Shown here: one piece after another, positions 1 to 64,000 of the stretch
How the letters are laid out: each line of letters opens with the position of its first letter
Numbering within the stretch: the first letter of the stretch is position 1
From: Rhizobium sp. NXC14
GTDB lineage: Bacteria > Pseudomonadota > Alphaproteobacteria > Rhizobiales > Rhizobiaceae
NCBI RefSeq assembly: GCF_002117485.1
Contig: NZ_CP021030.1
Span: 2,855,001-2,919,000, forward strand
Reading direction: 5' to 3'
Length of the DNA stretch: 64,000 bases
The notes under the pieces: model-generated
Told to the model about the DNA's origin: nothing
Database searches by the model: none
What the model saw: only the letters and a program-made list of their open reading frames with translations
Made by a program: the position numbers and the translations under genes

Positions 1-107
1 TTTGCGCGGGATCGTTAATGAAAATCGATCTTTCTCGGAAGCGCTTGGCGAGCGTGGTACCCCCCAAGGGGTCTCGAAGGACGAGGTCGGCCTCTGATTG
101 CCGCGCG

Positions 108-878
108 CTATGCGCCCCTCTTCCCGAAATACCAGTCAATCACCGGCAGCATCGCGATGTTATACGGATAAGCGTTCCGATCAGCCGAACGGATCGCCAC
201 CGCACCCGCGATCTCCTTGTCTTCGGCAACCAGCATGTGGGCCTCGATCCGCTCGACCATCTCGTCGGCCGTCAGGTCGAAACGGAAGAGCCTCAGCAAC
301 GTCACCGTACGCCTGGCGTGGCTGGCAAAGAGCCCCTGCCCCGCCACCGAATCGGAAAGATTAAGGCCGGTTTCCTCGAGCACCTCGCGGCGCATGTTGG
401 CCTCGATGTCGCAGCGCCCGTCGAAGATATCCTCGGGTTCCAACGAGCCGGCGGCGAAATAGACCTGGCCGGGATTGGCGGTGTGCGCACCCATGCGGAT
501 CGCAACCAGCGCGCCGTCGGAGCTTTCGAGCACGGGATAGGCGAAGATGTGCAGCCCGCCTTGGCGCTGCGGCTGGCGGCGCCAGTACATGAAGGCGGAA
601 AAAGGCGTGACGTAGCCCTCACCCGAAATTCCCTCCTCGCCGAGCGACAGCCGCTGCTGGAAGATCAGGCGCCCGTCGAAGAGTGCCGGGTTGGCGGCGA
701 TCTCCCTCAGCCAATTCTCGCGGATCGCCGATTCCTCGGCGGCGACGAAAGGATGAGTGCCGGGCAGGACGCGGAGATCGACGCCGGCGATGGGGAAGAC
801 CGTAGCTTCCGGCGGCCAGCCGGCGAAATCATCGGAAAAATCAGTGTTCGGAAAATTTATCTTCAAATTCGTTTTCAT
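108..878 (-). CDS. Nudix hydrolase family protein
   Basis: Predicted 256-residue cytosolic Nudix hydrolase that would cleave a nucleoside-diphosphate-linked substrate; the substrate cannot be told from sequence. The Nudix box runs over about residues 144-174, with a glycine start, a slightly long insertion, and the core REVLEETGL carrying the metal-binding glutamates. About 140 residues precede it, so the protein is larger than a minimal Nudix enzyme. The start at 878 is chosen because its ATG overlaps the TGA of the upstream phosphodiesterase-family gene (ATGA), which implies translational coupling; an ATG 30 bases further upstream lies inside that gene. The pair forms one operon. Confidence 0.85.
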   Translation of the reverse strand: MKTNLKINFPNTDFSDDFAGWPPEATVFPIAGVDLRVLPGTHPFVAAEESAIRENWLREIAANPALFDGRLIFQQRLSLGEEGISGEGYVTPFSAFMYWRRQPQRQGGLHIFAYPVLESSDGALVAIRMGAHTANPGQVYFAAGSLEPEDIFDGRCDIEANMRREVLEETGLNLSDSVAGQGLFASHARRTVTLLRLFRFDLTADEMVERIEAHMLVAEDKEIAGAVAIRSADRNAYPYNIAMLPVIDWYFGKRGA

Positions 879-1984
879 GGGAGATCCAGTGTGATGACGA
901 CGGGGCAATGGTCGGAGGCCTTCGGCCGGTCCCAGCCGGTACGAGGATAACGCTCCACCTCCTGGCCCGGCGGGAAGATGGTGCGGTAGGGTTGGCCGCT
1001 GCGGATGATCTCGGGCAGGCGTCCGGCATTAAGGGCGGCAAGTGCGGGCGAAAGCCAGATATAATCGAGCTGGCAGAGGTGCTGCTCCTGCGGCCCGCGC
1101 GCATGATAAAGCGTCCAGCGGTCGAGGGGCTGACGACGGCGGACGACATTTTCAGCAAAGCTGTCATGGCTGAAGACGTCGAGCGCGCTCTCGGTCTCCA
1201 CCTGATGCTCGAAACGATAGCCGGCGCCACGCCGCCCAACGACGTCGACGCGCTCCTGATAGTCATTCATGTCGCCGCAGATGGCAAAGCTCTTCGAGGC
1301 TGTGTGGCCGGCGCCGAAGCGGTCCTCGATGATGCGGCGCACGGCGCGCGCCTCGGCGCGACGGAGCGGCAGTGTCGATTGCCGGCCGTCCAGGCCGTCG
1401 CGCGCACTGCCCATCGACTTGAAATGCACTACATAGAGCGAGAAAGGCCTGCCGCCGATCAGGAGGTCGAGTTCCAGGCAGTCCCGCTTGAATATCTTGT
1501 CGTCGATACGATTGGTAAGCGCCAGTTCCTCGTCGAAGAGATCGAAATCGCGATAGGTCGTCATCGCATGGCTTCTGATATCTCTAAGCTCGATCTTCTG
1601 GCCATCGCGCGTTTCCTCGCGCATCAGCACGGCGACATCGATGCCGCGGCTGTCATTGCCCTCGACCAGGAATTTCTGCCGATAGCCGTTTCCGACCATG
1701 CGGAAGAGATAACCGTATTCGAACGCCTGAAGGGCGGCCATATTGTCGATTTCCTGCAGGCAGAGAATATCGGCGTCGGCATCCGCGATCGCCAGCGCCG
1801 TCATCTGCCTCGTATCATCGGTGGCGGCGATCACGCGCGCTTGCTCGAGCTGCTGGTAGACGCCCTCGCTGTTCACCTCGAAAAGCTTGATGACGCGATC
1901 CTGGCGCAGCTGGTTGCGAAAACCCGTGAGATCGAAACGGGTCAGCAGGTTTTCGACGTTGAAGGTGGCGAGGCGGAGCGACAT
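875..1984 (-). CDS. Endonuclease/exonuclease/phosphatase family protein
   Basis: A 369-residue member of the DNase I-like metal-dependent phosphoesterase superfamily. Visible motifs in order are TFNVENLL near residue 7 (metal and phosphate site), CLQEIDN near residue 76 (metal-binding Glu), GDMND in the middle and SDHCPV close to the C-terminus (catalytic Asp-His). No signal peptide or membrane segment is evident. The physiological substrate (DNA, phospholipid head group or other phosphodiester) is not indicated. It is the first gene of a two-gene operon with the Nudix hydrolase, coupled through an ATGA overlap. Confidence 0.85.
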   Translation of the reverse strand: MSLRLATFNVENLLTRFDLTGFRNQLRQDRVIKLFEVNSEGVYQQLEQARVIAATDDTRQMTALAIADADADILCLQEIDNMAALQAFEYGYLFRMVGNGYRQKFLVEGNDSRGIDVAVLMREETRDGQKIELRDIRSHAMTTYRDFDLFDEELALTNRIDDKIFKRDCLELDLLIGGRPFSLYVVHFKSMGSARDGLDGRQSTLPLRRAEARAVRRIIEDRFGAGHTASKSFAICGDMNDYQERVDVVGRRGAGYRFEHQVETESALDVFSHDSFAENVVRRRQPLDRWTLYHARGPQEQHLCQLDYIWLSPALAALNAGRLPEIIRSGQPYRTIFPPGQEVERYPRTGWDRPKASDHCPVVITLDLP

Positions 1985-2315
1985 GAGAAAGGTCCGGTTG
2001 CGCGCAGTACCTTATCCGGCAATCGCCGCAGGAAAAGATGGCAGGGCCAAGAAAATTGCGGATAAGCTTGGCTTCCAGGACCGAAACAAGCCGCGTCGGC
2101 ATCCGGTTCCGCACGGCTGCGTGTCTGGTAGGCTACAAGCCCCGATAGTCCGCAAATATCAGAACTAGAATAATGCATGCCCGGCGAACCGATCGCCTCA
2201 ACGCGTTTTTCCACGGCGCTTAGAAATATTCAACTTCTTTCGATTCGGAACGAGGCATCGGCGACTTTCAACATTATCGCCAAGCTTCAACGACCGTAAG
2301 GGTCACCCGCCTCCG
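1985..2315. other. Intergenic region without recognisable gene
   Basis: About 330 bases between the start of the phosphodiesterase-family gene and the end of the ABC ATPase gene, both read leftward. It must hold the promoter of the former, probably in the AT-richer half around 2155-2260. I see no convincing ORF, RNA fold or long repeat in it. Confidence 0.5.
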
Positions 2316-3335
2316 TCAAAGCCGCCATCCGGCACGGATGACGACGCGTATCTTCTCGCCGGCCCCGACAACGGCGCGGCTGAAGGCGCGCAACGTCTGG
2401 CCGTTTCCGAGCGTCAGTTTGACGGCGTAGCGCTCGCCCTCGAACAGCACGGATTCGACGGTCGCGGGAGCGCCCTCGCCGCCGATGATCACATCCTCCG
2501 GCCGCACCAGAATATCGGCGCCATCGGTATTGGCCGCCTGCAGCGCATCCTGCAGCTCGTCCCACTCCAGATGGCGCTCGCCGCCCATGATAGGCAGCGT
2601 CAGGATTGCGCCGCGCCCGATCAGCCCGCCGACGATTCGTCCTTCCGGGCGGGCATAGATTTCGGCCGGCGGCGCCACCTGTAGCAAGCGTCCTTCGGAC
2701 ATGACGGCGACGTCGGTCGCCAGCGCCATTGCCTCGCTCTGATCGTGGGTGACGTAGATCATCGTTGCGCCCGAGCGCTGGTGGAAGTCGCGAAAAGTCT
2801 CCTCCATCTCCTGCTTCAGGTGCCGGTCGAGATTGGCGAGCGGTTCGTCAAGCAGCACGACATCGGGCGACGTCACCAGGCAGCGGGCGAGCGCCACGCG
2901 CTGGCGCTGGCCGCCGGAGAGATCGGCCGGCCGCCGCCCGGCATGATCGGCAAGCCGCACCGCGGAAAGCGCCTCGCCGACCTTCGCCCGGTATGCCTCG
3001 CCCAAGACACCGCGCACCTTCAGGGGATAGCCGACATTGTCGGCGACGCTCATATGCGGCCAGAGCGCATAGGACTGGAAGACCATCGCCATGTTGCGCT
3101 TCTCGGGCGGCAGCGACTGGGCGGCATCTGCCAGCAGCCGCTCACCGAGATGAATCGAGCCGTCGGAGGGCGTCTCGAAACCAGCGATCATTCGCAGCAC
3201 CGTCGTCTTGCCGCAGCCGGAAGGCCCGAGCAGCGCCAGAAAGCCGCCGTCGCGCACATCGAGCGAAAAGCCGCTGACGGCCGCCCGCCCGGTGCCGAAA
3301 TCCTTGGCCACCTGGTTGAGGATCAGTTGCGCCAC
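2316..3335 (-). CDS. ABC transporter ATP-binding protein, ferric-iron (Fbp/Afu) type
   Basis: ATPase of a binding-protein-dependent importer, 339 residues. Walker A GPSGCGKTT lies near residue 38, the signature LSGGQRQR near residue 139 and Walker B VVLLDEP just after it, followed by a switch histidine in YVTHDQSEA. A C-terminal regulatory (TOBE-like) region of about 100 residues follows, as in FbpC/PotA-type ATPases. It is the last gene of a permease-ATPase-binding protein operon, and its start overlaps the permease stop by 13 bases. Iron as substrate is inferred from the partners; thiamine, putrescine or phosphonate systems share the architecture. Confidence 0.9.
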   Translation of the reverse strand: MAQLILNQVAKDFGTGRAAVSGFSLDVRDGGFLALLGPSGCGKTTVLRMIAGFETPSDGSIHLGERLLADAAQSLPPEKRNMAMVFQSYALWPHMSVADNVGYPLKVRGVLGEAYRAKVGEALSAVRLADHAGRRPADLSGGQRQRVALARCLVTSPDVVLLDEPLANLDRHLKQEMEETFRDFHQRSGATMIYVTHDQSEAMALATDVAVMSEGRLLQVAPPAEIYARPEGRIVGGLIGRGAILTLPIMGGERHLEWDELQDALQAANTDGADILVRPEDVIIGGEGAPATVESVLFEGERYAVKLTLGNGQTLRAFSRAVVGAGEKIRVVIRAGWRL

Positions 3336-5017
3336 GGGACCACCCCTTTCGGCAGGCGTTTGGACAGGAGTTCCAAGAGCAGCATTAGGACGACGACCAT
3401 CAGCACGACGAGTACTGACAGTGCCGAGGCAAGGTCGGAACTGCCGCTGTCGTCGAGATTGTAGATCGCGACGCCGAGCGTCTGGGTGCCGGCCGACCAG
3501 AGCAGCGCCGAGATCGTCAGCTCGTTGCAGGCGATGAGAAAGACGAGGATGACGGAAGCGCCGGCGGCCGGCGCGATCAGCGGCACGATGATATCGGAAA
3601 GCCTGCGGAAGAAGCCGGCGCCGGAAAGCCGCGCGGCCTCTTCCAGCGCCGGATCGAGCTGGTGGAAGGCGCTGACGACAGGCTTCAGGCTGGCGGCGAA
3701 GAAGGAGGAAAAATAGGCAATAAGGGTGATCCAGATCGTCCCGTAGAGCGAGACGTGCAGGACGGGGATCGGTGCCGCGAAGACGAGAATGAAGGAGACC
3801 GCCATGACGATGCCCGGCAGCGAATAGGGTATCTCGATCAGGCTGGAAACGATCCGCGACGCCATGTCTCTGCGTCGCGTCAGTGCATAGGCCGCAAGCA
3901 CTGTCACCACAAGCAGACCAAGTGCGGTCGCGCCGGCAAGCGACAGCGAATTAACGAAGGCCGTGCGTGTCACCGCCTGCCGGAATAGGATCTCCTGAAA
4001 GGCATGCAGCGACATAGTCTTGAAGGTGAGTGGTACGCCATAAGCCGGCACCAGCGCACCGGCAACAAGCGCGAAGAAGGGGGCGGCCAGCATGAAGAAC
4101 AGGATCGCCCAGAGGAGCGGCGGGAAGGCGAAGCGCCAGGGGCCGAACTCGAAGACGGCACTTGCCCCCGACAGGCCGATGACGCGATAGTCGCGGCCTC
4201 TGAGCGCCCGGTCCTGGATCATCAAGCCTGCGACCGAGATCATGGCGATGATGCCGGAGAGCACGGCGACATCACCGAAGGTGCGGCTGGTGAAGGCAGA
4301 GAATTTGGTGAAGATGAGCGTCGGCAGCGTGTAGATCGAGGCCGGGATGCCGAGAATGGCGGGAATGCCGAAATTGCCGGTGCAGGAGACGAAGGAGATC
4401 GCCGCGCCGGCGATGATGCCGGGCAGAGACAGCGGCAGGATGATGTCGCGGAACACCCTGAGGCTCAAGGCGCCGGAAAGCCGCGCGGCCTCGACGCCGT
4501 CGCGCGGCAGCGTCATCAGCCCGGCGCGCAGCGCCAGATAGACCAGCGGCGCATGCTGCACGCCATAGAGCAGCGCAATGCCGCCCACCGAATAGAGCGG
4601 CTGCGGCGAACCCAGCGGCGGCGCAAGCGAGAGCGCCTTCAACAGCGGGCTCGACGGCCCCGACATCTGCACCCAGGCAAGTGCCGTCACCTGCGGCGGG
4701 ATCATCATCGGCAGCACGAAGAAGAAGCTGAGCAACCCCTTGCCGCTGATATCGGTCAGCGTCAGCACGAAGGCGAAGAGGCAGCCGATGGCAAGGGAAA
4801 TGATCGTGCCCAGGACCGCGGTGACGATGGTGTAATAGGTGGCCTGCCAGAGTGACGGTTCGCTCAGCACATCGATGACGCCGCCGCTGGCGAAGGCCAC
4901 GATCCCGACCATGGCGAGGCGGGCGAGCGGCAGCACGCTGAAGATCAGGACTGATATGACGATAAAAGGAAACAGCCAGGCGGGCTGGCTGTTTCCCGGT
5001 CTCACATATCCTTGCAT
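3323..5017 (-). CDS. ABC transporter permease, FbpB-type duplicated permease
   Basis: Integral membrane permease of 564 residues containing two fused BPD_transp_1-type halves (roughly residues 55-270 and 350-555), the arrangement of ferric-iron permeases such as FbpB/SfuB. Many hydrophobic segments are visible, and each half carries an EAA-type loop (GVEAARLSGA in the first, LEEAARLSGA in the second) that docks on the ATPase. The gene sits 7 bases downstream of the binding-protein gene and overlaps the ATPase gene, so the three are one operon. Substrate assignment to ferric iron rests on this domain fusion and the binding-protein type. Confidence 0.9.
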   Translation of the reverse strand: MQGYVRPGNSQPAWLFPFIVISVLIFSVLPLARLAMVGIVAFASGGVIDVLSEPSLWQATYYTIVTAVLGTIISLAIGCLFAFVLTLTDISGKGLLSFFFVLPMMIPPQVTALAWVQMSGPSSPLLKALSLAPPLGSPQPLYSVGGIALLYGVQHAPLVYLALRAGLMTLPRDGVEAARLSGALSLRVFRDIILPLSLPGIIAGAAISFVSCTGNFGIPAILGIPASIYTLPTLIFTKFSAFTSRTFGDVAVLSGIIAMISVAGLMIQDRALRGRDYRVIGLSGASAVFEFGPWRFAFPPLLWAILFFMLAAPFFALVAGALVPAYGVPLTFKTMSLHAFQEILFRQAVTRTAFVNSLSLAGATALGLLVVTVLAAYALTRRRDMASRIVSSLIEIPYSLPGIVMAVSFILVFAAPIPVLHVSLYGTIWITLIAYFSSFFAASLKPVVSAFHQLDPALEEAARLSGAGFFRRLSDIIVPLIAPAAGASVILVFLIACNELTISALLWSAGTQTLGVAIYNLDDSGSSDLASALSVLVVLMVVVLMLLLELLSKRLPKGVVPWRN

Positions 5018-5024
5018 GGCTGGA

Positions 5025-6002
5025 TCAGTTCGAGCCGTAAATACCGGAGAAGGTCTTCAGATCCTGATCGGTATTTTTCAACGCTTCCGCTGCCTTGATC
5101 GGCAGGACCTTAATGGTATCGCGCGCCGGGAAACCTTCCGGCAGCTTCATGCCGTTGCGGGCCGGGATATAGCCGAGCTTCAGGAAGCCTTCCTGGCCCT
5201 TTTCCGAGAGCACGTAATCGACGAACTTCTTGGCAGCCTCTGCATTCTTGGTGCTGGCAAGGATGCCGACCGGCTCGGTGACGGCCGAAACGCCTTCGCT
5301 CGGGAAGACAAATTCGACGGGTGCGCCCTTGGCCTTCTCGCGGATCGGCAGATAGTCGACGACCATGCCGTAGGCCTTCTCGCCGGAGGCGACCGACTTC
5401 AGGACGGCGCCATTGCCGCCGGCAGCGATCGCGCCGTTTTCGGCAAGCGCCTTGTAATAATCCCAGCCGAGGCCGGGAACTGCGGCCAGCGTCTGGGCGT
5501 GGATCAGCGCAGCACCCGAAGCGAGCGGGCTCGGCATGGTAACGAAGCCCTTGGTCTCAGGCTTCGTCAGGTCCTTCCAGCTCGTCGGCTTCATCGCGGC
5601 CGAGGTGTTGTACATGATGCCTGTCGTGATCAGCTTGGTCGAGTAATAATAGCCGTCGGCGTCATAGAGGCTGGCGTCGTATCCTGCGGCTTCCGGCGAC
5701 TTGTAAGCGAGCAGCTTGCCGTCTTCCTTGAGGCGCTCCAGCGTCACCATGTCGGCGATGAGGAGGACGTCGGCGACCGGATTGCCGGCCTGGATCTCGG
5801 CCTGAAGCTTGGCGATGATCTTCGGCGTGCCGTCGCGCACCCAGTCGACCTTGATGTCAGGATTGGCGGCCATGAAGCCGTCGACCGTCGCCTGCGCGTC
5901 TTCGTTAGGCTGGCTGGTGTAGAGAACGAGGCTTGCGGCCGAAGCCGGAACGGCAAGGAGGCTCGCGGCGAGAAGAGCAGCGGCGGAAACGATCGTCTTC
6001 AT
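5025..6002 (-). CDS. ABC transporter periplasmic binding protein, ferric-iron type
   Basis: Exported solute-binding protein of 325 residues. The ATG at 6002 opens a classical signal peptide (MKTIVSAAALLAASLL, cleavage after an Ala-rich ASA region); longer readings upstream lack a signal peptide at their start, so they are rejected. The mature start LVLYTSQPNEDA and the body resemble FbpA/IdiA-class type II binding proteins (extracellular solute-binding family 1/13). First gene of the importer operon, with an untranslated leader between 6003 and 6127. No iron-regulator box was identified with confidence. Spermidine/putrescine or 2-aminoethylphosphonate binders are alternatives. Confidence 0.87.
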   Translation of the reverse strand: MKTIVSAAALLAASLLAVPASAASLVLYTSQPNEDAQATVDGFMAANPDIKVDWVRDGTPKIIAKLQAEIQAGNPVADVLLIADMVTLERLKEDGKLLAYKSPEAAGYDASLYDADGYYYSTKLITTGIMYNTSAAMKPTSWKDLTKPETKGFVTMPSPLASGAALIHAQTLAAVPGLGWDYYKALAENGAIAAGGNGAVLKSVASGEKAYGMVVDYLPIREKAKGAPVEFVFPSEGVSAVTEPVGILASTKNAEAAKKFVDYVLSEKGQEGFLKLGYIPARNGMKLPEGFPARDTIKVLPIKAAEALKNTDQDLKTFSGIYGSN

Positions 6003-6127
6003 GGGAGGGGTCCTCGGGAATTGCGTCACCCCTCCCTTATTAGTGGTCGTTGACAGAGATGTGACAGGAGGCAGCAGCTGCGCTGCGCCCTGAAACCACT
6101 GCGTTGCCGTCGCCTCTCCGATAGACG

Positions 6128-6895
6128 CTACTTCGCGGCCTCTTCGACGACTTCCGCCACCTTCTGCGGCTGCGAAACCATAACGACGTGGGACGCGCCC
6201 TCGACCACGACGGTCCGCTTGGAGCCTGCCCGCTCGGCCATGAAGGCAAGGGCTGCGGCCGGGATATTCTTGTCGCCGGTGCCGTAGACGAACCACGACG
6301 GCAGCTTCTTCCAGGCAGGCTCACCGGATTTTTCGGTCAGGGCCGCTTCGGTGATTGGCCGCTGGGCCGCCGCCATCAGGGCCGCCTGTTCAGCCGGCAC
6401 GTCGCTGGCGAACTGATCACGGAATTTGGCCTGGTCGATAGAGAGGTCGACGCCGCCTGCGCTGAGCTTCACCGGGGCTGCAAGCGCTGCGCCCAGGGTG
6501 CCGCCGGGAAATTTGCCAGCGAGGTCGGCAACCGATTCCCCGGCCTCCGGCGCGAAGGCCGCGACATAGACCAGCGACTTGACGTTGTCGTGGCCATTCG
6601 CGGCGGTCGAGATCACCTGCCCGCCATAGGAATGGCCGACGAGGACGACGGGGCCGGCAATGCTGCCGAGGACGTCGGAAACATAGGCGGCGTCGCCCGA
6701 AACGCTACGCAGCGGATTGGCGGCAGCGACGACCGGGAAGCCGTCCTTGCGCAGGATCTCGACAACGCCGTTCCAGCTGGAGGAATCGGCAAAGGCGCCG
6801 TGAACGAGGACGACGGTCGGCTTGGCCGGCTGAGCGACGGCAGCACCGGGCAGAAGAGCGGCCGCCAGGGCGGCGACAGCAGCGAACTTGAACAT
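6128..6895 (-). CDS. Exported alpha/beta hydrolase
   Basis: A 255-residue alpha/beta hydrolase with an N-terminal signal peptide ending near AVAQ (residue 22). The oxyanion motif VLVHGAF is near residue 29 and the nucleophile elbow GHSYGG near residue 89. An acid in YGTGDKNI and a histidine in GASHVV complete the expected triad. It resembles the periplasmic esterase-like hydrolases common in proteobacteria; the substrate is unknown. It is transcribed divergently from an OhrR/MarR-type regulator 186 bases away, so control by that regulator is likely. Confidence 0.87.
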   Translation of the reverse strand: MFKFAAVAALAAALLPGAAVAQPAKPTVVLVHGAFADSSSWNGVVEILRKDGFPVVAAANPLRSVSGDAAYVSDVLGSIAGPVVLVGHSYGGQVISTAANGHDNVKSLVYVAAFAPEAGESVADLAGKFPGGTLGAALAAPVKLSAGGVDLSIDQAKFRDQFASDVPAEQAALMAAAQRPITEAALTEKSGEPAWKKLPSWFVYGTGDKNIPAAALAFMAERAGSKRTVVVEGASHVVMVSQPQKVAEVVEEAAK

Positions 6896-6975
6896 GGGTC
6901 ATATCCTTTCGTCGTTGAGATTCAATGGGAGCCGAACCGGGAGCCACCAGCTGCATTCCCTTCGGCTTGTTATTT

Positions 6976-6998
6976 GTAAGCGATTTACTTGTACACAA
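6976..6998. promoter_or_regulatory. Candidate MarR/OhrR operator between divergent genes
   Basis: Two adjacent short dyads lie in the shared promoter region of the hydrolase and the regulator: GTAA-N5-TTAC at 6976-6988 and TTGT-AC-ACAA at 6989-6998. The surroundings are AT-rich compared with the genes. They are plausible half-sites for a MarR-type dimer, but each arm is only four bases, so this is a weak call. Confidence 0.3.
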
Positions 6999-7081
6999 TC
7001 TAAATAAGGGACGGCATGCCGGACGTCAATAGCTTGCAAATAGATCGTGCACAAATTACATTGAAATCAGAGGAGAGCGTG

Positions 7082-7552
7082 ATGAAAAACACCCGAACGA
7101 ATGATCTCGCCGACGTGCCGAAAATCGATGAAATGCTTTGCTTTTCAATCTATTCGGCAGGCCATGCCTTCAACCAGCTTTACCGCCCGCTGCTCGATGA
7201 GCTGGACCTGACCTATCCACAATTCCTAGTGATGACGGCCCTGTGGGCGCGTGATGACCGCACGGTGAAGGATCTCGGCGAGACACTTTTCCTTGACTCC
7301 AGCACCCTCACCCCGCTCTTGAAGCGGCTGGAAAATGTCGGCCTCGTCACCCGCAATCGCAACCCCGCCGACGAGCGCCAGGTGCTTCTCCGCCTGACAC
7401 AGAAGGGACAGGCCCTCAAGAGCCGCGCCACCCATGTGTTCGACTGCATCGCCAAAGCCGTCGGTCTCGACGTCGAAACCGTCGGCAGGATTCGCGATAC
7501 GATCGCTTCGCTTCGCGACAACATTCAGAGGAAAAACAAGGACGAGACCTGA
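7082..7552 (+). CDS. MarR family regulator, OhrR-like
   Basis: Winged-helix MarR repressor, 156 residues from the ATG at 7082, which follows a good AGGAGAG ribosome site; the longer in-frame start at 7016 lacks one. The N-terminal stretch EMLCFSIYSAGHAFN followed by YPQFLVMTALW matches the OhrR class, where this cysteine senses organic hydroperoxides. The recognition region with SSTLTPLLKRLE and the wing with DERQVLL are present. No ohr gene is adjacent; instead an exported alpha/beta hydrolase is divergent and is the likely target. Peroxide sensing is inferred from the conserved Cys. Confidence 0.85.
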   Translation: MKNTRTNDLADVPKIDEMLCFSIYSAGHAFNQLYRPLLDELDLTYPQFLVMTALWARDDRTVKDLGETLFLDSSTLTPLLKRLENVGLVTRNRNPADERQVLLRLTQKGQALKSRATHVFDCIAKAVGLDVETVGRIRDTIASLRDNIQRKNKDET

Positions 7553-7771
7553 CGCGGCCTGGACCCGCCGTCTGATCGCTCCGTTCAGGATGATTCCCGT
7601 CGACAAGCCAATCACATATTGTACGATCTGCCGCGCGGCTCACGCCCCCCACGATCGATCGCAGTCTCTGGGCGGCAATCTCGCCGGCCCTCACGCAGGC
7701 GTGAACCTGCCGCCATTGCCATTCTACCGCGTTGAGGTACGTCAATCGCGTTTGATGAAGGAGGAGTTTCG

Positions 7772-8830
7772 ATGGAATATCGTCTGCTCGGCCGCTCCGG
7801 CCTGAAGGTTTCGACTTTGACTATGGGCACCATGACCTTCGGCGGGGTCGGCTGGGCGAAGATGGTCGGCGATCTCGGCGTCTCCGAGGCGAAAAAGATG
7901 ATAGATATGTGCATCGATGCCGGCATCAATCTGATCGATACCGCCAACGTCTATTCGTCAGGCGAATGCGAAAACATCATCGGCGATGCGCTCGCCGGCA
8001 AGCGGCCGCAGGGCGTACTGCTCGCTACCAAGGCGCGCTTCGGCATGGGCGACGGTCCGAACGACCGCGGCCTGTCGCGCTACCACCTGATCCGCGAATG
8101 CGAGGCGAGCCTCAAGCGCCTGAAGACCGACGTCATCGACCTCTACCAGGTGCATGAATGGGACGGCCAGACGCCGCTCGAAGAGACGATTGAAGCGCTC
8201 GACACGCTGATCAAGCAGGGAAAGGTGCGCTATGTCGGCTGCTCGAACTACTCCGGCTGGCACATTATGAAGGCGCTCGGCATCGCCAATGAGCATCGCT
8301 ACCAGCGCTTCGTCAGCCAGCAGATCCATTACACGCTCGAAGCGCGCGATGCCGAATACGAGCTGCTGCCGATTTCGATCGACCAGGGCCTGGGCGTGCT
8401 GGTCTGGAGCCCGCTTGCCGGCGGGCTGCTTTCCGGCAAACACCGCCGCAACCAGGCCGCTCCCGAGGGAACGCGCCAGTTCGCCGGCTGGACCGAGCCG
8501 CCGATCCGCGACGAAAACCGCCTCTGGAACATCGTCGAGACGCTGGTGGCAATCGGCGAAGAGCGCGGCGTCTCGGCGGCCCAGGTGGCGCTTGCCTGGT
8601 TGATCGGCCGCAAGGCGGTCACCTCGGTCATCATCGGCGGGCGCACCGAAGCCCAGTTCCGTGACAACATCGCCGCTGCCGAGCTGAAACTCATGGATGA
8701 GGAGCGCAAGCGTCTCGACGCCGTCAGCCTGCCGCCGGTGATCTATCCCTATTGGCACCAGCTGAATACGGCGAGCGACCGGCTCGGCGAAGCCGACCTC
8801 GAGCTTTTCGGCCCGCATCTCCAGCAATAG
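7772..8830 (+). CDS. Aldo/keto reductase
   Basis: NADPH-dependent oxidoreductase of 352 residues with the (beta/alpha)8 aldo/keto reductase pattern. The catalytic tetrad can be read as Asp and Tyr in DTANVYSSGE, Lys in LLATKARFG and His in YQVHEWDG. The C-terminal SVIIGGRTEAQFRDN is the usual cofactor 2'-phosphate-binding part. A strong AAGGAGGAG ribosome site precedes the ATG. It appears to be a single-gene unit; the gap before it (7553-7771) shows no other gene. The substrate is not predictable. Confidence 0.9.
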   Translation: MEYRLLGRSGLKVSTLTMGTMTFGGVGWAKMVGDLGVSEAKKMIDMCIDAGINLIDTANVYSSGECENIIGDALAGKRPQGVLLATKARFGMGDGPNDRGLSRYHLIRECEASLKRLKTDVIDLYQVHEWDGQTPLEETIEALDTLIKQGKVRYVGCSNYSGWHIMKALGIANEHRYQRFVSQQIHYTLEARDAEYELLPISIDQGLGVLVWSPLAGGLLSGKHRRNQAAPEGTRQFAGWTEPPIRDENRLWNIVETLVAIGEERGVSAAQVALAWLIGRKAVTSVIIGGRTEAQFRDNIAAAELKLMDEERKRLDAVSLPPVIYPYWHQLNTASDRLGEADLELFGPHLQQ

Positions 8831-8908
8831 CGAGAGAAGATCAGGCATGACACGGTGAAAGACAGCGTCCTTTCCTCAGAGAAGAAGGCGGAAGCAGTTC
8901 CCTCCCCT

Positions 8909-9044
8909 CCCTCATTCCTGTGCTCGTCACAGGAATCCAGCGTGCCCAAGTCCTTGGGCACGAGAGAGTCTTTCACGAATAGGAGTTCAATCACGGCGCG
9001 GACGCGCCGTGGCTGGATTCCTGTGACGAGCACAGGAATGAGGG
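8909..9044. repeat. Multi-hairpin intergenic palindromic element (RIME-like)
   Basis: A 32-base arm at 8909-8940 is a perfect inverted repeat of 9013-9044. Between the arms sit two further perfect hairpins: CGTGCCCAAG/CTTGGGCACG at 8941-8962 and CACGGCGCG/CGCGCCGTG at 8992-9011. The whole folds as a three-way cruciform. This is the style of Rhizobium-specific intergenic mosaic elements; membership of a named family cannot be checked here. Further repeat-like sequence follows up to the IS insertion at 9091. Confidence 0.8.
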
Positions 9045-9117
9045 ATGAGAGGGCGTGCCATGCAGCCCCTCATCTGCCTTCAGGCATCTTCTTGGATGAA
9101 AAAAATGTAGGATATTG

Positions 9118-9278
9118 ATGCTTGCCGGGCGGGTGGCCGCCCGCCCGGCAGCTGGTTGTCGGATCGTCACCTTCTTAGCCGTTTTGGGCTGTGGGGAGCA
9201 GGATCGCAACCGGCTCTTCATCTGGCCCGTGTGGTTGCAGGAACCTTGGGGTTCGTATCCAAGACAGGGACGACGAAG
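9118..9278 (+). ncRNA. IS110 bridge RNA (approximate ends)
   Basis: The noncoding left end folds into the three-part plan known for the IS621 bridge RNA. A 5' stem-loop (GCCGGGCGGG/CCCGCCCGGC) comes first. The target loop has CACCTTCT (9168-9175) matching the left target CATCTTCT in 7 of 8 positions, then hairpin AGCC/GGCT (9177-9190), then GGGGAG (9193-9198) complementary to the right target CTCCCC. The donor loop has TGGTTGC (9232-9238) identical to the right element end, hairpin GAACC/GGTTC (9241-9254), then ATCCAAG (9257-9263) complementary to the left element end CTTGGAT. RNA ends are estimates; expression is inferred. Confidence 0.82.
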
Positions 9279-10229
9279 ATGACCGATAATAGCATGATCT
9301 GTGCCGGAATCGATGTCGGCAAAAGCCATCTCGACATTGCCCTCCATCCCGGTAAGGCAAGGCTGAGGGTCACGTACGACACCGCTGGCCTGAAGGCGCT
9401 TGACGCCTTTCTTCGAGAGCATGACGTCAGCCGCATCGGCTTCGAAGCCTCCGGCGGCTATGAATGGCGGCTGCTGGCGCATCTGCGGGCCGGCAAGCGG
9501 CCGGCGGCGCGTCTGCAGCCGGCGCAGTTGCGCTTCTTTGCCAAGAGCCGGCTCAAGCGGGCCAAGAACGATCGGCTCGATGCCGTGCTGATTGCGCTCT
9601 TCACGGCAAGTCTCGAGCAGTTGCCGGCGCTGCCGGACGCACGCTTCGACAAGTTGGCCGCCGAACTGACCTATCTGGAACAGATCGAGCAGCAGATCGC
9701 GCTGGTCAAGACCTTTGCCGAGACCGCCTTGTCGGAGGCGATCAAACGCCGCCACCTGCGCGAGGTCGCCCGCCTCGAAACCTGCCGCAAGGCCCATCTG
9801 CTGCGGCTCGAAAAGACGGTTCGCGACGATTGCGACCTGGCGCAACGGCTCGATCTGCTGATCTCCATCAAGGGGATCGGGCTGCGCAGCGCCCTGTGCT
9901 TGATCATTCGGCTGCCCGAACTCGGCCATGCCAGCCGCGCCGAGATCGCCGCCCTTGCCGGCGTCGCACCCTATGACGACGATAGCGGAAAATATCACGG
10001 CAGACGCCGCATCCAGGGTGGTCGCGAACGCCTGCGAAAGAGCCTGTTCATGTGCGCATTCACGGCAACCCGGCACAATCCGGATCTCGCCGCTTTCTAC
10101 ACGCGCTTGCGTCAGAGCGGAAAGGAGCACCTGTGCGCCGTTATAGCCGTCGCCCGAAAACTCATCGTTCTCGCCAACACAATCCTCTTTCGAAAGACCG
10201 AATGGACGCCACAACACCGCAAGAATTAA
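9279..10229 (+). CDS. IS110 family transposase (recombinase)
   Basis: A 316-residue DEDD-type recombinase. The N-terminal RuvC-like domain shows the four acidic positions: Asp in AGIDVGKSH (about residue 11), Glu in GFEASGGYE (about 60), and the Asp pair in KNDRLDA (about 100). The C-terminal transposase_20 domain has the helix-hairpin-helix-like IKGIGLRSA and the serine-bearing RKSLFMCAF that supplies the Ser nucleophile in this family. The start at 9279 is the first Met before the conserved domain; a longer reading would run back into the bridge RNA. The frame is intact, so the element may be active. Confidence 0.92.
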   Translation: MTDNSMICAGIDVGKSHLDIALHPGKARLRVTYDTAGLKALDAFLREHDVSRIGFEASGGYEWRLLAHLRAGKRPAARLQPAQLRFFAKSRLKRAKNDRLDAVLIALFTASLEQLPALPDARFDKLAAELTYLEQIEQQIALVKTFAETALSEAIKRRHLREVARLETCRKAHLLRLEKTVRDDCDLAQRLDLLISIKGIGLRSALCLIIRLPELGHASRAEIAALAGVAPYDDDSGKYHGRRRIQGGRERLRKSLFMCAFTATRHNPDLAAFYTRLRQSGKEHLCAVIAVARKLIVLANTILFRKTEWTPQHRKN

Positions 10230-10240
10230 ACATGGTTGCT

Positions 10241-10439
10241 CCCCGATGGGGAGAAGCGGAATGGTCTCGTTTCCTAGAAACGTCTGCAGTGGAAATTGAA
10301 GCGAGCGGCTTGCTCCATCTTCTCCCCAGCGGGGGTCCGAAGGACGGGTTGAGACCCGTGGCTCAACCCCAGTCGATGGCCCGAGGGGTCGGATAGGGCC
10401 ATACGGCACAACAGTTTTGTTGCACCCCACTCCCAACAC
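10241..10439. repeat. Right remainder of the interrupted palindromic repeat
   Basis: Noncoding sequence between the IS and the aminotransferase stop. It begins with the right half of the split palindrome. A second intact copy of the IS target, CATCTTCTCCCC, lies at 10316-10327. An 8-base-pair hairpin GGGTTGAG/CTCAACCC is at 10346-10369. No gene is seen. Confidence 0.6.
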
Positions 10440-11657
10440 TCACCCACCAATCTCAGTGATCAACTTACCTAACCGACCAATGCCATCCTCGATCATCTGC
10501 TCATTCGCGCAGGAGAAGCTGACGCGGAAGGTGTTGGCGCCGGAGCCGTCGGCGAAGAAGGCTTTGCCGGGCACGAAGGCGACCTTGGCGGTCTCGAGCG
10601 ATTTCGCCAGCAGCTTGGCGCCGTCCATGCCTTCCGGCAGCGTGATCCAGATGAACATGCCGCCTTCCGGCTTCGTCCAGCTCGTGCCCTTGGGCATGTA
10701 CTTCTCGAGCGCCGCCAGCATGCAGTCGCGGCGATGGCTGTAGGCCGCTTTAATCTTGGCAACCTGCTTGTCGAGACCGCGCACGGCGACATCGGATATC
10801 GCCATTTGATTGATCGTTGAGGAATGCAGGTCAGCCGCCTGCTTCATCAGCACCAGCTTGCGGATGACAGGCGCATTGGCGACGATGAAGCCGACGCGAA
10901 GGCCGGGCGCCAGCGTCTTGGAAAAGCTGCCGCAATAGATCGTGCGCGTGTCGTTGATATGGCCCTTCTCGGCGATCTCCAACGCCAGGATCGGCGGGAT
11001 CGGCTCGCCGTCGTAACGCAGCGACTGGTAGGCGGCATCCTCGATGACGGCAATGTCGAGCTCTTCGGCGAGCGCCAGCACCCGCTTGCGGCCGGCGAGA
11101 TCGACGGTTTCGCCGGTCGGATTGGAGAAATCTGCGGAGAGATAGGCGAATTTCACCTTGCCGCCGGCAGCCGCAGCCGCCACGCGGTAGGACTCGGGCG
11201 TCCGGTTGCCGCTCGGCGTCAGTTGGTCATAGGCCGGCTCATAGGCATTGAAGGCCTGCAGCGCGCCAAGATAGGTCGGCCAGGTCACGAGCGCGGTATC
11301 ATTGGGCGAAAGAAAGAGCTTTCCGAGATAATCGAGCCCCTGCTGTGAGCCGGAGACAATGAAGACATTGTCGAGCTCGCAGGGAATGCCGAGGGCGGCC
11401 ATCTGCTTGACCAGCCATTCGCGCAGCGGCTTGTAGCCTTCGCTGACCGAATATTGCAGCGCCGAATTGACGGCGGCACCTGCGAAGATATCGGCATAGG
11501 CCCGCTGGAATTCCTCGGCCGGAAACAGCGCCGGATCCGGAATGCCGCCGGCAAAGGAAATAATGTCGGGCTGGTCGAGAAGCTTCAGGAGCTCGCGGAT
11601 TTCGGATGCGCGCATGCGCGATGAGCGCGACGCAAACATGGTGTCCCAGTTCAGCAT
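10440..11657 (-). CDS. PLP-dependent aminotransferase, class I/II
   Basis: Fold-type I aminotransferase of 405 residues, resembling the 2-aminoadipate/aromatic or multi-substrate aminotransferases (LysN/ARO8-like group). The N-terminal SFAGGIPDPALFP is typical of this branch. The PLP lysine is in YCGSFSKTLAPGLRVGF and the cofactor-binding Asp region is IAVIEDAAYQSLRY. The ATG at 11657 is chosen over one 39 bases upstream because it begins the conserved MLNWDTMFASR and follows a GAGG. It stands next to ilvE in the opposite orientation, so amino-nitrogen transfer is a common theme, but its substrate is unknown. Confidence 0.87.
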   Translation of the reverse strand: MLNWDTMFASRSSRMRASEIRELLKLLDQPDIISFAGGIPDPALFPAEEFQRAYADIFAGAAVNSALQYSVSEGYKPLREWLVKQMAALGIPCELDNVFIVSGSQQGLDYLGKLFLSPNDTALVTWPTYLGALQAFNAYEPAYDQLTPSGNRTPESYRVAAAAAGGKVKFAYLSADFSNPTGETVDLAGRKRVLALAEELDIAVIEDAAYQSLRYDGEPIPPILALEIAEKGHINDTRTIYCGSFSKTLAPGLRVGFIVANAPVIRKLVLMKQAADLHSSTINQMAISDVAVRGLDKQVAKIKAAYSHRRDCMLAALEKYMPKGTSWTKPEGGMFIWITLPEGMDGAKLLAKSLETAKVAFVPGKAFFADGSGANTFRVSFSCANEQMIEDGIGRLGKLITEIGG

Positions 11658-11779
11658 GGAGGTTTCCTCGTATTTTCTGTACCGCCGACAAATCATGCGG
11701 CGGAAATTATGTCAATAATGCTGACCTATTTTCTTTGTCATAACGATAAGTTGGAGATCACATATTCCAAAGCCTGGGT

Positions 11780-11914
11780 ATGAAATTCGCGAACGTCATT
11801 CCCGATAAGAATGAAGTTCCCGAATCGACCGATGGTGACGCCATCCTCGATCGCAGGCGCTCGATTCCGAATTTGTTGCTCGACGTCAGCCACCTCAAGC
11901 GATTATTACGCTGA
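11780..11914 (+). CDS. Possible leucine-rich leader peptide upstream of ilvE
   Basis: A 44-codon open frame from ATG at 11780 to TGA at 11914. Its last 16 codons read IPNLLLDVSHLKRLLR, with six leucines and one valine, including two adjacent TTA codons that are rare in this GC-rich genome. It ends 95 bases before the ilvE start and is followed by two hairpins. This is the layout of an attenuation leader for branched-chain amino acid genes, but no convincing ribosome site or U-run is seen. A chance ORF or old gene remnant is the alternative. Confidence 0.3.
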   Translation: MKFANVIPDKNEVPESTDGDAILDRRRSIPNLLLDVSHLKRLLR

Positions 11915-11917
11915 TCA

Positions 11918-11978
11918 AGCCGAAACCGGCTGCTTCAGACCTTTCCAAAACCGGCTCGGCGGCGGTAGTGTCGCCGCC
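11918..11978 (+). promoter_or_regulatory. Tandem hairpins in the ilvE leader
   Basis: AGCCG/CGGCT forms a small hairpin at 11918-11931, and GGCGGCG/CGCCGCC a strong 7-base-pair hairpin at 11958-11978. They lie between the putative leader peptide and the ilvE start. The second lacks a clear T-run, so termination is uncertain. Confidence 0.35.
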
Positions 11979-12008
11979 ACTATTCAATTTACTATCAAGG
12001 TGCCAGCA

Positions 12009-13109
12009 ATGACCGTGATGTCGGCCTCTCCCGAAATCAAAATCGAACTCCACAAGACCCCCGTCTCGGACGCCGACCGCATCCAGGCACTTGAGACGCC
12101 CGGCTTCGGCAAGATCTTCACGGATCACATGGTCCTGGCGCGATGGACGGCCGACAAGGGCTGGCATGATACGAAGGTTACGCCCAGGCGACCCTTGGAG
12201 CTCGATCCTGCGAGCGCCGTGCTGCATTACGCTCAGGAAATCTTCGAAGGCATGAAAGCCTACAAGGCTGACGATGGCCGGATTCTGCTCTTTCGGCCTG
12301 AAGAGAACGCACGCCGCTTCGCGCAATCGGCAACCCGCATGGCGATGCCTCCCGTGCCCGAAGAACTCTTTTTGAAGGCGGTCGAAGCACTGGTCCGCGT
12401 CGACAAGGCCTGGATTCCGGCTGGCGACGCCAGCCTCTACCTTCGCCCCTTCATGTTCGCCAACGAGGCGTTTCTCGGCGTTCGTCCGGCTCAGGAATAT
12501 ATCTTCTGCATCATCGCCTCACCGGTCGGCGCCTACTTCAAGGGCGGCGCGAAGGCCGTCTCTCTTTGGGTCGAAACGGAATACACCCGTGCAGCCAGCG
12601 GCGGCACCGGCGCTGCAAAATGCGGCGGAAACTACGCAGCCAGCCTCGTGGCGCAAGCGGAAGCCGCGAAGAGGGGTTGCGATCAGGTCGTCTTCCTGGA
12701 TGCCGCGGAGCATCGCTGGGTCGAAGAACTCGGCGGCATGAACGTCTTCTTCGTGATGAATGATGGATCGATGGTGACCCCGCCCCTTGGCGGCACGATC
12801 CTGCCGGGCATCACTCGGGCTTCCGTCATCGTGCTCGCAGAAGAAAGGGGCTTGCGCGTGGAGCAGCGTCCCTATTCCTTCGCGGAATGGCAGGAGGATG
12901 CCGCCAGCGGCAGGCTTGTCGAAGCGTTCGCTTGCGGCACTGCCGCAGTCCTGGCGGGCATCGGCCTGGTTCGACATGCCGGCGGCGAGTTTCTGGTCGG
13001 AGACGGACAGACTGGCAAGCTGACCAGCGAACTGCGACAGCAGCTCGTCAGTCTGCAGAAGGGCGTAACGAACGATGAGCACGGCTGGACGCGCCTGATC
13101 CCGGCCTGA
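12009..13109 (+). CDS. ilvE: Branched-chain amino acid aminotransferase
   Basis: Fold-type IV PLP transaminase, 366 residues, of the longer type II BCAT class used for the last step of leucine, isoleucine and valine synthesis and their breakdown. Conserved pieces include FTDHMVLARW, LHYAQEIFEGMKAY, the arginine-rich YLRPFMFANE, the PLP-lysine segment GGTGAAKCGGNYAASL and GTAAVLAGIG near the end. The start at 12009 follows CCAGCA and precedes the conserved region; an alternative Met lies 9 bases on. A leucine-rich small ORF and hairpins upstream suggest leader control. It is probably monocistronic. Confidence 0.93.
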   Translation: MTVMSASPEIKIELHKTPVSDADRIQALETPGFGKIFTDHMVLARWTADKGWHDTKVTPRRPLELDPASAVLHYAQEIFEGMKAYKADDGRILLFRPEENARRFAQSATRMAMPPVPEELFLKAVEALVRVDKAWIPAGDASLYLRPFMFANEAFLGVRPAQEYIFCIIASPVGAYFKGGAKAVSLWVETEYTRAASGGTGAAKCGGNYAASLVAQAEAAKRGCDQVVFLDAAEHRWVEELGGMNVFFVMNDGSMVTPPLGGTILPGITRASVIVLAEERGLRVEQRPYSFAEWQEDAASGRLVEAFACGTAAVLAGIGLVRHAGGEFLVGDGQTGKLTSELRQQLVSLQKGVTNDEHGWTRLIPA

Positions 13110-13149
13110 CCTTCAGACCTTTCACGCGAACGGCGGCGCCAGCACTGAC

Positions 13150-13245
13150 ATGGTGGGCGCCGCTCTCGGCCTCGCCTTCAAAGCGGCCGGGCTGACGACA
13201 GTTCTCGAACTCGCCGACGCCGATGCAATCATTAAAGAAGACTGA
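13150..13245 (+). pseudogene. Short orphan C-terminal fragment
   Basis: A 31-codon frame with protein-like composition (ending TTVLELADADAIIKED), open also upstream of its ATG. It has no ribosome site and nothing matches it nearby. The FKAAGL-TTVLEL-D pattern is faintly like the C-terminus of STAS anti-sigma antagonists, but this is too short to assign. It is most likely the remnant of a lost gene between ilvE and parD. Confidence 0.25.
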
Positions 13246-13360
13246 CCCTCATGTGACCCAAGCGCTCGACGGCGGGCGGCAACGCTTCTATCACGGGGTG
13301 GGGAATCGTAACAGGCATCAGGGACAGCTGAACCGGCACGCACGGACGGCAGGAAATTCA

Positions 13361-13612
13361 ATGGCGAAAATGACGATCTCGCTTCCGGATAATCTGGCGG
13401 ATTACATCTCGCGCCGTGTCGCAAGCGGCAGATACGACAGCGCCGACGCATTCCTGGCGGAGCTGATCGCGAAGGACCAGGACCATCGTAAGCTCGAGGA
13501 CGACGAACTGCGCGAGATCCTGAGGCAGGCCGAGGAGACTGGTATCAGCGACCGGCGCATTCCCGACATTTTGTTGGAAACGAAGGTGAAGCTGCGTGAC
13601 ATCAACCTATAG
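13361..13612 (+). CDS. parD: ParD-type antitoxin
   Basis: An 83-residue type II antitoxin. The N-terminal MTISLPDNLADYISRRV is the ribbon-helix-helix DNA-binding part typical of ParD, and GRYDSADAFLAELI continues the pattern. The C-terminal half would wrap the toxin. The start at 13361 is preceded by GGCAGGAAATTCA. The stop overlaps the toxin gene start by 17 bases, so the pair is translationally coupled, and autoregulation by ParD at the preceding promoter is expected from the family. Confidence 0.9.
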   Translation: MAKMTISLPDNLADYISRRVASGRYDSADAFLAELIAKDQDHRKLEDDELREILRQAEETGISDRRIPDILLETKVKLRDINL

Positions 13613-13931
13613 GCTGACCCGAACGGCCGACGCCGTACTGTCAGGCATCGACGAATATGCCAATCTACATTTCGGCGAGGCGCAGGCGGATGCCTATCTT
13701 CTTGACTGGGATCGGATTTTAATACTTCTGTCGCGCGTGCCCTCCATGGGCGATGAGTGCGACGCACTTGGCGCCGGCCTGCGCCGCCTCCTCCACATGC
13801 GTCATGTCGCCTTCTACCGGCAAATACCCGACGGCATCCTCGTCATCGACATCATCGGCGCCGACCGGCTTGCCGAAAGGCATCTCCAATCCAACCGACG
13901 ATCCGGACCGGCCGCTCCCCATGCCCCATGA
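13596..13931 (+). CDS. parE: ParE-type toxin
   Basis: A 111-residue RelE/ParE superfamily toxin, which in known ParE proteins inhibits DNA gyrase. It begins YRLTRTADAVLSGIDEYA and carries the conserved late strand segment LLHMRHVAFYRQIPDGILVIDIIG. The C-terminal tail from about residue 95 (RHLQSNRRSG onward) is longer than the core. It overlaps parD at its start and a methyltransferase gene at its end by 11 bases, making an unusual three-gene overlapping set. Confidence 0.88.
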   Translation: MTSTYRLTRTADAVLSGIDEYANLHFGEAQADAYLLDWDRILILLSRVPSMGDECDALGAGLRRLLHMRHVAFYRQIPDGILVIDIIGADRLAERHLQSNRRSGPAAPHAP

Positions 13932-14508
13932 CAGCACCTCCGCCTTCTACGACAATAACGCAGCGATATACGCCAATCGCGCGCGCAGCCTGCCGAAACA
14001 GAAGCTCGACACTTTTCTTGCCCGACTTGCGCCGGGGGCCGCAATCCTCGAACTTGGCTGCGGCGGCGGACAGGACAGTGCCTACATGCTCTCTCAAGGC
14101 TTCGACGTGACGCCAACCGACGGTTCACCCGAACTCGCGGCACAAGCCGAGGCGCGAATCGGCAGGGAGGTCAGGGTCATGCTGTTTGAGGATCTCAACG
14201 CCGAGGCCGCGTTCGACGGCGTCTGGGCCGAAGCGAGCCTCCTTCATGTCCCGAGAACGACCCTGGACGACGTCTTCGCCCGCATTCACCGCGCGCTCAG
14301 AACCGGCGGCATCCTCCACGCAAGCTTCAAGTCGGGAGAAGCCGAAGGGCATGATGGCTTCGGGCGCTATTACAACTATCCATCCGCCCATTGGCTTTCG
14401 GCGCTTCTGACGGCAGGCGGCTGGCGCAACCTCGCCGTCGAGGAAAGCGATGGCGGCGGATATGACGGCAGGCCGACCCGCTGGCTCATCGTGAGTGCGC
14501 AACGATAA
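13921..14508 (+). CDS. Class I SAM-dependent methyltransferase
   Basis: A 195-residue soluble methyltransferase. Motif I ILELGCGGGQDS near residue 42 binds S-adenosylmethionine; TPTDGSPEL gives the acidic loop after strand beta2, and GVWAEASLLHVPR is the post-motif region. It resembles the tellurite-resistance TehB or UbiE-like small methyltransferases. The ATG at 13921 lies inside the last codons of parE (11-base overlap), so translation probably depends on the toxin-antitoxin transcript. The substrate is unknown. Whether the overlap is functional or only compaction cannot be judged from one genome. Confidence 0.85.
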   Translation: MPHDSTSAFYDNNAAIYANRARSLPKQKLDTFLARLAPGAAILELGCGGGQDSAYMLSQGFDVTPTDGSPELAAQAEARIGREVRVMLFEDLNAEAAFDGVWAEASLLHVPRTTLDDVFARIHRALRTGGILHASFKSGEAEGHDGFGRYYNYPSAHWLSALLTAGGWRNLAVEESDGGGYDGRPTRWLIVSAQR

Positions 14509-14712
14509 AGGTCGGAGCTTCGCCCCGTGTTTGGCGGCAGTCTTGGCGCCCGCCGCGCGTTCAGGCGACAACATCGTACTCCTCCCGCGCATGTCACGGG
14601 AATGATGGACGGAATTTAACTGCCTCCCTACATTGTCACTCCGGCGGTACGCGCGAAAGGCAGCAGCCGCTATTGGTCGAGGAGGCGGTTCGTAAGCCAG
14701 TCCCGCTGCAAC

Positions 14713-14737
14713 GGAACCATCCGCTGCCTCCACGGTT
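14713..14737 (+). promoter_or_regulatory. Candidate EcfG (general stress response) promoter
   Basis: GGAAC at 14713-14717, 17 spacer bases, then GTT at 14735-14737, 39 bases ahead of the ATG at 14776. It fits the alphaproteobacterial EcfG/RpoE-type consensus. The same spacing recurs at three more starts in the next 11 kb. Confidence 0.7.
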
Positions 14738-14775
14738 GAATCGTATATCTGCGCACTTGCCTCTCGGAGCATGCC

Positions 14776-15213
14776 ATGGCTGTACTTTCACCCGACGATA
14801 GAGACGCGGCCGCCTATCCGATACAGTCGCTCTTCGTCCCGTTCCCTTTCGTCTGCTTCACGCTTGCGCTCGCGACCGATATCGCCTTCTGGCAGAGCAA
14901 CAACCTCATGTGGCAAAACTTCTCCGCCTGGCTGTTGTGCGCCGGCCTCGTGTTCGGTGTGATTGCGATCCTGGCTGGTTTGATTGACCTCGCGCGGCCC
15001 CGGACCCGTCCGTTGCGGTCGGCTTTCCCGTCTGTGCTTCTCTACCTGATCATCCTCGCCCTTGCCTTCCTGAACAGCCTTGTCCATGCCGGCGACGGAT
15101 GGACTGCCGTCGTGCCTTATGGACTGGCGCTCTCGGCCGTTACTTCAGCGCTTTGCCTGGTGGCAGCCGCTGTTTCCGCCCGCAAATATGCCAGATTGGC
15201 CTGGAGGGTATGA
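14776..15213 (+). CDS. DUF2231-type inner membrane protein
   Basis: A 145-residue membrane protein with four hydrophobic segments (about residues 20-40, 48-68, 85-103 and 113-135), matching the DUF2231 layout with AFWQSNNLMWQNFSAWLL in the second-segment region. GGAG six bases before the ATG supports the start. The stop overlaps the start of the PQQ-type dehydrogenase gene, so the two are one operon; it may serve as membrane partner or heme-type subunit for that enzyme, which is inference. A stress-type promoter precedes it. Confidence 0.8.
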   Translation: MAVLSPDDRDAAAYPIQSLFVPFPFVCFTLALATDIAFWQSNNLMWQNFSAWLLCAGLVFGVIAILAGLIDLARPRTRPLRSAFPSVLLYLIILALAFLNSLVHAGDGWTAVVPYGLALSAVTSALCLVAAAVSARKYARLAWRV

Positions 15214-16784
15214 TGATGAGATCCCTCATTCTCGCCACCTCGGTTCTATCGCTTTTCCTCGGATTCGGTACGTCGGCGCGGGAGGCCGAATTCGATTTGT
15301 CGCAGCAGATCGGCCCGGATCCGGTTCTGCCTGAGCCATCTTCCTCCCTGATATTTGATGTGAAGGTCGCGGAAGTGGTCGGCTGGAAGGAAGGAGAGAC
15401 TCCTGCCGTTCCCGACGGCTTGAAGATCAGTGCCTATGCGAAGGGCCTTGCCAATCCACGCACGGTCCATACCCTGCCAAACGGCGACGTGCTCGTCGTC
15501 CAGTCCCGCGGCCCGACCGGCGAACCGACCTCGCGGCCGAAGGATCTCATCCGCGGCTGGATCATGTCGATCGCCCACGGTGGCAGCGGTGAACAGAAAG
15601 AGAGCAATATCATTACGCTGCTGCGTGACACCAATCGCGACGGCACCGTCGATGAACGCCATGACCTGCTGAAGAAGCTCGATTCTCCCTTCGGCCTTGC
15701 CTGGATAGACAATACGCTTTACGTCGCCACGACGAGCGCCATCCTGGCCTACCCTTACGAACTCGGACGGAACGAGGTCGCCGCGCAGCCGAAAATCCTG
15801 ACGCCGCTTCCCGGCGGCCCGATTAATCATCATTGGACAAAGGATCTGGCCCTCAGCCCCGACGGCCTGACGCTCTATGTCTCGGTCGGATCGAATTCCA
15901 ATATCGTTGAGAACGGGCTCGAAGCAGAAAAAGGTCGTGCAGCGGTCTGGCAGGTCGACCGGCAGACCGGCGCGGCCCGCGTTTTCGCCTCCGGTCTGCG
16001 CAACCCGAACGGCCTTGCCTTCAACCCCGAAACGGGTGCGCTCTGGGTTGTCGTCAATGAGCGTGACGAGCTCGGCCCAAACCTCGTTCCCGACTATATG
16101 ACCTCTGTGGAGGACGGCGGCTTCTACGGCTGGCCTTGGAGCTACTACGGCAACCACGTCGACGCTCGCGTTCATCCGCCACGAACCGACATGGTCGAAA
16201 AGGCAATCCGACCGGACTACGCCCTGTCCAGCCATGTTGCCGCGCTCGGATTGACCTTCTCGATGAATTCCGCGCTTCCAGCCGCATACGCCAACGGCGC
16301 CTTCATCGGCGAGCACGGCAGCTGGAACCGGAATAGCTTCAATGGTTACAAAGTTGTCTTCGTACCGTTCCAGAATGGCAAGCCATCTGGCAAGGCGCAG
16401 GACGTCGTCACAGGCTTTATCCAGGGCGATCAGGCAAAAGGGCGACCGGTCGGAGTGGGGATCGATGGGACGGGAGCGTTGCTTGTTGCCGATGATGCCG
16501 GCAATACCGTTTGGCGCGTCGCTTCATCCGACGGCAAAGTTACGCCGCAGCCAATTGGCACCGACCAGCTTTCCGGGAATCCGCAAAGCTCGACGAATTC
16601 GAACACGGCGCGGACTTTCGATTCGAACCCCGGCATCGGAACGGAAACGACGAATTCCACCACCCAAACCGAGGGACATCGAGCCTCGGCCGACGAGCGC
16701 TTGACGGGCCAGAAACCACTTTCCGGACCGCCGGACAAGTTTCAGCCTGTGCAGATGCAGATTGCCCCTGCGGCCGGCCCCTAA
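15210..16784 (+). CDS. Exported PQQ-dependent-type sugar/sorbosone dehydrogenase
   Basis: A 524-residue secreted beta-propeller protein. The signal peptide MRSLILATSVLSLFLGF is followed by a soluble glucose/L-sorbosone dehydrogenase domain with repeated blade motifs (GLANPRTVHTLPNGDVLV, LDSPFGLAWIDNTLYVAT, SGLRNPNGLAFNP, GEHGSWNRN). The last 60 residues are low-complexity, Ser/Thr/Pro-rich and outside the domain. Three ATGs in a row start at 15210; GGAGGG at 15203 gives best spacing to the third (15216). The first overlaps the previous stop (ATGA). Likely a periplasmic aldose or sorbosone oxidase; PQQ binding is inferred. Confidence 0.87.
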   Translation: MMMRSLILATSVLSLFLGFGTSAREAEFDLSQQIGPDPVLPEPSSSLIFDVKVAEVVGWKEGETPAVPDGLKISAYAKGLANPRTVHTLPNGDVLVVQSRGPTGEPTSRPKDLIRGWIMSIAHGGSGEQKESNIITLLRDTNRDGTVDERHDLLKKLDSPFGLAWIDNTLYVATTSAILAYPYELGRNEVAAQPKILTPLPGGPINHHWTKDLALSPDGLTLYVSVGSNSNIVENGLEAEKGRAAVWQVDRQTGAARVFASGLRNPNGLAFNPETGALWVVVNERDELGPNLVPDYMTSVEDGGFYGWPWSYYGNHVDARVHPPRTDMVEKAIRPDYALSSHVAALGLTFSMNSALPAAYANGAFIGEHGSWNRNSFNGYKVVFVPFQNGKPSGKAQDVVTGFIQGDQAKGRPVGVGIDGTGALLVADDAGNTVWRVASSDGKVTPQPIGTDQLSGNPQSSTNSNTARTFDSNPGIGTETTNSTTQTEGHRASADERLTGQKPLSGPPDKFQPVQMQIAPAAGP

Positions 16785-16855
16785 GGACTTGGTGGAGGCC
16801 CAATTCGGAAGAAGGACTGAAATGACATCCGGATAAACGCCAACGGAGGTTTGGC

Positions 16856-17179
16856 ATGCCGACCACATCCCGGAAGTTCAAACGACTCCTAAGCGCGCTA
16901 TCGCTCACCGTGGCGATCCTCCCCCTATCGCTCCAGGCGAACGCACAGGCGCCGCCTGACAAATGCGTCGCCCCGTCACAGTCAAACCAGGATCGCGATT
17001 CAGCGGATGACCATCAAGATCTCTCCAAGAAACTGGATGACTGCAACGGCGAACTCAGGCCTCCTCCCATCGGCGACACCGAAATGGTGGAACCGGCGCC
17101 CGACACCGGTAATTCGCGCATCATCCGTCCGGGAGATATGCCGCCCAACACCAATCCGTCGCACAATTCTGATGACTAA
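16856..17179 (+). CDS. Small exported protein of unknown function
   Basis: A 107-residue protein with an N-terminal signal peptide (hydrophobic residues about 11-27, cleavage after ANAQA). The mature part is short, hydrophilic and Asp/Pro/Asn-rich, with two cysteines about 25 residues apart (DKCVAP and DDCNGE) that could form a disulfide. GGAGG eight bases ahead of the ATG supports the start. No family is recognised. It follows the dehydrogenase gene by 71 bases and may share its stress promoter. Confidence 0.7.
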   Translation: MPTTSRKFKRLLSALSLTVAILPLSLQANAQAPPDKCVAPSQSNQDRDSADDHQDLSKKLDDCNGELRPPPIGDTEMVEPAPDTGNSRIIRPGDMPPNTNPSHNSDD

Positions 17180-17256
17180 ATTCACCGTCCAGAGATCTGT
17201 TTGTCGGCCGAGAAGGACCATCTCGCACACAATTGGCGGGTTTTTCTTCTTCAGCG

Positions 17257-17281
17257 GGAACCGAAAACCATCAAGAGGGTT
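17257..17281 (+). promoter_or_regulatory. Candidate EcfG (general stress response) promoter
   Basis: GGAAC at 17257-17261, 17 spacer bases and GTT at 17279-17281, 35 bases before the ATG at 17316. Identical spacing to the sites at 14713 and 20210 and to the reverse-strand site at 25492. Confidence 0.7.
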
Positions 17282-17315
17282 CGACCACATCTGACGAAGC
17301 CGGCTCAAGCTGAAC

Positions 17316-17579
17316 ATGCCGCAGGTATCTCAAAAGCGGACGAAGACTGGAGGGGGAGATACCGAAGATCCCTTATTGACCACCTGTCTCCCTGGATGGA
17401 TCGCCCGTTCGCTCGCCAGAAGCGGAATTCACCGAATGAGCCAATTGGCAGATATGAAGAATGCCGAACTCCTCAAGCTCGCGGGGATCGGCCCCCGGTC
17501 CGTCGAGCAGATACGGTCGGCGATCAGAAAATTCAAACGTAACCGGACACACGTCTCGGCGGCGCAGTCGAAGCAATGA
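17316..17579 (+). CDS. Small helix-hairpin-helix protein, RNA polymerase alpha-CTD-like
   Basis: An 87-residue soluble protein. Residues about 31-73 read ARSGIHRMSQLADMKNAELL then LAGIGPRSVEQIRSAI, the pattern of the RNA polymerase alpha C-terminal domain with its paired helix-hairpin-helix. There is no N-terminal alpha domain, so it is a free-standing alpha-CTD-like or DNA-binding module. The ribosome site is weak. It sits right behind a stress-type promoter and 25 bases before a methyltransferase gene, so both probably share a transcript. A role in transcription is inferred only from the fold. Confidence 0.7.
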   Translation: MPQVSQKRTKTGGGDTEDPLLTTCLPGWIARSLARSGIHRMSQLADMKNAELLKLAGIGPRSVEQIRSAIRKFKRNRTHVSAAQSKQ

Positions 17580-17604
17580 TCGACGCTGCGGATCGGAGTA
17601 CGGA

Positions 17605-18348
17605 ATGAACGAGCAGGCTCGACTGGAAAGGGACATCGCAGCCCTGAGGCCATGGTTTCACAACCTGCGAATTAGCGGCGTACAGACCGCGCCTGATCAT
17701 TTTCTTGGTGACTACCCGTCCTTCAAATGGGCCCACTTTCACCAGGTTGTGCCTGAAGATCTCCGGGGGTGCAGCGTGCTCGACATCGGCTGCAACGCCG
17801 GATTCTATGCACTTGAAATGAAAAGAAGAAATGCCGGACGGGTCGTCGGAATCGACTCCGACCCGCATTATCTCAGGCAAGCCGAGTTCGTAGCCAGACA
17901 GACAGGTGAGGATATCGAGTTCAAGCTGATGTCGGTGTACGAGGTGGAAAAACTGAAGGAGAGATTTGACCTGGTCCTTTTCATGGGTGTCCTTTATCAC
18001 CTGCGGCATCCGCTGCTGGCACTCGACCTTCTGCATGAGCATGTCGTCGGCGGCCAGATGCTGTTTCAATGCATGCAGCGGGGGGGAGAGGAAGTCGCGG
18101 CACTCAGCGAAAATTACGACTTCTTCAACACGACAATATTTGAGCAGCGCGGCTTTCCCAAAGTGTATTTCTTGGAAGAACGTTACGCTGGCGACCCCAC
18201 AAATTGGTTCATTCCGAACAAGGCGGCGGTCGAAGCGATGCTGAGAAGCGCCGGGTTTGTCATTCGTGCCAATCCGGAACGGGAAGTTTATCTGGTGGAA
18301 CATGGAAGCCGCCACCCGATGGCGGAACCGCCTCCGTCACTTTGCTGA
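17605..18348 (+). CDS. SAM-dependent methyltransferase (TIGR04290/Rta_06860-like)
   Basis: A 247-residue methyltransferase. Motif I VLDIGCNAGFYALEMKRR lies near residue 61, VGIDSDPHYL gives the acidic ribose contact and LVLFMGVLYHLRHP the post-I strand. The N-terminus (LRPWFHNLRI) and the later ERYAGDPTNWFIPN match the family named TIGR04290, which I recall as travelling with inositol-phosphate synthase and glycan genes. The ATG at 17605 is chosen because the conserved region begins there. It is convergent with the phosphoribosyltransferase-kinase gene. A sugar or cyclitol substrate would fit its neighbours. Confidence 0.85.
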   Translation: MNEQARLERDIAALRPWFHNLRISGVQTAPDHFLGDYPSFKWAHFHQVVPEDLRGCSVLDIGCNAGFYALEMKRRNAGRVVGIDSDPHYLRQAEFVARQTGEDIEFKLMSVYEVEKLKERFDLVLFMGVLYHLRHPLLALDLLHEHVVGGQMLFQCMQRGGEEVAALSENYDFFNTTIFEQRGFPKVYFLEERYAGDPTNWFIPNKAAVEAMLRSAGFVIRANPEREVYLVEHGSRHPMAEPPPSLC

Positions 18349-18377
18349 AAAACTTCGGATCCAGACCGCTTCCGCAG

Positions 18378-20126
18378 TCAGGCTCCGATCAACTGCGGCA
18401 GGCGGTCCAGGTAGCGTTTGATGGTGCTTTCAATCCGCTCCCTCTCGGCGTCATCGACGCTCGCCCTCGCCTGCGACCACAAACCTATCTGGAAACCGAG
18501 ATAACATGCCTCGAAAAGCTTGAGCACATCATCGCGCAAATCGCAGTCCGCCTCCTGAGCGACGAGATCGGCAAGACGATAACGCTCCTTACTCGAGAGT
18601 TCGAATTCCACGCAGGCGCCCACGACATCCCAGGCAATGTCCTGGCACCCGATCAGATCGTGGGCCGCGTTGTGATCGAGCGCATCCGTCTTCACGATGC
18701 GCCCGCTGGTGGTCGTCAGCCATTCCCATGGGTGAAGCCGGTTGTCCGTATCGACCCGTCGCAATCGTCCGGCTAGCCGCTCGGGCGTGCTTATCACGCA
18801 CCTCAATTTTTCTGCCGTATCCGATCCTGCCGCTTCCGCAATATTGAAAATCGCCATCTCACACAATTTCTGGATCGACGCGCCGCCGTTTTGCGCCGGG
18901 AGGTGACGGGCACGAAAACCGAGATAACGTCCGAGGTGATCCGCGATGTCGCGCCTGCTTGCACCACTATGGTCGAGGGGCGTTCCATCCAGCCATTCGT
19001 CGATGACAAATCCGTAACAGGTACCGGCAATCTTCGGAATAAAACCGGCTTCGCTTAGCAAGGAGCCTCTTCTGGCCTTGTCCGAGTCGCTCCCGCCAAG
19101 CCCGGCAAACTTGACAAGCCACGCCCCTCCTTCGGCTTCCATCAGGAATTTGCGTTTTTCCATCTGCATATAGCTCGGCGGCCAATGTGAAGGATCACGA
19201 TACCGAACCGCGCGCCATGCGCCACCGGAGAGGTCCCGCCAGGACGAACGTGCAACGCCGACAACATCGGACGCCCATGTCTGCAGACGATGTTTTGGAT
19301 CTTGGGTCTTGAGGGTCAGCTCGTCGAAGCTGACGACATGGCGTGGCCGATCCCGCCAACGGGTCCGATGCGGCTTGCTTGCATGCGGGCCTAGTTCACC
19401 CGTGTGGCTCGGGAAAAAATGAAGCCGATCAGACGCCACGCCGTTGGCCTGCAACCAGTCCGCAACGCAGCCGAACGAGCTCCCCGATAGCCCCGGCCCC
19501 TCATCGACGATGGCAAAATCGGTGCGATGGTCGGCGAGAATCCGCTCGGAAAGAGCCGGTGTGACGCGTACGTACCGCTCGAAGGGGTGGCCAGTCGGGC
19601 GCAGCGAATAGGCCGGCTCGGCATCCAAGGCTGCAGAAACCAGAGCCGCGAGTCCGGTCCCGATGCTTCGGATCCCGATGACGACTGTTTTAGACGTCGA
19701 GTTTGAGATCGAAGCCGCCTCGATATAGCTCTCGGGATACAAAGCATAAAAGGCGTAGCCCTCTGCGCGCTTCATTCGCACCGGATCGGCGCTGGCGAGA
19801 GATTCGAGTTTGGTTGTCCAATCCTCTGGAAAGGACAAACTGCCGGAAAACCCGTTTCGCCAAGATTGCATGATCTCCCGTGCCTGCATGCGCAGAAATT
19901 TCGCGCCTGCATCCTGAAGCTCGGAGATATCGTCCGCGCCTTTTCCCCCGAATTCCTGATCGGCCAGTCCCTGAACCAGTTCTCCAGTCAGGATGAATGC
20001 TCGAACCAGGGTTTCGTGGCGCTGCCGGCTCGGCTGCATTTCGATGCACGCCATCATCAATCTTGAAATCGATGCGCGTACTGCTGCTGCGTTCTCGATG
20101 TGCTCGACATCGCCATAGACCAGCAT
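18378..20126 (-). CDS. Phosphoribosyltransferase-like / kinase-like fusion protein
   Basis: A 582-residue cytosolic fusion of uncertain function. Residues about 145-240 resemble a type I phosphoribosyltransferase: VVIGIRSIGTGLAALV, then FAIVDEGPGLSGSSF (207-218), where the PRPP loop is expected. Residues about 330-560 resemble an aminoglycoside-phosphotransferase/choline-kinase fold: WLVKFAGLGGS, DEWLDGTPLD, RLHPWEWL, IVKTDALDH and DIAWDVVGACVEFEL. The usual HxD catalytic Asp is not obvious in the RLHPWEWL loop. The start at 20126 has a strong AGGAGG. It is divergent from ino1, so it probably acts on a related phosphorylated metabolite. Confidence 0.75.
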   Translation of the reverse strand: MLVYGDVEHIENAAAVRASISRLMMACIEMQPSRQRHETLVRAFILTGELVQGLADQEFGGKGADDISELQDAGAKFLRMQAREIMQSWRNGFSGSLSFPEDWTTKLESLASADPVRMKRAEGYAFYALYPESYIEAASISNSTSKTVVIGIRSIGTGLAALVSAALDAEPAYSLRPTGHPFERYVRVTPALSERILADHRTDFAIVDEGPGLSGSSFGCVADWLQANGVASDRLHFFPSHTGELGPHASKPHRTRWRDRPRHVVSFDELTLKTQDPKHRLQTWASDVVGVARSSWRDLSGGAWRAVRYRDPSHWPPSYMQMEKRKFLMEAEGGAWLVKFAGLGGSDSDKARRGSLLSEAGFIPKIAGTCYGFVIDEWLDGTPLDHSGASRRDIADHLGRYLGFRARHLPAQNGGASIQKLCEMAIFNIAEAAGSDTAEKLRCVISTPERLAGRLRRVDTDNRLHPWEWLTTTSGRIVKTDALDHNAAHDLIGCQDIAWDVVGACVEFELSSKERYRLADLVAQEADCDLRDDVLKLFEACYLGFQIGLWSQARASVDDAERERIESTIKRYLDRLPQLIGA

Positions 20127-20209
20127 CCGGTCCTCCTTCCTTGCAGCAATGCCTGCCCGAGCTGGTTGGATCATCGTCAGACGCGATCGAAAAAAACGGG
20201 AAGGTATCG

Positions 20210-20234
20210 GGAACCGGCGCAGTTCCCGCTTGTT
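20210..20234 (+). promoter_or_regulatory. Candidate EcfG promoter of the ino1 operon
   Basis: GGAAC at 20210-20214, 17 spacer bases and GTT at 20232-20234, 41 bases before the ino1 ATG. The -35 part is within a dyad GGGAAC-N7-GTTCCC (20209-20227), so a -35-like GGAAC also points toward the divergent fusion gene, but no matching GTT is spaced correctly on that strand. Confidence 0.68.
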
Positions 20235-20275
20235 AGCTTTGTAGATGCCTCAGCAAGCAGCCCTTGGAGGGAACC

Positions 20276-21379
20276 ATGCGTTCGAAATCCATTCGTGTTG
20301 GATTGGTGGGAGTTGGCAATTGCGCCTCGTCATTGGTTCAAGGACTTACCTACTATGATAACGCCCGGGAAAACGAGCCGGTTCCAGGTCTCATGCACGT
20401 TGATCTCGGCGGATATCATGTGCACGATATTGAGATATCCGCGGCCTTCGACGTCGCCGCTTCAAAAGTAGGGCGCGATGTCGCGGAGGCGATATACGCC
20501 GAACCAAACAACACGCAGCGTTTCGCAGATGTCGCTCCGCTTGGCGTCGAGGTGAAACGCGGCAGGACGATGGATGGGATAGGGAAGTATCTCCAGGATC
20601 GGATCGAGGAATCGGCGGAGCCGCCGGCGGACGTAGCGGAAATCCTCAGGCAAACCGGGACGGACGTGCTAGTTTCCTATCTTCCCGTTGGCTCCGAAGA
20701 AGCAACCAAGTGGTATGCCGAACAGGCGCTGGCGGCAGGTTGCGCTTTTATCAATTGCATTCCGGTATTCATAGCCTCCAAACCGGAATGGCAGCAGAAG
20801 TTCGCCGCCCGGAAGCTGCCGATCATCGGCGACGATATCAAGAGCCAGGTGGGGGCAACGATCGTCCACCGAATGCTCGTCAATCTCTTCCGCGAACGGG
20901 GCGTCCGTGTGGATCGCACCTATCAGCTCAATTTCGGCGGAAACACTGATTTCCTCAATATGTTGGAGCGCGAGCGGCTGGAATCAAAGAAGATCTCCAA
21001 GACCCAGTCGGTCACCAGCCAATTGGATATTCCGCTTCCTGCCGACGATGTACATGTAGGACCAAGTGACCACGTCCCCTGGCTCACTGATCGCAAATGG
21101 GCTTATATCAGGCTCGAGGGCACCACTTTCGGCGGCGTGCCGCTCAATGCGGAGCTCAAGCTTGAGGTGTGGGACTCGCCCAATTCCGCCGGCGTTGTCA
21201 TCGATGCAATACGCTGCGCGAAACTGGCCCTCGACAGAGGGCTGGGCGGAGCTCTGACAGGGCCGTCGAGCTACTTCATGAAATCGCCGCCGCAGCAGTT
21301 CACCGATTACGAGGCCCGCCGCCGGACGCAGAATTTCATCGACGATGAGGAGGATGTTCTGCTCGGAGCCGCGGAATGA
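20276..21379 (+). CDS. ino1: Inositol-3-phosphate synthase
   Basis: A 367-residue enzyme of the short actinobacterial-type myo-inositol-1-phosphate synthase class, converting glucose 6-phosphate to inositol phosphate with NAD. The N-terminal [17 protein letters not shown] is the Rossmann NAD site; [13 protein letters not shown] and [14 protein letters not shown] are the conserved active-site segments. The ATG at 20276 follows TTGGAGGGAACC. It heads an operon with a histidine phosphatase (ATGA overlap) and a glycosidase. The phosphatase could supply a dephosphorylation step, so free inositol or an inositol conjugate is a reasonable product. Confidence 0.92.
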
Positions 21380-21975
21380 CGGCAACCTTCTTCCTGGTAC
21401 GTCACGCAGCGCACGACAATGTCGGGAATTTCCTGGCGGGCCGTACAGCCGGTATTTCGCTTGGCGAATCCGGACGCTCGCAAGTTCAGCGTCTCGGGGA
21501 GAGGCTGCGCCGAGAGGACATCAATGAGATCTACACCAGCCCGCGCGAACGAACACGGGAGACTGCAGTAGGTATCGCATCAGCCTGTGGCCTGTCTCTG
21601 CCGCAAACGGACGATGCTTTGGACGAAGTGAATTTCGGCAACTGGTCCGGAAAAACCTTCGAAGTTCTCAATGATGATCCCCTTTGGCGCCGATGGAATA
21701 CCACACGCAGCCTCGTCCGCACGCCAGGAGGCGAGACGATGCTGGACGTCCAAACTCGGATTTTCGGGCTCATAGAGACATTGGCCCGTCGCGGCAACGA
21801 TAGGCGCTTAGCGCTAGTGTCTCATGCCGATGTCATCAAGGCGGCTGTCAGCCATGTTCTGGGACTGCCAATCGACGCTTGGTCCAGATTTGATATTGCA
21901 CCGGCCTCCGTCACCACCGTTGTGGTCGGCGACTGGGGTGCAAAAGTGATGACGCTCAACGAAGTGACCTTATAA
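21376..21975 (+). CDS. Histidine phosphatase family protein
   Basis: A 199-residue phosphoglycerate-mutase-like phosphatase. The catalytic histidine is in [11 protein letters not shown] (residue about 10), an arginine-rich [10 protein letters not shown] supplies a phosphate contact, [12 protein letters not shown] gives the acid, and the second histidine is in [17 protein letters not shown]. The ATG overlaps the ino1 TGA (ATGA), so the two proteins are made together. In this context inositol phosphate or a phosphosugar is the obvious candidate substrate, by inference only. Confidence 0.88.
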
Positions 21976-22007
21976 CCCGTTCGTTAAATCCTGCCCGGGG
22001 AAGTCAA

Positions 22008-22982
22008 ATGATCGAAGCCACGATGATCTGGAACGAGCCGAACAACAAATCGCACTGGGATCCGGAGATCGATCCTGAATGGAGCCTGTTTGCGCAAATG
22101 GCAATCCTGGCGGCCGATGCCATCGCAGCCAAGAATCCGGAACTGACGAAGGTGCTCGGCGGAATATCTCCAATCGACCCCTTCTTCATCAGCCGCATGA
22201 AGAATTACGGCGTGCTCGATCACCTCGATGCCGTCGCGCTGCATGGTTTCCCCCTCGACTGGAATCTCTGGCAAATTCATGAGTGGCCGGAGAAAATCAA
22301 CGAAATACGCGCTGTCACCGATCTGCCGATCTGGGTCAGCGAAGTGGGCGTCTCGACCTTCGGTGCGGAGGAAGTGCAATTGTGGGGCCTTCAACGAACT
22401 GCCGAGTTGCTCAAGGGCAAAGTCGAGCGCTGCCAATGGTACAGCCTCTACGACCTGCCTCGATCATGGGAGGCAACAACGCGTCATCGCGAAGCCGAAG
22501 GCTCCTCCTACTATCGGCACTACTATATGGGCATTCTGCGCGAAGACGGAACGCCCAAACCGGCGCTTGAGGAGTTTGCCAAACACACGCCTGATTTAGG
22601 GCTGGTGCAATGGTTCCACTTCGAAGACCCGCGGCTGGATGAGGCTGCTGCCTGGATGAGGCGGTTAGGCGTGAAATCTGTGCGCACCGGACTTTCCTGG
22701 GCGGACCGATTCCGGCCCAACGCCCTCGATTGGTTCGACCGGCAGATGCAGGCCCTCGAAGATTTCGACGTAACGGTGACGTTCTGCTTCACGCCGGAGC
22801 ATAGAGGTATCGCGCCGCACCATACCAGTGCGCCCCTGGTGCCCGAAGAATTCGCCGGCTTCTGCGAAGAAATGGTCGAACGTTACGCACCACGCAGGGA
22901 TAGCGGATATGTGTCGCGCGTTGCCAAGTCAGCAGCCCGATTGCTGGGGCTTGAATCACGTGCGTCCCTCGGAGCCGGCTAA
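22008..22982 (+). CDS. Glycoside hydrolase, beta-xylosidase-like, with permuted order
   Basis: A 324-residue cytosolic protein related to clan GH-A TIM-barrel hydrolases. The acid/base motif WNEPNNKSHW is at the very N-terminus (Glu about residue 10) and the nucleophile motif WVSEVGVS near residue 110. The C-terminal third (WFHFEDPRLDEAAAWMRRLG through GFCEEMVERYA) looks like the first strands of the same barrel, which normally come before the NEP motif. So the gene is circularly permuted or joins one barrel to the beginning of another. GGGGAAG precedes the ATG. It overlaps the convergent FrhB gene by 27 bases. Confidence 0.75.
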   Translation: MIEATMIWNEPNNKSHWDPEIDPEWSLFAQMAILAADAIAAKNPELTKVLGGISPIDPFFISRMKNYGVLDHLDAVALHGFPLDWNLWQIHEWPEKINEIRAVTDLPIWVSEVGVSTFGAEEVQLWGLQRTAELLKGKVERCQWYSLYDLPRSWEATTRHREAEGSSYYRHYYMGILREDGTPKPALEEFAKHTPDLGLVQWFHFEDPRLDEAAAWMRRLGVKSVRTGLSWADRFRPNALDWFDRQMQALEDFDVTVTFCFTPEHRGIAPHHTSAPLVPEEFAGFCEEMVERYAPRRDSGYVSRVAKSAARLLGLESRASLGAG

Positions 22983-24386
22983 ACCCAGGCTCTGGGCTAT
23001 CCTGCCGATCGGTCCTCGGGAATAGGCGACCCCCTGATAGCATGCCAAGGCAGCACGAGCCCACAGAATGTAAAGTCTGGGGCTTTGCAAGAAAACGGCG
23101 ATCGAAAAGACGCGATGACTCCAGAAGCTGATCCAATAGCGCATGATGTAAACCGCCATGCGCTGTCGGGACAAGCCATGTCTGCCGGGACGGACGCGTT
23201 TTCGCGGGCGCATGCCCATACGAGGCCAGGTCAGCCGGAATGCGAGGCCCTCGCGACGCTGGCGGAATCCGGCGGCCTGGGTGGCTACGACCAAGTCGGA
23301 ATCGACGTAAGACAGTGCGATCCTGTTCTCAGCAATCCCCGCATGGATCACATCTAGAAGTGCTGTTGAGCGGACGATCACCACGTTCGTTCCTCTTCCA
23401 TCAGAGGAGTAGGGCTCCTTCCAGGCATCCCCGAAAGCGATATCTGCGGTTTCTGCCACGACGTCGTCGCAGAAATTGCAGGCAGAATTCTGAAAAAAAC
23501 CCGCACCCCAGTCCCCATCGACCAGATGCCACCAGTCCTGGGCGCACGTCTCGCCGTTTTCGAGTGTCAGCTGAGCCCGATACCAATTCGCAGGCCGATC
23601 CTGGGTTTTCTTCCTGTAGTCGAGCCGTTTAACCTTCCCGATGTCCTGCCCCATCTGCCATGCGAAGCTCTCGGCCATTCGCGCGCTTTTCATGTGGCCG
23701 CAAAACAGCCCAAGCGTGAAGGCAATTCGCTCCTTCAATACTGGGTCATCGGCACAGGCCAGTCGCACCGCCTTGATGAAACAAGGAATCCCAACCACGG
23801 CATACCGGCCCGGCGCCTCGCGAATGGACTGAAGCACTCCGGAAAGCTCGACTGGATAATATCGAGATTTAGCGCCCGCCTGAAGTTCCTGCAGATCACG
23901 TGACAGCGAATAATGAAACAGGCGCCGTTCCGATTGCGGATCATCGCTCTCCTTGACGTGAGCAACACCGTCGACAAGCCCCAGGCGCAGCAATTCCGCT
24001 GCCACCCAGGTGACCATTCCGCCGGAGCTGCCGTTCGAACGGTACTCCCCTTCCTCGACATAGCCGACAAAGGCAGCCTCGTAACGACCCAGCAGAGGGT
24101 CTCGGTTTTTCGCACCGGCAAAACATTCGGCCGCCAATTCATCCTCGTCCCGGGCCACCGGTGAAAACGGGCAAATTCGCGCAAAATCTTCATCACGGGC
24201 CTGCAACCACGTCTTCGGGCCTGCCGGCTTCATCTGCCCGTACCGGTCGAGTTCCATGTGCACATCAGGTCGCGCTGACCTTGCGACACAGGAGCCGCAG
24301 CCGATGCAGCAGCCGGAGCCTGCAATATCCTTGGGAGCGATGCCTGGCGCGAGCCGATTCTTTTGACCGGAGCTATTGCAAGGCAT
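22956..24386 (-). CDS. Coenzyme F420 hydrogenase/dehydrogenase beta subunit (FrhB) family protein
   Basis: A 476-residue iron-sulfur flavoprotein-type enzyme. Near the N-terminus GCCIGCGSC (Cys about 26, 27, 30, 33) with a later ICPF forms a ferredoxin-like cluster site; the FrhB_N and FrhB_C domains follow, with GSSGGMVTW, GIPCFIKAVR, GLFCGHMKS and SACNFCDDVVAETADIAFGDAW. The C-terminal 60 residues are basic with a hydrophobic stretch. The ATG at 24386 overlaps the pyruvyl transferase gene by 14 bases. Rhizobia do not make F420 as far as known, and such proteins pair with pyruvyl transferases in glycan clusters; the reaction is unknown. Confidence 0.85.
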   Translation of the reverse strand: MPCNSSGQKNRLAPGIAPKDIAGSGCCIGCGSCVARSARPDVHMELDRYGQMKPAGPKTWLQARDEDFARICPFSPVARDEDELAAECFAGAKNRDPLLGRYEAAFVGYVEEGEYRSNGSSGGMVTWVAAELLRLGLVDGVAHVKESDDPQSERRLFHYSLSRDLQELQAGAKSRYYPVELSGVLQSIREAPGRYAVVGIPCFIKAVRLACADDPVLKERIAFTLGLFCGHMKSARMAESFAWQMGQDIGKVKRLDYRKKTQDRPANWYRAQLTLENGETCAQDWWHLVDGDWGAGFFQNSACNFCDDVVAETADIAFGDAWKEPYSSDGRGTNVVIVRSTALLDVIHAGIAENRIALSYVDSDLVVATQAAGFRQRREGLAFRLTWPRMGMRPRKRVRPGRHGLSRQRMAVYIMRYWISFWSHRVFSIAVFLQSPRLYILWARAALACYQGVAYSRGPIGRIAQSLGLAGSEGRT

Positions 24387-25434
24387 GGCTGAGATAGGCG
24401 TTGGATGTGTCGCGCAGCGAAGATATCCGCTCGGAAATGCCCATAGGAAGGGGATTACCGAGGATGCCATCCAGATGCGTGGAAGTCGTATCTTCGGTCA
24501 GAACATGATCTTCAGCTCGGACGAGCCGCGTTAGATCGCGAATCTTGTTGGAACGGTAATCTGAGAGGACGCATGCAAACGGCTTATCGTTGACCAGCGA
24601 GAACACGCATCCATGAAAGAAGTTCGTCACGACAGCCTTTGCTTCGGAAATAAAGCTGGCGAAGTCCTCCGGGCCGGCGTCAATCCATTGCTCATCGGCC
24701 CAATCGTTCCGATAGCCGATGCTGACGAGCGGATAGTCCCGGTCTCCTGCCCACCGGCGCACGGTATCCTGAAACCATGTGGGAAAACTGTGGCCGTAGA
24801 CGGCTATATAGGCTGCCGCCTCCCCGTCATCCCGGCTCGCCTTCATCGTCTGCGGAAATTGCAGGCAGGGGTCGAGAACGAGTTCGGGCTCTATTCCCAA
24901 TGTCTCGCGGATGATCCGCTCCGAATGGAGGTCCCGGACAGAAATATGAGAGAACTTTCGCAGCTTTTCCGCCCACCCCTCCAGTCGCTCCGACGATGTC
25001 AGACTTCCAAACGTCGCGGCATAGGAGACAACACGCCCGCATCGCAGGCCTTCTCCATAAAACACCGGATACCCGCCATACCAGGGATGGCGAAGGTTCC
25101 ACACCTCGTCGCTGCCGACGACGATGAGCGAATAGTCGTCCATCGCGGCTGGGTTCTCCAAGGGAAACGGCGATGAAAGAGGCAAGCTGGCAAACGATTG
25201 AAAGAATTTCCGGATCTTTGCTTTGTAGAGCGGGTAGTCTTCCTTCGGCGTTGCGGCAGGAAGCAGCGGTTTCAGCGCGCATTGCCATTCCGCGCGGTTC
25301 ACGCGATCAGACATGTGTTCGAGAAGAACGGCTTCTACTCCCATGGACGCGAGGCCTTCGGCCAGACAGCGTGCCTGCCAATAGGAGCCATAATTTATGC
25401 AGCGATGAAAGGTAAGAATTCCGGCCTTAGACAT
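24373..25434 (-). CDS. Polysaccharide pyruvyl transferase family protein
   Basis: A 353-residue enzyme of the CsaB/WcaK-like family, which adds pyruvate ketals to sugars. It begins GILTFHRCINYGSYWQA, the usual N-terminal beta strand with a donor loop. LIVVGSDEVWN and YAATFGS are central conserved parts, and AVVTNFFHGCVFSLVNDKPF is the characteristic C-terminal acceptor-side motif. The ATG at 25434 starts at the conserved region; the much longer upstream reading has no family similarity. It is first in a two-gene operon with the FrhB-type gene behind an EcfG-type promoter. Confidence 0.88.
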   Translation of the reverse strand: MSKAGILTFHRCINYGSYWQARCLAEGLASMGVEAVLLEHMSDRVNRAEWQCALKPLLPAATPKEDYPLYKAKIRKFFQSFASLPLSSPFPLENPAAMDDYSLIVVGSDEVWNLRHPWYGGYPVFYGEGLRCGRVVSYAATFGSLTSSERLEGWAEKLRKFSHISVRDLHSERIIRETLGIEPELVLDPCLQFPQTMKASRDDGEAAAYIAVYGHSFPTWFQDTVRRWAGDRDYPLVSIGYRNDWADEQWIDAGPEDFASFISEAKAVVTNFFHGCVFSLVNDKPFACVLSDYRSNKIRDLTRLVRAEDHVLTEDTTSTHLDGILGNPLPMGISERISSLRDTSNAYLSHALQ

Positions 25435-25467
25435 CTGGTCCCTGAAGCAGATCGAATAGATTCCACT

Positions 25468-25492
25468 AACCGACCAACTCCAGTTCCGTTCC
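25468..25492 (-). promoter_or_regulatory. Candidate EcfG promoter of the pyruvyl transferase operon
   Basis: On the reverse strand GGAAC (25492-25488), 17 spacer bases and GTT (25470-25468), 33 bases before the ATG at 25434. It has the same spacing as the three forward-strand sites in this island. Confidence 0.68.
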
Positions 25493-25553
25493 CAACAAAC
25501 CGCAGCTCGCCTCTTGGTTCGGGAGCAGCTTTCTTCAGTATGTCGCAATGAAT

Positions 25554-25586
25554 CAGATAACCCCCAGCTCAGCCGGGGGTTATCTG
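25554..25586. terminator. Strong hairpin downstream of ilvC
   Basis: A perfect 12-base-pair stem, CAGATAACCCCC/GGGGGTTATCTG, with a 9-base loop, lies 58 bases beyond the ilvC stop. There is no clean T-run on either strand, so it may be a transcript-stabilising or Rho-assisted end rather than a classical terminator. Confidence 0.5.
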
Positions 25587-25643
25587 CAGTCTGGAGGCTG
25601 GAGCTTTTACTCCGGCCTTTCCGTTTTGCTTCGCTGAAACAGC

Positions 25644-26699
<1,056 letters not shown>

Positions 26700-26713
26700 T
26701 CATTAAGGCGAAA

Positions 26714-27379
26714 TCAGCCGAGAGCCGGCATCTCCGCCAGAACCTTCTCCGTGCCGTAAAGCCGGAGGAAGGCGGTCACCGCCCTCTCCGCCTGGCGTGC
26801 GGTATCCTTGAGGCCCGGTTCGCCGAGCAGCATGCGCACATGCAGGTCGGAAACGACAAGGCCGTAAAGCGTGTGATAGGCTTCGTCGGCATCGGCAAAG
26901 CGCAGGAGCCCTGCCCTCTTGCCGGCATCGATCAGCGCCATGGCGCGCCGGTCAATCTGGCGGCGGCCGCGTTCGAGCAGGAGCTTGCCGAGCTTCGAGC
27001 CGTCGCGGTGGGATTGGCCGATCGCCAGCCGGTTCAGCGCCAGCGAGACGTCGCCGGCGAGCACTTCCAGCAGGTCGCGGGCGAAGATGACGACATGGTC
27101 GTGCAGGCTCGTCGCCGTAAGCCGTTCGCCGTTGCGCTCGAAGGTGCGCACCTTGCTCGCCTGATAGGCGATCATCGCCGACAATAAGCCGTCGCGATCG
27201 CCGAACCACTTGTAGAGGCTTTCCTTCGAGCAATTGGCGGCGCGCGCAACACCCGAGGTCGTCAGCGCCTTCTCGCCGCCATCAACGAGCAGCCGCAGCG
27301 CCTGCTCCAGAACGGCGTTCTGGCGCGACGAAAATTCGCTCGGCTCAGCAATATCGACGGACACGGTCACGGCTCCCAT
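26714..27379 (-). CDS. TetR family transcriptional regulator
   Basis: A 221-residue TetR regulator. The N-terminal helix-turn-helix runs over about residues 20-66 (LVDGGEKALTTSGVARAANCSKESLYKWFGDRDGL); the ligand-binding C-terminal half resembles TetR_C families with YHTLYGLVVSDLHVRMLLG. A 16-base perfect palindrome ends four bases before the start codon and is the likely autoregulatory operator. Whether it also controls ilvC just downstream on the same strand is open. Confidence 0.87.
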   Translation of the reverse strand: MGAVTVSVDIAEPSEFSSRQNAVLEQALRLLVDGGEKALTTSGVARAANCSKESLYKWFGDRDGLLSAMIAYQASKVRTFERNGERLTATSLHDHVVIFARDLLEVLAGDVSLALNRLAIGQSHRDGSKLGKLLLERGRRQIDRRAMALIDAGKRAGLLRFADADEAYHTLYGLVVSDLHVRMLLGEPGLKDTARQAERAVTAFLRLYGTEKVLAEMPALG

Positions 27380-27382
27380 ATA

Positions 27383-27398
27383 CGTACCGTACGGTACG
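27383..27398. promoter_or_regulatory. Palindromic operator of the TetR gene
   Basis: CGTACCGTACGGTACG is a perfect 16-base palindrome placed directly upstream of the TetR start at 27379. The position in the leader or promoter fits an autorepression site. Confidence 0.65.
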
Positions 27399-27551
27399 GT
27401 TCGCGACCTTTATGCGGCAATCCGATCAGGCCGTCAAGCAGGCCCGGCAGATTTTTATACGGGAAAGGCCGGTGGCGCACCAGAATTGGATAGGCGGACA
27501 CCGGATTGAGATTCCATAATGCTGCATAATGTCATTTGCCGGGAGATTTCT

Positions 27552-28010
27552 ATGTCGCGTCTACCTGCTGCCCTTCTCCTAGCCGGAGCGATGCTCCTGG
27601 TAACGACGCCCTTCACCGGTCGCGCCGCCGCGCAGTCGGATAGTGAAGTCTATAACCGCATCGAGGAATTGCACGGTGATGCCGCCGGCATCGACCGGCC
27701 GCTGCGCCAACTCGTCCAGGCGATGCGCACCGGCGATGCCGAGACCATCGCAGGCCTTGCCGAATATCCCCTGAGCGTAAAGGCAGATGGCGAAACCTAT
27801 AATGTCGAAAACGCCGAGGATTTCATCGAGAATTTCGACGATCTGGTGACGCCGGAGACCCGTCGCGCTGTCGGCGGCCAGCAATATGAGGATCTCTTCG
27901 TCAGCAGCGAAGGAGTCATGCTTGCAAATGGCGCTGTCTGGATGGGTGCAGTCTGCGACGACAACGCCTGCGAGGAAAGCCATTGGGCGATCATCGCCAT
28001 CAATAACTAG
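27552..28010 (+). CDS. Exported protein of unknown function
   Basis: A 152-residue protein with a signal peptide (hydrophobic residues 5-24, cleavage near GRAAAQ). The mature region, EELHGDAAGIDRPLRQLVQAM and ETIAGLAEYPLSVKADG, resembles small periplasmic SnoaL/NTF2-like or lumicin-type folds, but no family is certain. Two cysteines near the C-terminus (VCDDNACEESHW) could form a disulfide. The start at 27552 follows GGGAGATTTCT. It is a single gene, convergent with the FGGY kinase. Confidence 0.75.
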   Translation: MSRLPAALLLAGAMLLVTTPFTGRAAAQSDSEVYNRIEELHGDAAGIDRPLRQLVQAMRTGDAETIAGLAEYPLSVKADGETYNVENAEDFIENFDDLVTPETRRAVGGQQYEDLFVSSEGVMLANGAVWMGAVCDDNACEESHWAIIAINN

Positions 28011-28036
28011 TTCGCGGCATTTGCCGCGCAGCGCTG

Positions 28037-29668
28037 TCAGCCATCGCTGCGAAGCTTGCGCGCCAAAGTCTGAAGCTCCTTGAACGCTTCGTAACGCCTG
28101 CGGTGAAGATCTGAAATCTCGCCTTCTGACGGCTGAAAACGCTTTTCCACCTTGGTGAGATCGCTCATTGCCTCGCCAACATCGGCAAATTGCCGGCCGG
28201 CGACAGCGCCGAGAATGGCCGCTCCCAGCAATACCGGCTCCTCTGCCTTCGTCGCCACCACTGGCTTGCCGCTCGCATCGGCGAGCACCTGGCGGACGAG
28301 ATCGTGCTGACCGGCCCCGCCGCTGATGACGATGTTATCGACGGTCACGCCCGCCTCGGCCTGCGTGTCGATGATCTGCCTGAGGCCGTAGCCGATGCCG
28401 CAAAGCCCGGCGATGTAGAGCGCGACCATGTTGTCGACGTCCCGTTCCATGCCGAGACCGGCAACGACCGCGCGGGCGTGCGGATCGGCAAAGGGTGCAC
28501 GGTTGCCGAGGAATTCGGGAACGACATGCAGCCCGGCCGCCAGCCTGACGGCGTCGGAAGAACGGCCCGCCTTGCGGGTGGCCATGTCGGCAAGCAGGAC
28601 CGGCAGCGCAACGCCGGCGCTCTTCGAAAGCTCCCTCGCCTCCCTGGCCGCGGGATGGAAGGAGAGGAGATGGTCGATCGCCGCACCGGCGGCGCTCTGG
28701 CCTCCCTCGTTCAGCCAGAGGCCCGGCACCATCGCCGAATAATAGGGCCCCCAGACACCGGGCACGAAAGACGGTTCTGTCGTCGATGTCATCGTGCAGG
28801 AAGAGGTCCCGAAGACATAGGCAAGGTTGGCTCGCGGATCGGCGCCGACGGTTCCGACACCGCCCGCATGAGCATCGATCAGCCCGGCTGCCACGGCAGT
28901 TCCGGGCGTCAGCCCGAGTTCCTCCGCCGCAGCCGCGCTCAGCCCCTGGCCGAGCGCCGAACCGGGCTCGACAATGACTTTGCCGATGCGGGCAAACCCT
29001 TCCTCCGCCAGCACGCCGAGACCGATCTGATGGAAATAACCGCTGTCCCACCGCTTCTCATGAGCGAGATAGGTCCATTTGCAGGTGACCGTGCAGGTCG
29101 AGCGCGAGAGGTCGCCGGTCGCTCGCCAGGTGAGGAAATCCGCAAGATCGAAGAATTGCCAGGCGGCATCGAATACCTGGGGGCGGTTTTCCCTGAGCCA
29201 GAGAAGCTTGGGCGTCTCCATCTCGGGCGAGATGCGGCCGCCGACATAGCGCAGCACGTCATGCCCGACGGCGTTGATGCGCTCCGCCTGCGGGACGGCG
29301 CGGTGGTCCATCCAGACGATGATGTCCCGGTCCGGATCTTCCGAAGGCCCGACTGGAAGCGGCTTGCCCCCTTCGCCGAGGACGACGAGCGAGCAGGTGG
29401 CGTCAAAACCGAGCCCGACCACTGAAGCCGGATCGACGCCGGCTGCGGCGACGGCCTCTCGCACAGCCGCGCAAACGGCGCTCCAGATTTCGCTGCTCGA
29501 TTGTTCGACGATGGAACCGGCTTCATGAAACAGGCTGATATTCCGCTTGGCGGAGGCAAGCATGCTGCCGGCCATATCGAACAGGCCGGCCCGGGCGCTG
29601 CCGGTGCCGACATCGACGCCGATGACATATTTGGCGCCGGCTTCTGCGGTGTGAGATGTGTCGCTCAT
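28037..29668 (-). CDS. FGGY family carbohydrate kinase (ribulokinase-like)
   Basis: A 543-residue sugar kinase. IGVDVGTGSARAGLFD near residue 16 is the phosphate 1 motif of the ASKHA fold; VWMDHRAVPQAERIN and DATCSLVVL are typical of the pentulose branch (TIGR01315-type 5-carbon kinases), and ISGGAGQHDLVRQVLAD is the adenosine motif. It is the distal gene of the importer operon, separated by about 160 bases from the HAD gene. It would phosphorylate the imported or released sugar, probably a ketopentose or polyol-derived sugar. Confidence 0.87.
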   Translation of the reverse strand: MSDTSHTAEAGAKYVIGVDVGTGSARAGLFDMAGSMLASAKRNISLFHEAGSIVEQSSSEIWSAVCAAVREAVAAAGVDPASVVGLGFDATCSLVVLGEGGKPLPVGPSEDPDRDIIVWMDHRAVPQAERINAVGHDVLRYVGGRISPEMETPKLLWLRENRPQVFDAAWQFFDLADFLTWRATGDLSRSTCTVTCKWTYLAHEKRWDSGYFHQIGLGVLAEEGFARIGKVIVEPGSALGQGLSAAAAEELGLTPGTAVAAGLIDAHAGGVGTVGADPRANLAYVFGTSSCTMTSTTEPSFVPGVWGPYYSAMVPGLWLNEGGQSAAGAAIDHLLSFHPAAREARELSKSAGVALPVLLADMATRKAGRSSDAVRLAAGLHVVPEFLGNRAPFADPHARAVVAGLGMERDVDNMVALYIAGLCGIGYGLRQIIDTQAEAGVTVDNIVISGGAGQHDLVRQVLADASGKPVVATKAEEPVLLGAAILGAVAGRQFADVGEAMSDLTKVEKRFQPSEGEISDLHRRRYEAFKELQTLARKLRSDG

Positions 29669-29828
29669 GATCTCTCGTTTCGGATCGGCAAGGATCGGGT
29701 TGATTAGCAGCTGCAGTCGATCTTCAATGTCTGTTGTCTGGAAAAATCCCCGCCTCCAGGGACATTACGCGGTCACGGCGACATGGCAAGGAGGCTGGCG
29801 CTGAACGCGCCCTCCGCCCGGGGCGCCA

Positions 29829-30545
29829 TCACAGCCTCCCTCCGACTTTTTCCAGAATGGCGGGGAGCTCCCCCGCCCCAGTCGCAACGGCGGCGGCTCC
29901 GGCGGCATCAAGCACGGCGCGGCGGCCCGGCCTCGGATCGGCCGGATCGACGAATCCGATGGCCGTCATGCCTGCGGCGATTGCTGCCGCCACACCATGA
30001 ACGCTGTCGTCGATCATGATGCATCTGGCCGGCCGGGCCCGGAAACGCTCGGCGCAATGCAGCAGCAGATCGGGGGCCGGCTTCGGCCGGGAGACGAATT
30101 CGGCGCTGAAGACGCCTTCCCCAAAGGCGCTCCAGAGATCGAGTTTGCCCAAGCTGTTGCGCAGCCGCCGCATCGTGCTGTTCGATGCGACGCATTTAGG
30201 GCGGTCGAGACTGTTGACGACCTCGGCAATGCCGGCAATGGGCGTCAGCGAGCGCGCGAATTCCTCGAATAGATGAAGATGCCACTTTTCGAACAACGTA
30301 GCGATATCGATGATCCCGTATTCGTGCCGGCACATCTCGGCGATGATGCTTTCCGAATTGCCGGTGAACTTGACATGAGCCTGCGCTGCGGTGATCGCAA
30401 TGCCTGCGCCTTGGAGCGTTTCCGCCAGGGTACGGCTGGCAATCGGTTCGCTGTCGATCAGCACGCCGTCGCAATCGAAGATCACGAGATCGACGCTGTC
30501 CATGGTGCCTGACATGCCGGGATAATCGATGCGGCTATTGAGCAT
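29829..30545 (-). CDS. HAD family phosphatase
   Basis: A 238-residue HAD hydrolase of the beta-phosphoglucomutase-like subfamily. Motif I is FDCDGVLIDSEP (nucleophile Asp about residue 24), motif II CVASNSTMRR, motif III RPKPAPDLLL and motif IV CIMIDDSVHGVAAA. It starts three bases after the glycerophosphodiesterase stop and so is in the same operon. A sugar phosphate or glycerol phosphate released by the preceding enzyme is the likely substrate; mutase activity is not excluded. Confidence 0.87.
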   Translation of the reverse strand: MLNSRIDYPGMSGTMDSVDLVIFDCDGVLIDSEPIASRTLAETLQGAGIAITAAQAHVKFTGNSESIIAEMCRHEYGIIDIATLFEKWHLHLFEEFARSLTPIAGIAEVVNSLDRPKCVASNSTMRRLRNSLGKLDLWSAFGEGVFSAEFVSRPKPAPDLLLHCAERFRARPARCIMIDDSVHGVAAAIAAGMTAIGFVDPADPRPGRRAVLDAAGAAAVATGAGELPAILEKVGGRL

Positions 30546-30548
30546 GCC

Positions 30549-31277
30549 TCACCCCCGCGCCTGCAAGGCGAGGTCCGGACGGTCCGTGGTTATCTGTCTG
30601 ATCGGTTTGGCAAGCCAATATTCGAGATCGCTCATTTCGTTCGGAACCCAGGCCCCGAGCCGGTCGAGCGGCACGAGCCTGGTGATCTCCTCCCACTTCG
30701 CCTGAAGCAGCGACTTTTCGACGGCGATGATATCCGAATATTGCATCATCAGGCTGAGGCCGCTCGCAAGGCCGAGACGCTCGGCAGACTTGGCGTCGAA
30801 GGACGACAAGGTGCGAATTCCAGGGGCGGCCTTGCGAATATCGGCAAGCACGTCGGGATGAAAACTCGTCAGGATCGAGCGCTCCATAAGACCAAGCCGC
30901 TCGACGGCGGCAAATGCCTCGGCGGCGAGCCCCTCGTAAGGCGTCCCATCGGCGTGGGTCTTCAGTTCGATATGAAGCTCGAGGGGCGTATTCTTGAAGA
31001 CGGCGAGGACCTCTTCCAGGGTGGGGATCGCTTCCCCGTCACTGTCCTTGAGGCTGATTTCACGATGTTTTCCTGAGCCGAGATCGGCGACCGGCCCGCG
31101 CGCATCCGTTGTGCGCTCCAGCGTCGGGTCGTGAATGACGAGCATTTCGCCCGAACGCGTCAGGTGGATGTCGAACTCCACGCCGTCGACAGGCATCTGC
31201 GCGAGTTTGCGGAAGCCCGAGAGACTGTTCTCGGGCCAGAGATTGCGGCCGCCACGGTGGCCGATGATATGCACCAT
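30549..31277 (-). CDS. Glycerophosphodiester phosphodiesterase family protein
   Basis: A 242-residue cytosolic GDPD TIM-barrel enzyme. IIGHRGGRNLWPENSLSGF carries the catalytic His and Arg, VEFDIHLTRSGEMLVIHDPTLERTT the metal ligands and second catalytic His, and LHIELKTH a further metal ligand. There is no signal peptide, so it acts after uptake. Set between permease and HAD genes, it suggests that the importer brings in a glycerophosphodiester or similar compound which is then cleaved. Confidence 0.9.
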   Translation of the reverse strand: MVHIIGHRGGRNLWPENSLSGFRKLAQMPVDGVEFDIHLTRSGEMLVIHDPTLERTTDARGPVADLGSGKHREISLKDSDGEAIPTLEEVLAVFKNTPLELHIELKTHADGTPYEGLAAEAFAAVERLGLMERSILTSFHPDVLADIRKAAPGIRTLSSFDAKSAERLGLASGLSLMMQYSDIIAVEKSLLQAKWEEITRLVPLDRLGAWVPNEMSDLEYWLAKPIRQITTDRPDLALQARG

Positions 31278-31305
31278 CGTCTGAATATCCTTGAGATGTC
31301 GCGTG

Positions 31306-32226
31306 TTACTTTCCGGAGTCCACCAGTCCCTTTGTGAACCAGCGTTGCATGAAGAGAATGACAGCCGCCGGCGGCAGCATGACGAGCAGCGCAGCGCTCA
31401 TCGCAATGTTCCAGGCGGGCGCGGAGTCGGAGACCGGGACGAGCTGCTTCAGCCCGAGGACGGCCGTTCCCATCTCCTTGTTGGTGGTGAAGAGCAGCGG
31501 CCACAAATACTGGTTCCAGCCATAGAGAAACAGGATGATCGATAGCGCAGCGATATTGGCGCTCGACAGCGGCAGCAGGATATCCTTGAAGAACTTCAGA
31601 GGGCCGGCGCCGTCGAGCTTGGCCGCCTCGCAAAGTTCGTCGGGAACGGTCAGGAAAAACTGCCGGAACAGGAAGGTCGCCGAGGCGGAGGCGATCAGCG
31701 GCAGGATCAGGCCAGCATAGCTGTTGACCATGGTCCATTTCAACGAGGCTTCGATGCTGTATCCGGTCAGGTCTTCGACGATACCGGACAGGCCGATCGT
31801 GCCAGCCAGCCAGCGGATCGGCCCGGCCGCATCTGCGACCGCTTCATAGGTCGGAATAATGCGGACCTCGACCGGAAGCATCAGCGACACGAAGATCAGC
31901 CAGAACGCCGTCATGCGGAACGGGAAGCGGAAATAGGTGACGCCGAACGCGGCGATCAGCGAGATCGCCAGCTTGCCGACGACGATGCCGGCGGTGACGA
32001 TGATCGAATTCAGGAACAGCTGGGAGAACTCGCCCTGTTGCCAGGCGGCGGCCAGGTTTTCGAAGAAATGCGAGCCCGGCACCACCGGGAACGGCGCCTG
32101 CTGAACCTCCTGCAAGGTCAGCGAGCCGGCGACGAAGGCGAAGTAGAGCGGCAGGCAGACAAAAGCCGCGCCGATCAGCAATATGGCGTGGCAGAAGATC
32201 GAAAGACCGAGATGGCGTTCGGGCAT
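31306..32226 (-). CDS. ABC sugar/glycerophosphodiester permease, UgpE/MalG type
   Basis: A 306-residue inner-membrane permease with six hydrophobic segments. The EAA loop is read in ELCEAAKLDGAGPLKFFKDILLP-like form near residue 207 (seen here as DELCEAAKLDGAG). The final WFTKGLVDSGK is the characteristic C-terminus of MalG/UgpE-type CUT1 permeases. It starts two bases before the stop of the partner permease. Together with it and the binding protein it forms a CUT1-family importer. Confidence 0.9.
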   Translation of the reverse strand: MPERHLGLSIFCHAILLIGAAFVCLPLYFAFVAGSLTLQEVQQAPFPVVPGSHFFENLAAAWQQGEFSQLFLNSIIVTAGIVVGKLAISLIAAFGVTYFRFPFRMTAFWLIFVSLMLPVEVRIIPTYEAVADAAGPIRWLAGTIGLSGIVEDLTGYSIEASLKWTMVNSYAGLILPLIASASATFLFRQFFLTVPDELCEAAKLDGAGPLKFFKDILLPLSSANIAALSIILFLYGWNQYLWPLLFTTNKEMGTAVLGLKQLVPVSDSAPAWNIAMSAALLVMLPPAAVILFMQRWFTKGLVDSGK

Positions 32227-32228
32227 GG

Positions 32229-33194
32229 CTACACCTGGTAATTGACCTTGCGCTCGAGAGCGCGGAATTGAACGATGGTGAAGAGGATGGCAATCAGCAT
32301 CAAAAGCACGGATTGCGCGGCCGACGAGCCGAGGTCTAGCTGCACGAAACCATCCTGATACACCTTGTAGACCAGACTGTTCGTCGCCCCGGCCGGGCCG
32401 CCGCGGGTGACCGCGTCGATAATGCCGAAGGTTTCAAACAGGCCGTAGACGAAGTTCATCACCACGAGGAAGAAGATCGTCGGCGAGATCAGCGGAAGTG
32501 AAATCGTGAAGAAGCGCCGGACGGGTCTTGCGCCGTCGAGCTTTGCCGCTTCCAGAAGCGAGACAGGCACAGCAAGCAATGCGGCGACGAGAAATATGTA
32601 GTCGTAGCAGACATTCTTCCAGACAGAAGCGATGGTCACCAGCAGCTGCGCATCGAAAGGCCGCCGGTTCGGATCCCAGTCGAAGCCGAACCCGTGCAGA
32701 AGCTGCGCGATCGGCCCAACCGCCGGATTGAACAGGAAGGCCCAGATCACGCCCGATATGACAGGCGCGATCGCATAGGGAAGGAGGATGATGCTCTTGT
32801 AGATCCCCCTGCCCCTGATCACAAAATCGGTCGCGAAGGCAAACAGCCCGGCAAGCAGAAGCGTCGCGCAGTTCTGTGCAACGGTGAACCAGAGCGTGAA
32901 CAGCGCGCTGCCGCGATATTCCGGGCTGGCGAAGAGATTGTAGAAATTTGTCAGTCCGATGAAAATCTCGGTGCCGCCGAAGGGATCGACCTGAACGAAG
33001 GCCAGCGATAGCGCCTTGTAAGAGGGAATGAAAAAGAAGAACAGCAGGATCAGCAGCTGCGGCGCGACAAGGCCGAAGGCAAGCCACGGTCTGTTGAAGT
33101 GGGCGGACTTCAACCCGGGCTCCGACGGCTGCGCGACCGAGCGGCCCGTCGACAGAAGATCGGGGATGCGAAGGCGCCGCGCGGCGCCTTCCAT
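32229..33194 (-). CDS. ABC sugar/glycerophosphodiester permease, UgpA/MalF type
   Basis: A 321-residue permease with six to seven hydrophobic segments (first at about residues 36-58) and an EAA loop LLEAAKLDGARPVRRFF. The start is uncertain: the ATG at 33194 has GGGAAGG directly before it, and an ATG at 33221 overlapping the binding-protein stop is the other candidate. The much longer open frame to 33467 lies within the binding-protein gene and is rejected. CUT1-type importer, second gene of the operon. Confidence 0.87.
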   Translation of the reverse strand: MEGAARRLRIPDLLSTGRSVAQPSEPGLKSAHFNRPWLAFGLVAPQLLILLFFFFIPSYKALSLAFVQVDPFGGTEIFIGLTNFYNLFASPEYRGSALFTLWFTVAQNCATLLLAGLFAFATDFVIRGRGIYKSIILLPYAIAPVISGVIWAFLFNPAVGPIAQLLHGFGFDWDPNRRPFDAQLLVTIASVWKNVCYDYIFLVAALLAVPVSLLEAAKLDGARPVRRFFTISLPLISPTIFFLVVMNFVYGLFETFGIIDAVTRGGPAGATNSLVYKVYQDGFVQLDLGSSAAQSVLLMLIAILFTIVQFRALERKVNYQV

Positions 33195-33207
33195 CCTTCC
33201 CAAGGTT

Positions 33208-34566
33208 CTACTTTGCTGCATGAAGCTGCTCATACTGGCGAAGGATCTGGTTTCCGCGGGTCGCCGCCGCATCCAGCGCCTGTTGCGGGGTCTTCTGGCC
33301 GGTCCAGACGCCCTGGATCTCTTCCACCAGAAGTGCCATCGACTGGTTATGATTGCCGAAGCGGAAGCCGCGCGAATTGTCTGTCGGGGTACCGCGCGTG
33401 AGCTGGAGAATGGCGATCTCGCGGGTCGGGTGGTCCTTGAAGTAGCCCTCGGACTTGGCCTGCTCATAGGCTGTATTCGTCACCGGGACATAGCCTGTCT
33501 GCTTGCTCCACCAGACCTGCGTCTTCGGTGAGGCGACGAAGTTCAGGAAGGCCGCCGCGCCGGCATATTCTTCTTCCGACTTGCCTTTGAGAACCCAGAG
33601 CGCCCCGCCGCCAATGGTGCTGTTTTTCGGCTCGATGCCTTCCTCATGCGGCAGGAACGTTGCGCTCCAATTGAATTTCGCGCCGCTCTCGACGGCGGCG
33701 TGCGCCGCGGTGGAGGCCACATAAGTCGAGCAGGTTCCAGAGGTGAACAGCTGGTCCGGCGAGAGCCCCTGCCCGGCGATCTGCAGGATGCCGGCGTCCA
33801 TCCACGTCTTGAGGCGTGTCACCTGACCGACCATCAATGGGCTCTTGTTGAAGATGAATTCGGTGTCGAGGCCGCCGAAGCCATTCGCCTTGGTACCGTA
33901 AGGCTGGTCCTGGATCGCCGCGTAGTTCTCGATCAGGCTCCAGTAGAAGTCGTTCGCAAGCGCCATCTGGCACTTCGAGACACCTTTCTCCTTGATAGCG
34001 CGCAGTTGCTTGTCGAGCTCCTGCCAGGTCTGGCCCGGCTTGTCGAAGCCGGCTGCCTTGAAGTGATCGGCATTGTACCAGAAGATCGGCGTTGAGCTGT
34101 TGAAGGGCATCGCCGCCGGCTTGCCGTCGACCAGATAGAAGCCCGCGACCGGCGCGACGAAATCATTCCAGTCGACCTTGTAGCCTTCCTTCTCCATCAG
34201 CTGCGGCACTGGAATGATGGCGCCGGAATTGTACATGGTGAGGAACCCGCGCTCGGCGGCCTGGATCAGCACCGGCTGCTGATGGACGCGGTAGGCGGCC
34301 ACCATCGCCGCCATGGTCTCCTCGTAATTGCCTTTGCCGATGCCGACGACCTCGTATTTGTCCTGCGAGGCGTTGAAGTCCTTAATCAGCTGGGTGGTGA
34401 TTTCGGCCAAGCGGCCGCCTGCCGCATTCCACCATTCGATCTTGACGCGATCGGCGGCGCTGGCGTGGCCTGCATTCGTCAGCCCGAGCCCCACCAGTGC
34501 AGCGCCCGCCGCGAATGACCGGATTGTCCGTCCGAAACGGGATCCTATCAAAGACATTGCCGTCAT
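33208..34566 (-). CDS. ABC sugar/glycerophosphodiester binding protein, UgpB type
   Basis: A 452-residue periplasmic binding protein with a long signal peptide (hydrophobic residues about 18-33, cleavage near HASA). The mature start VKIEWWNAAGGRLAE and later FWYNADHFKAAGFDKPGQTWQEL match UgpB-like family 1 binding proteins, as does MPFNSSTPIFWYN. GAGAGGAAAAC precedes the ATG at 34566. First gene of the leftward operon, sharing its promoter region with the divergent ATPase gene. The ligand is inferred as a glycerophosphodiester-like or sugar compound. Confidence 0.9.
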   Translation of the reverse strand: MTAMSLIGSRFGRTIRSFAAGAALVGLGLTNAGHASAADRVKIEWWNAAGGRLAEITTQLIKDFNASQDKYEVVGIGKGNYEETMAAMVAAYRVHQQPVLIQAAERGFLTMYNSGAIIPVPQLMEKEGYKVDWNDFVAPVAGFYLVDGKPAAMPFNSSTPIFWYNADHFKAAGFDKPGQTWQELDKQLRAIKEKGVSKCQMALANDFYWSLIENYAAIQDQPYGTKANGFGGLDTEFIFNKSPLMVGQVTRLKTWMDAGILQIAGQGLSPDQLFTSGTCSTYVASTAAHAAVESGAKFNWSATFLPHEEGIEPKNSTIGGGALWVLKGKSEEEYAGAAAFLNFVASPKTQVWWSKQTGYVPVTNTAYEQAKSEGYFKDHPTREIAILQLTRGTPTDNSRGFRFGNHNQSMALLVEEIQGVWTGQKTPQQALDAAATRGNQILRQYEQLHAAK

Positions 34567-34661
34567 TTCGTTTTCCTCTCCATTGCCTTTGTTCGCCGAC
34601 CGGTGCGTGGAGCGCCGGTCAACCCCTCCCAGAGCGGCGATAAAACAAGGTTGGGGTCACT

Positions 34662-34693
34662 TGTTACAAATGTCAATAGCGTGTTACAAATGT
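34662..34693. promoter_or_regulatory. Tandem direct repeats, likely SorC-type operator
   Basis: TGTTACAAATGT occurs at 34662-34673 and again at 34682-34693, exactly 20 bases apart, which places both on the same DNA face. They lie between the divergent binding-protein and ATPase genes. The SorC-type regulator encoded just downstream is the natural ligand. Confidence 0.6.
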
Positions 34694-34718
34694 ATGACGA
34701 CCTCGGGGGAAGGATATC

Positions 34719-35753
<1,035 letters not shown>

Positions 35754-35843
35754 CAGGTGAAGCGGCTGACGACGGGCTCCTGCGATTGACAAGCTCCGGG
35801 GATTTGAGATCCATGGCGTAGAAGCGGAGGCGCAGATTATCGC

Positions 35844-36848
35844 ATGTCACAGAACAGAAGTGCTTCTTCCGCGCCCGTAGCGCTCTCGGACGAGCAGATG
35901 CAGGTGCGCGTGGTCTGGCTCTATTACATGGAGGGACGCACGCAGGGCGAAATCGCAGAAGCGCTTTCGACCAACAGGCTTCGCGTCAACAAGATCATCG
36001 CCGAGGCTCGCCGATCCGGCCTTGTGACGATTACCCTCAATTCCCGGCTGACCTCATGCGTCGCCCTGGAGCAGCAGCTGGCGGCGGAATTCTCTCTAAA
36101 TCGCGCGATCATCGTACCGACACCGGAGGACGAAGAGCTCATTCCCGTCCTGCTCGGCCAGGCGGCGGCCGATTATCTCGTCCAGTTGCTGAACGCCGGC
36201 AATATCCGCGGCGTTGGCGTCGGGTGGGGAGCGACCCTCCGCGAAATGGTGCGGCATATGCCTTCGCTCAGACGGCCTGATATCTGCGTCAATTCGGTCA
36301 TGGGCGGGCTGACGCACGGCATCGAAATCAATACCTTTGACATTGCAAGCGACCTTGCCCGCCAGCTCAATGCGGAATGCTCCTATCTTGCTGCACCGAT
36401 CTATGCCGGCAGCCCGGAATCGCGGACGGCAATCATCCGGCAGGATGTTTTTGAATCGGCCTTTCGACAGATCGAGACCAATGACGTCATCGTGCTCAGC
36501 ATCGGCGACATGACCGAGCGTTCGCTGCTGATGCGCTACGGCTTGCCACGCAACATCAACATCGAGGAATTGCTCGCAGCCGGTGCCTGTGGTGACGTGC
36601 TCGGCCAGTTCGTCGATAAGAAGGGGCAGCCGATCGACCATGCGATCAACAGATGCGCGATCGCGCCCGAGCTGGAAGCGCTGCGCGCCATTCCCAATGT
36701 CGTCTTCGCGTCAGGCGGCCTGAACAAGGCGCAGTCGATCGCCGCCGTGTTGCTGTCCGGCCTCGGCAACGTGCTGGTCTGCGACGAAGACACGGCCAGG
36801 CAAGCGCGAGAGCTTGCGCTCCATCTCAGGGCAGGCAGCGGGTCATAG
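35844..36848 (+). CDS. SorC/DeoR-type sugar-binding transcriptional regulator
   Basis: A 334-residue regulator. The N-terminal helix-turn-helix (EGRTQGEIAEALSTNRLRVNKIIAEARRSGLV, about residues 33-64) is followed by a sugar-phosphate-isomerase-like effector domain with GVGWGATLREMV, GLTHGIEINTFDIASDLA and VFASGGLNKAQSIAAVLLSG, the SorC/EryD pattern. Effectors in this family are phosphorylated sugars. Gene order and the paired TGTTACAAATGT repeats point to control of the adjacent importer and catabolic operon. Its end overlaps the convergent glycosyltransferase gene by 6 bases. Confidence 0.9.
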   Translation: MSQNRSASSAPVALSDEQMQVRVVWLYYMEGRTQGEIAEALSTNRLRVNKIIAEARRSGLVTITLNSRLTSCVALEQQLAAEFSLNRAIIVPTPEDEELIPVLLGQAAADYLVQLLNAGNIRGVGVGWGATLREMVRHMPSLRRPDICVNSVMGGLTHGIEINTFDIASDLARQLNAECSYLAAPIYAGSPESRTAIIRQDVFESAFRQIETNDVIVLSIGDMTERSLLMRYGLPRNINIEELLAAGACGDVLGQFVDKKGQPIDHAINRCAIAPELEALRAIPNVVFASGGLNKAQSIAAVLLSGLGNVLVCDEDTARQARELALHLRAGSGS

Positions 36849-38525
36849 AGCCGCCGCGCAGCCGGCGGGAATCGAAAGCGGTTTTGCCGGCGCCGCCTTG
36901 TCGATCGCGTAGAGCTTGGCGAAACCGGCATCCTCGATCAGCGTCAGACCAGCCGGCATCGCGGTGCCGACATAGCGGTCGGGAATATCGGCGTTCGCGA
37001 CGAGGATGAAATCGAAACGCCCGCGCCAGTCCGACAGATAGGGTGTGAAGTTTTCATAGACCTGCATCATCGCCGGGCACGAAAGCACGCCGATCGACAG
37101 CAGATTGCCTTCGGGGACCGCGATCTCAGACCATGGTGTCAGAACCGATAGCGGCTGCTTGCCGTTCGCGGTGAAGAGCGTCGGCACGAACGCATGCGCG
37201 AAAGGCGTGGCAAGCGTCGGCAGATGCCAGAAAGTCTCCTCTCTGAAGAAAAAATACCGGCTGGAGTGCGCAAGGCCACTCACCATCCTCGGGTCATGCC
37301 CGAGGGGCAGAACGGCCGCGCCAACCGGCACCTTTTTGAGTACGGTCTCTACGGCAGCGACGTCCTTTTGTGCAAGCCACCAGTTCCAACCGATCCAGCC
37401 CGTCCGGCCGAAAACCGCGAGATTGACGATAAGCGCCAGCAATAGCGCCTGGCGGCGCGCCAGACTGGCGAAAGGACACACCATCGCCATGGCGACGAGC
37501 GCCGTCATGATCGGAAAGCGCCAACTGATCCATCCGGTTCCGAGCATATGGCGAGGCGAAACACAAGAGAGCAGCAGCAGTCCGCTGGCGGCCACGGCAA
37601 GCCCCGCATGCACGCGGATATCGCCCGCGCGTGAAGCACGGGTGCAGATGAGGATCAATGGCAGAACCATCACCACGTCTACCACCGGAATGTATGTGGT
37701 GATCGCGGAGAGCACATTCATGACAATCAGGACGACGCTGTCATTCCAGGCAAGGGCAAGGCCGTTATCACCGGCGTTGGGCAAAGCTGGCGAACGGAGA
37801 TAGAGTGCGATCGGCGGCAAAACGCAGGCGCCCAGCGCCGGTGTTAACCGACTGGCGAGTCTCACCAGGCGGGACTTCGATCGCAAGATGTCGAAACGCC
37901 AGGAAAATTCGAGGCCGCAGATGATCGCCATATAGAAGCCGAGCGAGAAGATGTGCATCACCGTCAGCAGCAGCGCGGCGGCAAGCCGCCAGGCAAACAG
38001 CAGGGCGAAGTTGCGGCGCTGCAGCCGAAGATCGGCGCATGCGAAGAACAAGGCCATGCCGAGACCGATCTGGAAATTGATGAAGCCACCAATCACGGTG
38101 GCGCACCAACCAAGCGACAGCATGGCGATCTGCCAGTAGGACCGGCTGCCGAAAAGCGTCCGGTGCAGCGCGATCGCGCCAAGCGGCGGCAGCACGATCG
38201 CCAGGAAAAGCAAGGCGCGCGCCAGCCTGTCCGCGCCGACAAGGGGCCCTATCCTGATCGCCAGAAGATCGATGCCGACATTGGTGAAGGTGCGGTTCCA
38301 ATCGACCGCATAGATCTCGGGAAACGGCTGCTCGCCGATGCCTCCGGATAGAAGCCAGATACGGGCATAGTGATTGGCGTAATCAAGAACTGGCGGAAAG
38401 CGGAACAACACGACCAGGATGGCGACAGACGCTACGAAAACGGCGATCGCAATGGTGGAATCCTGCCGGGCTGCCAATTCATCAGAACCGGCTGCGGCTA
38501 CAGCAGGTGTGGAAATCTGGTCCAT
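36843..38525 (-). CDS. Polytopic membrane protein, probable lipid-linked glycosyltransferase
   Basis: A 560-residue integral membrane protein with about eleven hydrophobic segments and a short cytosolic N-terminus, and a soluble C-terminal part of about 120 residues ending PLSIPAGCAAAL. An early periplasmic loop has FPPVLDYANHYARIWLL and the topology is GT-C-like (ArnT/PMT or GtrII relatives), but no signature is decisive. Its ATG overlaps the stop of a GtrB-type glycosyltransferase gene (TAATG), and such pairs modify O-antigen or lipid A with a polyprenyl-phosphate sugar. The family call is moderate. Confidence 0.7.
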   Translation of the reverse strand: MDQISTPAVAAAGSDELAARQDSTIAIAVFVASVAILVVLFRFPPVLDYANHYARIWLLSGGIGEQPFPEIYAVDWNRTFTNVGIDLLAIRIGPLVGADRLARALLFLAIVLPPLGAIALHRTLFGSRSYWQIAMLSLGWCATVIGGFINFQIGLGMALFFACADLRLQRRNFALLFAWRLAAALLLTVMHIFSLGFYMAIICGLEFSWRFDILRSKSRLVRLASRLTPALGACVLPPIALYLRSPALPNAGDNGLALAWNDSVVLIVMNVLSAITTYIPVVDVVMVLPLILICTRASRAGDIRVHAGLAVAASGLLLLSCVSPRHMLGTGWISWRFPIMTALVAMAMVCPFASLARRQALLLALIVNLAVFGRTGWIGWNWWLAQKDVAAVETVLKKVPVGAAVLPLGHDPRMVSGLAHSSRYFFFREETFWHLPTLATPFAHAFVPTLFTANGKQPLSVLTPWSEIAVPEGNLLSIGVLSCPAMMQVYENFTPYLSDWRGRFDFILVANADIPDRYVGTAMPAGLTLIEDAGFAKLYAIDKAAPAKPLSIPAGCAAAL

Positions 38526-39583
38526 TATCCGATCCGATTACTCTTTTGCGACGATGCCAACTCTTCGAATCCGAAGGCCGCATCCAGCGCGGCGCGCTTG
38601 TCGCCGGCTCCCATCTCCGAAAAGACCGTCGGCAGCTCGGCGTGTTCGCTGCCCCGCAGGATCGTTTCGATCATGAACATCGGCCGCTTCTTGCTCTCCT
38701 GGACGAGACGGCCGAGATATTCGCCGATGATCCCGATGCAGATCAGCTGGATGGCGCTGAACGCGCTAACGGCGGCCATGATGGACGACCAGCCGGTGAC
38801 CGTCTCGCCCTGCAGCCAGCGAACGAAGGTATAGACGAGCAGCGCCATCGCGATGCCGGCGCTGATCATGCCGAGCCATGTGGCGATGCGTAGCGGCGTC
38901 GTCGAAAAGCTGGTGATCGCATCCAGCGCGAAATTGATCATCTTGCGCAGCGGATATTTCGTCGAGCCGGCAAGGCGCGCGTCCCGCTCATAAGGCAGAG
39001 CCACCTGCCGGCCGCCGATCCAGCTCACCATGCCGCGGATAAAGCGATCGCGCTCCGGCATCGCCAGCAGGATATCGACGACGCGCCGGCGCATCAGCCG
39101 GAAATCACCGGTGTCGCGCGGAATGGTCACGGAAGCGAGCCTGGAAAGCGCGCGATAGAACAGCGAAGCAGTCGCGAGCTTGAACCAGGTTTCGCCTTCG
39201 CGGCGCGTGCGCTGGCCGTAGACGACGTCGGCGCCGCGCTCCATGATCGGCATCATCATCAAAAGCAGCTCGGGCGGATCCTGAAGATCGGCGTCGATCA
39301 GGAGAACGCGCTCGCCCCGCGAAGCCGAAAGGCCGGCCGTCGACGCCAGCTGGTGGCCGTGGTTGCGCAGGAGGCGAACGCCGAGCACCTGCGGAACTTT
39401 TGCCGCCAGTTCCGAAATGATCTCCCAGGTGCCGTCGGACGAGCCGTCATCGACAAGGATAATCTCGAATGCATCGCCGGCGACGCTCCGAGCAGCAGCG
39501 GCCGCACGGCGGCAGAATTCACGCAGGCCCTCTTCCTCGTTGTGACAAGGCGCGACGATGGAAAGAAACGGTGCTTGCGTCAT
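38525..39583 (-). CDS. Glycosyltransferase family 2, GtrB/DPM1-like
   Basis: A 352-residue GT-A enzyme with two C-terminal membrane segments. LSIVAPCHNEEEGL at the N-terminus, IILVDDGSSDGTWE with the nucleotide-binding Asp, LLIDADLQDPPEL with the DxD motif and RRVVDILLAMPERDRFIRGMVSW match polyprenyl-phosphate glycosyltransferases (GtrB, ArnC, dolichyl-phosphate mannose synthase). It would load a sugar on undecaprenyl phosphate for the downstream membrane protein, with which it is coupled by a TAATG overlap. Confidence 0.9.
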   Translation of the reverse strand: MTQAPFLSIVAPCHNEEEGLREFCRRAAAAARSVAGDAFEIILVDDGSSDGTWEIISELAAKVPQVLGVRLLRNHGHQLASTAGLSASRGERVLLIDADLQDPPELLLMMMPIMERGADVVYGQRTRREGETWFKLATASLFYRALSRLASVTIPRDTGDFRLMRRRVVDILLAMPERDRFIRGMVSWIGGRQVALPYERDARLAGSTKYPLRKMINFALDAITSFSTTPLRIATWLGMISAGIAMALLVYTFVRWLQGETVTGWSSIMAAVSAFSAIQLICIGIIGEYLGRLVQESKKRPMFMIETILRGSEHAELPTVFSEMGAGDKRAALDAAFGFEELASSQKSNRIG

Positions 39584-39677
39584 GCGAACGGCGGTGCCTG
39601 CTTGATTGATGGCGCCAGCCTAGCCGGGAAACGTCAAGCATCCTTTAATACCGCGCTTTGGCCGGAGCCACCTGCGT

Positions 39678-40586
39678 CTATTCCGCTGCCACCATCTCGC
39701 GCACGCCGTCGATATCGCGGGCCGGCGAAGCGCCGTAGAGGCGGCTGTATTCGCGGCTGAATTGCGACGGGCTCTGATAGCCGACGCGGTGGCCGGCCGT
39801 GCCCGCATCGAGCCGCTCGACGAGCATCAGCCGTCGGGCCTCGTGCAGCCGCAGCTGCTTCTGATACTGCACCGGCGTCATCGCCGTCACCGACTTGAAG
39901 TGGTGATGGAAGGAAGAGACGCTCATATTGACGCGTTCGGCAAGGTTTTCGATGCGCAACGGCCGCGCGAAATTCTCCTTCAGCCATGCGACGGCGCGGG
40001 CAATCCTGTTGCTGTGACTGTCTGCCGTGGCGATGTTGATCAGCCGGGCGCCGTGCGGCCCGGTCAGCACCCTGTAGAGAATTTCCTGCTCGATCAGCGG
40101 CGCCATGGCTGGAATGTCGCCTGGACGATCGAGCAAACGCAGCAGGCGGACGGCGGCATCCATGAGTTCCGGCGGCGCGACGCTGACCACCATTCCGCGC
40201 TGCCCGTCGGTATGGGAGGCCGGGCGCGGAACATCGATGCGGCTGAGCAGCTCCAGCAGCTTTTCGGAATCAATCGCCATCCCGAGACAGAGATGCGGCA
40301 CCTCGGGACTTGCCTCCGTAACCCGCCAGGCGACCGGCAGATCGAGCGAGGTCAAGAGATAATCGCCGGTGCCGTAGCTGATCATTTCCGTGCCGAGCTG
40401 CAGGCTTTTGGCCCCCTGCAGCACGAAGGCGAAGCAGGGTCGGTAGCTGCTGTGCAAGGGATCGCTGGGCTTCGACCTGCGGCTGATATGAAGATTGCCG
40501 ACAGCGGTCGAGAACTCGCCGTCCCCGGGCGCGAAGCGCATGGCGAGGTCGACGATCTCCTGATAGGCGCTGAAAGGCAAGGTCAT
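39678..40586 (-). CDS. AraC family transcriptional regulator
   Basis: A 302-residue regulator with an AraC_N-type (cupin-like) N-terminal domain (residues about 25-180; FVLQGAKSLQLGTEMISYGTGDYLL) and a C-terminal double helix-turn-helix (about 200-297; LAERVNMSVSSFHHHFKSVTAMTPVQYQK and GYQSPSQFSREYSRLYG). It is divergent from a zinc-type alcohol dehydrogenase gene with about 206 bases between the starts, an arrangement usual for activation of that gene by this subfamily. Confidence 0.9.
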   Translation of the reverse strand: MTLPFSAYQEIVDLAMRFAPGDGEFSTAVGNLHISRRSKPSDPLHSSYRPCFAFVLQGAKSLQLGTEMISYGTGDYLLTSLDLPVAWRVTEASPEVPHLCLGMAIDSEKLLELLSRIDVPRPASHTDGQRGMVVSVAPPELMDAAVRLLRLLDRPGDIPAMAPLIEQEILYRVLTGPHGARLINIATADSHSNRIARAVAWLKENFARPLRIENLAERVNMSVSSFHHHFKSVTAMTPVQYQKQLRLHEARRLMLVERLDAGTAGHRVGYQSPSQFSREYSRLYGASPARDIDGVREMVAAE

Positions 40587-40792
40587 GCGGCAACTCTTTC
40601 TGTCAACTATTCGACGCCGTCGTTACTGCCGTCATTTAGAGTGTCTGGAACATTTCTCAAACAGGCAGGCACCCCACTTTTGCAGGATCGTGCAAAAAGC
40701 TGAGAGGATCACTCTAACGCCCTCGCCGCGTTCCGGGCAATAGTGCGCCATCCCGCTCAACCCCACCCCACAACCGAAAAAGGATGGTTCCC

Positions 40793-41839
40793 ATGCCTAT
40801 CGCAAGAGGCTATGCCGCGACCGATGCTTCCAAACCGCTGACCCCTTTTACCTTCGAGCGCCGCGACCCCAGACCCGACGACGTCGTCATCGACATCAAG
40901 TTCGCCGGCATCTGCCATTCTGATATTCACACCGTCCGCAACGAGTGGAAGAACGCCGTCTATCCGATCGTACCGGGCCATGAGATCGCCGGCATTGTCT
41001 CGGCCGTCGGCTCCGCCGTCACCAAGTTCAAGGTCGGCGACCGTGTCGGCGTCGGCTGCTTCGTCGATTCCTGCGTCGGCTGCGCCGAGCGCGATCTCGA
41101 CCGCGAACAGTATATGCCGGGCCTCTGCGGCACCTACAACGACTTCGAAGCCGACGGCAAGACGCGCACCCAGGGCGGCTATTCCGACTCGATCGTTGTC
41201 AAGGAAGGCTACGTCATGTCCATCCCGGACAACCTTCCGCTCGACGCCTCCGCACCGCTGCTCTGCGCCGGCATCACGCTTTATTCGCCGCTGCGCCACT
41301 GGAACGCCGGTCCCGGCAAGAAGGTCGCGATCGTCGGCATGGGCGGCCTCGGGCACATGGGCGTCAAGCTGGGTTCGGCGATGGGCGCCGACATCACCGT
41401 TCTCTCCCAGACCCTTTCCAAGAAGGAAGACGGTCTGAAGCTCGGCGCCAAGGAATATTACGCCACCAACGACCCGGAAACCTTCACCAAGCTCGCCGGT
41501 ACCTTCGACCTGATCATCTGCACTGTCAGCGCCGAGATCGACTGGAACGCCTATCTCGGCCTTCTCAAGGTGGACGGCTCCTTCGTGGTCGTCGGCGCGC
41601 CCGAAAACCCAATCCCGGTGCACGCCTTCTCGATCATTCCCGGCCGCAAGAGCATCTCCGGCTCGATGATCGGCTCGATCAAGGAAACCCAGGAAATGCT
41701 CGATTTCTGCGGCAAGCACAACATCGTCTCCGAAATCGAGAAGATCAACATCGACCAGGTCAACGAAGCCTATGAACGCGTCCTGAAGAGCGACGTCCGC
41801 TACCGCTTCGTCATCGACATCGCCTCGCTGGCGGCCTGA
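40793..41839 (+). CDS. NAD(P)-dependent alcohol dehydrogenase, YahK/CAD-like, altered zinc site
   Basis: A 348-residue medium-chain dehydrogenase close to YahK and cinnamyl alcohol dehydrogenases. The catalytic zinc ligands are present (Cys in GICHSDIH, His-Glu in PGHEIAG) and the cofactor loop is [12 protein letters not shown]. In the structural-zinc lobe the series reads [17 protein letters not shown]: the third and fourth usual cysteines are Arg and Met, so that site is probably lost or rearranged. The ATG at 40793 follows AAAGGA at proper spacing. Likely an aldehyde reductase controlled by the divergent AraC regulator. Confidence 0.92.
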
Positions 41840-41946
41840 GGATAATGGAAGGCGGCTGCTCAGGCAGCCGCCCTGATGCGAAATGCCGCAGCCGCCGAAG
41901 TCGTGGAAAGCTCGACTTCGACGGCTGTTTTTATGGAAGATGGCAG

Positions 41947-42600
41947 TTATCGGACGGGGCGGGCATCCCCTGAAAAGGCAAGGCGAAGACCGAGGAGGAT
42001 CATAACGATACCGGCGAACCGCTCCTGCCAAACGATCAGCATCGGCCGGCGCGAGAGCCAGCCGCCGAACGCGCCCGCGCCGAATGCGACGGCGCCGAGG
42101 ATGACGAAGTTCGAAAGCTTGGTCACCGCCCCGAGAACAAGAAGCTGCACCGCCACCGGCCAGGAACTCTCAGGGTTCACGAATTGCGGAAGGAAGGCGA
42201 AGAGAAAGACGAGCGCCTTCGGATTGGTCAGATTGTTGATCGTGCCCTCGCGAAGCGCCGCCGCGGTCGAGACGGACTGCGCCGCAGTCCGTGCGCCGTC
42301 GCCATGCCGCCCCGCTCCGCAAAGCAGCTTGACGCCCAGCCAGACCAGATAGACGGCTCCCGCCCAGCGCAGAATGTCGAAAGCAAGCGGCGAGGCTTGA
42401 AGCAGCGAGGCTACGCCCAGGATCAGCAACAAGATCTGGATCGCCCCGGCAAGGAGCGTGATGCCGACCGCGTTCAGAAGAGCGGTGCGCCGCCCCTGCC
42501 CGACACCTCGCCCGATGACAAGCATCATGTCCGGCCCCGGCGACAGCTGAATGGCCAGAACGGCAACATAAAAGGTGAGAAACGTATTGATATCGGGCAT
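41947..42600 (-). CDS. LysE family translocator
   Basis: A 217-residue inner-membrane exporter with six hydrophobic segments, as in LysE/RhtB proteins that export amino acids or their analogues. The signature GPDMMLVIGRGVGQGRRTALLNAVG near residue 22 (seen after LSPGPD) and NLTNPKALVFLFAFLPQFV are clear. The start at 42600 follows GGAGGC; a longer start at 42654 is rejected. It lies 65 bases downstream of the TetM-like gene on the same strand. Confidence 0.9.
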   Translation of the reverse strand: MPDINTFLTFYVAVLAIQLSPGPDMMLVIGRGVGQGRRTALLNAVGITLLAGAIQILLLILGVASLLQASPLAFDILRWAGAVYLVWLGVKLLCGAGRHGDGARTAAQSVSTAAALREGTINNLTNPKALVFLFAFLPQFVNPESSWPVAVQLLVLGAVTKLSNFVILGAVAFGAGAFGGWLSRRPMLIVWQERFAGIVMILLGLRLAFSGDARPVR

Positions 42601-42665
42601 GGAAGCCTCCGGACTCTGAGATAATAATAGGCGGGGAAGGGCCATGTTCCCCAATCGAGCGCGAC

Positions 42666-44612
42666 CTAGACATTCCCGCGCAGGCGCAACAGATATTCGA
42701 CAGGGTTGAATGGATCGGGCCCCGAGCGCCGGCGCAAGCGCGGCGGGCCAGCGGTCGGCGCATAGTCATCGAAAGCGGTTTCCATCACCCCCGTCCCGCC
42801 CGTCAACCCCGGCAACTGCTGCCGGACGCTCCGCACCATCTGAGATGCGATAGTGCCTTCCAGCCGAGCGACGCCATCGGCGATCACCGAATCCGTCGCC
42901 ATGGCAGCAGATTTCGCAAGCAAGGTGAGCACACCGCTCAAGCTCTCCGCCGGCGTTTCGAGATGAAAGCGGTCGACCGGTTCGCAAAGCACCGTCTGCG
43001 CGTTCGAAAGCGCCGTTGCCAGCACCCAGGGCGTCAGCTGCCGGAAATCTGCGGCAGTGCTTGCCGGCGAGCTGTGCCGGGCCGCCGTCATCGCCACGTG
43101 GCAATCGACGACCTGCCAGCCTGACATACCCTGCTTCAGCGTTTCGAACACGGTTTCCTCGACCGCCCGGTAAAAGGCGGCGGGCATCTGGCCGACATCC
43201 ACTTCGAGCGCAAAGCTGTTGCCCGCCCCCGGAGGACGCGGCTCGACCCGCAGGCCAACGGTGGCGAGAAACGGATTGGGCTCCTTGAAAAGAACCTGCA
43301 GACCGGTCCCAATTCCCACAGGCCTCTCGACCAGAATGACTGTGCTTTCCTCGAAGCTGGCCTCGATGCCGTAATCCGCCAGCAGGGTCGACTGGACAAC
43401 CTCTTTCTGTACCTCACCATAGAGCGATACGAAGACCTCGTCGGTGTCTTCGTTCCGGCGCAGATTGATCAACGGGTCCTGTTCGGCCATCTGGTTCAGC
43501 GCCAGCCAGAGCGCCGCCTTGTCGGACGGGCGGCGGGCAAGCACGCGGGTTTCGAGTGTCGGCGGCGCAAAGTGAGCCTGCCCGCCGGAAAACCGATCGC
43601 CGCCCACTGCGTCGCCGATCCGCGCTCCCGCCAGGCCGCTGACTCGTGCTATCTGCCCGGCGCGGAGGCTCTCGGCGCCATGGATCCGGCCATCCTCGAA
43701 CAGCTGGATCGCCGTCACCCGCCCCGGGCCTTTCGGCAGATCCAGATATTGCCGCAGCCATATCGTGCCCGAAGTCAGGGAGAGATAGCACAGCTTTTCC
43801 CCGCCCCAGCCGCGCTCGATCTTGAAAATCTTGCCGGCAACCGGACCATCCGGATCGGGGCGCCGCTCGGGCAGGATCGTCCCAATGGCCGATGCCAGGG
43901 CTGAGATGCCGGCGCCGGTCATCGCAGCGCCTGCGAAGACGGGATGTATCAGGCCCCGCGCCACCTGATCTGCCAGGGACGTCCCGAGCCTTTCCTCCGT
44001 CAGCCGATCGGGAGCGAGCACATAGTCATCGAGCAATGCCTCGTCGTTTTCCCCGAGCGCCTCGCAAAGCGCGGAAAAAAGCGGCTCACGACCTATTGCC
44101 AACGCCTCGACCCAGGCGAGCTTGGTGCCGGCATTAACGGCCGAAGACATGGCGACCGGCCGGACCGAGAGCTGCGCGGCAAGCGCCTCCAGCACCTCTT
44201 GATGGCGGGCGCCAAGGCGATCTACCTTGTTGACGAAGAAGATGAAGGGAACGCCGAGCCGCCGCAGCGCCCGCACGAGCACGCGCGTCTGCGCCTGCAC
44301 GCCTTCGACCGCCGAGACGACGACGACCGCGGCATCCAGCAATCCCAGCACGCGCTCGACTTCGGCGATGAAATCGGGATGGCCTGGCGTATCGATCAGA
44401 TTGACGGTCCTGTCGCCGATCTTAAACGACACCACCGCGGCCCTGATCGTGATGCCGCGTTGCCGCTCGAGTTCGAGATTGTCCGTCTGCGTATCGCCGC
44501 TATCGACGCTACCGAGCTTGTCGATGACGCCGGCGTGGAAAAGCAGTCTTTCGGTAAGGCTAGTCTTGCCTGCATCCACATGGGCGAGGATGCCCAGATT
44601 CAAAGTGCGCAT
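42666..44612 (-). CDS. TetM/TetO-like ribosomal protection GTPase
   Basis: A 648-residue translational GTPase related to EF-G and the tetracycline ribosomal protection proteins. G1 is AHVDAGKTSLTE, the switch I region has RGITIRAA, G3 is DTPGHPDF, G4 NKVDR. Domains II-V follow, ending with a basic tail (PRLRRRSGPDPFNP). The length is typical of TetM, OtrA and their chromosomal homologues. In non-tetracycline bacteria such proteins may protect ribosomes from other ligands, so resistance should not be assumed. It may be co-transcribed with the LysE-type exporter. Confidence 0.88.
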   Translation of the reverse strand: MRTLNLGILAHVDAGKTSLTERLLFHAGVIDKLGSVDSGDTQTDNLELERQRGITIRAAVVSFKIGDRTVNLIDTPGHPDFIAEVERVLGLLDAAVVVVSAVEGVQAQTRVLVRALRRLGVPFIFFVNKVDRLGARHQEVLEALAAQLSVRPVAMSSAVNAGTKLAWVEALAIGREPLFSALCEALGENDEALLDDYVLAPDRLTEERLGTSLADQVARGLIHPVFAGAAMTGAGISALASAIGTILPERRPDPDGPVAGKIFKIERGWGGEKLCYLSLTSGTIWLRQYLDLPKGPGRVTAIQLFEDGRIHGAESLRAGQIARVSGLAGARIGDAVGGDRFSGGQAHFAPPTLETRVLARRPSDKAALWLALNQMAEQDPLINLRRNEDTDEVFVSLYGEVQKEVVQSTLLADYGIEASFEESTVILVERPVGIGTGLQVLFKEPNPFLATVGLRVEPRPPGAGNSFALEVDVGQMPAAFYRAVEETVFETLKQGMSGWQVVDCHVAMTAARHSSPASTAADFRQLTPWVLATALSNAQTVLCEPVDRFHLETPAESLSGVLTLLAKSAAMATDSVIADGVARLEGTIASQMVRSVRQQLPGLTGGTGVMETAFDDYAPTAGPPRLRRRSGPDPFNPVEYLLRLRGNV

Positions 44613-44826
44613 GAACCACCAATTTCTCAGAAATCCGAATGTGATTTTCGTGAGAAGTGGCTTGGCGCATTGGAACCTCTGTCCGTTGTTACGGCTGGAT
44701 GCGACACCCAGGTGGTGGAAAGACGCGGGCGGGATGCTAAGGCTGGGTGCAGAGATATGTCAAGCTTGGGTGTATTGCATTTACGCTGCGGGCGCGCCGT
44801 CCTTCAGCTGACGAAAAGAAGAAAAC

Positions 44827-46092
44827 CTACGCCTCCTCTCGCATCGTCTCCCGCTGCGTGATCAGCCGGGCGCTGTGCTGACCGCTGAGATAGATCCACA
44901 GCCAGCTCCAGGCGACAGCGAAGCGCGAGCGGGTGCCGATCAGGAAGTAGATATGGGCGAGGCCCCAAATCCACCAAGCAATCCAGCCTTTCAGCTTGAT
45001 CCGGCCGAAATCGATGATCGCCGCACTCTGGCCGATCGTCGCGAGACTCCCCTGGTGCCGGTAACGGAAGGGCGCCGGCGCCGGCTTGCCCGAAAGACGC
45101 GCGCGGATGACCTTGGCGACATAAGCGCCCTGCTGCTTTGCTGCGGGTGCGATACCCGGCACCGGCTTTCCGTCCTCGCGCATCACCGAGGCGGTGTCGC
45201 CGATGACGAAGACATCGGGCAGGCCGGGCGCGCTCAGATCCTCTTCGACGACCACACGCCCTGCCCGGTCGGCCGGCACGCCGAGCCAGCGAGCTGCCGG
45301 CGAAGCTGTGACGCCGGCGGCCCAGACGATCGTCCGGCTCGGGATGAAGGTCTCGCCGATCTGCACGCCGTCGGCGCCGCAGTCCGTCACCGGCTTGCCG
45401 AGGAGGATCTCGACCCCCAGTTTCTCCAGCGCCTTCTGGGCATAGGCCGAAAGCTCCTGGGCGAAGGTCGGCAGCACCCGCGGGCCGGCCTCGACCAGCA
45501 CGACACGGGTCTTGCGCGTATCGATGTTGCGGAATTCGTTTGGCAGCGTGAAATGCGCGAGTTCGGCTATGATGCCGGCAAGCTCGACGCCGGTCGGCCC
45601 AGCGCCGACAATGGCGAAGGTGAGCAGCGCGTCGCGCACGAGCGGATCGGCCTCCAACTCCGCCTTCTCGAACGCAAGAAGCACCCGCCGGCGGATCGTC
45701 GTCGCGTCCTCCAGGGTCTTCAGACCGGGCGCTACCGGCTCCCATTCGTCATGACCGAAATAGGCATGTGTCGCGCCGGTCGCCAGCACCAGCGTGTCGT
45801 ATCCGAGAGTCATGCCGTTGCGTAACGAAACCGTCTTCGCGCCGCTGTCGACATCGGCGACTTCGCCGAGCAGCACGGTCACGTCGGGCCGGTCGGCATA
45901 GAGGCGGCGGATCGGCCAGGCGATTTCCGAGGTGGAGAGAATGGTCGTCGCCACCTGATAGAGCAGCGGCTGGAAGAGATGATGGTTGCGCCGGTCGACG
46001 AGCGTGATCCTCACCCCTGCGCCCTTCAACCCGTTGACGAGCTGCAGTCCGCCGAAACCGCCGCCGACAACAACCACATGATGATCGCCCAT
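44827..46092 (-). CDS. NAD(P)/FAD-dependent oxidoreductase, type II NADH dehydrogenase-like
   Basis: A 421-residue flavoprotein resembling NDH-2, which passes electrons from NADH to quinone without proton pumping. The FAD dinucleotide site VVVGGGFGGLQLVNGL is at residue 6, a second Rossmann motif FAIVGAGPTGVELAG near residue 165 binds NADH, and DVFVIGDTAS closes the FAD site. The C-terminal WIAWWIWGLAHIYFLIG is a membrane-anchoring amphipathic/hydrophobic part typical of NDH-2. Single-gene unit. Confidence 0.92.
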   Translation of the reverse strand: MGDHHVVVVGGGFGGLQLVNGLKGAGVRITLVDRRNHHLFQPLLYQVATTILSTSEIAWPIRRLYADRPDVTVLLGEVADVDSGAKTVSLRNGMTLGYDTLVLATGATHAYFGHDEWEPVAPGLKTLEDATTIRRRVLLAFEKAELEADPLVRDALLTFAIVGAGPTGVELAGIIAELAHFTLPNEFRNIDTRKTRVVLVEAGPRVLPTFAQELSAYAQKALEKLGVEILLGKPVTDCGADGVQIGETFIPSRTIVWAAGVTASPAARWLGVPADRAGRVVVEEDLSAPGLPDVFVIGDTASVMREDGKPVPGIAPAAKQQGAYVAKVIRARLSGKPAPAPFRYRHQGSLATIGQSAAIIDFGRIKLKGWIAWWIWGLAHIYFLIGTRSRFAVAWSWLWIYLSGQHSARLITQRETMREEA

Positions 46093-46269
46093 GACCTGCC
46101 CTTCTGCGTCATTTCGCTTAGAGCCAATGTGGCCTTCGCCGCGAAGGTTGCAACCGCCGTTTCGGCATGTCTCCCCTGCGCCGATCGCAGTCGAAGAAGG
46201 CCGCCCAACGGATCGGAAGAAGTTGGGCGGCCTGAAAACAGCTCATAATGCAGACGGCGTCAGTGCCAA

Positions 46270-46791
46270 TCAATAGGGACCGACGCACTGACGACGGGGG
46301 CCATAATAGGGCTGGTAGGTATTGTCATACGCCCGGTACGAACGATACCGGGAGTAGCACCAGCTCACGTGACTGCTGCCCCCTCCATATGCATAGGCCC
46401 GATAGGGCCGGCCATAATAGCCGCCATAGCGGTACGGCGAGCCATAATAGCGGTAAGGCGAGCCGTAATAGCCGTAGGGCGAGCCGTAATAGCCGTAGGG
46501 TGAACCGTAGTACGAGCCGTAATAGGGCTGCGCCAAGGCGCCGCCGATGATGGTGCCGACGGCCAGACCGCCTAAGGCCCAGCCCCAATCCGATCCATGG
46601 TGATGATGGCCGTGATAGCCGCCTCCGTAATAGCCGCCACCCCAGTGGCCGCCGTGGCCGCGCCATCGCACATGCTCGATTTGCTGCTGCGCTTCGATCC
46701 TGGGTGGATTGATAGCCGGAAACGCCTGTGCCGGCGTGATGCCGGGGGCACCCATGATCAAGCATAACGTAACGACAGTCAGCTTTCTCAT
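46270..46791 (-). CDS. BA14K-like exported Gly/Tyr-rich protein
   Basis: A 173-residue secreted protein. The signal peptide ends near TPAQA (residue 23). The middle is very rich in Gly, His and Tyr (WRGHGGHWGGGYYGGGYHGHHHHG), followed by a glycine-zipper-like hydrophobic stretch ALGGLAVGTIIGGALA and four to five near-identical YYGSPYG units (about residues 92-125). The C-terminus SHVSWCYSRYRSYRAYDNTY with QPYYGPRRQCVGPY matches the BA14K domain of Brucella and rhizobia, including two conserved cysteines. Probably envelope-associated; lectin-like roles are reported for BA14K. Confidence 0.87.
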   Translation of the reverse strand: MRKLTVVTLCLIMGAPGITPAQAFPAINPPRIEAQQQIEHVRWRGHGGHWGGGYYGGGYHGHHHHGSDWGWALGGLAVGTIIGGALAQPYYGSYYGSPYGYYGSPYGYYGSPYRYYGSPYRYGGYYGRPYRAYAYGGGSSHVSWCYSRYRSYRAYDNTYQPYYGPRRQCVGPY

Positions 46792-46963
46792 GATTGTTCT
46801 CCTCCTCCTTCAAGAGGAGGAAATATCCTCCCCTCCTCCTGAACCAAAGGTGAACATAATACATCGAAAAATGTTCCGTATCGAGAAAAATCAATTCCTA
46901 TCGATGGAAGTCAGGGTAACGGCTCCTCGGGCGACCCAACTCTGCTTTTCAGCATACCGCTGT

Positions 46964-47428
46964 TCACCGAGCGTAACCCACGGGTATCGCCATCCCATGC
47001 TTCAACTTTTCCATCGAAATCGAAGCCGACACATCGAAAAGTTCCAGCTTACGGACGATCTGCTTATAGATGACATCGTAATGCTCGACGCGCGGCAGCA
47101 CGATCTTGAGGATGTAATCGTGATTGCCGGTCAACCGGTGCGCCTCGACGATCTCGGGAATATCTCTGATGATTCTGCGAAAACTCTCCGTCCATTCGTC
47201 CGAATGATGGGCCGTCTTGACCAGCGCGAAGACCGTGGTCGGCACGCCCATCCTTTCGCGGTCGAGCACGACGATGCGCCTGGCGATATAGCCGGTCTCC
47301 TCCAGCCGCTGAATGCGCCGCGAACAAGCTGAGACGGAAAGCGCCACGCGCTCCGCGAGGTCGGTGACGGATATGCCTGAATCCGTCTGCAGCATGTCGA
47401 GAATACGTCTGTCGCGATCGTCCAGCAT
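46964..47428 (-). CDS. Lrp/AsnC family transcriptional regulator
   Basis: A 154-residue regulator with an N-terminal helix-turn-helix (DRRILDMLQTDSGISVTDLAERVALSVSACSRRIQRLEETG) and a RAM/AsnC ligand-binding domain (about residues 70-145; EAHRLTGNHDYILKIVLP). It is divergent from an aspartate/glutamate racemase-type gene with a 26-base palindrome between them. Amino acid sensing is the family rule; the racemase gene is the likely target. Confidence 0.92.
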   Translation of the reverse strand: MLDDRDRRILDMLQTDSGISVTDLAERVALSVSACSRRIQRLEETGYIARRIVVLDRERMGVPTTVFALVKTAHHSDEWTESFRRIIRDIPEIVEAHRLTGNHDYILKIVLPRVEHYDVIYKQIVRKLELFDVSASISMEKLKHGMAIPVGYAR

Positions 47429-47457
47429 GTGTGTGAAGTCAACCTTGCGCCTTCATT

Positions 47458-47483
47458 TTGCGCGATTTTTCAAAATCGCGCAA
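47458..47483. promoter_or_regulatory. Large palindrome between lrp-type gene and racemase gene
   Basis: Arms TTGCGCGATTTT and AAAATCGCGCAA are perfect inverted repeats separated by two bases. The site lies 29 bases upstream of the Lrp-type start and about 100 bases upstream of the racemase start. Size and place suit an Lrp/AsnC operator. Confidence 0.65.
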
Positions 47484-47582
47484 TTTTATAGCACACATTA
47501 AGCGTGAAGGACAAATAACGCAAACACGCCGCGCCGAGATTGCGGCATGATTTTGGAAGTTGAAGCATGGGAGCGTAAAGTG

Positions 47583-48302
47583 ATGGAAACGATCGGCCTG
47601 ATCGGCGGCATGAGTTTCGAAAGTTCGGCGGTCTATTATCGTCTCGTCAACGAGATGGTGCGCGCCCGCAAAGGCGGCCTCGCTTCGGCGGAGCTCATCC
47701 TGCATTCGGTCAATTTCGAGGAAATCGTCGCGCTTCAGAAGGCCGGCGACTGGGACATGGCCGCCCGCCGCCTCGCCGATGTGGCTCTGCGCCTGCAGGT
47801 AGGCGGCGCCGGCTGCGTCCTCATCTGCACCAACACCATGCATTTGATCGCTGACGAGGTTGCGAAGAAGATCTCCGTGCCGCTGATCCATATTATCGAC
47901 GAGACGGCGAAATCGCTGCATGCCGCCGGCCGCAAACGCCCGCTGCTGCTCGCCACCCGCTACACGATGGAGCACGGTTTTTACGCCGACCGCATGAAGA
48001 GCCTCGGTCTCGACATTATGGTGCCGGATGCTGCCGACCGCACCACCGTGCACGACATCATCTTCAACGAGCTCTGCGCCGGCAGGGTGCGCAATAGTTC
48101 ACGCGAAAAGCTGATCGCGATCATCGACCGCGCCATGGAAAGAGGTGCCGACAGCATCATCCTCGGCTGCACCGAGATCTGCCTGATCCTCGATCCTGAC
48201 CGCCTGCCGCTGCCGGGCTTCGACACGACGACGATCCATGCGCGCGCGGCAGTCGAGTTCGCTTTTGGGGCTGAGAAAAAAACGGAAGAAGAAGCCGCCT
48301 GA
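47583..48302 (+). CDS. Aspartate/glutamate racemase family protein
   Basis: A 239-residue cofactor-independent racemase. IGLIGGMSFESSAVYYRLVNE at the N-terminus is typical of aspartate racemases (YgeA-like). The two catalytic cysteines can be placed in VLICTNTMHL (about residue 80) and ILGCTEICLIL (about 195). The ATG at 47583 follows GGGAGCG. Regulation by the divergent Lrp-type protein is likely. The substrate amino acid is not fixed by sequence. Confidence 0.92.
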   Translation: METIGLIGGMSFESSAVYYRLVNEMVRARKGGLASAELILHSVNFEEIVALQKAGDWDMAARRLADVALRLQVGGAGCVLICTNTMHLIADEVAKKISVPLIHIIDETAKSLHAAGRKRPLLLATRYTMEHGFYADRMKSLGLDIMVPDAADRTTVHDIIFNELCAGRVRNSSREKLIAIIDRAMERGADSIILGCTEICLILDPDRLPLPGFDTTTIHARAAVEFAFGAEKKTEEEAA

Positions 48303-48342
48303 ATCGCAGCGATAATTTAGTTGACTCAGTCCATTAAATGCG

Positions 48343-48428
48343 TGACAAAAGTCTTCATACGGAGACTTTTGTCAGTTGTTGACGCGCCTCATCTCACCCG
48401 GTGTCATCCTCGGCCTTGTGCCGAGGAT
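48343..48428. repeat. Two hairpins in the gap before the MarR-GNAT gene
   Basis: TGACAAAAGTC/GACTTTTGTCA forms an 11-base-pair stem with a 10-base loop at 48343-48374. ATCCTCGGC/GCCGAGGAT forms a 9-base-pair stem with a 5-base loop at 48406-48428, followed by CTGC/GCAG-type repeats of the sort common between rhizobial genes. The first could end racemase transcription or be an operator. Confidence 0.5.
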
Positions 48429-48538
48429 CTGCTGCCTATCGACTGACGGCAGATGCTCGGGGGGTGCCGGAGCATGACGAAAGAGAAGTCGCGGGTTTTG
48501 TCGGCAACCTCGGTGTCTCCACTTGGAGACCTTTCGCC

Positions 48539-49456
48539 ATGTCCGATATCCCGCTCATCGAAACCGCGCGCGATTTCAATCGCTTCTACACGAACTTCCT
48601 CGGCCTCTTGAACAAGGCCTATCTCGACTCGCCGTTTACGCTGACCGATGCCCGCATCCTGTTTGAGATCGGCTCGCATGACGGCGTCAGCGCGGCCGGC
48701 CTCGTGCGCGACCTGCATCTCGACCCGGCCTATCTCAGCCGCATCCTCAAGCGTTTCCGCGCCGAGGGACTGATCGAGACCAGCCCCGACCCGGCCGATC
48801 TACGCAGCCAGGTCATCACTGTCACCGATCAGGGACGAGAGCAGTTCGAGGAACTCGGCCGGCGCGCCAATGCACAGATTGCAGCCCGTTTCGACACGCT
48901 GGCCGACGGCGAACCGGAGGCTGTCGTCTCGGCTATGGGCACCATCCGCGCTCTGCTCGATCCGGCCGTCAAACCGGCGCCGGCCATCCTCCGCCCCCAT
49001 CGCGCCGGCGATATCGGCTGGATCGTCCAGAGCCAGGGCCGCTTCTACGCCGAGGAATATGGCTGGGACCTGCGCTTCGAGGCGCTGGTCGCCGAGGTCG
49101 CCGGAAAATTCCTCGCCAATTTCGATCCGGCGCTCGAATATTGCTGGATTGCCGCGCGCGGAGGCATCAATCTCGGCTCGGTCCTCGTCACCAATGGCGG
49201 CGACGGCGTCGCCAAGCTACGCCTGCTCTATGTCGACAAATCGGCCCGCGGTCTCGGGCTCGGCAAGCTGCTGGTCGACGAATGCATCCGCTTTTGCAGG
49301 CAGAAGGGCTACCGCGAGCTTTCCCTCTGGACCAACGACATGCTGGAAGCCGCCCGCGCCATCTACGTCAAAGCAGGCTTCCGACTTGTCTCCGAGGAGA
49401 GACATCGCATGTTCGGCCCCGAGGCGAACGGCCAGAACTGGGTTCTTACCCTCTGA
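48539..49456 (+). CDS. MarR-GNAT fusion protein
   Basis: A 305-residue fusion of a MarR winged helix (about residues 1-145; SAAGLVRDLHLDPAYLSRILKRFRAEGLIE, then the wing with DLRSQVITVT) and a GNAT acetyltransferase (about 150-305; LRLLYVDKSARGLGLGKLLVDECI is the acetyl-CoA loop and AARAIYVKAGFRLV the later motif). Such fusions occur widely in proteobacteria; one domain may sense what the other acetylates. GGAG lies about 11 bases before the chosen ATG; a longer upstream reading has no conserved residues. Confidence 0.9.
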   Translation: MSDIPLIETARDFNRFYTNFLGLLNKAYLDSPFTLTDARILFEIGSHDGVSAAGLVRDLHLDPAYLSRILKRFRAEGLIETSPDPADLRSQVITVTDQGREQFEELGRRANAQIAARFDTLADGEPEAVVSAMGTIRALLDPAVKPAPAILRPHRAGDIGWIVQSQGRFYAEEYGWDLRFEALVAEVAGKFLANFDPALEYCWIAARGGINLGSVLVTNGGDGVAKLRLLYVDKSARGLGLGKLLVDECIRFCRQKGYRELSLWTNDMLEAARAIYVKAGFRLVSEERHRMFGPEANGQNWVLTL

Positions 49457-49498
49457 TGTCGCCCCCGATTGTTGCGTCGCAAAAATTTCGCTTGATTT

Positions 49499-49514
49499 GG
49501 AAACGGACATTTCC
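49499..49514. promoter_or_regulatory. Candidate operator upstream of TetR gene
   Basis: GGAAA-CGGACA-TTTCC is a dyad with 5-base arms ending 12 bases before the TetR ATG at 49527. Its place, in an AT-rich gap, suggests autorepression. Confidence 0.45.
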
Positions 49515-49526
49515 TAATTAGGGATC

Positions 49527-50150
49527 ATGACCGTTGACAACCTCACCTCAGATGGAAAAGCTCGCAGTCGTGGCCGTCCGCGCGAGTTCGATATGGACGC
49601 CGCTCTGGATGCGGCCCTGCGGGTCTTTTCCGAACGCGGCTACCACGCCACCTCGATCAGCGATCTGACCGAGGCGATGGATCTCGCTTCGGGCAGCATC
49701 TACAAGGCGTTCAAGGATAAGCGCGGCGTCTTTCTTGCCGCCTTTGCGCGCTACCGCCAGCTCGGCCGCCGGCGTCTGGAAGCGATGATCGCGTCCGTGC
49801 AGACGGGCCGCGAAAAAGTCTTCCAGATGGTGATGTATTATACCGAGCTCTCCTATGGCGATGTCGGCCGCAAAGGCTGCCTGGTCGTCGGCGGTGCCAA
49901 CGATTTCTCCCTGCTCGACGAGGAAGCCGCCGCCAACGTCGCGACCGCCTTTGCCGCCGACGAGAAGCTGATGGCCGATCTCATCCGCCTCGGCCAGGCC
50001 GACGGCACCATTCCGCAGACCGTGGACCCCGATGCCGCCGCCCTCGCCTTTCTTTGCTTCACCAAGGGCTTGCGCGTCATCGGCAAAACAGGACGAGGCA
50101 GGCAGGAGATGCTCGCCGCGGCCGAAGCGTCGATGAAGCTCGTGACCTGA
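49527..50150 (+). CDS. TetR family transcriptional regulator
   Basis: A 207-residue TetR protein. The helix-turn-helix covers about residues 15-62 (GRPREFDMDAALDAALRVFSERGYHATSISDLTEAM with GSIYKAFKDKRGVF). The ligand domain (about 80-200; AALAFLCFTKGLRVIGKTGR) resembles TetR_C_16-like groups. It is followed 109 bases later by an MFS transporter gene on the same strand, the usual repressor-exporter arrangement. Confidence 0.9.
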   Translation: MTVDNLTSDGKARSRGRPREFDMDAALDAALRVFSERGYHATSISDLTEAMDLASGSIYKAFKDKRGVFLAAFARYRQLGRRRLEAMIASVQTGREKVFQMVMYYTELSYGDVGRKGCLVVGGANDFSLLDEEAAANVATAFAADEKLMADLIRLGQADGTIPQTVDPDAAALAFLCFTKGLRVIGKTGRGRQEMLAAAEASMKLVT

Positions 50151-50259
50151 GGTCGGGCGCGAGACGATCGAAAATAACGGCATCCGATCAAGGATCGGGT
50201 GGCCGCAGCCAGCATTTTTGCATTCAATCCTCGCAAATCCTTGGATACCGGAGTTTCCG

Positions 50260-51474
50260 ATGAGCATTTCAGCCACGACGCCTGAGAAGGCCATTCCACG
50301 AACGCTGTCCCCCTGGCTCACCTTCCTTTTCGCCGCCGCCTGCGGGCTGGTGGCCGCCAATCTTTATTACGGCCAGCCGCTTGCCGGCCCGATCAGCGCC
50401 GATCTCGGTTTCACGCCCGCCGCCACCGGCCTGATCGTCACGCTGACGCAGATCGGCTACGGACTCGGCCTGCTGCTGATCGTGCCGCTTGGCGATCTCA
50501 CGGAAAACCGCCGCCTGGTGCTGCTGCTGATCGCCGTCTCTGCCGCGGCACTGATTGGCGCCGCACTGTCGACGACGCCTGCGATGTTCCTCACCGCTTC
50601 GCTCTCCATTGGCCTCGCCTCGGTCGCCGTCCAGGTACTCGTACCCTTTGCCGCAAACATGGCGCCGGATGCCACACGCGGCCAGGTCGTCGGCAATGTC
50701 ATGAGCGGCCTGCTCGCCGGCATCATGCTGGCGCGGCCCTTCGCAAGTTTCGTCGCCCAAGCTTCCTCCTGGCACGTCGTCTATTACCTCACCGCCGGGC
50801 TGATGATCGCGCTCGCCATCGTCCTGCGCGCCAACCTGCCAGTGCGACTGCCGAAGACGAAGCTGCGTTATGGCGAACTGCTCGCCTCCATGGCCCATCT
50901 GGCGATGACCTCGCGCGTGCTGCAGCGCCGCGCCCTCTATCAGGCCGGCATGTTCGGCGCCTTCAGCTTGTTTTGGACGACGACGCCTCTGCTGCTCGCA
51001 AGCCCGGCCTTCGGCCTGACGCAGAACGGCATTGCCCTCTTCGCGCTGGCAGGTGCGGCCGGCGCCGTCGCCTCGCCGATCGCCGGCCGGCTTGCCGACC
51101 GCGGCATGACCAGGATCGCCACGACGATCGCCATGCTGCTCGGCATGGTTTCCTTCGTGATCAGTCATTTCGCAGACGACGGCTCGCTCACCGCCCTGAT
51201 CCTTCTGACGGTGGCGGCGATCATGCTCGATTTCGGAGTAACGACCAATCTCGTCTGCGGCCAGCGCGCCATCTACGGACTGAACCCGGAACATCGCAGC
51301 CGGCTGAACGGCCTCTTCATGGCCACCTTCTTTGCCGGCGGCGCGCTCGGCTCGGCGCTCGGCGGCTGGGCCTATGCGACCGGCGGTTGGACGATGACGG
51401 CCTGGATCGGTTTCGCCTTCCCGGCACTGGCCTTCCTGCTGTTCCTGACGGAAGGCCGCCGCGGCAAAGCTTAG
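50260..51474 (+). CDS. MFS transporter, DHA1-type
   Basis: A 404-residue integral membrane protein with twelve predicted hydrophobic segments. The loop 2-3 region reads VPLGDLTENRRLVLLLI, a form of the MFS signature, and the second half carries GRLADRGMTRIATTIAML. It most likely exports small organic compounds or sugars by proton exchange. CCGGAGTTTCCG precedes the ATG. The TetR gene upstream is its probable repressor. Its stop overlaps that of a convergent HxlR gene. Confidence 0.9.
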   Translation: MSISATTPEKAIPRTLSPWLTFLFAAACGLVAANLYYGQPLAGPISADLGFTPAATGLIVTLTQIGYGLGLLLIVPLGDLTENRRLVLLLIAVSAAALIGAALSTTPAMFLTASLSIGLASVAVQVLVPFAANMAPDATRGQVVGNVMSGLLAGIMLARPFASFVAQASSWHVVYYLTAGLMIALAIVLRANLPVRLPKTKLRYGELLASMAHLAMTSRVLQRRALYQAGMFGAFSLFWTTTPLLLASPAFGLTQNGIALFALAGAAGAVASPIAGRLADRGMTRIATTIAMLLGMVSFVISHFADDGSLTALILLTVAAIMLDFGVTTNLVCGQRAIYGLNPEHRSRLNGLFMATFFAGGALGSALGGWAYATGGWTMTAWIGFAFPALAFLLFLTEGRRGKA

Positions 51475-51887
51475 CTCTCTGCGGAATCGAAACGCGAACG
51501 GGCGGCGCGAACGGCATCGTGATTCGCTTCCGCCCAGTTCAGAAGCTGCGACAGCGGCTGATAGAGCGAGCGGCCGAGATCGGTCATAGAATATTCGACG
51601 CTCGGCGGCTTGGTCGGGAAGACCTCGCGGGCGATGTAACCATCCCTCTGCAGATCGCGCAGCGTCTGCGTCAGCATACGCTGCGAGATGTCGGGCAGCA
51701 TCCGCCTGAGTTCGCCGAACCGACGGGGCTCGGCCGCCAGCACCTCGAGCAGCAGCGTCGACCATTTGCCGCCGATCTGCTGCATCATGTCCCGAACCGG
51801 GCAATTGGAAAAATCGAGGTCGGCAAGGTCGATCTCGCGCCGCGCCCCCGCCATTTTGTTCTTCAGACTGAGGACCGCGCCGCTCAT
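51471..51887 (-). CDS. HxlR family transcriptional regulator
   Basis: A 138-residue winged-helix regulator of the HxlR type. CPVRDMMQQIGGKWSTLLLEVL near residue 29 includes the conserved early cysteine that acts as a redox sensor in QorR/HypR relatives; RMLPDISQRMLTQTLRDLQRDGYIAREV is the recognition part. It is divergent from an NmrA-like quinone reductase-type gene, the same pairing as qorR/qorB or ytfH/ytfG, and probably represses it until thiol-reactive quinones appear. Confidence 0.92.
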   Translation of the reverse strand: MSGAVLSLKNKMAGARREIDLADLDFSNCPVRDMMQQIGGKWSTLLLEVLAAEPRRFGELRRMLPDISQRMLTQTLRDLQRDGYIAREVFPTKPPSVEYSMTDLGRSLYQPLSQLLNWAEANHDAVRAARSRFDSAES

Positions 51888-51966
51888 CTGCTGGTTCCCT
51901 TTTGGTAACGTAGAGCCGAAAAACTGCCTCCTTTACACCGCGAAGTCAATTCCTATTCTAGAGTTA

Positions 51967-51981
51967 GTCTCTTTTTGAGAC
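51967..51981. promoter_or_regulatory. Short dyad in the HxlR/reductase divergent promoter
   Basis: GTCTC-TTTTT-GAGAC is a perfect 5-base-arm inverted repeat 32 bases before the reductase ATG. It could be part of the HxlR operator or the leader of the reductase mRNA. Confidence 0.35.
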
Positions 51982-52012
51982 CACCCCGCCCAACGCAAAA
52001 GGAAACGACCCC

Positions 52013-52921
52013 ATGAGCGAAACCATCCTGGTCACCGGCGCCGCCGGACAGCTCGGCCAGCGTGTCATCCACCACCTCATCGAAACCTACAGGGTTGCCC
52101 CCGGCAACATCGTCGCGGCAACGCGCAGCCCCGAGAAGCTCGCAGAGCTCGCAAACAAGGGCGTCGTCACCCGCAAGGCCGATTTCGATGACGCGGCAGG
52201 GTTGGAAAAGGCTTTCGCCGGCGTCGACCGGCTGCTGATCATCAGCACCGACGCGCTCGACACCCCAGGCAAGCGTCTGGCCCAGCACAAGGCCGCCGTC
52301 GCTGCCGCCGCCAAGGCAGGAGTCAAGCACATCGCCTACACCTCGATGCCGGCGCCCGACGATTCGCTCGTCACTTTCGCACCCGACCATCTCGGCACCG
52401 AAAATGCTATCAAGGCGAGCGGCCTCGCCTACACGATCATCCGCGACGCCTGGTATCACGACAACTATCTGCATGGCATGCCCCACAATCTACAGGGCGG
52501 CAAATGGTTCAGCGCCACGGGCGATGGCAAAATCTCGACGATATCGCGCGACGACTGCGCCCTGGCGATCGCCGCAGCCCTTGCCTCCGGCACCGCCGAA
52601 AGCGCCACCTACACGCTGACCGGCACTGAACTTCTGACCAATCGGCAGGTCGCCGCCACCGTCTCCGAAGCCGCCGGCAAGCCGCTCGATGTGGTCGACG
52701 TCACGGACGAACAGCTCGGCCAGGGCATCCGCGGCGCCGGCCTCCCCGGCTTCATCGCCGACATGCTGGTCTCTGCCGACGCCAACATCCGCGCCGGCAA
52801 ATTCGAGATCGTGACCGGAGACTTCACCAAACTAACGGGTAGACAGCCGCTGCCGCTGAAGGATTTCTTCGTGGCGCATAAGGCTGCACTGACGGCGGCT
52901 GGCAGCGCCGAGGGGCATTGA
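52013..52921 (+). CDS. NmrA-like NAD(P)H-dependent reductase (QorB/YtfG-like)
   Basis: A 302-residue atypical short-chain dehydrogenase. ILVTGAAGQLGQRVIHHLI at the N-terminus is the dinucleotide loop; there is no YxxxK motif, as in NmrA/QorB proteins. AYTSMPAPDDS and YTIIRDAWYHDNYLHGM match quinone oxidoreductase 2. AAAGGAAACGACCCC precedes the ATG. Divergent from an HxlR regulator, so a quinone- or electrophile-induced reductase is likely. Confidence 0.9.
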   Translation: MSETILVTGAAGQLGQRVIHHLIETYRVAPGNIVAATRSPEKLAELANKGVVTRKADFDDAAGLEKAFAGVDRLLIISTDALDTPGKRLAQHKAAVAAAAKAGVKHIAYTSMPAPDDSLVTFAPDHLGTENAIKASGLAYTIIRDAWYHDNYLHGMPHNLQGGKWFSATGDGKISTISRDDCALAIAAALASGTAESATYTLTGTELLTNRQVAATVSEAAGKPLDVVDVTDEQLGQGIRGAGLPGFIADMLVSADANIRAGKFEIVTGDFTKLTGRQPLPLKDFFVAHKAALTAAGSAEGH

Positions 52922-53325
52922 GCCGATATGCATCCCTGCGCAACGTCTCGGGGATGCAGCGCGAGCGAGAAAGCTCCACGTCGAATAAATTACGCACGGC
53001 GTGGACGCGCCGTGCGTAAATGCCTGTAACATCGCGCGGTAAAGCCCTGAGGACACGAATGACGGAGGAGGAGGGAGTGCCGTGTGACACCCCCTCTGCC
53101 CTTCGGCATCTCCCCCACAGGGGAGAGTTGCAGGAGGTTAGACCATCGCTCCCTCGCTACCGTAGCGCGGCAGCTATAGGGTAGTTGTTTGGAGAAGCCA
53201 TCTCGCCCAGCCGATCTCCCCGCCTGTGGGGGAGATGTCCGGCAGGACTGAGGGGGTAACCCCAGGCGCTACCGATGCGACGACAAAACCAGTTGATTCC
53301 GCCGTACCATCGCTGGACGCCATCG
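52922..53325. repeat. Intergenic palindromic repeats without gene
   Basis: About 400 noncoding bases. A 12-base-pair hairpin TTACGCACGGCG/CGCCGTGCGTAA lies at 52990-53019; its core resembles the inner hairpin of the element at 8992-9011. CATCTCCCCCACAGG at 53107-53121 is a perfect inverted repeat of 53223-53237. GGATGCA/TGCATCC arms lie near 52927-52957. These are mosaic repeat modules of the rhizobial type. Confidence 0.65.
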
Positions 53326-54078
53326 TCAAAACTTCTGCCCACAAGCCCTGCAAAACCGCCGCACCGTTTCCGCCATGCCATATTCCAGCGCATCGGCGGT
53401 CAGCCCATGGCCGATGGAAACTTCGGCAAGATCAGGAATGCGCTTCACCAGATCAGGCAGGTTTGCGACCGTCAGATCATGCCCGGCATTGACGGCAAGG
53501 CCGATCGACAGGGCTGCATCCGCGGTCTGGCCAAGCGCTTCGAGGATCGGGGCTGCCCGCTCCGGCGCGTCGTAGCAGCCGCCATAGGGGCCGGTGTAAA
53601 GTTCGATCCGGTCGGCGCCGACCGCCTTGGCGATCTTGACCGCTTCCGCATCGCCATCGCCGTCGGCAAAGAGCGAGACCCGGCATCCCATCTTCTTCAG
53701 CCGCGCCACGACATCGGTGAGGAACGCCTGTTGTTTGCGGAAGTCCCAGCCGTGATCGGAGGTCGCCTGCGACGGGTCGTCGGGCACCAGCGTCACCTGC
53801 TCGGGTGCAGCGCCAGCGCAGAGTTCGAGGAATTCCTCTGTGGGATAACCCTCGATGTTGAACTCGGCCTTCGGGAATTCGTCGTCGATCAGGTTGCGGA
53901 TGACGGGTAAGTCGGAAAATCTTATATGGCGCTGGTCGGGGCGCGGATGGACCGTCAGACCGCTGGCGCCTGATGCAAGGGCTATGCGCCCGAGGGCTTC
54001 GACGCTCGGCCAGGGCAGATCGCGCCGGTTGCGCAGCATGGCGATGGCGTTGAGGTTCACGGAGAGCTTGGCTGGCAT
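53326..54078 (-). CDS. pdxJ: Pyridoxine 5'-phosphate synthase
   Basis: A 250-residue TIM-barrel enzyme that condenses 1-deoxyxylulose 5-phosphate with 3-amino-1-hydroxyacetone phosphate in the DXP-dependent vitamin B6 pathway. [20 protein letters not shown] at the N-terminus, [13 protein letters not shown] (substrate phosphate and catalytic His), [19 protein letters not shown] and [12 protein letters not shown] are all standard, as is [11 protein letters not shown] near the end. The length is normal. Single-gene unit. Confidence 0.96.
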
Positions 54079-54509
54079 GGCGGATTATCCATCGGTCTCG
54101 GAAACGGGAGGCCACGCTTTTTAAGCCAAGTGCCCGGCGATGGCCAACGAGAATCGCAGATGAATGCGACGCCGATATTGATGGATCGGCATCACAACAG
54201 TGAGGGGCGTACCAGGAATAGCGGTTCCCGCCGGCTGCGAAGATGCGGCGGGCGCAGCGCGTGTTTTGCTGGAACCTTCGCGCAAAACCTGTAGAGCGCG
54301 CCGTCGCGTTGCTATCCCATTTAAAAGAGATTATTTTTAGCACTTATAAAAAAGATCGTTCACGCATAACGTGGACATTGTGTCGCGTAAACGTAGGCCG
54401 CGTACTGCTTCTTTCCCATAGAAGACGCTCAGAGGAAACCCCACTCGCCGCGACCGGGAAGCAACTGGCAAAACCGCATGAGGTGCAACAAGCTGCCCTA
54501 GGAGGGTTC
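54079..54509. other. AT-rich divergent promoter region
   Basis: About 430 bases between divergent pdxJ and the MerR-LuxR-type regulator, with no ORF of note. The part from 54320 to 54410 is clearly richer in A and T than the genes and contains CACG-CATAA-CGTG-type short dyads near 54360. It probably holds the regulator's promoter and operators; no specific site is certain. Confidence 0.5.
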
Positions 54510-55202
54510 ATGCCAGACGGTTCCAAACGCCTGTTTGCTGCCGCCGGTGTCGCTTCGGAGGCCCGGTCGAAATACCGGTTCCTGCCTTTGGCCGCGCTGC
54601 CGCCGGATCTGCCGGAAGGTCCGGTGCCTATCGCCGATATGGCCAACGCATTCGGCGTTACGCACAGGACACTGCATTTCTACGAAGAAAAGGGATTGAT
54701 CTCGGCCAATCGCATCGGCCTGATGCGCGTTTATGGCCAGGACGACGTGATGCGCATGGCCGTCATCACCGTCTGCCGCGAGACAGGCATGCCGATTGCA
54801 GTTATCCAGGAACTGATGGACGAGCTTCGCAACGCCGATTCGCAGGAATCGGCCGAGGCGATGTTCCGCGAGGTCTTGCAGGTGCGCAAGCGCGAGTTGA
54901 CGGCCGAAATGTCGACGCTGCACCGCCAGCTCCAGCAGGTCGGCGATCTCCTGGATTTCGACGACGGCATGGAGACGCAGCCGCTCAACGACAATCAGGA
55001 CAGTTCCAGCCTGACCGCGCAGGAACTGCGTTGCCTGGAACTGATGGCAGAGGGATATTCCACGCAGCGCATCGCCCGGGCACTCGATCTGAAGCATGAT
55101 GAGACCAGGGATCTCGAGGCCGGAATCATCCTGAAATTCCGCGCCAACAACCGCTTCCAGGCGATCGCCAAGGCCGTGCTGCTGGGCATCGTGCAGGCTT
55201 AA
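54510..55202 (+). CDS. MerR-type regulator with a C-terminal LuxR-like helix-turn-helix
   Basis: A 230-residue protein. Residues about 40-110 form a MerR helix-turn-helix and wing (IADMANAFGVTHRTLHFYEEKGLIS, then RVYGQDDVMRMAVI); a coiled linker follows (about 120-150). Residues about 168-228 (LTAQELRCLELMAEGYSTQRIARAL, then NNRFQAIAKAVLLG) resemble the GerE/LuxR DNA-binding domain. The combination is unusual and gives two possible DNA-binding modules in one chain. TAGGAGGGTTC before the ATG fixes the start. Targets are unknown. Confidence 0.82.
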   Translation: MPDGSKRLFAAAGVASEARSKYRFLPLAALPPDLPEGPVPIADMANAFGVTHRTLHFYEEKGLISANRIGLMRVYGQDDVMRMAVITVCRETGMPIAVIQELMDELRNADSQESAEAMFREVLQVRKRELTAEMSTLHRQLQQVGDLLDFDDGMETQPLNDNQDSSSLTAQELRCLELMAEGYSTQRIARALDLKHDETRDLEAGIILKFRANNRFQAIAKAVLLGIVQA

Positions 55203-55297
55203 TTCCCCTGACGAGCGCCACTGTCTCCTTCCACTTTCAACCATAACTGTCCGGTTCGCAGCGATGAACGCAGATGAGGGGCCGGCCCCGATCGGGA

Positions 55298-56425
55298 TCA
55301 GCGAACGATCGTCAGCGTCTCCGCCGCACGTGTGATCGCCGTATACAGCCAGCGTTCCCGCGTGTCGCGAAAGGCCCAGCTCTCGTCGAAGAGCACGACT
55401 TCGTTCCATTGCGAGCCCTGCGCCTTGTGGACGGTCAGGGCATAACCATAGTCGAACTCGTCGTAACGCTTGCGGGTGTTCCAGGGGATCTCGCCTTCGA
55501 CATCCTCGAAGGCCTGCTTGAGCAGCTTGATCTTAGCCGCCCCGCGGTCCATGTCGTCGTCTTCGGGACGGACGAGCAGGTTGATGCCGGGCTTCGTCGT
55601 TTCCTTGGACGAGGTCATCACCTGCCACAGCGACCCGTTGAGCAGGCCCTTGGCAGGATCGTTCCGAAGACAGACCAGCTTGTCGCCGGTCTGCGGATAA
55701 TCGGCGGAAAAACCCTTCAATTCACGCAGGCGCTGATTGTAGCGCCGCCGCGTCCTGTTGGTTCCGACAAGCACCTGGTCGGCGTCGAGCACGAGTTGCT
55801 GCGTCACCTCGTTCTTCGAAATCACCTTGGCCGTGCCGTAGTCGCCATACATGATCTCGTTGCCTTCGCGCACCTGCATGGCGAGCTTGATGATCGGATT
55901 GTCGCGCGCCTGCCGGTGGATATCCGTGAGGAGATAATCCGGCTCCTGGTTGGTGAAATAGCCGCCGCCCGAAACCGGCGGCAGCTGGCCGGGATCGCCG
56001 AGCACCAGAATCGGCGTGCCGAAGCTCATCAGGTCCTTGCCGAGCGCCTCGTCCACCATCGAGCATTCGTCGACGATGATCAGCGCCGCTTTCGCCACCG
56101 GGCTTTGCCGGTTGATCGCAAACATTGGCGCAATCGAGGTCTTGCCGGTTTCCTCGTCTTCGACCGCCTCCTCGCCGCGCGGGCGATAGATCAGCGAATG
56201 GATGGTCTTGGCGTTGGAGGCGCCGCGCGAACGCAGCACCTGCGCGGCTTTGCCGGTAAAAGCGGCAAACAGGACGTCGCCGTCGACATTCTCGGCAAAA
56301 TGCCGGGCAAGCGTCGTCTTGCCCGTTCCGGCGTAGCCGAACAGGCGAAAGAGCGGCGAGCGCCCTTCGTTCAGCCATTTCGAAACAGCCTTCAGGGCTT
56401 CGTCTTGTTGCGGCGCAAATTGCAT
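55298..56425 (-). CDS. RecD-like SF1B DNA helicase
   Basis: A 375-residue ATP-dependent helicase of the RecD/Dda group. Motif I GYAGTGKTTLARHF near residue 30, motif Ia FTGKAAQVLRSRG, motif II IIVDECSMVDEAL, motif III LGDPGQLPPVSGGG, motif V LTVHKAQGSQWNEVVLFDES and motif VI RWLYTAITRAAETL are all present. Compact size and lack of extra domains place it near phage Dda and small RecD2-like proteins. It is probably involved in repair or replication restart; no partner subunits are nearby. Confidence 0.9.
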   Translation of the reverse strand: MQFAPQQDEALKAVSKWLNEGRSPLFRLFGYAGTGKTTLARHFAENVDGDVLFAAFTGKAAQVLRSRGASNAKTIHSLIYRPRGEEAVEDEETGKTSIAPMFAINRQSPVAKAALIIVDECSMVDEALGKDLMSFGTPILVLGDPGQLPPVSGGGYFTNQEPDYLLTDIHRQARDNPIIKLAMQVREGNEIMYGDYGTAKVISKNEVTQQLVLDADQVLVGTNRTRRRYNQRLRELKGFSADYPQTGDKLVCLRNDPAKGLLNGSLWQVMTSSKETTKPGINLLVRPEDDDMDRGAAKIKLLKQAFEDVEGEIPWNTRKRYDEFDYGYALTVHKAQGSQWNEVVLFDESWAFRDTRERWLYTAITRAAETLTIVR

Positions 56426-56508
56426 GATCAGACGACTTGGCAGGATTCGCCTGACTTAGGCAAGGCGGAAACTGACGCGGCATGGCCGACGACGGCAGAT
56501 CCCGGCGC

Positions 56509-57435
56509 TCATCCGTTCCAGGCCCGGTCCGCGGCGCCTGCACACATGGACGGGTCCTGCCCCATCGCATCCATCACAAAATCCAGAACGGTCTTGACGC
56601 GCAGCGGCATGTTACGTCGCGAGGGATAGACGACGGTGACCGGCAGCCGGCTCGGCTGGAAATCCTTCATCACCTGGATCAACCGGCCGGCGGCGATATC
56701 GGACATGGCGATGATGTGGGAGAGCACCGCCAGTCCCGCGCCGGCAAGGGCGGCTCTGTGAATGGCGACGGCGTTGCATGCGGTCAGGCGCGGCGAGATC
56801 CTGACCGATATATCTTCCGAGCCGTTCGAAAAGGACCATGTGTTGGCCTCGCCTGCCCTCGCGTAGCACAGGCATTCATGATCCTTGATGTCCTTCGGGG
56901 CGCGTGGAGCCGCCCTGCGCGAGAGATAGGCGGGAGACGCGACGAGGAAGGCCGTCGTCCAGCCGATCCGCCGGCAGACGAGGCTGCTGTCGGCGACCGG
57001 GCCAAGGCGCACTTCGAGATCGAGGCGCTCCTCGATCATATCGGAGCTCTGCTCCCTGAAAAGCAGTTCGACCGAGAGTTTGGGATGAGCGGCGAGAAGA
57101 TCGCCCAGCCGCTCGCTGAGATAGAGGCCGAGCGGTGCCGGAACGCTGAGCCTGACCTTGCCAGAAGCGATCGCTCCATCCGATCCGGCGGCATCGCCGA
57201 GCTCTTCCACCGCCTCGAGAATCCGGAGCGCCATCGGCAGCATCCTCTCCCCCTCCGCCGTCAGCGACAGGCCGCTCGTCGTGCGATGCAGCAGGCGCGT
57301 GTTGAAATGGCCCTCGAGTGCCGCAACCTGCCGGGAGACTGCGGGCTGGGTCACATTGAGATCATGCGCCGCGGCTGAAAACGAGCCCGTCTCCACGACG
57401 CGCTGAAAGGTCCGTAATGCCGAAACGATATCCAT
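56509..57435 (-). CDS. LysR family transcriptional regulator
   Basis: A 308-residue LysR regulator. The N-terminal winged helix (LRTFQRVVETGSFSAAAHDLNVTQPAVSRQVAALEGHFNTRLLHRTT) is clear; the substrate domain runs over about residues 90-295. It is divergent from an AhpD-like gene with 131 bases between the starts, so it probably controls that redox operon together with the Rrf2 regulator at 60930. Confidence 0.92.
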   Translation of the reverse strand: MDIVSALRTFQRVVETGSFSAAAHDLNVTQPAVSRQVAALEGHFNTRLLHRTTSGLSLTAEGERMLPMALRILEAVEELGDAAGSDGAIASGKVRLSVPAPLGLYLSERLGDLLAAHPKLSVELLFREQSSDMIEERLDLEVRLGPVADSSLVCRRIGWTTAFLVASPAYLSRRAAPRAPKDIKDHECLCYARAGEANTWSFSNGSEDISVRISPRLTACNAVAIHRAALAGAGLAVLSHIIAMSDIAAGRLIQVMKDFQPSRLPVTVVYPSRRNMPLRVKTVLDFVMDAMGQDPSMCAGAADRAWNG

Positions 57436-57508
57436 CCCCTCCTCCTCATACTTTTGCGCATAGGCTTTATGCCGCCAGACTAAGCGAGAATGACTTTACA
57501 GTCCAGCA

Positions 57509-57549
57509 ATTAAGGATATCTTCTATCCATAAGGATATTAAATGTCCTT
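57509..57549. promoter_or_regulatory. Tandem Rrf2-type operator dyads before the AhpD-like operon
   Basis: ATTAAGGATA-N5-TATCC lies at 57509-57528. A second, one-mismatch copy GGATA-N5-TGTCC starts 19 bases later at 57533, within the longer inverted repeat AAGGA/TCCTT (57531-57549). The same dyad stands in front of the Rrf2 gene at 61453. The site ends just before the ribosome site of the AhpD-like gene. Confidence 0.65.
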
Positions 57550-57566
57550 AATTAGAGGAGAAAGAC

Positions 57567-58046
57567 ATGACCCAGCGATTGAACTACGCCCAGCAGTCAC
57601 CCGAGCTCTTCAAGAAGTTCATGGAATTCAGCATGGCGCTCCGCAGCAGCGTGATCGACGAGAAGCTGCAGGCCCTGGTCGAGATCCGCGCTTCGCAGAT
57701 CAACGGATGCGGCTTCTGCCTCGACATGCATGTGAAGCAGGCCAAAATCCTCGGCGAGAGTGAGCTCAGGATCTATCACGTCGCTATTTGGCGGGAATCG
57801 AACCTGTTCATTCCCCGCGAGCGCGCCGCGCTGGCTTGGACCGAAGCCCTGACGAAACTGCCGGAGGGCGGCGTTCCCGACGAGATCTATGAGCGGGTTC
57901 GCGGCCAGCTTTCCGAAAAGGAAATCTCCGACCTGACCTTCGTGGTCATGGCAATCAATGCCTGGAACCGCGTCAATGTCGGCTTCAAGACTGTGCCCGG
58001 CACGGCCGACAAGGCCTACGGCCTCGATAAGGCTGGCCTGAACTAA
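57567..58046 (+). CDS. AhpD-like carboxymuconolactone decarboxylase family protein
   Basis: A 159-residue protein with the alkylhydroperoxidase D core: INGCGFCLDMHVKQAKILGES near residue 49 holds the CxxC redox pair and the following His. YHVAIWRESNLF and ERAALAWTEALTKL complete the family pattern. It would reduce peroxides with an unknown thiol partner. AGAGGAGAAAGAC precedes the ATG. First gene of a likely four-gene operon and downstream of tandem Rrf2-type sites. Confidence 0.92.
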   Translation: MTQRLNYAQQSPELFKKFMEFSMALRSSVIDEKLQALVEIRASQINGCGFCLDMHVKQAKILGESELRIYHVAIWRESNLFIPRERAALAWTEALTKLPEGGVPDEIYERVRGQLSEKEISDLTFVVMAINAWNRVNVGFKTVPGTADKAYGLDKAGLN

Positions 58047-58113
58047 CCCTCGCAATTCATTGAGAAGATTCATTTTGACGCTGCCGCACCCCGGCAGCGA
58101 AAGGAGATCCGTT

Positions 58114-58872
58114 ATGAAAATCGTTGTCATTGGCGGAACCGGTCTCATCGGTTCGAAAACCGTCGAGCGCCTGCGCAAGCGCGGCCATGAGGTGATTGCC
58201 GCCTCGCCGAACTCAGGCGTCAACACGATCACCGGAGAAGGACTGGCGGAAGCGCTTGCGGGCGCAGAGGTCGTGCTCGATCTTGCCAATTCACCCTCCT
58301 TCGAGGACAAGGCCGTGCTCGAATTCTTCGAGACCTCGGGACGCAATCTTCTCGGCGCCGAAAAGGCCGCTGGCGTCAAGCATCATGTCGCGCTGTCGGT
58401 CGTCGGCACTGAGCGCCTGCAGGAAAGCGGCTATTTCCGCGGCAAGCTCGCTCAGGAAAAGCTGATCAGGGCCTCGGGTATTCCCTATACCATCGTGCAT
58501 TCGACGCAGTTCATGGAATTCCTGAACGGCATCGCCCAGTCCGGCACCGTCGGCCAGACGGTCCGCCTGTCGCCGGCCTATGTGCAGCCGATCGCCTCCG
58601 ATGACGTTGCCGACGCCATGGCCGACGTGGCGCTCTCCGCCCCCGCCAACAAGACAATCGAGATATCGGGTCCCGAACGCGCTCGCCTCAGCGATCTCGT
58701 CGCCAGCTATCTAAAGGCGATGAAGGACCCGAGGACTGTCGAAGCCGATGCAGAGGCAAGATATTTCGGCGCCAGGCTGAACGATCAGTCGCTCGTCTCC
58801 GACGACAATCCGCGGCTCGGTACGATCACCTTCGAAGAGTGGTTCGCAAAATCAGCCAGTCGAAGTGATTGA
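58114..58872 (+). CDS. NmrA-like NAD(P)-binding protein
   Basis: A 252-residue atypical short-chain dehydrogenase. KIVVIGGTGLIGSKTVERLRKRGHEV opens the Rossmann fold (shown here in part), with SVVGTERLQESGYFRGKLAQE and YTIVHSTQFMEFL typical of NmrA/NAD-dependent epimerase relatives lacking a full catalytic triad. AAGGAGATCC gives a strong ribosome site for the ATG at 58114. It follows the AhpD-like gene by 67 bases and probably senses or reduces with NADPH in the same redox operon. Confidence 0.9.
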   Translation: MKIVVIGGTGLIGSKTVERLRKRGHEVIAASPNSGVNTITGEGLAEALAGAEVVLDLANSPSFEDKAVLEFFETSGRNLLGAEKAAGVKHHVALSVVGTERLQESGYFRGKLAQEKLIRASGIPYTIVHSTQFMEFLNGIAQSGTVGQTVRLSPAYVQPIASDDVADAMADVALSAPANKTIEISGPERARLSDLVASYLKAMKDPRTVEADAEARYFGARLNDQSLVSDDNPRLGTITFEEWFAKSASRSD

Positions 58873-58934
58873 CTTGCCTCAGGACGCGGTCGCTTGGGCG
58901 CGTCCTCTCCATCCCAGCAACACAGGAGATTCCC

Positions 58935-59351
58935 ATGATCAGGACATCAATGCTCGCCGCCGCACTCGCCTTTCTCACAGCGACCGGTGGCGCCGCCCAC
59001 GACAGCAGCAAATCCGCGAAGGTGACGCTCGTCTATGAGCACGAACTGCCGAACGTGCCGGGCAAGAGCATCAAGGGCGTGCTGGTCGAATACGGCCCGG
59101 GCGGCTTCTCCGGAGGCCATACCCATCCGGACTCGGCCTTCATCTACGCCACCGTGCTCGAAGGATCGATCCGCAGCCAGGTCAATGACGGCCCGGTCAA
59201 GGTCTATCAGGCCGGAGAGAGCTTTTCCGAAATGCCGGGCGACCGCCATGGCGTCAGCGCCAATGGCAGCGAGACCGAGCCCGCCCGCCTGCTCGCCGTC
59301 TTCGTCGTCGACACCGATCAGAAAGAACTGACTTTCCCGCTGAAAAAGTGA
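58935..59351 (+). CDS. Exported cupin protein
   Basis: A 138-residue single-domain cupin with a signal peptide ending near GGAAH (residue 22). Cupin motif 1 GGHTHPDSAFIYATVLEGS (about residues 58-76) has the metal-binding histidines and an Ala where Glu is frequent; motif 2 is GESFSEMPGDRHGVSANG. ACAGGAGATTCCC precedes the ATG. Third gene of the redox operon, acting in the periplasm on an unknown ligand. Confidence 0.88.
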   Translation: MIRTSMLAAALAFLTATGGAAHDSSKSAKVTLVYEHELPNVPGKSIKGVLVEYGPGGFSGGHTHPDSAFIYATVLEGSIRSQVNDGPVKVYQAGESFSEMPGDRHGVSANGSETEPARLLAVFVVDTDQKELTFPLKK

Positions 59352-59447
59352 GTATTCGCTGACGGCCACCCGCGGAGAGCCGGCCGCTTTCGCGGGTGGC
59401 CGACACGCTGAATCATGTGCCGCCGCCCCTTCCGGAGACAGACAGAG

Positions 59448-60929
59448 ATGATCTACGACGCGCTCTTCGGTAGGCCGCTGATGTCCCTGATCGTGGTCGG
59501 CTTTGCCGGCATCATTGTCTGGTATTTCCTCTCCAGTCAGCGGCCGACGACGCGGCTGGTGGTGCAGATCCTCTTCTTTGCGGTGATGACGCTGATCCTC
59601 GTCGGCAGCGGCATCGAACCGCATCGTTTCAGGGGGTATCAATCCGAGGACCCGCGAGCCCTACTCGTCATCCTGGCGAAATCGCTCTGGTGGGTCCATC
59701 TGGCATGGGCAGTCATCGGCTTCATCAGGCTCTATCTGGTGCTGGAGGGCAGCCCGCGTGAGGCCCGCCTGCTCCAGGATCTCGTCGTCGGCATCGTCTA
59801 TATCGGCATCGCGCTTTCGATCCTCGCCTACGTCTTCGGCGTGCCGATCGGCACCCTCGTCGCGACATCGGGCGTGGTCGCCATCATTCTCGGTCTGGCG
59901 CTTCAGAACACGCTTGCCGACGTCTTTTCCGGCATCGCGCTGACGCTCGGCCGGCCCTATGTCATCGGCGACTGGATTCTCTTGAGCGACGGCACGGAAG
60001 GACGCGTCGTCGAAAGCAACTGGCGCGCGACGCACATTCTGACCGGCGCCAACAATATCGTCGTTCTGCCCAACAGCTTCCTGGCGAAACTCGGCCTGAC
60101 CAATATTAGCCGTCCGGACGAGACCCATCTGCTGATCCTCACCATCCGCATCGCCCCGACCCGGATGCCGGCATCGATCCGCCAGATCATGATCGCCGCG
60201 CTCACGAGCTGCAATTCGATTGTGCGGGAGCCTGCGCCGGTCGTCGCGCTGAAAGGGCTGGATGCCACCGCACTCGAGGTCGAGCTGCTGTTTCGGGTGA
60301 CGAGCCCCAGCCTGCGTGTGACGGCGCGAAACGAGGTGCTCGATCTCGTCTATCGTCATTGCAAATCCGCCGGCCTGCTTCTCGCGGTTCCGCCCGCGGC
60401 CCAAGTGCTGACCGCCGATCTGCCGACCGAAGAAAACGCCAGGCCGCCGAGCGTCACGCCGCTTGCGCTGATCGAAGCCATTCCGGTCTTTGCGACACTG
60501 ACGTCAGATGAAAAGCAGAAACTCGCCGAAACCACGACTGTCCGGCAGTTCCGCAAGGGCGATGTGATCGTGCGGGAGCGCGAAATGCTGCCCTCGCTGA
60601 TTATGGTGCGCGCCGGCATCATCGTGGCGCGGCGCGAAGGCGAAGAGCGCGGGCGCTTCGCACCGGGCGATTTTTTCGGCGAGACAGGATTGCTCGCCGG
60701 CATGCAGGAAGTCTGCACCTTGGAGGCCTTGACCCCGGCGACGGTCTATGAAATCGACCAGGAAGCCTTCGCGCCGCTGTTCACCCGACGACCCGGTTTG
60801 GCCGAAGAAATCGCCGAAGCCCTCGCCGGCCGCGCCGAACGCTTCCGCGACAGCGCTGGCCTGCCTGCGGAACAGGTCCGCAACGCGCATGCCATCCTGA
60901 ACACCATCAGAACCATCTTCAGGGCATGA
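59448..60929 (+). CDS. MscS-type channel with cyclic-nucleotide-binding-like domain
   Basis: A 493-residue membrane protein. Hydrophobic segments lie at about residues 8-28, 35-52, 73-95, 105-125 and 128-150. The MscS pore and beta domain follow (GVVAIILGLALQNTLADVFSGIALTLGRPYVIGDWI). From about residue 335 a cNMP-binding fold is seen (FRKGDVIVREREMLPSLIMV, RFAPGDFFGETGLLAGMQEV). The ATG at 59448 follows CCGGAGACAGACAG. Cyclic-nucleotide-gated MscS relatives (bCNG) have this design. Last gene of the redox operon, its stop touching that of the convergent Rrf2 gene. Confidence 0.9.
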   Translation: MIYDALFGRPLMSLIVVGFAGIIVWYFLSSQRPTTRLVVQILFFAVMTLILVGSGIEPHRFRGYQSEDPRALLVILAKSLWWVHLAWAVIGFIRLYLVLEGSPREARLLQDLVVGIVYIGIALSILAYVFGVPIGTLVATSGVVAIILGLALQNTLADVFSGIALTLGRPYVIGDWILLSDGTEGRVVESNWRATHILTGANNIVVLPNSFLAKLGLTNISRPDETHLLILTIRIAPTRMPASIRQIMIAALTSCNSIVREPAPVVALKGLDATALEVELLFRVTSPSLRVTARNEVLDLVYRHCKSAGLLLAVPPAAQVLTADLPTEENARPPSVTPLALIEAIPVFATLTSDEKQKLAETTTVRQFRKGDVIVREREMLPSLIMVRAGIIVARREGEERGRFAPGDFFGETGLLAGMQEVCTLEALTPATVYEIDQEAFAPLFTRRPGLAEEIAEALAGRAERFRDSAGLPAEQVRNAHAILNTIRTIFRA

Positions 60930-61418
60930 TCAGCCGGCGCGCTGGAGCACCCATTGGAACGTGTCTTGCCAGATGTCCGCCGGCACCTCCTCGGATAAGG
61001 TGCCGACAAGATCGGAGAGCCGGACGGCTCTCAACGTATTTCGCCAAGCCTCGTCGGCTTCCCACATGACGCGCGCAACCGGGCAAGGCTTACTGTCGCA
61101 ATAGCCTGCCGGCCGGCACGGATTGTTCTCGCGGATATTCGTGCAGGTGAAGCTACGCGCCTTTCCCTCCACAGCCTCGACAATATCAAGGAAGTTGATC
61201 TCGGATGGGGATCTCGCAAGCCTGTAGCCCCCGCTCGGGCCGAGCGTGGTATCGACCAGGGAGGCCTGCGAAAGGCTCTGCAGCGCCTTGGAGAGATATT
61301 CCTTCGGCAGACCGTGAAGCTCGGCGAGCGCCTTGGTGGAGAGATACCTGCCCTCGGGCAGGCCCGCGAGAATGGCGCAGCAATGCAGCGCCCACTCGAC
61401 CTGGCTTTTCAGGATCAT
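60930..61418 (-). CDS. Rrf2 family transcriptional regulator
   Basis: A 162-residue Rrf2 protein. The winged helix (STKALAELHGLPKEYLSKALQSLSQASLVDTTLGPSGGYRLAR) is followed by a dimer helix and a cysteine-bearing loop FTCTNIRENNPCRPAGYCDSKPCPV. This holds more cysteines than the three of IscR/NsrR, so an iron-sulfur cluster or thiol sensor is likely. It lies convergent to the AhpD-MscS operon. A dyad ATTAAGGATA-N5-TATCC 35 bases upstream of its start recurs before that operon, which argues for shared control by this protein. Confidence 0.92.
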   Translation of the reverse strand: MILKSQVEWALHCCAILAGLPEGRYLSTKALAELHGLPKEYLSKALQSLSQASLVDTTLGPSGGYRLARSPSEINFLDIVEAVEGKARSFTCTNIRENNPCRPAGYCDSKPCPVARVMWEADEAWRNTLRAVRLSDLVGTLSEEVPADIWQDTFQWVLQRAG

Positions 61419-61452
61419 TCAGCAACTCATAATGGCTGGTTCTGCGAACCAA

Positions 61453-61472
61453 ATTAAGGATACAGGATATCC
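61453..61472. promoter_or_regulatory. Rrf2-type operator before its own gene
   Basis: ATTAAGGATA-CAGGA-TATCC, the same GGATA-N5-TATCC dyad with identical left flank as the site at 57509. It is placed to control the Rrf2 gene that starts at 61418. Confidence 0.65.
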
Positions 61473-61613
61473 GCAAAGCTGCATGATGTAAATGACCGGC
61501 AGACAACGAAGATGTCCACCTTCGCCGAGCAGATCGCATCCCTCGCTTGTATTGTGCTCTCCGCGGCCTCTCTCCAGCCTCATCCTGAGCGCGCGAAAAA
61601 CTTTCGCTCAGCC

Positions 61614-61641
61614 GGGAATAAAACCGCCTCGCCCCGTGTCT
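61614..61641 (+). promoter_or_regulatory. Candidate ECF sigma promoter of the sigma operon
   Basis: GGGAAT at 61614-61619 and CGTGTC at 61635-61640 are spaced 15 bases apart, 48 bases ahead of the ATG at 61689. The GGGAAT-type -35 element suggests autoregulation by the ECF sigma factor encoded in this operon. There is only one copy in the window, so this is tentative. Confidence 0.4.
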
Positions 61642-61688
61642 CATATCAGGTATCGCAGCATTGCGTGCCCAACCTGAGGAGAGACATC

Positions 61689-62069
61689 ATGACATCCGTG
61701 AAATTCCTGTCCGTCGCGGCGGCAGCCGCGCTTGCCGCGACAGCTGCTTTCGCAGCCCCTCCCGTCAAGGAAGTCGAAACCGCCAAGGGCAAGGTGCTTG
61801 CCGGCGAAAATGGCATGACCCTCTACACCTTCAAGAAAGACGCCAAGGGCGTTTCCAACTGCAACGGCGATTGCGCCAAGAACTGGCCGCCGCTGATGGC
61901 CGCTTCCGATGCCAAGGCCGATGGTGCATATTCGATCATTGAACGCAAGGATGGTAAGAAGCAATGGGCCAAGGACGGCATGCCGCTTTATTACTGGGTC
62001 AAGGACAAGAAGGCCGGCGACATCACCGGCGACGGTGTCGGCGGCAACTGGGACCTCGCAAAACCTTGA
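61689..62069 (+). CDS. Exported COG4315-type protein
   Basis: A 126-residue secreted protein with a signal peptide (cleavage near AFAAP). It contains two copies of the secreted-repeat motif of COG4315/DUF (GENGMTLYTFKKDAKGVSNC with NGDCAKNWPP, and KDGMPLYYWVKDKKAGDITG). Two conserved cysteines sit in SNCNGDCAKNW. Function is unknown, but this family is frequently adjacent to ECF sigma genes. It precedes the sigma gene by 16 bases and is probably the target and first gene of the operon. Confidence 0.88.
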   Translation: MTSVKFLSVAAAAALAATAAFAAPPVKEVETAKGKVLAGENGMTLYTFKKDAKGVSNCNGDCAKNWPPLMAASDAKADGAYSIIERKDGKKQWAKDGMPLYYWVKDKKAGDITGDGVGGNWDLAKP

Positions 62070-62085
62070 CGCCAAGGGAACCGGC

Positions 62086-62601
62086 GTGAAGATACCCGCA
62101 CCGGAAACGTTCGAGGGCCAGATCCTGGCCCTCCTGCCCTCGCTCAGGCGCTATTCGCGCAGCCTGACGCGCTCGGATGCCGATGGCGAGGACCTGCTCC
62201 AGGACTGTGTCGAGAAGGTCCTGGCGCGCCGCGGCCAATGGCGCGGCCTCAACCTGCGCGGCTGGGTCCTGACCATCATGACCAATCTCTATCGCAACGG
62301 CCGGCGCGGCAAGGCGCGCGACGGCCTGGTCGAGCTCAATGCTGCGGAGGATATGGCAGCGCCCGAACCGCCGGCCGATCCGCTGGAGCGCGCCCGGCTC
62401 AACGATGCGCTGAACAGCCTTTCGGAGGAGCACCGCGCCGTGCTGATGCTCGTCGTCATCGAGGGCTATAGCTACAGCGAGGTCGCCGCCGCTCTCGATA
62501 TCCCGATCGGCACCGTCATGTCGCGCCTGTCGCGCGCCCGCCGGCGCGTCGCCGAGCATCTGAAGGCCGATAACGTCATTACGCTTCGGAGACCGAAATG
62601 A
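62086..62601 (+). CDS. ECF-type RNA polymerase sigma factor
   Basis: A 171-residue sigma-70 family protein with region 2 (SRSLTRSDADGEDLLQDCVEKVLARR then LRGWVLTIMTNLYRN, about residues 20-75) and region 4 (SEEHRAVLMLVVIEGYSYSEVAAALDIPIGTVMSRLSRARRR, about 112-155). No Met precedes the conserved region in frame; a GTG at 62086 with AAGGGAACC at good spacing is the best start. Its stop overlaps the anti-sigma gene start (ATGA). Confidence 0.9.
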   Translation: MKIPAPETFEGQILALLPSLRRYSRSLTRSDADGEDLLQDCVEKVLARRGQWRGLNLRGWVLTIMTNLYRNGRRGKARDGLVELNAAEDMAAPEPPADPLERARLNDALNSLSEEHRAVLMLVVIEGYSYSEVAAALDIPIGTVMSRLSRARRRVAEHLKADNVITLRRPK

Positions 62602-63380
62602 ACGAGACCAACCCGATCGTCACCGAAGCCGATCTCCACGCCTATGCCGACGGCCAGTTGCCGCAAAGCTCGCGGGCCCGCATCGAGACCTACCTCGCGG
62701 ACAACCCGGACGAAGCGGCGATGATCGCCGAATGGCAGGCGCAGAACGCAGGCATCCGTTCCCTCTTTGCCGGGTACGAGAAGGCCAGGGACACTGATCC
62801 TCTGCTCGTTGCGCCCTCACGCGCGGTCGCACCCACGCGGAAGCGCTGGGCACTCGCCGCCGCGGCCCTCCTCGTTTTTGCGCTCGGCGCCGTCAGCGGG
62901 TATTATGACCCGGCTCTTCTAGAAAAGCCGGAGCTGCAGCTTACCGGCTCAGAAACCTTCCCGAAACAGGCCGAGACCGCCTTTACCGTCTATGCCGCCG
63001 AGGTCCGTCATCCCGTCGAGGTCTTCGCCGACGAGGAAGCCCATCTCGCCACCTGGCTCGGCAAGCGCCTGGCGATCGAGAACCTCAAGATCCCGAACCT
63101 GCAGCCCCTCGGCTTCAAGCTGGTCGGCGGCCGCCTGCTGCCGGTCGACGGCCGGCCGGGCGCGATGTTCATGTACGAGAACCAGGCCGGCGAGCGCCTG
63201 ACCGTCATGGTCGGCCGCAACAGGGAAAACCGCACGACGAGCTTCCGCTTCGCCTCATCGGGCAATCTCGAAACCTTCTACTGGATCGACGGCGAACTCG
63301 GTTATGCCGTCACCGGCGAAATCTCGCGCGAAGCGCTGCGCGCGGTGGCCGAGGAGTGCTATCGGCAGTTCCCGTCATGA
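62598..63380 (+). CDS. Membrane anti-sigma factor
   Basis: A 260-residue protein. The N-terminal part (ADLHAYADGQLPQSSRARIETYLADNP) is the usual anti-sigma sequence without an obvious zinc HxxxCxxC motif. A single transmembrane segment lies at about residues 76-95 ([21 protein letters not shown]). A periplasmic domain of about 160 residues follows (GFKLVGGRLLPVDGRPGAMFMYEN). ATGA coupling with the sigma gene ensures balanced synthesis. It should bind and hold the sigma factor until an envelope signal arrives. Confidence 0.9.
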   Translation: MNETNPIVTEADLHAYADGQLPQSSRARIETYLADNPDEAAMIAEWQAQNAGIRSLFAGYEKARDTDPLLVAPSRAVAPTRKRWALAAAALLVFALGAVSGYYDPALLEKPELQLTGSETFPKQAETAFTVYAAEVRHPVEVFADEEAHLATWLGKRLAIENLKIPNLQPLGFKLVGGRLLPVDGRPGAMFMYENQAGERLTVMVGRNRENRTTSFRFASSGNLETFYWIDGELGYAVTGEISREALRAVAEECYRQFPS

Positions 63381-63383
63381 CGT

Positions 63384-63773
63384 TTAGCGCAGCGGATCGT
63401 TGGCAAGCTCTATCGGCTTGCCATGCGGCGTCGCTTCGGCCGCCCGCTGCCAGCTCTTCTGCAGGTCGAGGAGTAGGGATGCATCCGCGACGCCGCGACT
63501 GACCAGCAGGTCCGAGAGCGCCGCCACCCAGCTGTCGAAATAATCGCTGCCGTCCTCGGCTCGGCCTGGCTGATGCAATTCCCGCGAGAGGGTTTCGGCC
63601 CACTCGGCCCAGGAAAACAGCCCCTTCTCAAGCAGATGCACGGTTATGGCGAAGGCTTCAGCCGCCCAAGGTTCAGGGAAAACAGGATCACCCTCCGGCG
63701 ACTTCGGTAAACCCGGCGGTTGCGAGAGCTTAGAGGGTATTTCACACACGCTCAAGATAGCTCTCCCATGCAT
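63384..63773 (-). CDS. Nitrile hydratase accessory protein
   Basis: A 129-residue activator of the nitrile hydratase family (TIGR03889-like), needed to insert the metal in the alpha subunit. FPEPWAAEAFAITVHLLEKGLFSWAEWAETLSREL is the conserved core and also occurs in the N-terminus of nitrile hydratase beta. The start is uncertain: ATG at 63773 overlaps the beta subunit gene by 32 bases, and a GTG at 63749 would overlap by 8 bases and begin VCEIPSKL. Operon with the beta gene. The alpha gene is expected beyond the window. Confidence 0.88.
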   Translation of the reverse strand: MHGRAILSVCEIPSKLSQPPGLPKSPEGDPVFPEPWAAEAFAITVHLLEKGLFSWAEWAETLSRELHQPGRAEDGSDYFDSWVAALSDLLVSRGVADASLLLDLQKSWQRAAEATPHGKPIELANDPLR

Positions 63774-64000
63774 CGATCGAGACCGTCAGCGACGGGTCAG
63801 CACCCTCACCCCAGAGCTCCGTGCCATCAAAGATGACGGTATAGAGCCATTGCGGGTTCTCGCCCTTGCCATGCGCATTGTCATCGGGAAAGACGAAGGA
63901 ACCCTGCACCGCTTCGACGATGCCGGTCTTGGCCCTGGCATAACGCGGCAAGCGCGTATGGGTGGCCGGATTGAAATTCCTCGTCCGCACCGTCTCGCCG
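63742..64000 (-). CDS. Nitrile hydratase beta subunit, C-terminal part (partial)
   Basis: The open frame runs off the right edge and ends with the stop at 63742. The visible 86 residues include GETVRTRNFNPATHTRLPRY, IVEAVQGSFVFPDDNAHGKG, ENPQWLYTVIFDGTELWGEG and WESYLERV, the SH3-like C-terminal domain of nitrile hydratase beta subunits. The enzyme hydrates nitriles to amides. The active-site alpha subunit is not in view. Confidence 0.88.
   Translation of the reverse strand, partial: GETVRTRNFNPATHTRLPRYARAKTGIVEAVQGSFVFPDDNAHGKGENPQWLYTVIFDGTELWGEGADPSLTVSIDAWESYLERV

Follow-up and report, generated by a model that had tools for sequence, protein, structure and literature searches.

A predicted IS621-type bridge RNA element in Rhizobium sp. 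NXC14 with guides for a REP-like repeat

The 64,000-nucleotide stretch of Rhizobium sp. NXC14 analyzed here (the window; contig NZ_CP021030.1, positions 2,855,001 to 2,919,000) carries an element of the IS110 group that, judging from its sequence and by analogy with IS621, very probably moves in the manner of IS621, by recombination that a bridge RNA guides (probability roughly 0.96). A preliminary description of the same DNA had read the four guides of a bridge RNA in the left end of the element; our analysis confirms that observation and supports the interpretation placed on it. The target address, the donor address, the core and the insertion history can each be read from the DNA itself, and are presented below.

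The element and the RNA predicted from its left end

Counted with one core, the element spans positions 9091-10238 of the forward strand (1148 bp), as defined by eight full copies and a comparison with empty sites, and it sits between open frames at 7772-8830 and 10440-11696. The left target CATCTT and the left core CT (9091-9092) occupy 9085-9092, and the non-coding left end that follows, delimited by reading the sequence and by the genome copies, runs from 9093 to 9278. A 316-aa IS110 transposase is encoded on the same strand at 9279-10229, followed by a right end of 9 nt (10230-10238) whose last bases, in the window and in the full copies, are TGGTTG. The right core CT (10239-10240), the right target CCCC and the other arm of a REP-like palindrome then fill 10239-10256, again on the forward strand. 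The disparity between a left end of 188 nt with its core and a right end of 9 nt is a feature of the IS110 group. Both Pfam domains of IS110 (PF01548 and PF02371) are present in the transposase, which scores 157 bits against NCBIfam NF033542 (cut-off 140) and aligns to the solved structures of IS621 (E 6e-16, the best PDB match) and ISCro4 (E 4.5e-15). Its residues D12, E56, D98, D101 and S236 align with D11, E60, D102, D105 and S241, which are described as the active site of IS621 (PMC11208158). Just outside the left end of the element there is a further, separate inverted repeat (8915-8941 and 9012-9038), made up of TTCCTGTGCTCGTCACAGGAATCCAGC and its reverse complement.

The predicted bridge RNA, in the extent matched by our covariance model R1, covers 9117-9282 of the forward strand. 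It opens with a 5' stem-loop (9123-9150), supported by fold and covariation, that the preliminary description had recognized but had given 10 bp, while we count 11 bp. In the target loop, the 5' strand of the outer stem (9151-9158) pairs with 9207-9214 and an inner GATC/GATC stem pairs 9162-9165 with 9202-9205. The left target guide CACCTTCT (9168-9175, within the loop strand 9166-9176) and the right target guide GGGGAG (9193-9198) flank an apical hairpin, AGCC/GGCT (9177-9190), in which 4/4 pairs have changed on both sides among relatives; a handshake guide CA would come next, at 9199-9200. In the donor loop, the outer stem TCTTC (9215-9219) pairs with GAAGA (9275-9279), up to the A of the start codon, and the inner pair CCC/GGG (9226-9228 with 9267-9269) is invariant throughout. 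Here the left donor guide TGGTTGC (9232-9238) and the right donor guide ATCCAAG (9257-9263) flank the apical hairpin GAACC/GGTTC (9241-9254), and the A at 9264 is the handshake base, which pairs with the T that ends the left target.

The four guides had been placed inside the left end in the order known for IS621, and we recovered them, together with both perfect small hairpins, exactly where they had been reported. The left target guide CACCTTCT matches the left target CATCTTCT (9085-9092) at 7 of 8 bases, GGGGAG is complementary to the right target CTCCCC (10239-10244), and ATCCAAG is complementary to the left element end CTTGGAT (9091-9097). One boundary required correction: TGGTTGC is present as described, but the right end before the core reads TGGTTG and the final C of the guide belongs to the core, so that the left donor guide takes in only the C of the core. 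An ordered search for all four guides in 9112-9282 reached 27/28 positions at best, whereas 5000 dinucleotide shuffles averaged 19.0 and never exceeded 23. This control is somewhat generous, as we set guide lengths and spacing limits with the finding already in hand, and stronger evidence comes from the other copies, the relatives and the empty sites.

The minimum-free-energy fold depends on how the RNA is cut: 9117-9282 gives the bridge fold, and 9112-9290 gives a different one. The free RNA thus has competing folds, which counts against the main reading, and since 9112-9290 alone folds otherwise, we used covariation as the evidence for the fold. The donor-loop stem extends with its 3' strand (9275-9281) to the transposase start codon, so that folding of the bridge RNA may preclude translation and vice versa.

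Fold and guides across related families

For the structure alignment we used 11 left ends, including six near-identical ones from Rhizobium and the near relative L081, with the fold drawn from the window sequence. Under this fold, 92.5% of alignment cells were paired, compared to 29.5-56% in slid controls, although taking the fold from one of the aligned sequences favors it in this comparison. Changes on both sides were found in 22 of the 40 pairs, while slid controls gave 3-10 and shuffles a mean of 4.6, with 0/500 as high; most of these compensatory changes come from L081, L114, L115, L116 and L110, since the six Rhizobium left ends are near-identical. RNAalifold, given no structure, reached the same architecture. 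The preliminary description had named a fold with guides outside the loops as a result that would count against it, and we found instead that the covariance model built from this alignment (R1) puts all four guides in internal loops, in agreement with RNAalifold. The architecture is that of the IS621 type, with a 5' stem-loop followed by two stem-loops whose internal loops bear the guides, and the four guides stand in order, each with core bases.

Searching Rfam at gathering and at relaxed thresholds returned no bridge RNA family, and the six relaxed matches lay far below gathering scores. The R1 model, on the other hand, matched the left ends of seven of eight IS110 families held out of it (L126, L127, L128, L129, L130, L133 and L028; E 1e-12 to 2e-5), and the eighth held-out locus, L032, gave only a weak match (E 0.028). 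The remaining weak matches (E 1e-5 and above) are antisense hits over the palindromic 5' stem. Under strict filters, 19 of 397 genomes of the order, counting the source genome, held a match at E <=1e-6, and an IS110 transposase lay within 1100 bases downstream at 16/16 RNA-model loci tested, one from each of 16 genomes new to the study.

We compared guides with targets across 31 guide classes by taking the loop strands from the R1 model, setting the element ends from the donor guides only, and then comparing the flanks with the target loops. The criteria of the automatic end-finder were written after the raw ends had been seen and several guides had been read by eye. The end-finder failed for 13 classes (L114, L110, L115, L145, one L149/L163 RNA, L151, L153, L129, L028, L127, L133, L159 and L160), leaving 18/31 that could be scored, among which the left ends of L116, L148 and L152 are doubtful but were kept in the count. 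Across these 18 classes, left targets fit their own guides at 6.11 of 7 bases compared to 3.63 of 7 for swapped pairs, and right targets at 6.39 of 7 compared to 3.97 of 7. The sum for own targets was reached by 0/100,000 permutations, whether left, right or both sides were scored, and by 0/100,000 again without the near-duplicate L093 (n=17). In this reduced set of 17 rows, the own target ranked first in 16, ties included, and was strictly best in 15. The base that follows the right donor guide is the handshake base in the published account of IS621 (PMC11208158). In 14/17 classes it pairs with the final base of the left target, through A-T, C-G and G-C pairs, and only 10/100,000 permutations did as well; the three misses are L146, L148 and L154. 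The L149/L163 locus (G535) has two different IS110 bridge RNAs, divergently oriented and separated by about 170 bases.

These results bear on the possibility that the transposase protein alone recognizes the repeat, with the left-end RNA a structured regulator of translation and the guide matches coincidental. A regulatory role is conceivable as well, as the donor-loop stem touches the start codon and its inner GGG falls in the likely ribosome site, and for ISPpu9, regulation of the transposase by two small RNAs and by structure in the 5' untranslated region has been reported (PMC8450116). Recognition by protein alone, however, would not lead us to expect guides that track targets across families with different targets, a handshake base that tracks the target too, or four guides in the order published for IS621; it was already disfavored, and we consider it very unlikely.

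Copies, target repeat and empty sites

The bridge RNA reading also concerns where further copies lie. The source genome (6.69 Mb) holds nine left ends of this element (element A), which are 98-100% alike, and eight copies with both ends. The core CT flanks both sides in 8/8 full copies, and there is no other target duplication. Six of the eight full copies have unbroken full-length matches to the transposase and two are split (L011 and L015). A one-base deletion early in the transposase of L011 (G000 C1:2158701-2159833) means that this copy is probably not autonomous. For the ninth copy, L017, no right end was found; it has apparently lost most of the transposase too, along with six bases across the left junction, and retains a nearly intact bridge RNA (181.9 bits with R1).

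Writing the core between hyphens, the left flank is CACCTT-CT in six of the eight full copies, a perfect match to the left guide, and CATCTT-CT in the other two, the window copy among them, while the right flank is CTCCCC in all eight. Copies in unrelated targets would have spoken against the preliminary description; we found all eight in CA[CT]CTTCT plus CTCCCC and none elsewhere. Together the flanks make up a REP-like palindrome, CTTCTCCCC...GGGGAGAAG, and the host genome has 65 unoccupied exact sites reading CACCTTCTCCCC (with CACC; reversed control 1) and 14 reading CATCTTCTCCCC (with CATC; reversed control 0), 79 together. All eight copies use the CA[CT]C arm, while 53 of 132 CNNCTTCTCCCC sites among the matches listed are other sequences (reversed control 17); this preference would be due to the guide, with the reservation that numbers are small and that L092 is an exception. 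Over 21 left junctions from host copies and close relatives, of which L091 and L109 may be one strain counted twice, 17 read CACCTT, three CATCTT and one TCCCTT. The last is L092, which fits the guide at 4/6 bases and sits in the opposite arm of the repeat. The right junctions, 14 and three more (L010, L012 and L013), all read CTCCCC.

Nine of thirty loci were compared as possible empty sites, and none of them matched the element itself. In three other Rhizobium genomes (L173, L175 and L176), the DNA aligns to both window flanks, which overlap there by exactly two bases, the core; the empty site reads CATCTTCTCCCCGCTGGGGAGAAG and contains the same CATCTT and CT as the window. Parts of both flanks also align at L174 and L177, and the other four loci are without one side of the junction. 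The empty sites have T at target position 4, in place of the C in the guide, so this base most likely preceded insertion. IS621 is reported to tolerate a mismatch at target position 4 as well (PMC11208160). A search of plasmids gave 1804 matching records, all below 60% identity.

That the eight copies share a target through duplication of larger REP-bearing segments, rather than through independent insertions, has a negligible chance of being correct. The similarity of the left ends (98-100%) and of some right flanks for 30-45 bases past the core is what duplication would produce, but outside the repeat the left flanks examined diverge, each right flank is distinct within the 60 bases compared, and contig-edge copies in other species again lie in the repeat with other flanks. 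For the window copy, the orthologous empty sites refute segment duplication as its origin.

Mechanism, known relatives and a companion element

By analogy with IS621 (PMC11208160, PMC11208158), we infer that the element would leave its site as a circle, its right and left ends joined at one CT core, and that transcription of the left end of this circle would then yield a bridge RNA to which the transposase binds. At the sequence level, the target-loop guides fit CACCTT-CT-CCCC in the host, which is one arm of a REP-like repeat that is abundant there, and the donor-loop guides fit the joined element ends TGGTTG-CT-TGGAT. The transposase would cut and swap strands at the core via the Ser and acidic residues common to IS621. 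An inserted element has one core copy on each side. When we looked for a sigma70-like promoter at the junction of the joined ends, no conserved site emerged, and the best sites held 4-8 of 12 consensus bases at differing positions; two of the seven joins are imperfect, with a misplaced left end in L115 and extra bases left out in L114.

The window element is a new bridge-RNA element of the IS621 type, whose mechanism has already been published for IS621. It resembles IS621 of E. coli in a recombinase with the same five catalytic residues, a left-end bridge RNA with a 5' stem-loop, target loop and donor loop in that order, guides that take in core bases for both sides, a REP target, and the mismatch at target position 4 (CACC/CATC here). 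It differs in its target (ATCGGGC-CT-AC in IS621 compared to CACCTT-CT-CCCC), its donor ends, its distant protein and its alphaproteobacterial host. If the element were of the IS1111 type, a seekRNA would be encoded in its right end. The transposase superfamily is shared, but the right end has 9 nt against 188 nt on the left and R1 matches the left end, so we rejected this assignment as virtually without probability. In the IS1111 group, the bridge RNA is reported to lie in the right end, unlike in the window element, and to accompany subterminal inverted repeats of 7-17 bp (PMC11208160); such elements also choose their targets by RNA guidance (PMC11187229), as we predict for the window element.

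The preference of IS110 elements for REPs has also been published (PMC1525189). ISRm19, an IS110 element of Sinorhizobium meliloti, is described as inserted in REPs in 4/4 cases (PMC1525189), and is presumably the S. meliloti pSymB element found here as L114/L120. This presumed ISRm19 is 45% identical to the window element, lies in a related repeat, and has an RNA that scores 160 bits with R1, although L114 is part of the R1 alignment. Its guides, read by eye, address another phase of the repeat (CGGCAC-CT-TCTCC), and its right end (L114, L117, L120) has an extra CG between TGGTTG and the core CT in both copies seen, which the left donor guide does not explain.

The source genome also contains five copies (L027-L031) of a second IS110 element, element B, with a transposase 34% identical to that of element A. 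Its left flank is GCCC-CT in four of the five copies and CCCC-CT in L031, and its right flank is CT-CATCC in all five. In 4/5 copies these flanks are the outer edge of element A's repeat, while L028 lies in another repeat. The loops of element B contain GGCCCCT and GGATGAG, as read by eye and outside the classes that passed the automatic test. At L030/L011, one repeat holds both elements in tandem: B, then CTCATCCGGCTGCCGCCACCTT, then A (L030 1560-1440, minus strand). Since the guides of A (CACCTT-CT-CCCC) and B (GCCC-CT-CATCC) read non-overlapping stretches, one repeat can hold both elements, and we tentatively suggest that the repeat may be a shared landing pad divided between two distant IS110s by guide choice. 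ISPpu9 and ISPpu10 of Pseudomonas putida are likewise reported as two IS110s of one genome in one REP type (PMC1525189), but they share one insertion point, whereas A and B use different points of the repeat.

Among the matches listed for the open-access literature (PMC), we found no paper on a Rhizobium bridge RNA, and the string 'rhizobi' is absent from the text of PMC11208160, though its large supplementary tables may list the element. It is possible to read a bridge-RNA element's guides, target and ends from raw sequence and to confirm them within one genome, and the classes compared here provide a set of natural guide-target pairs from alphaproteobacteria. The window element also adds a REP-targeting system for which the host has 79 exact sites still unoccupied, together with a companion that addresses another part of the repeat. 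With a common intergenic repeat as its target (intergenic as seen for the window copy), the element could multiply with little harm.
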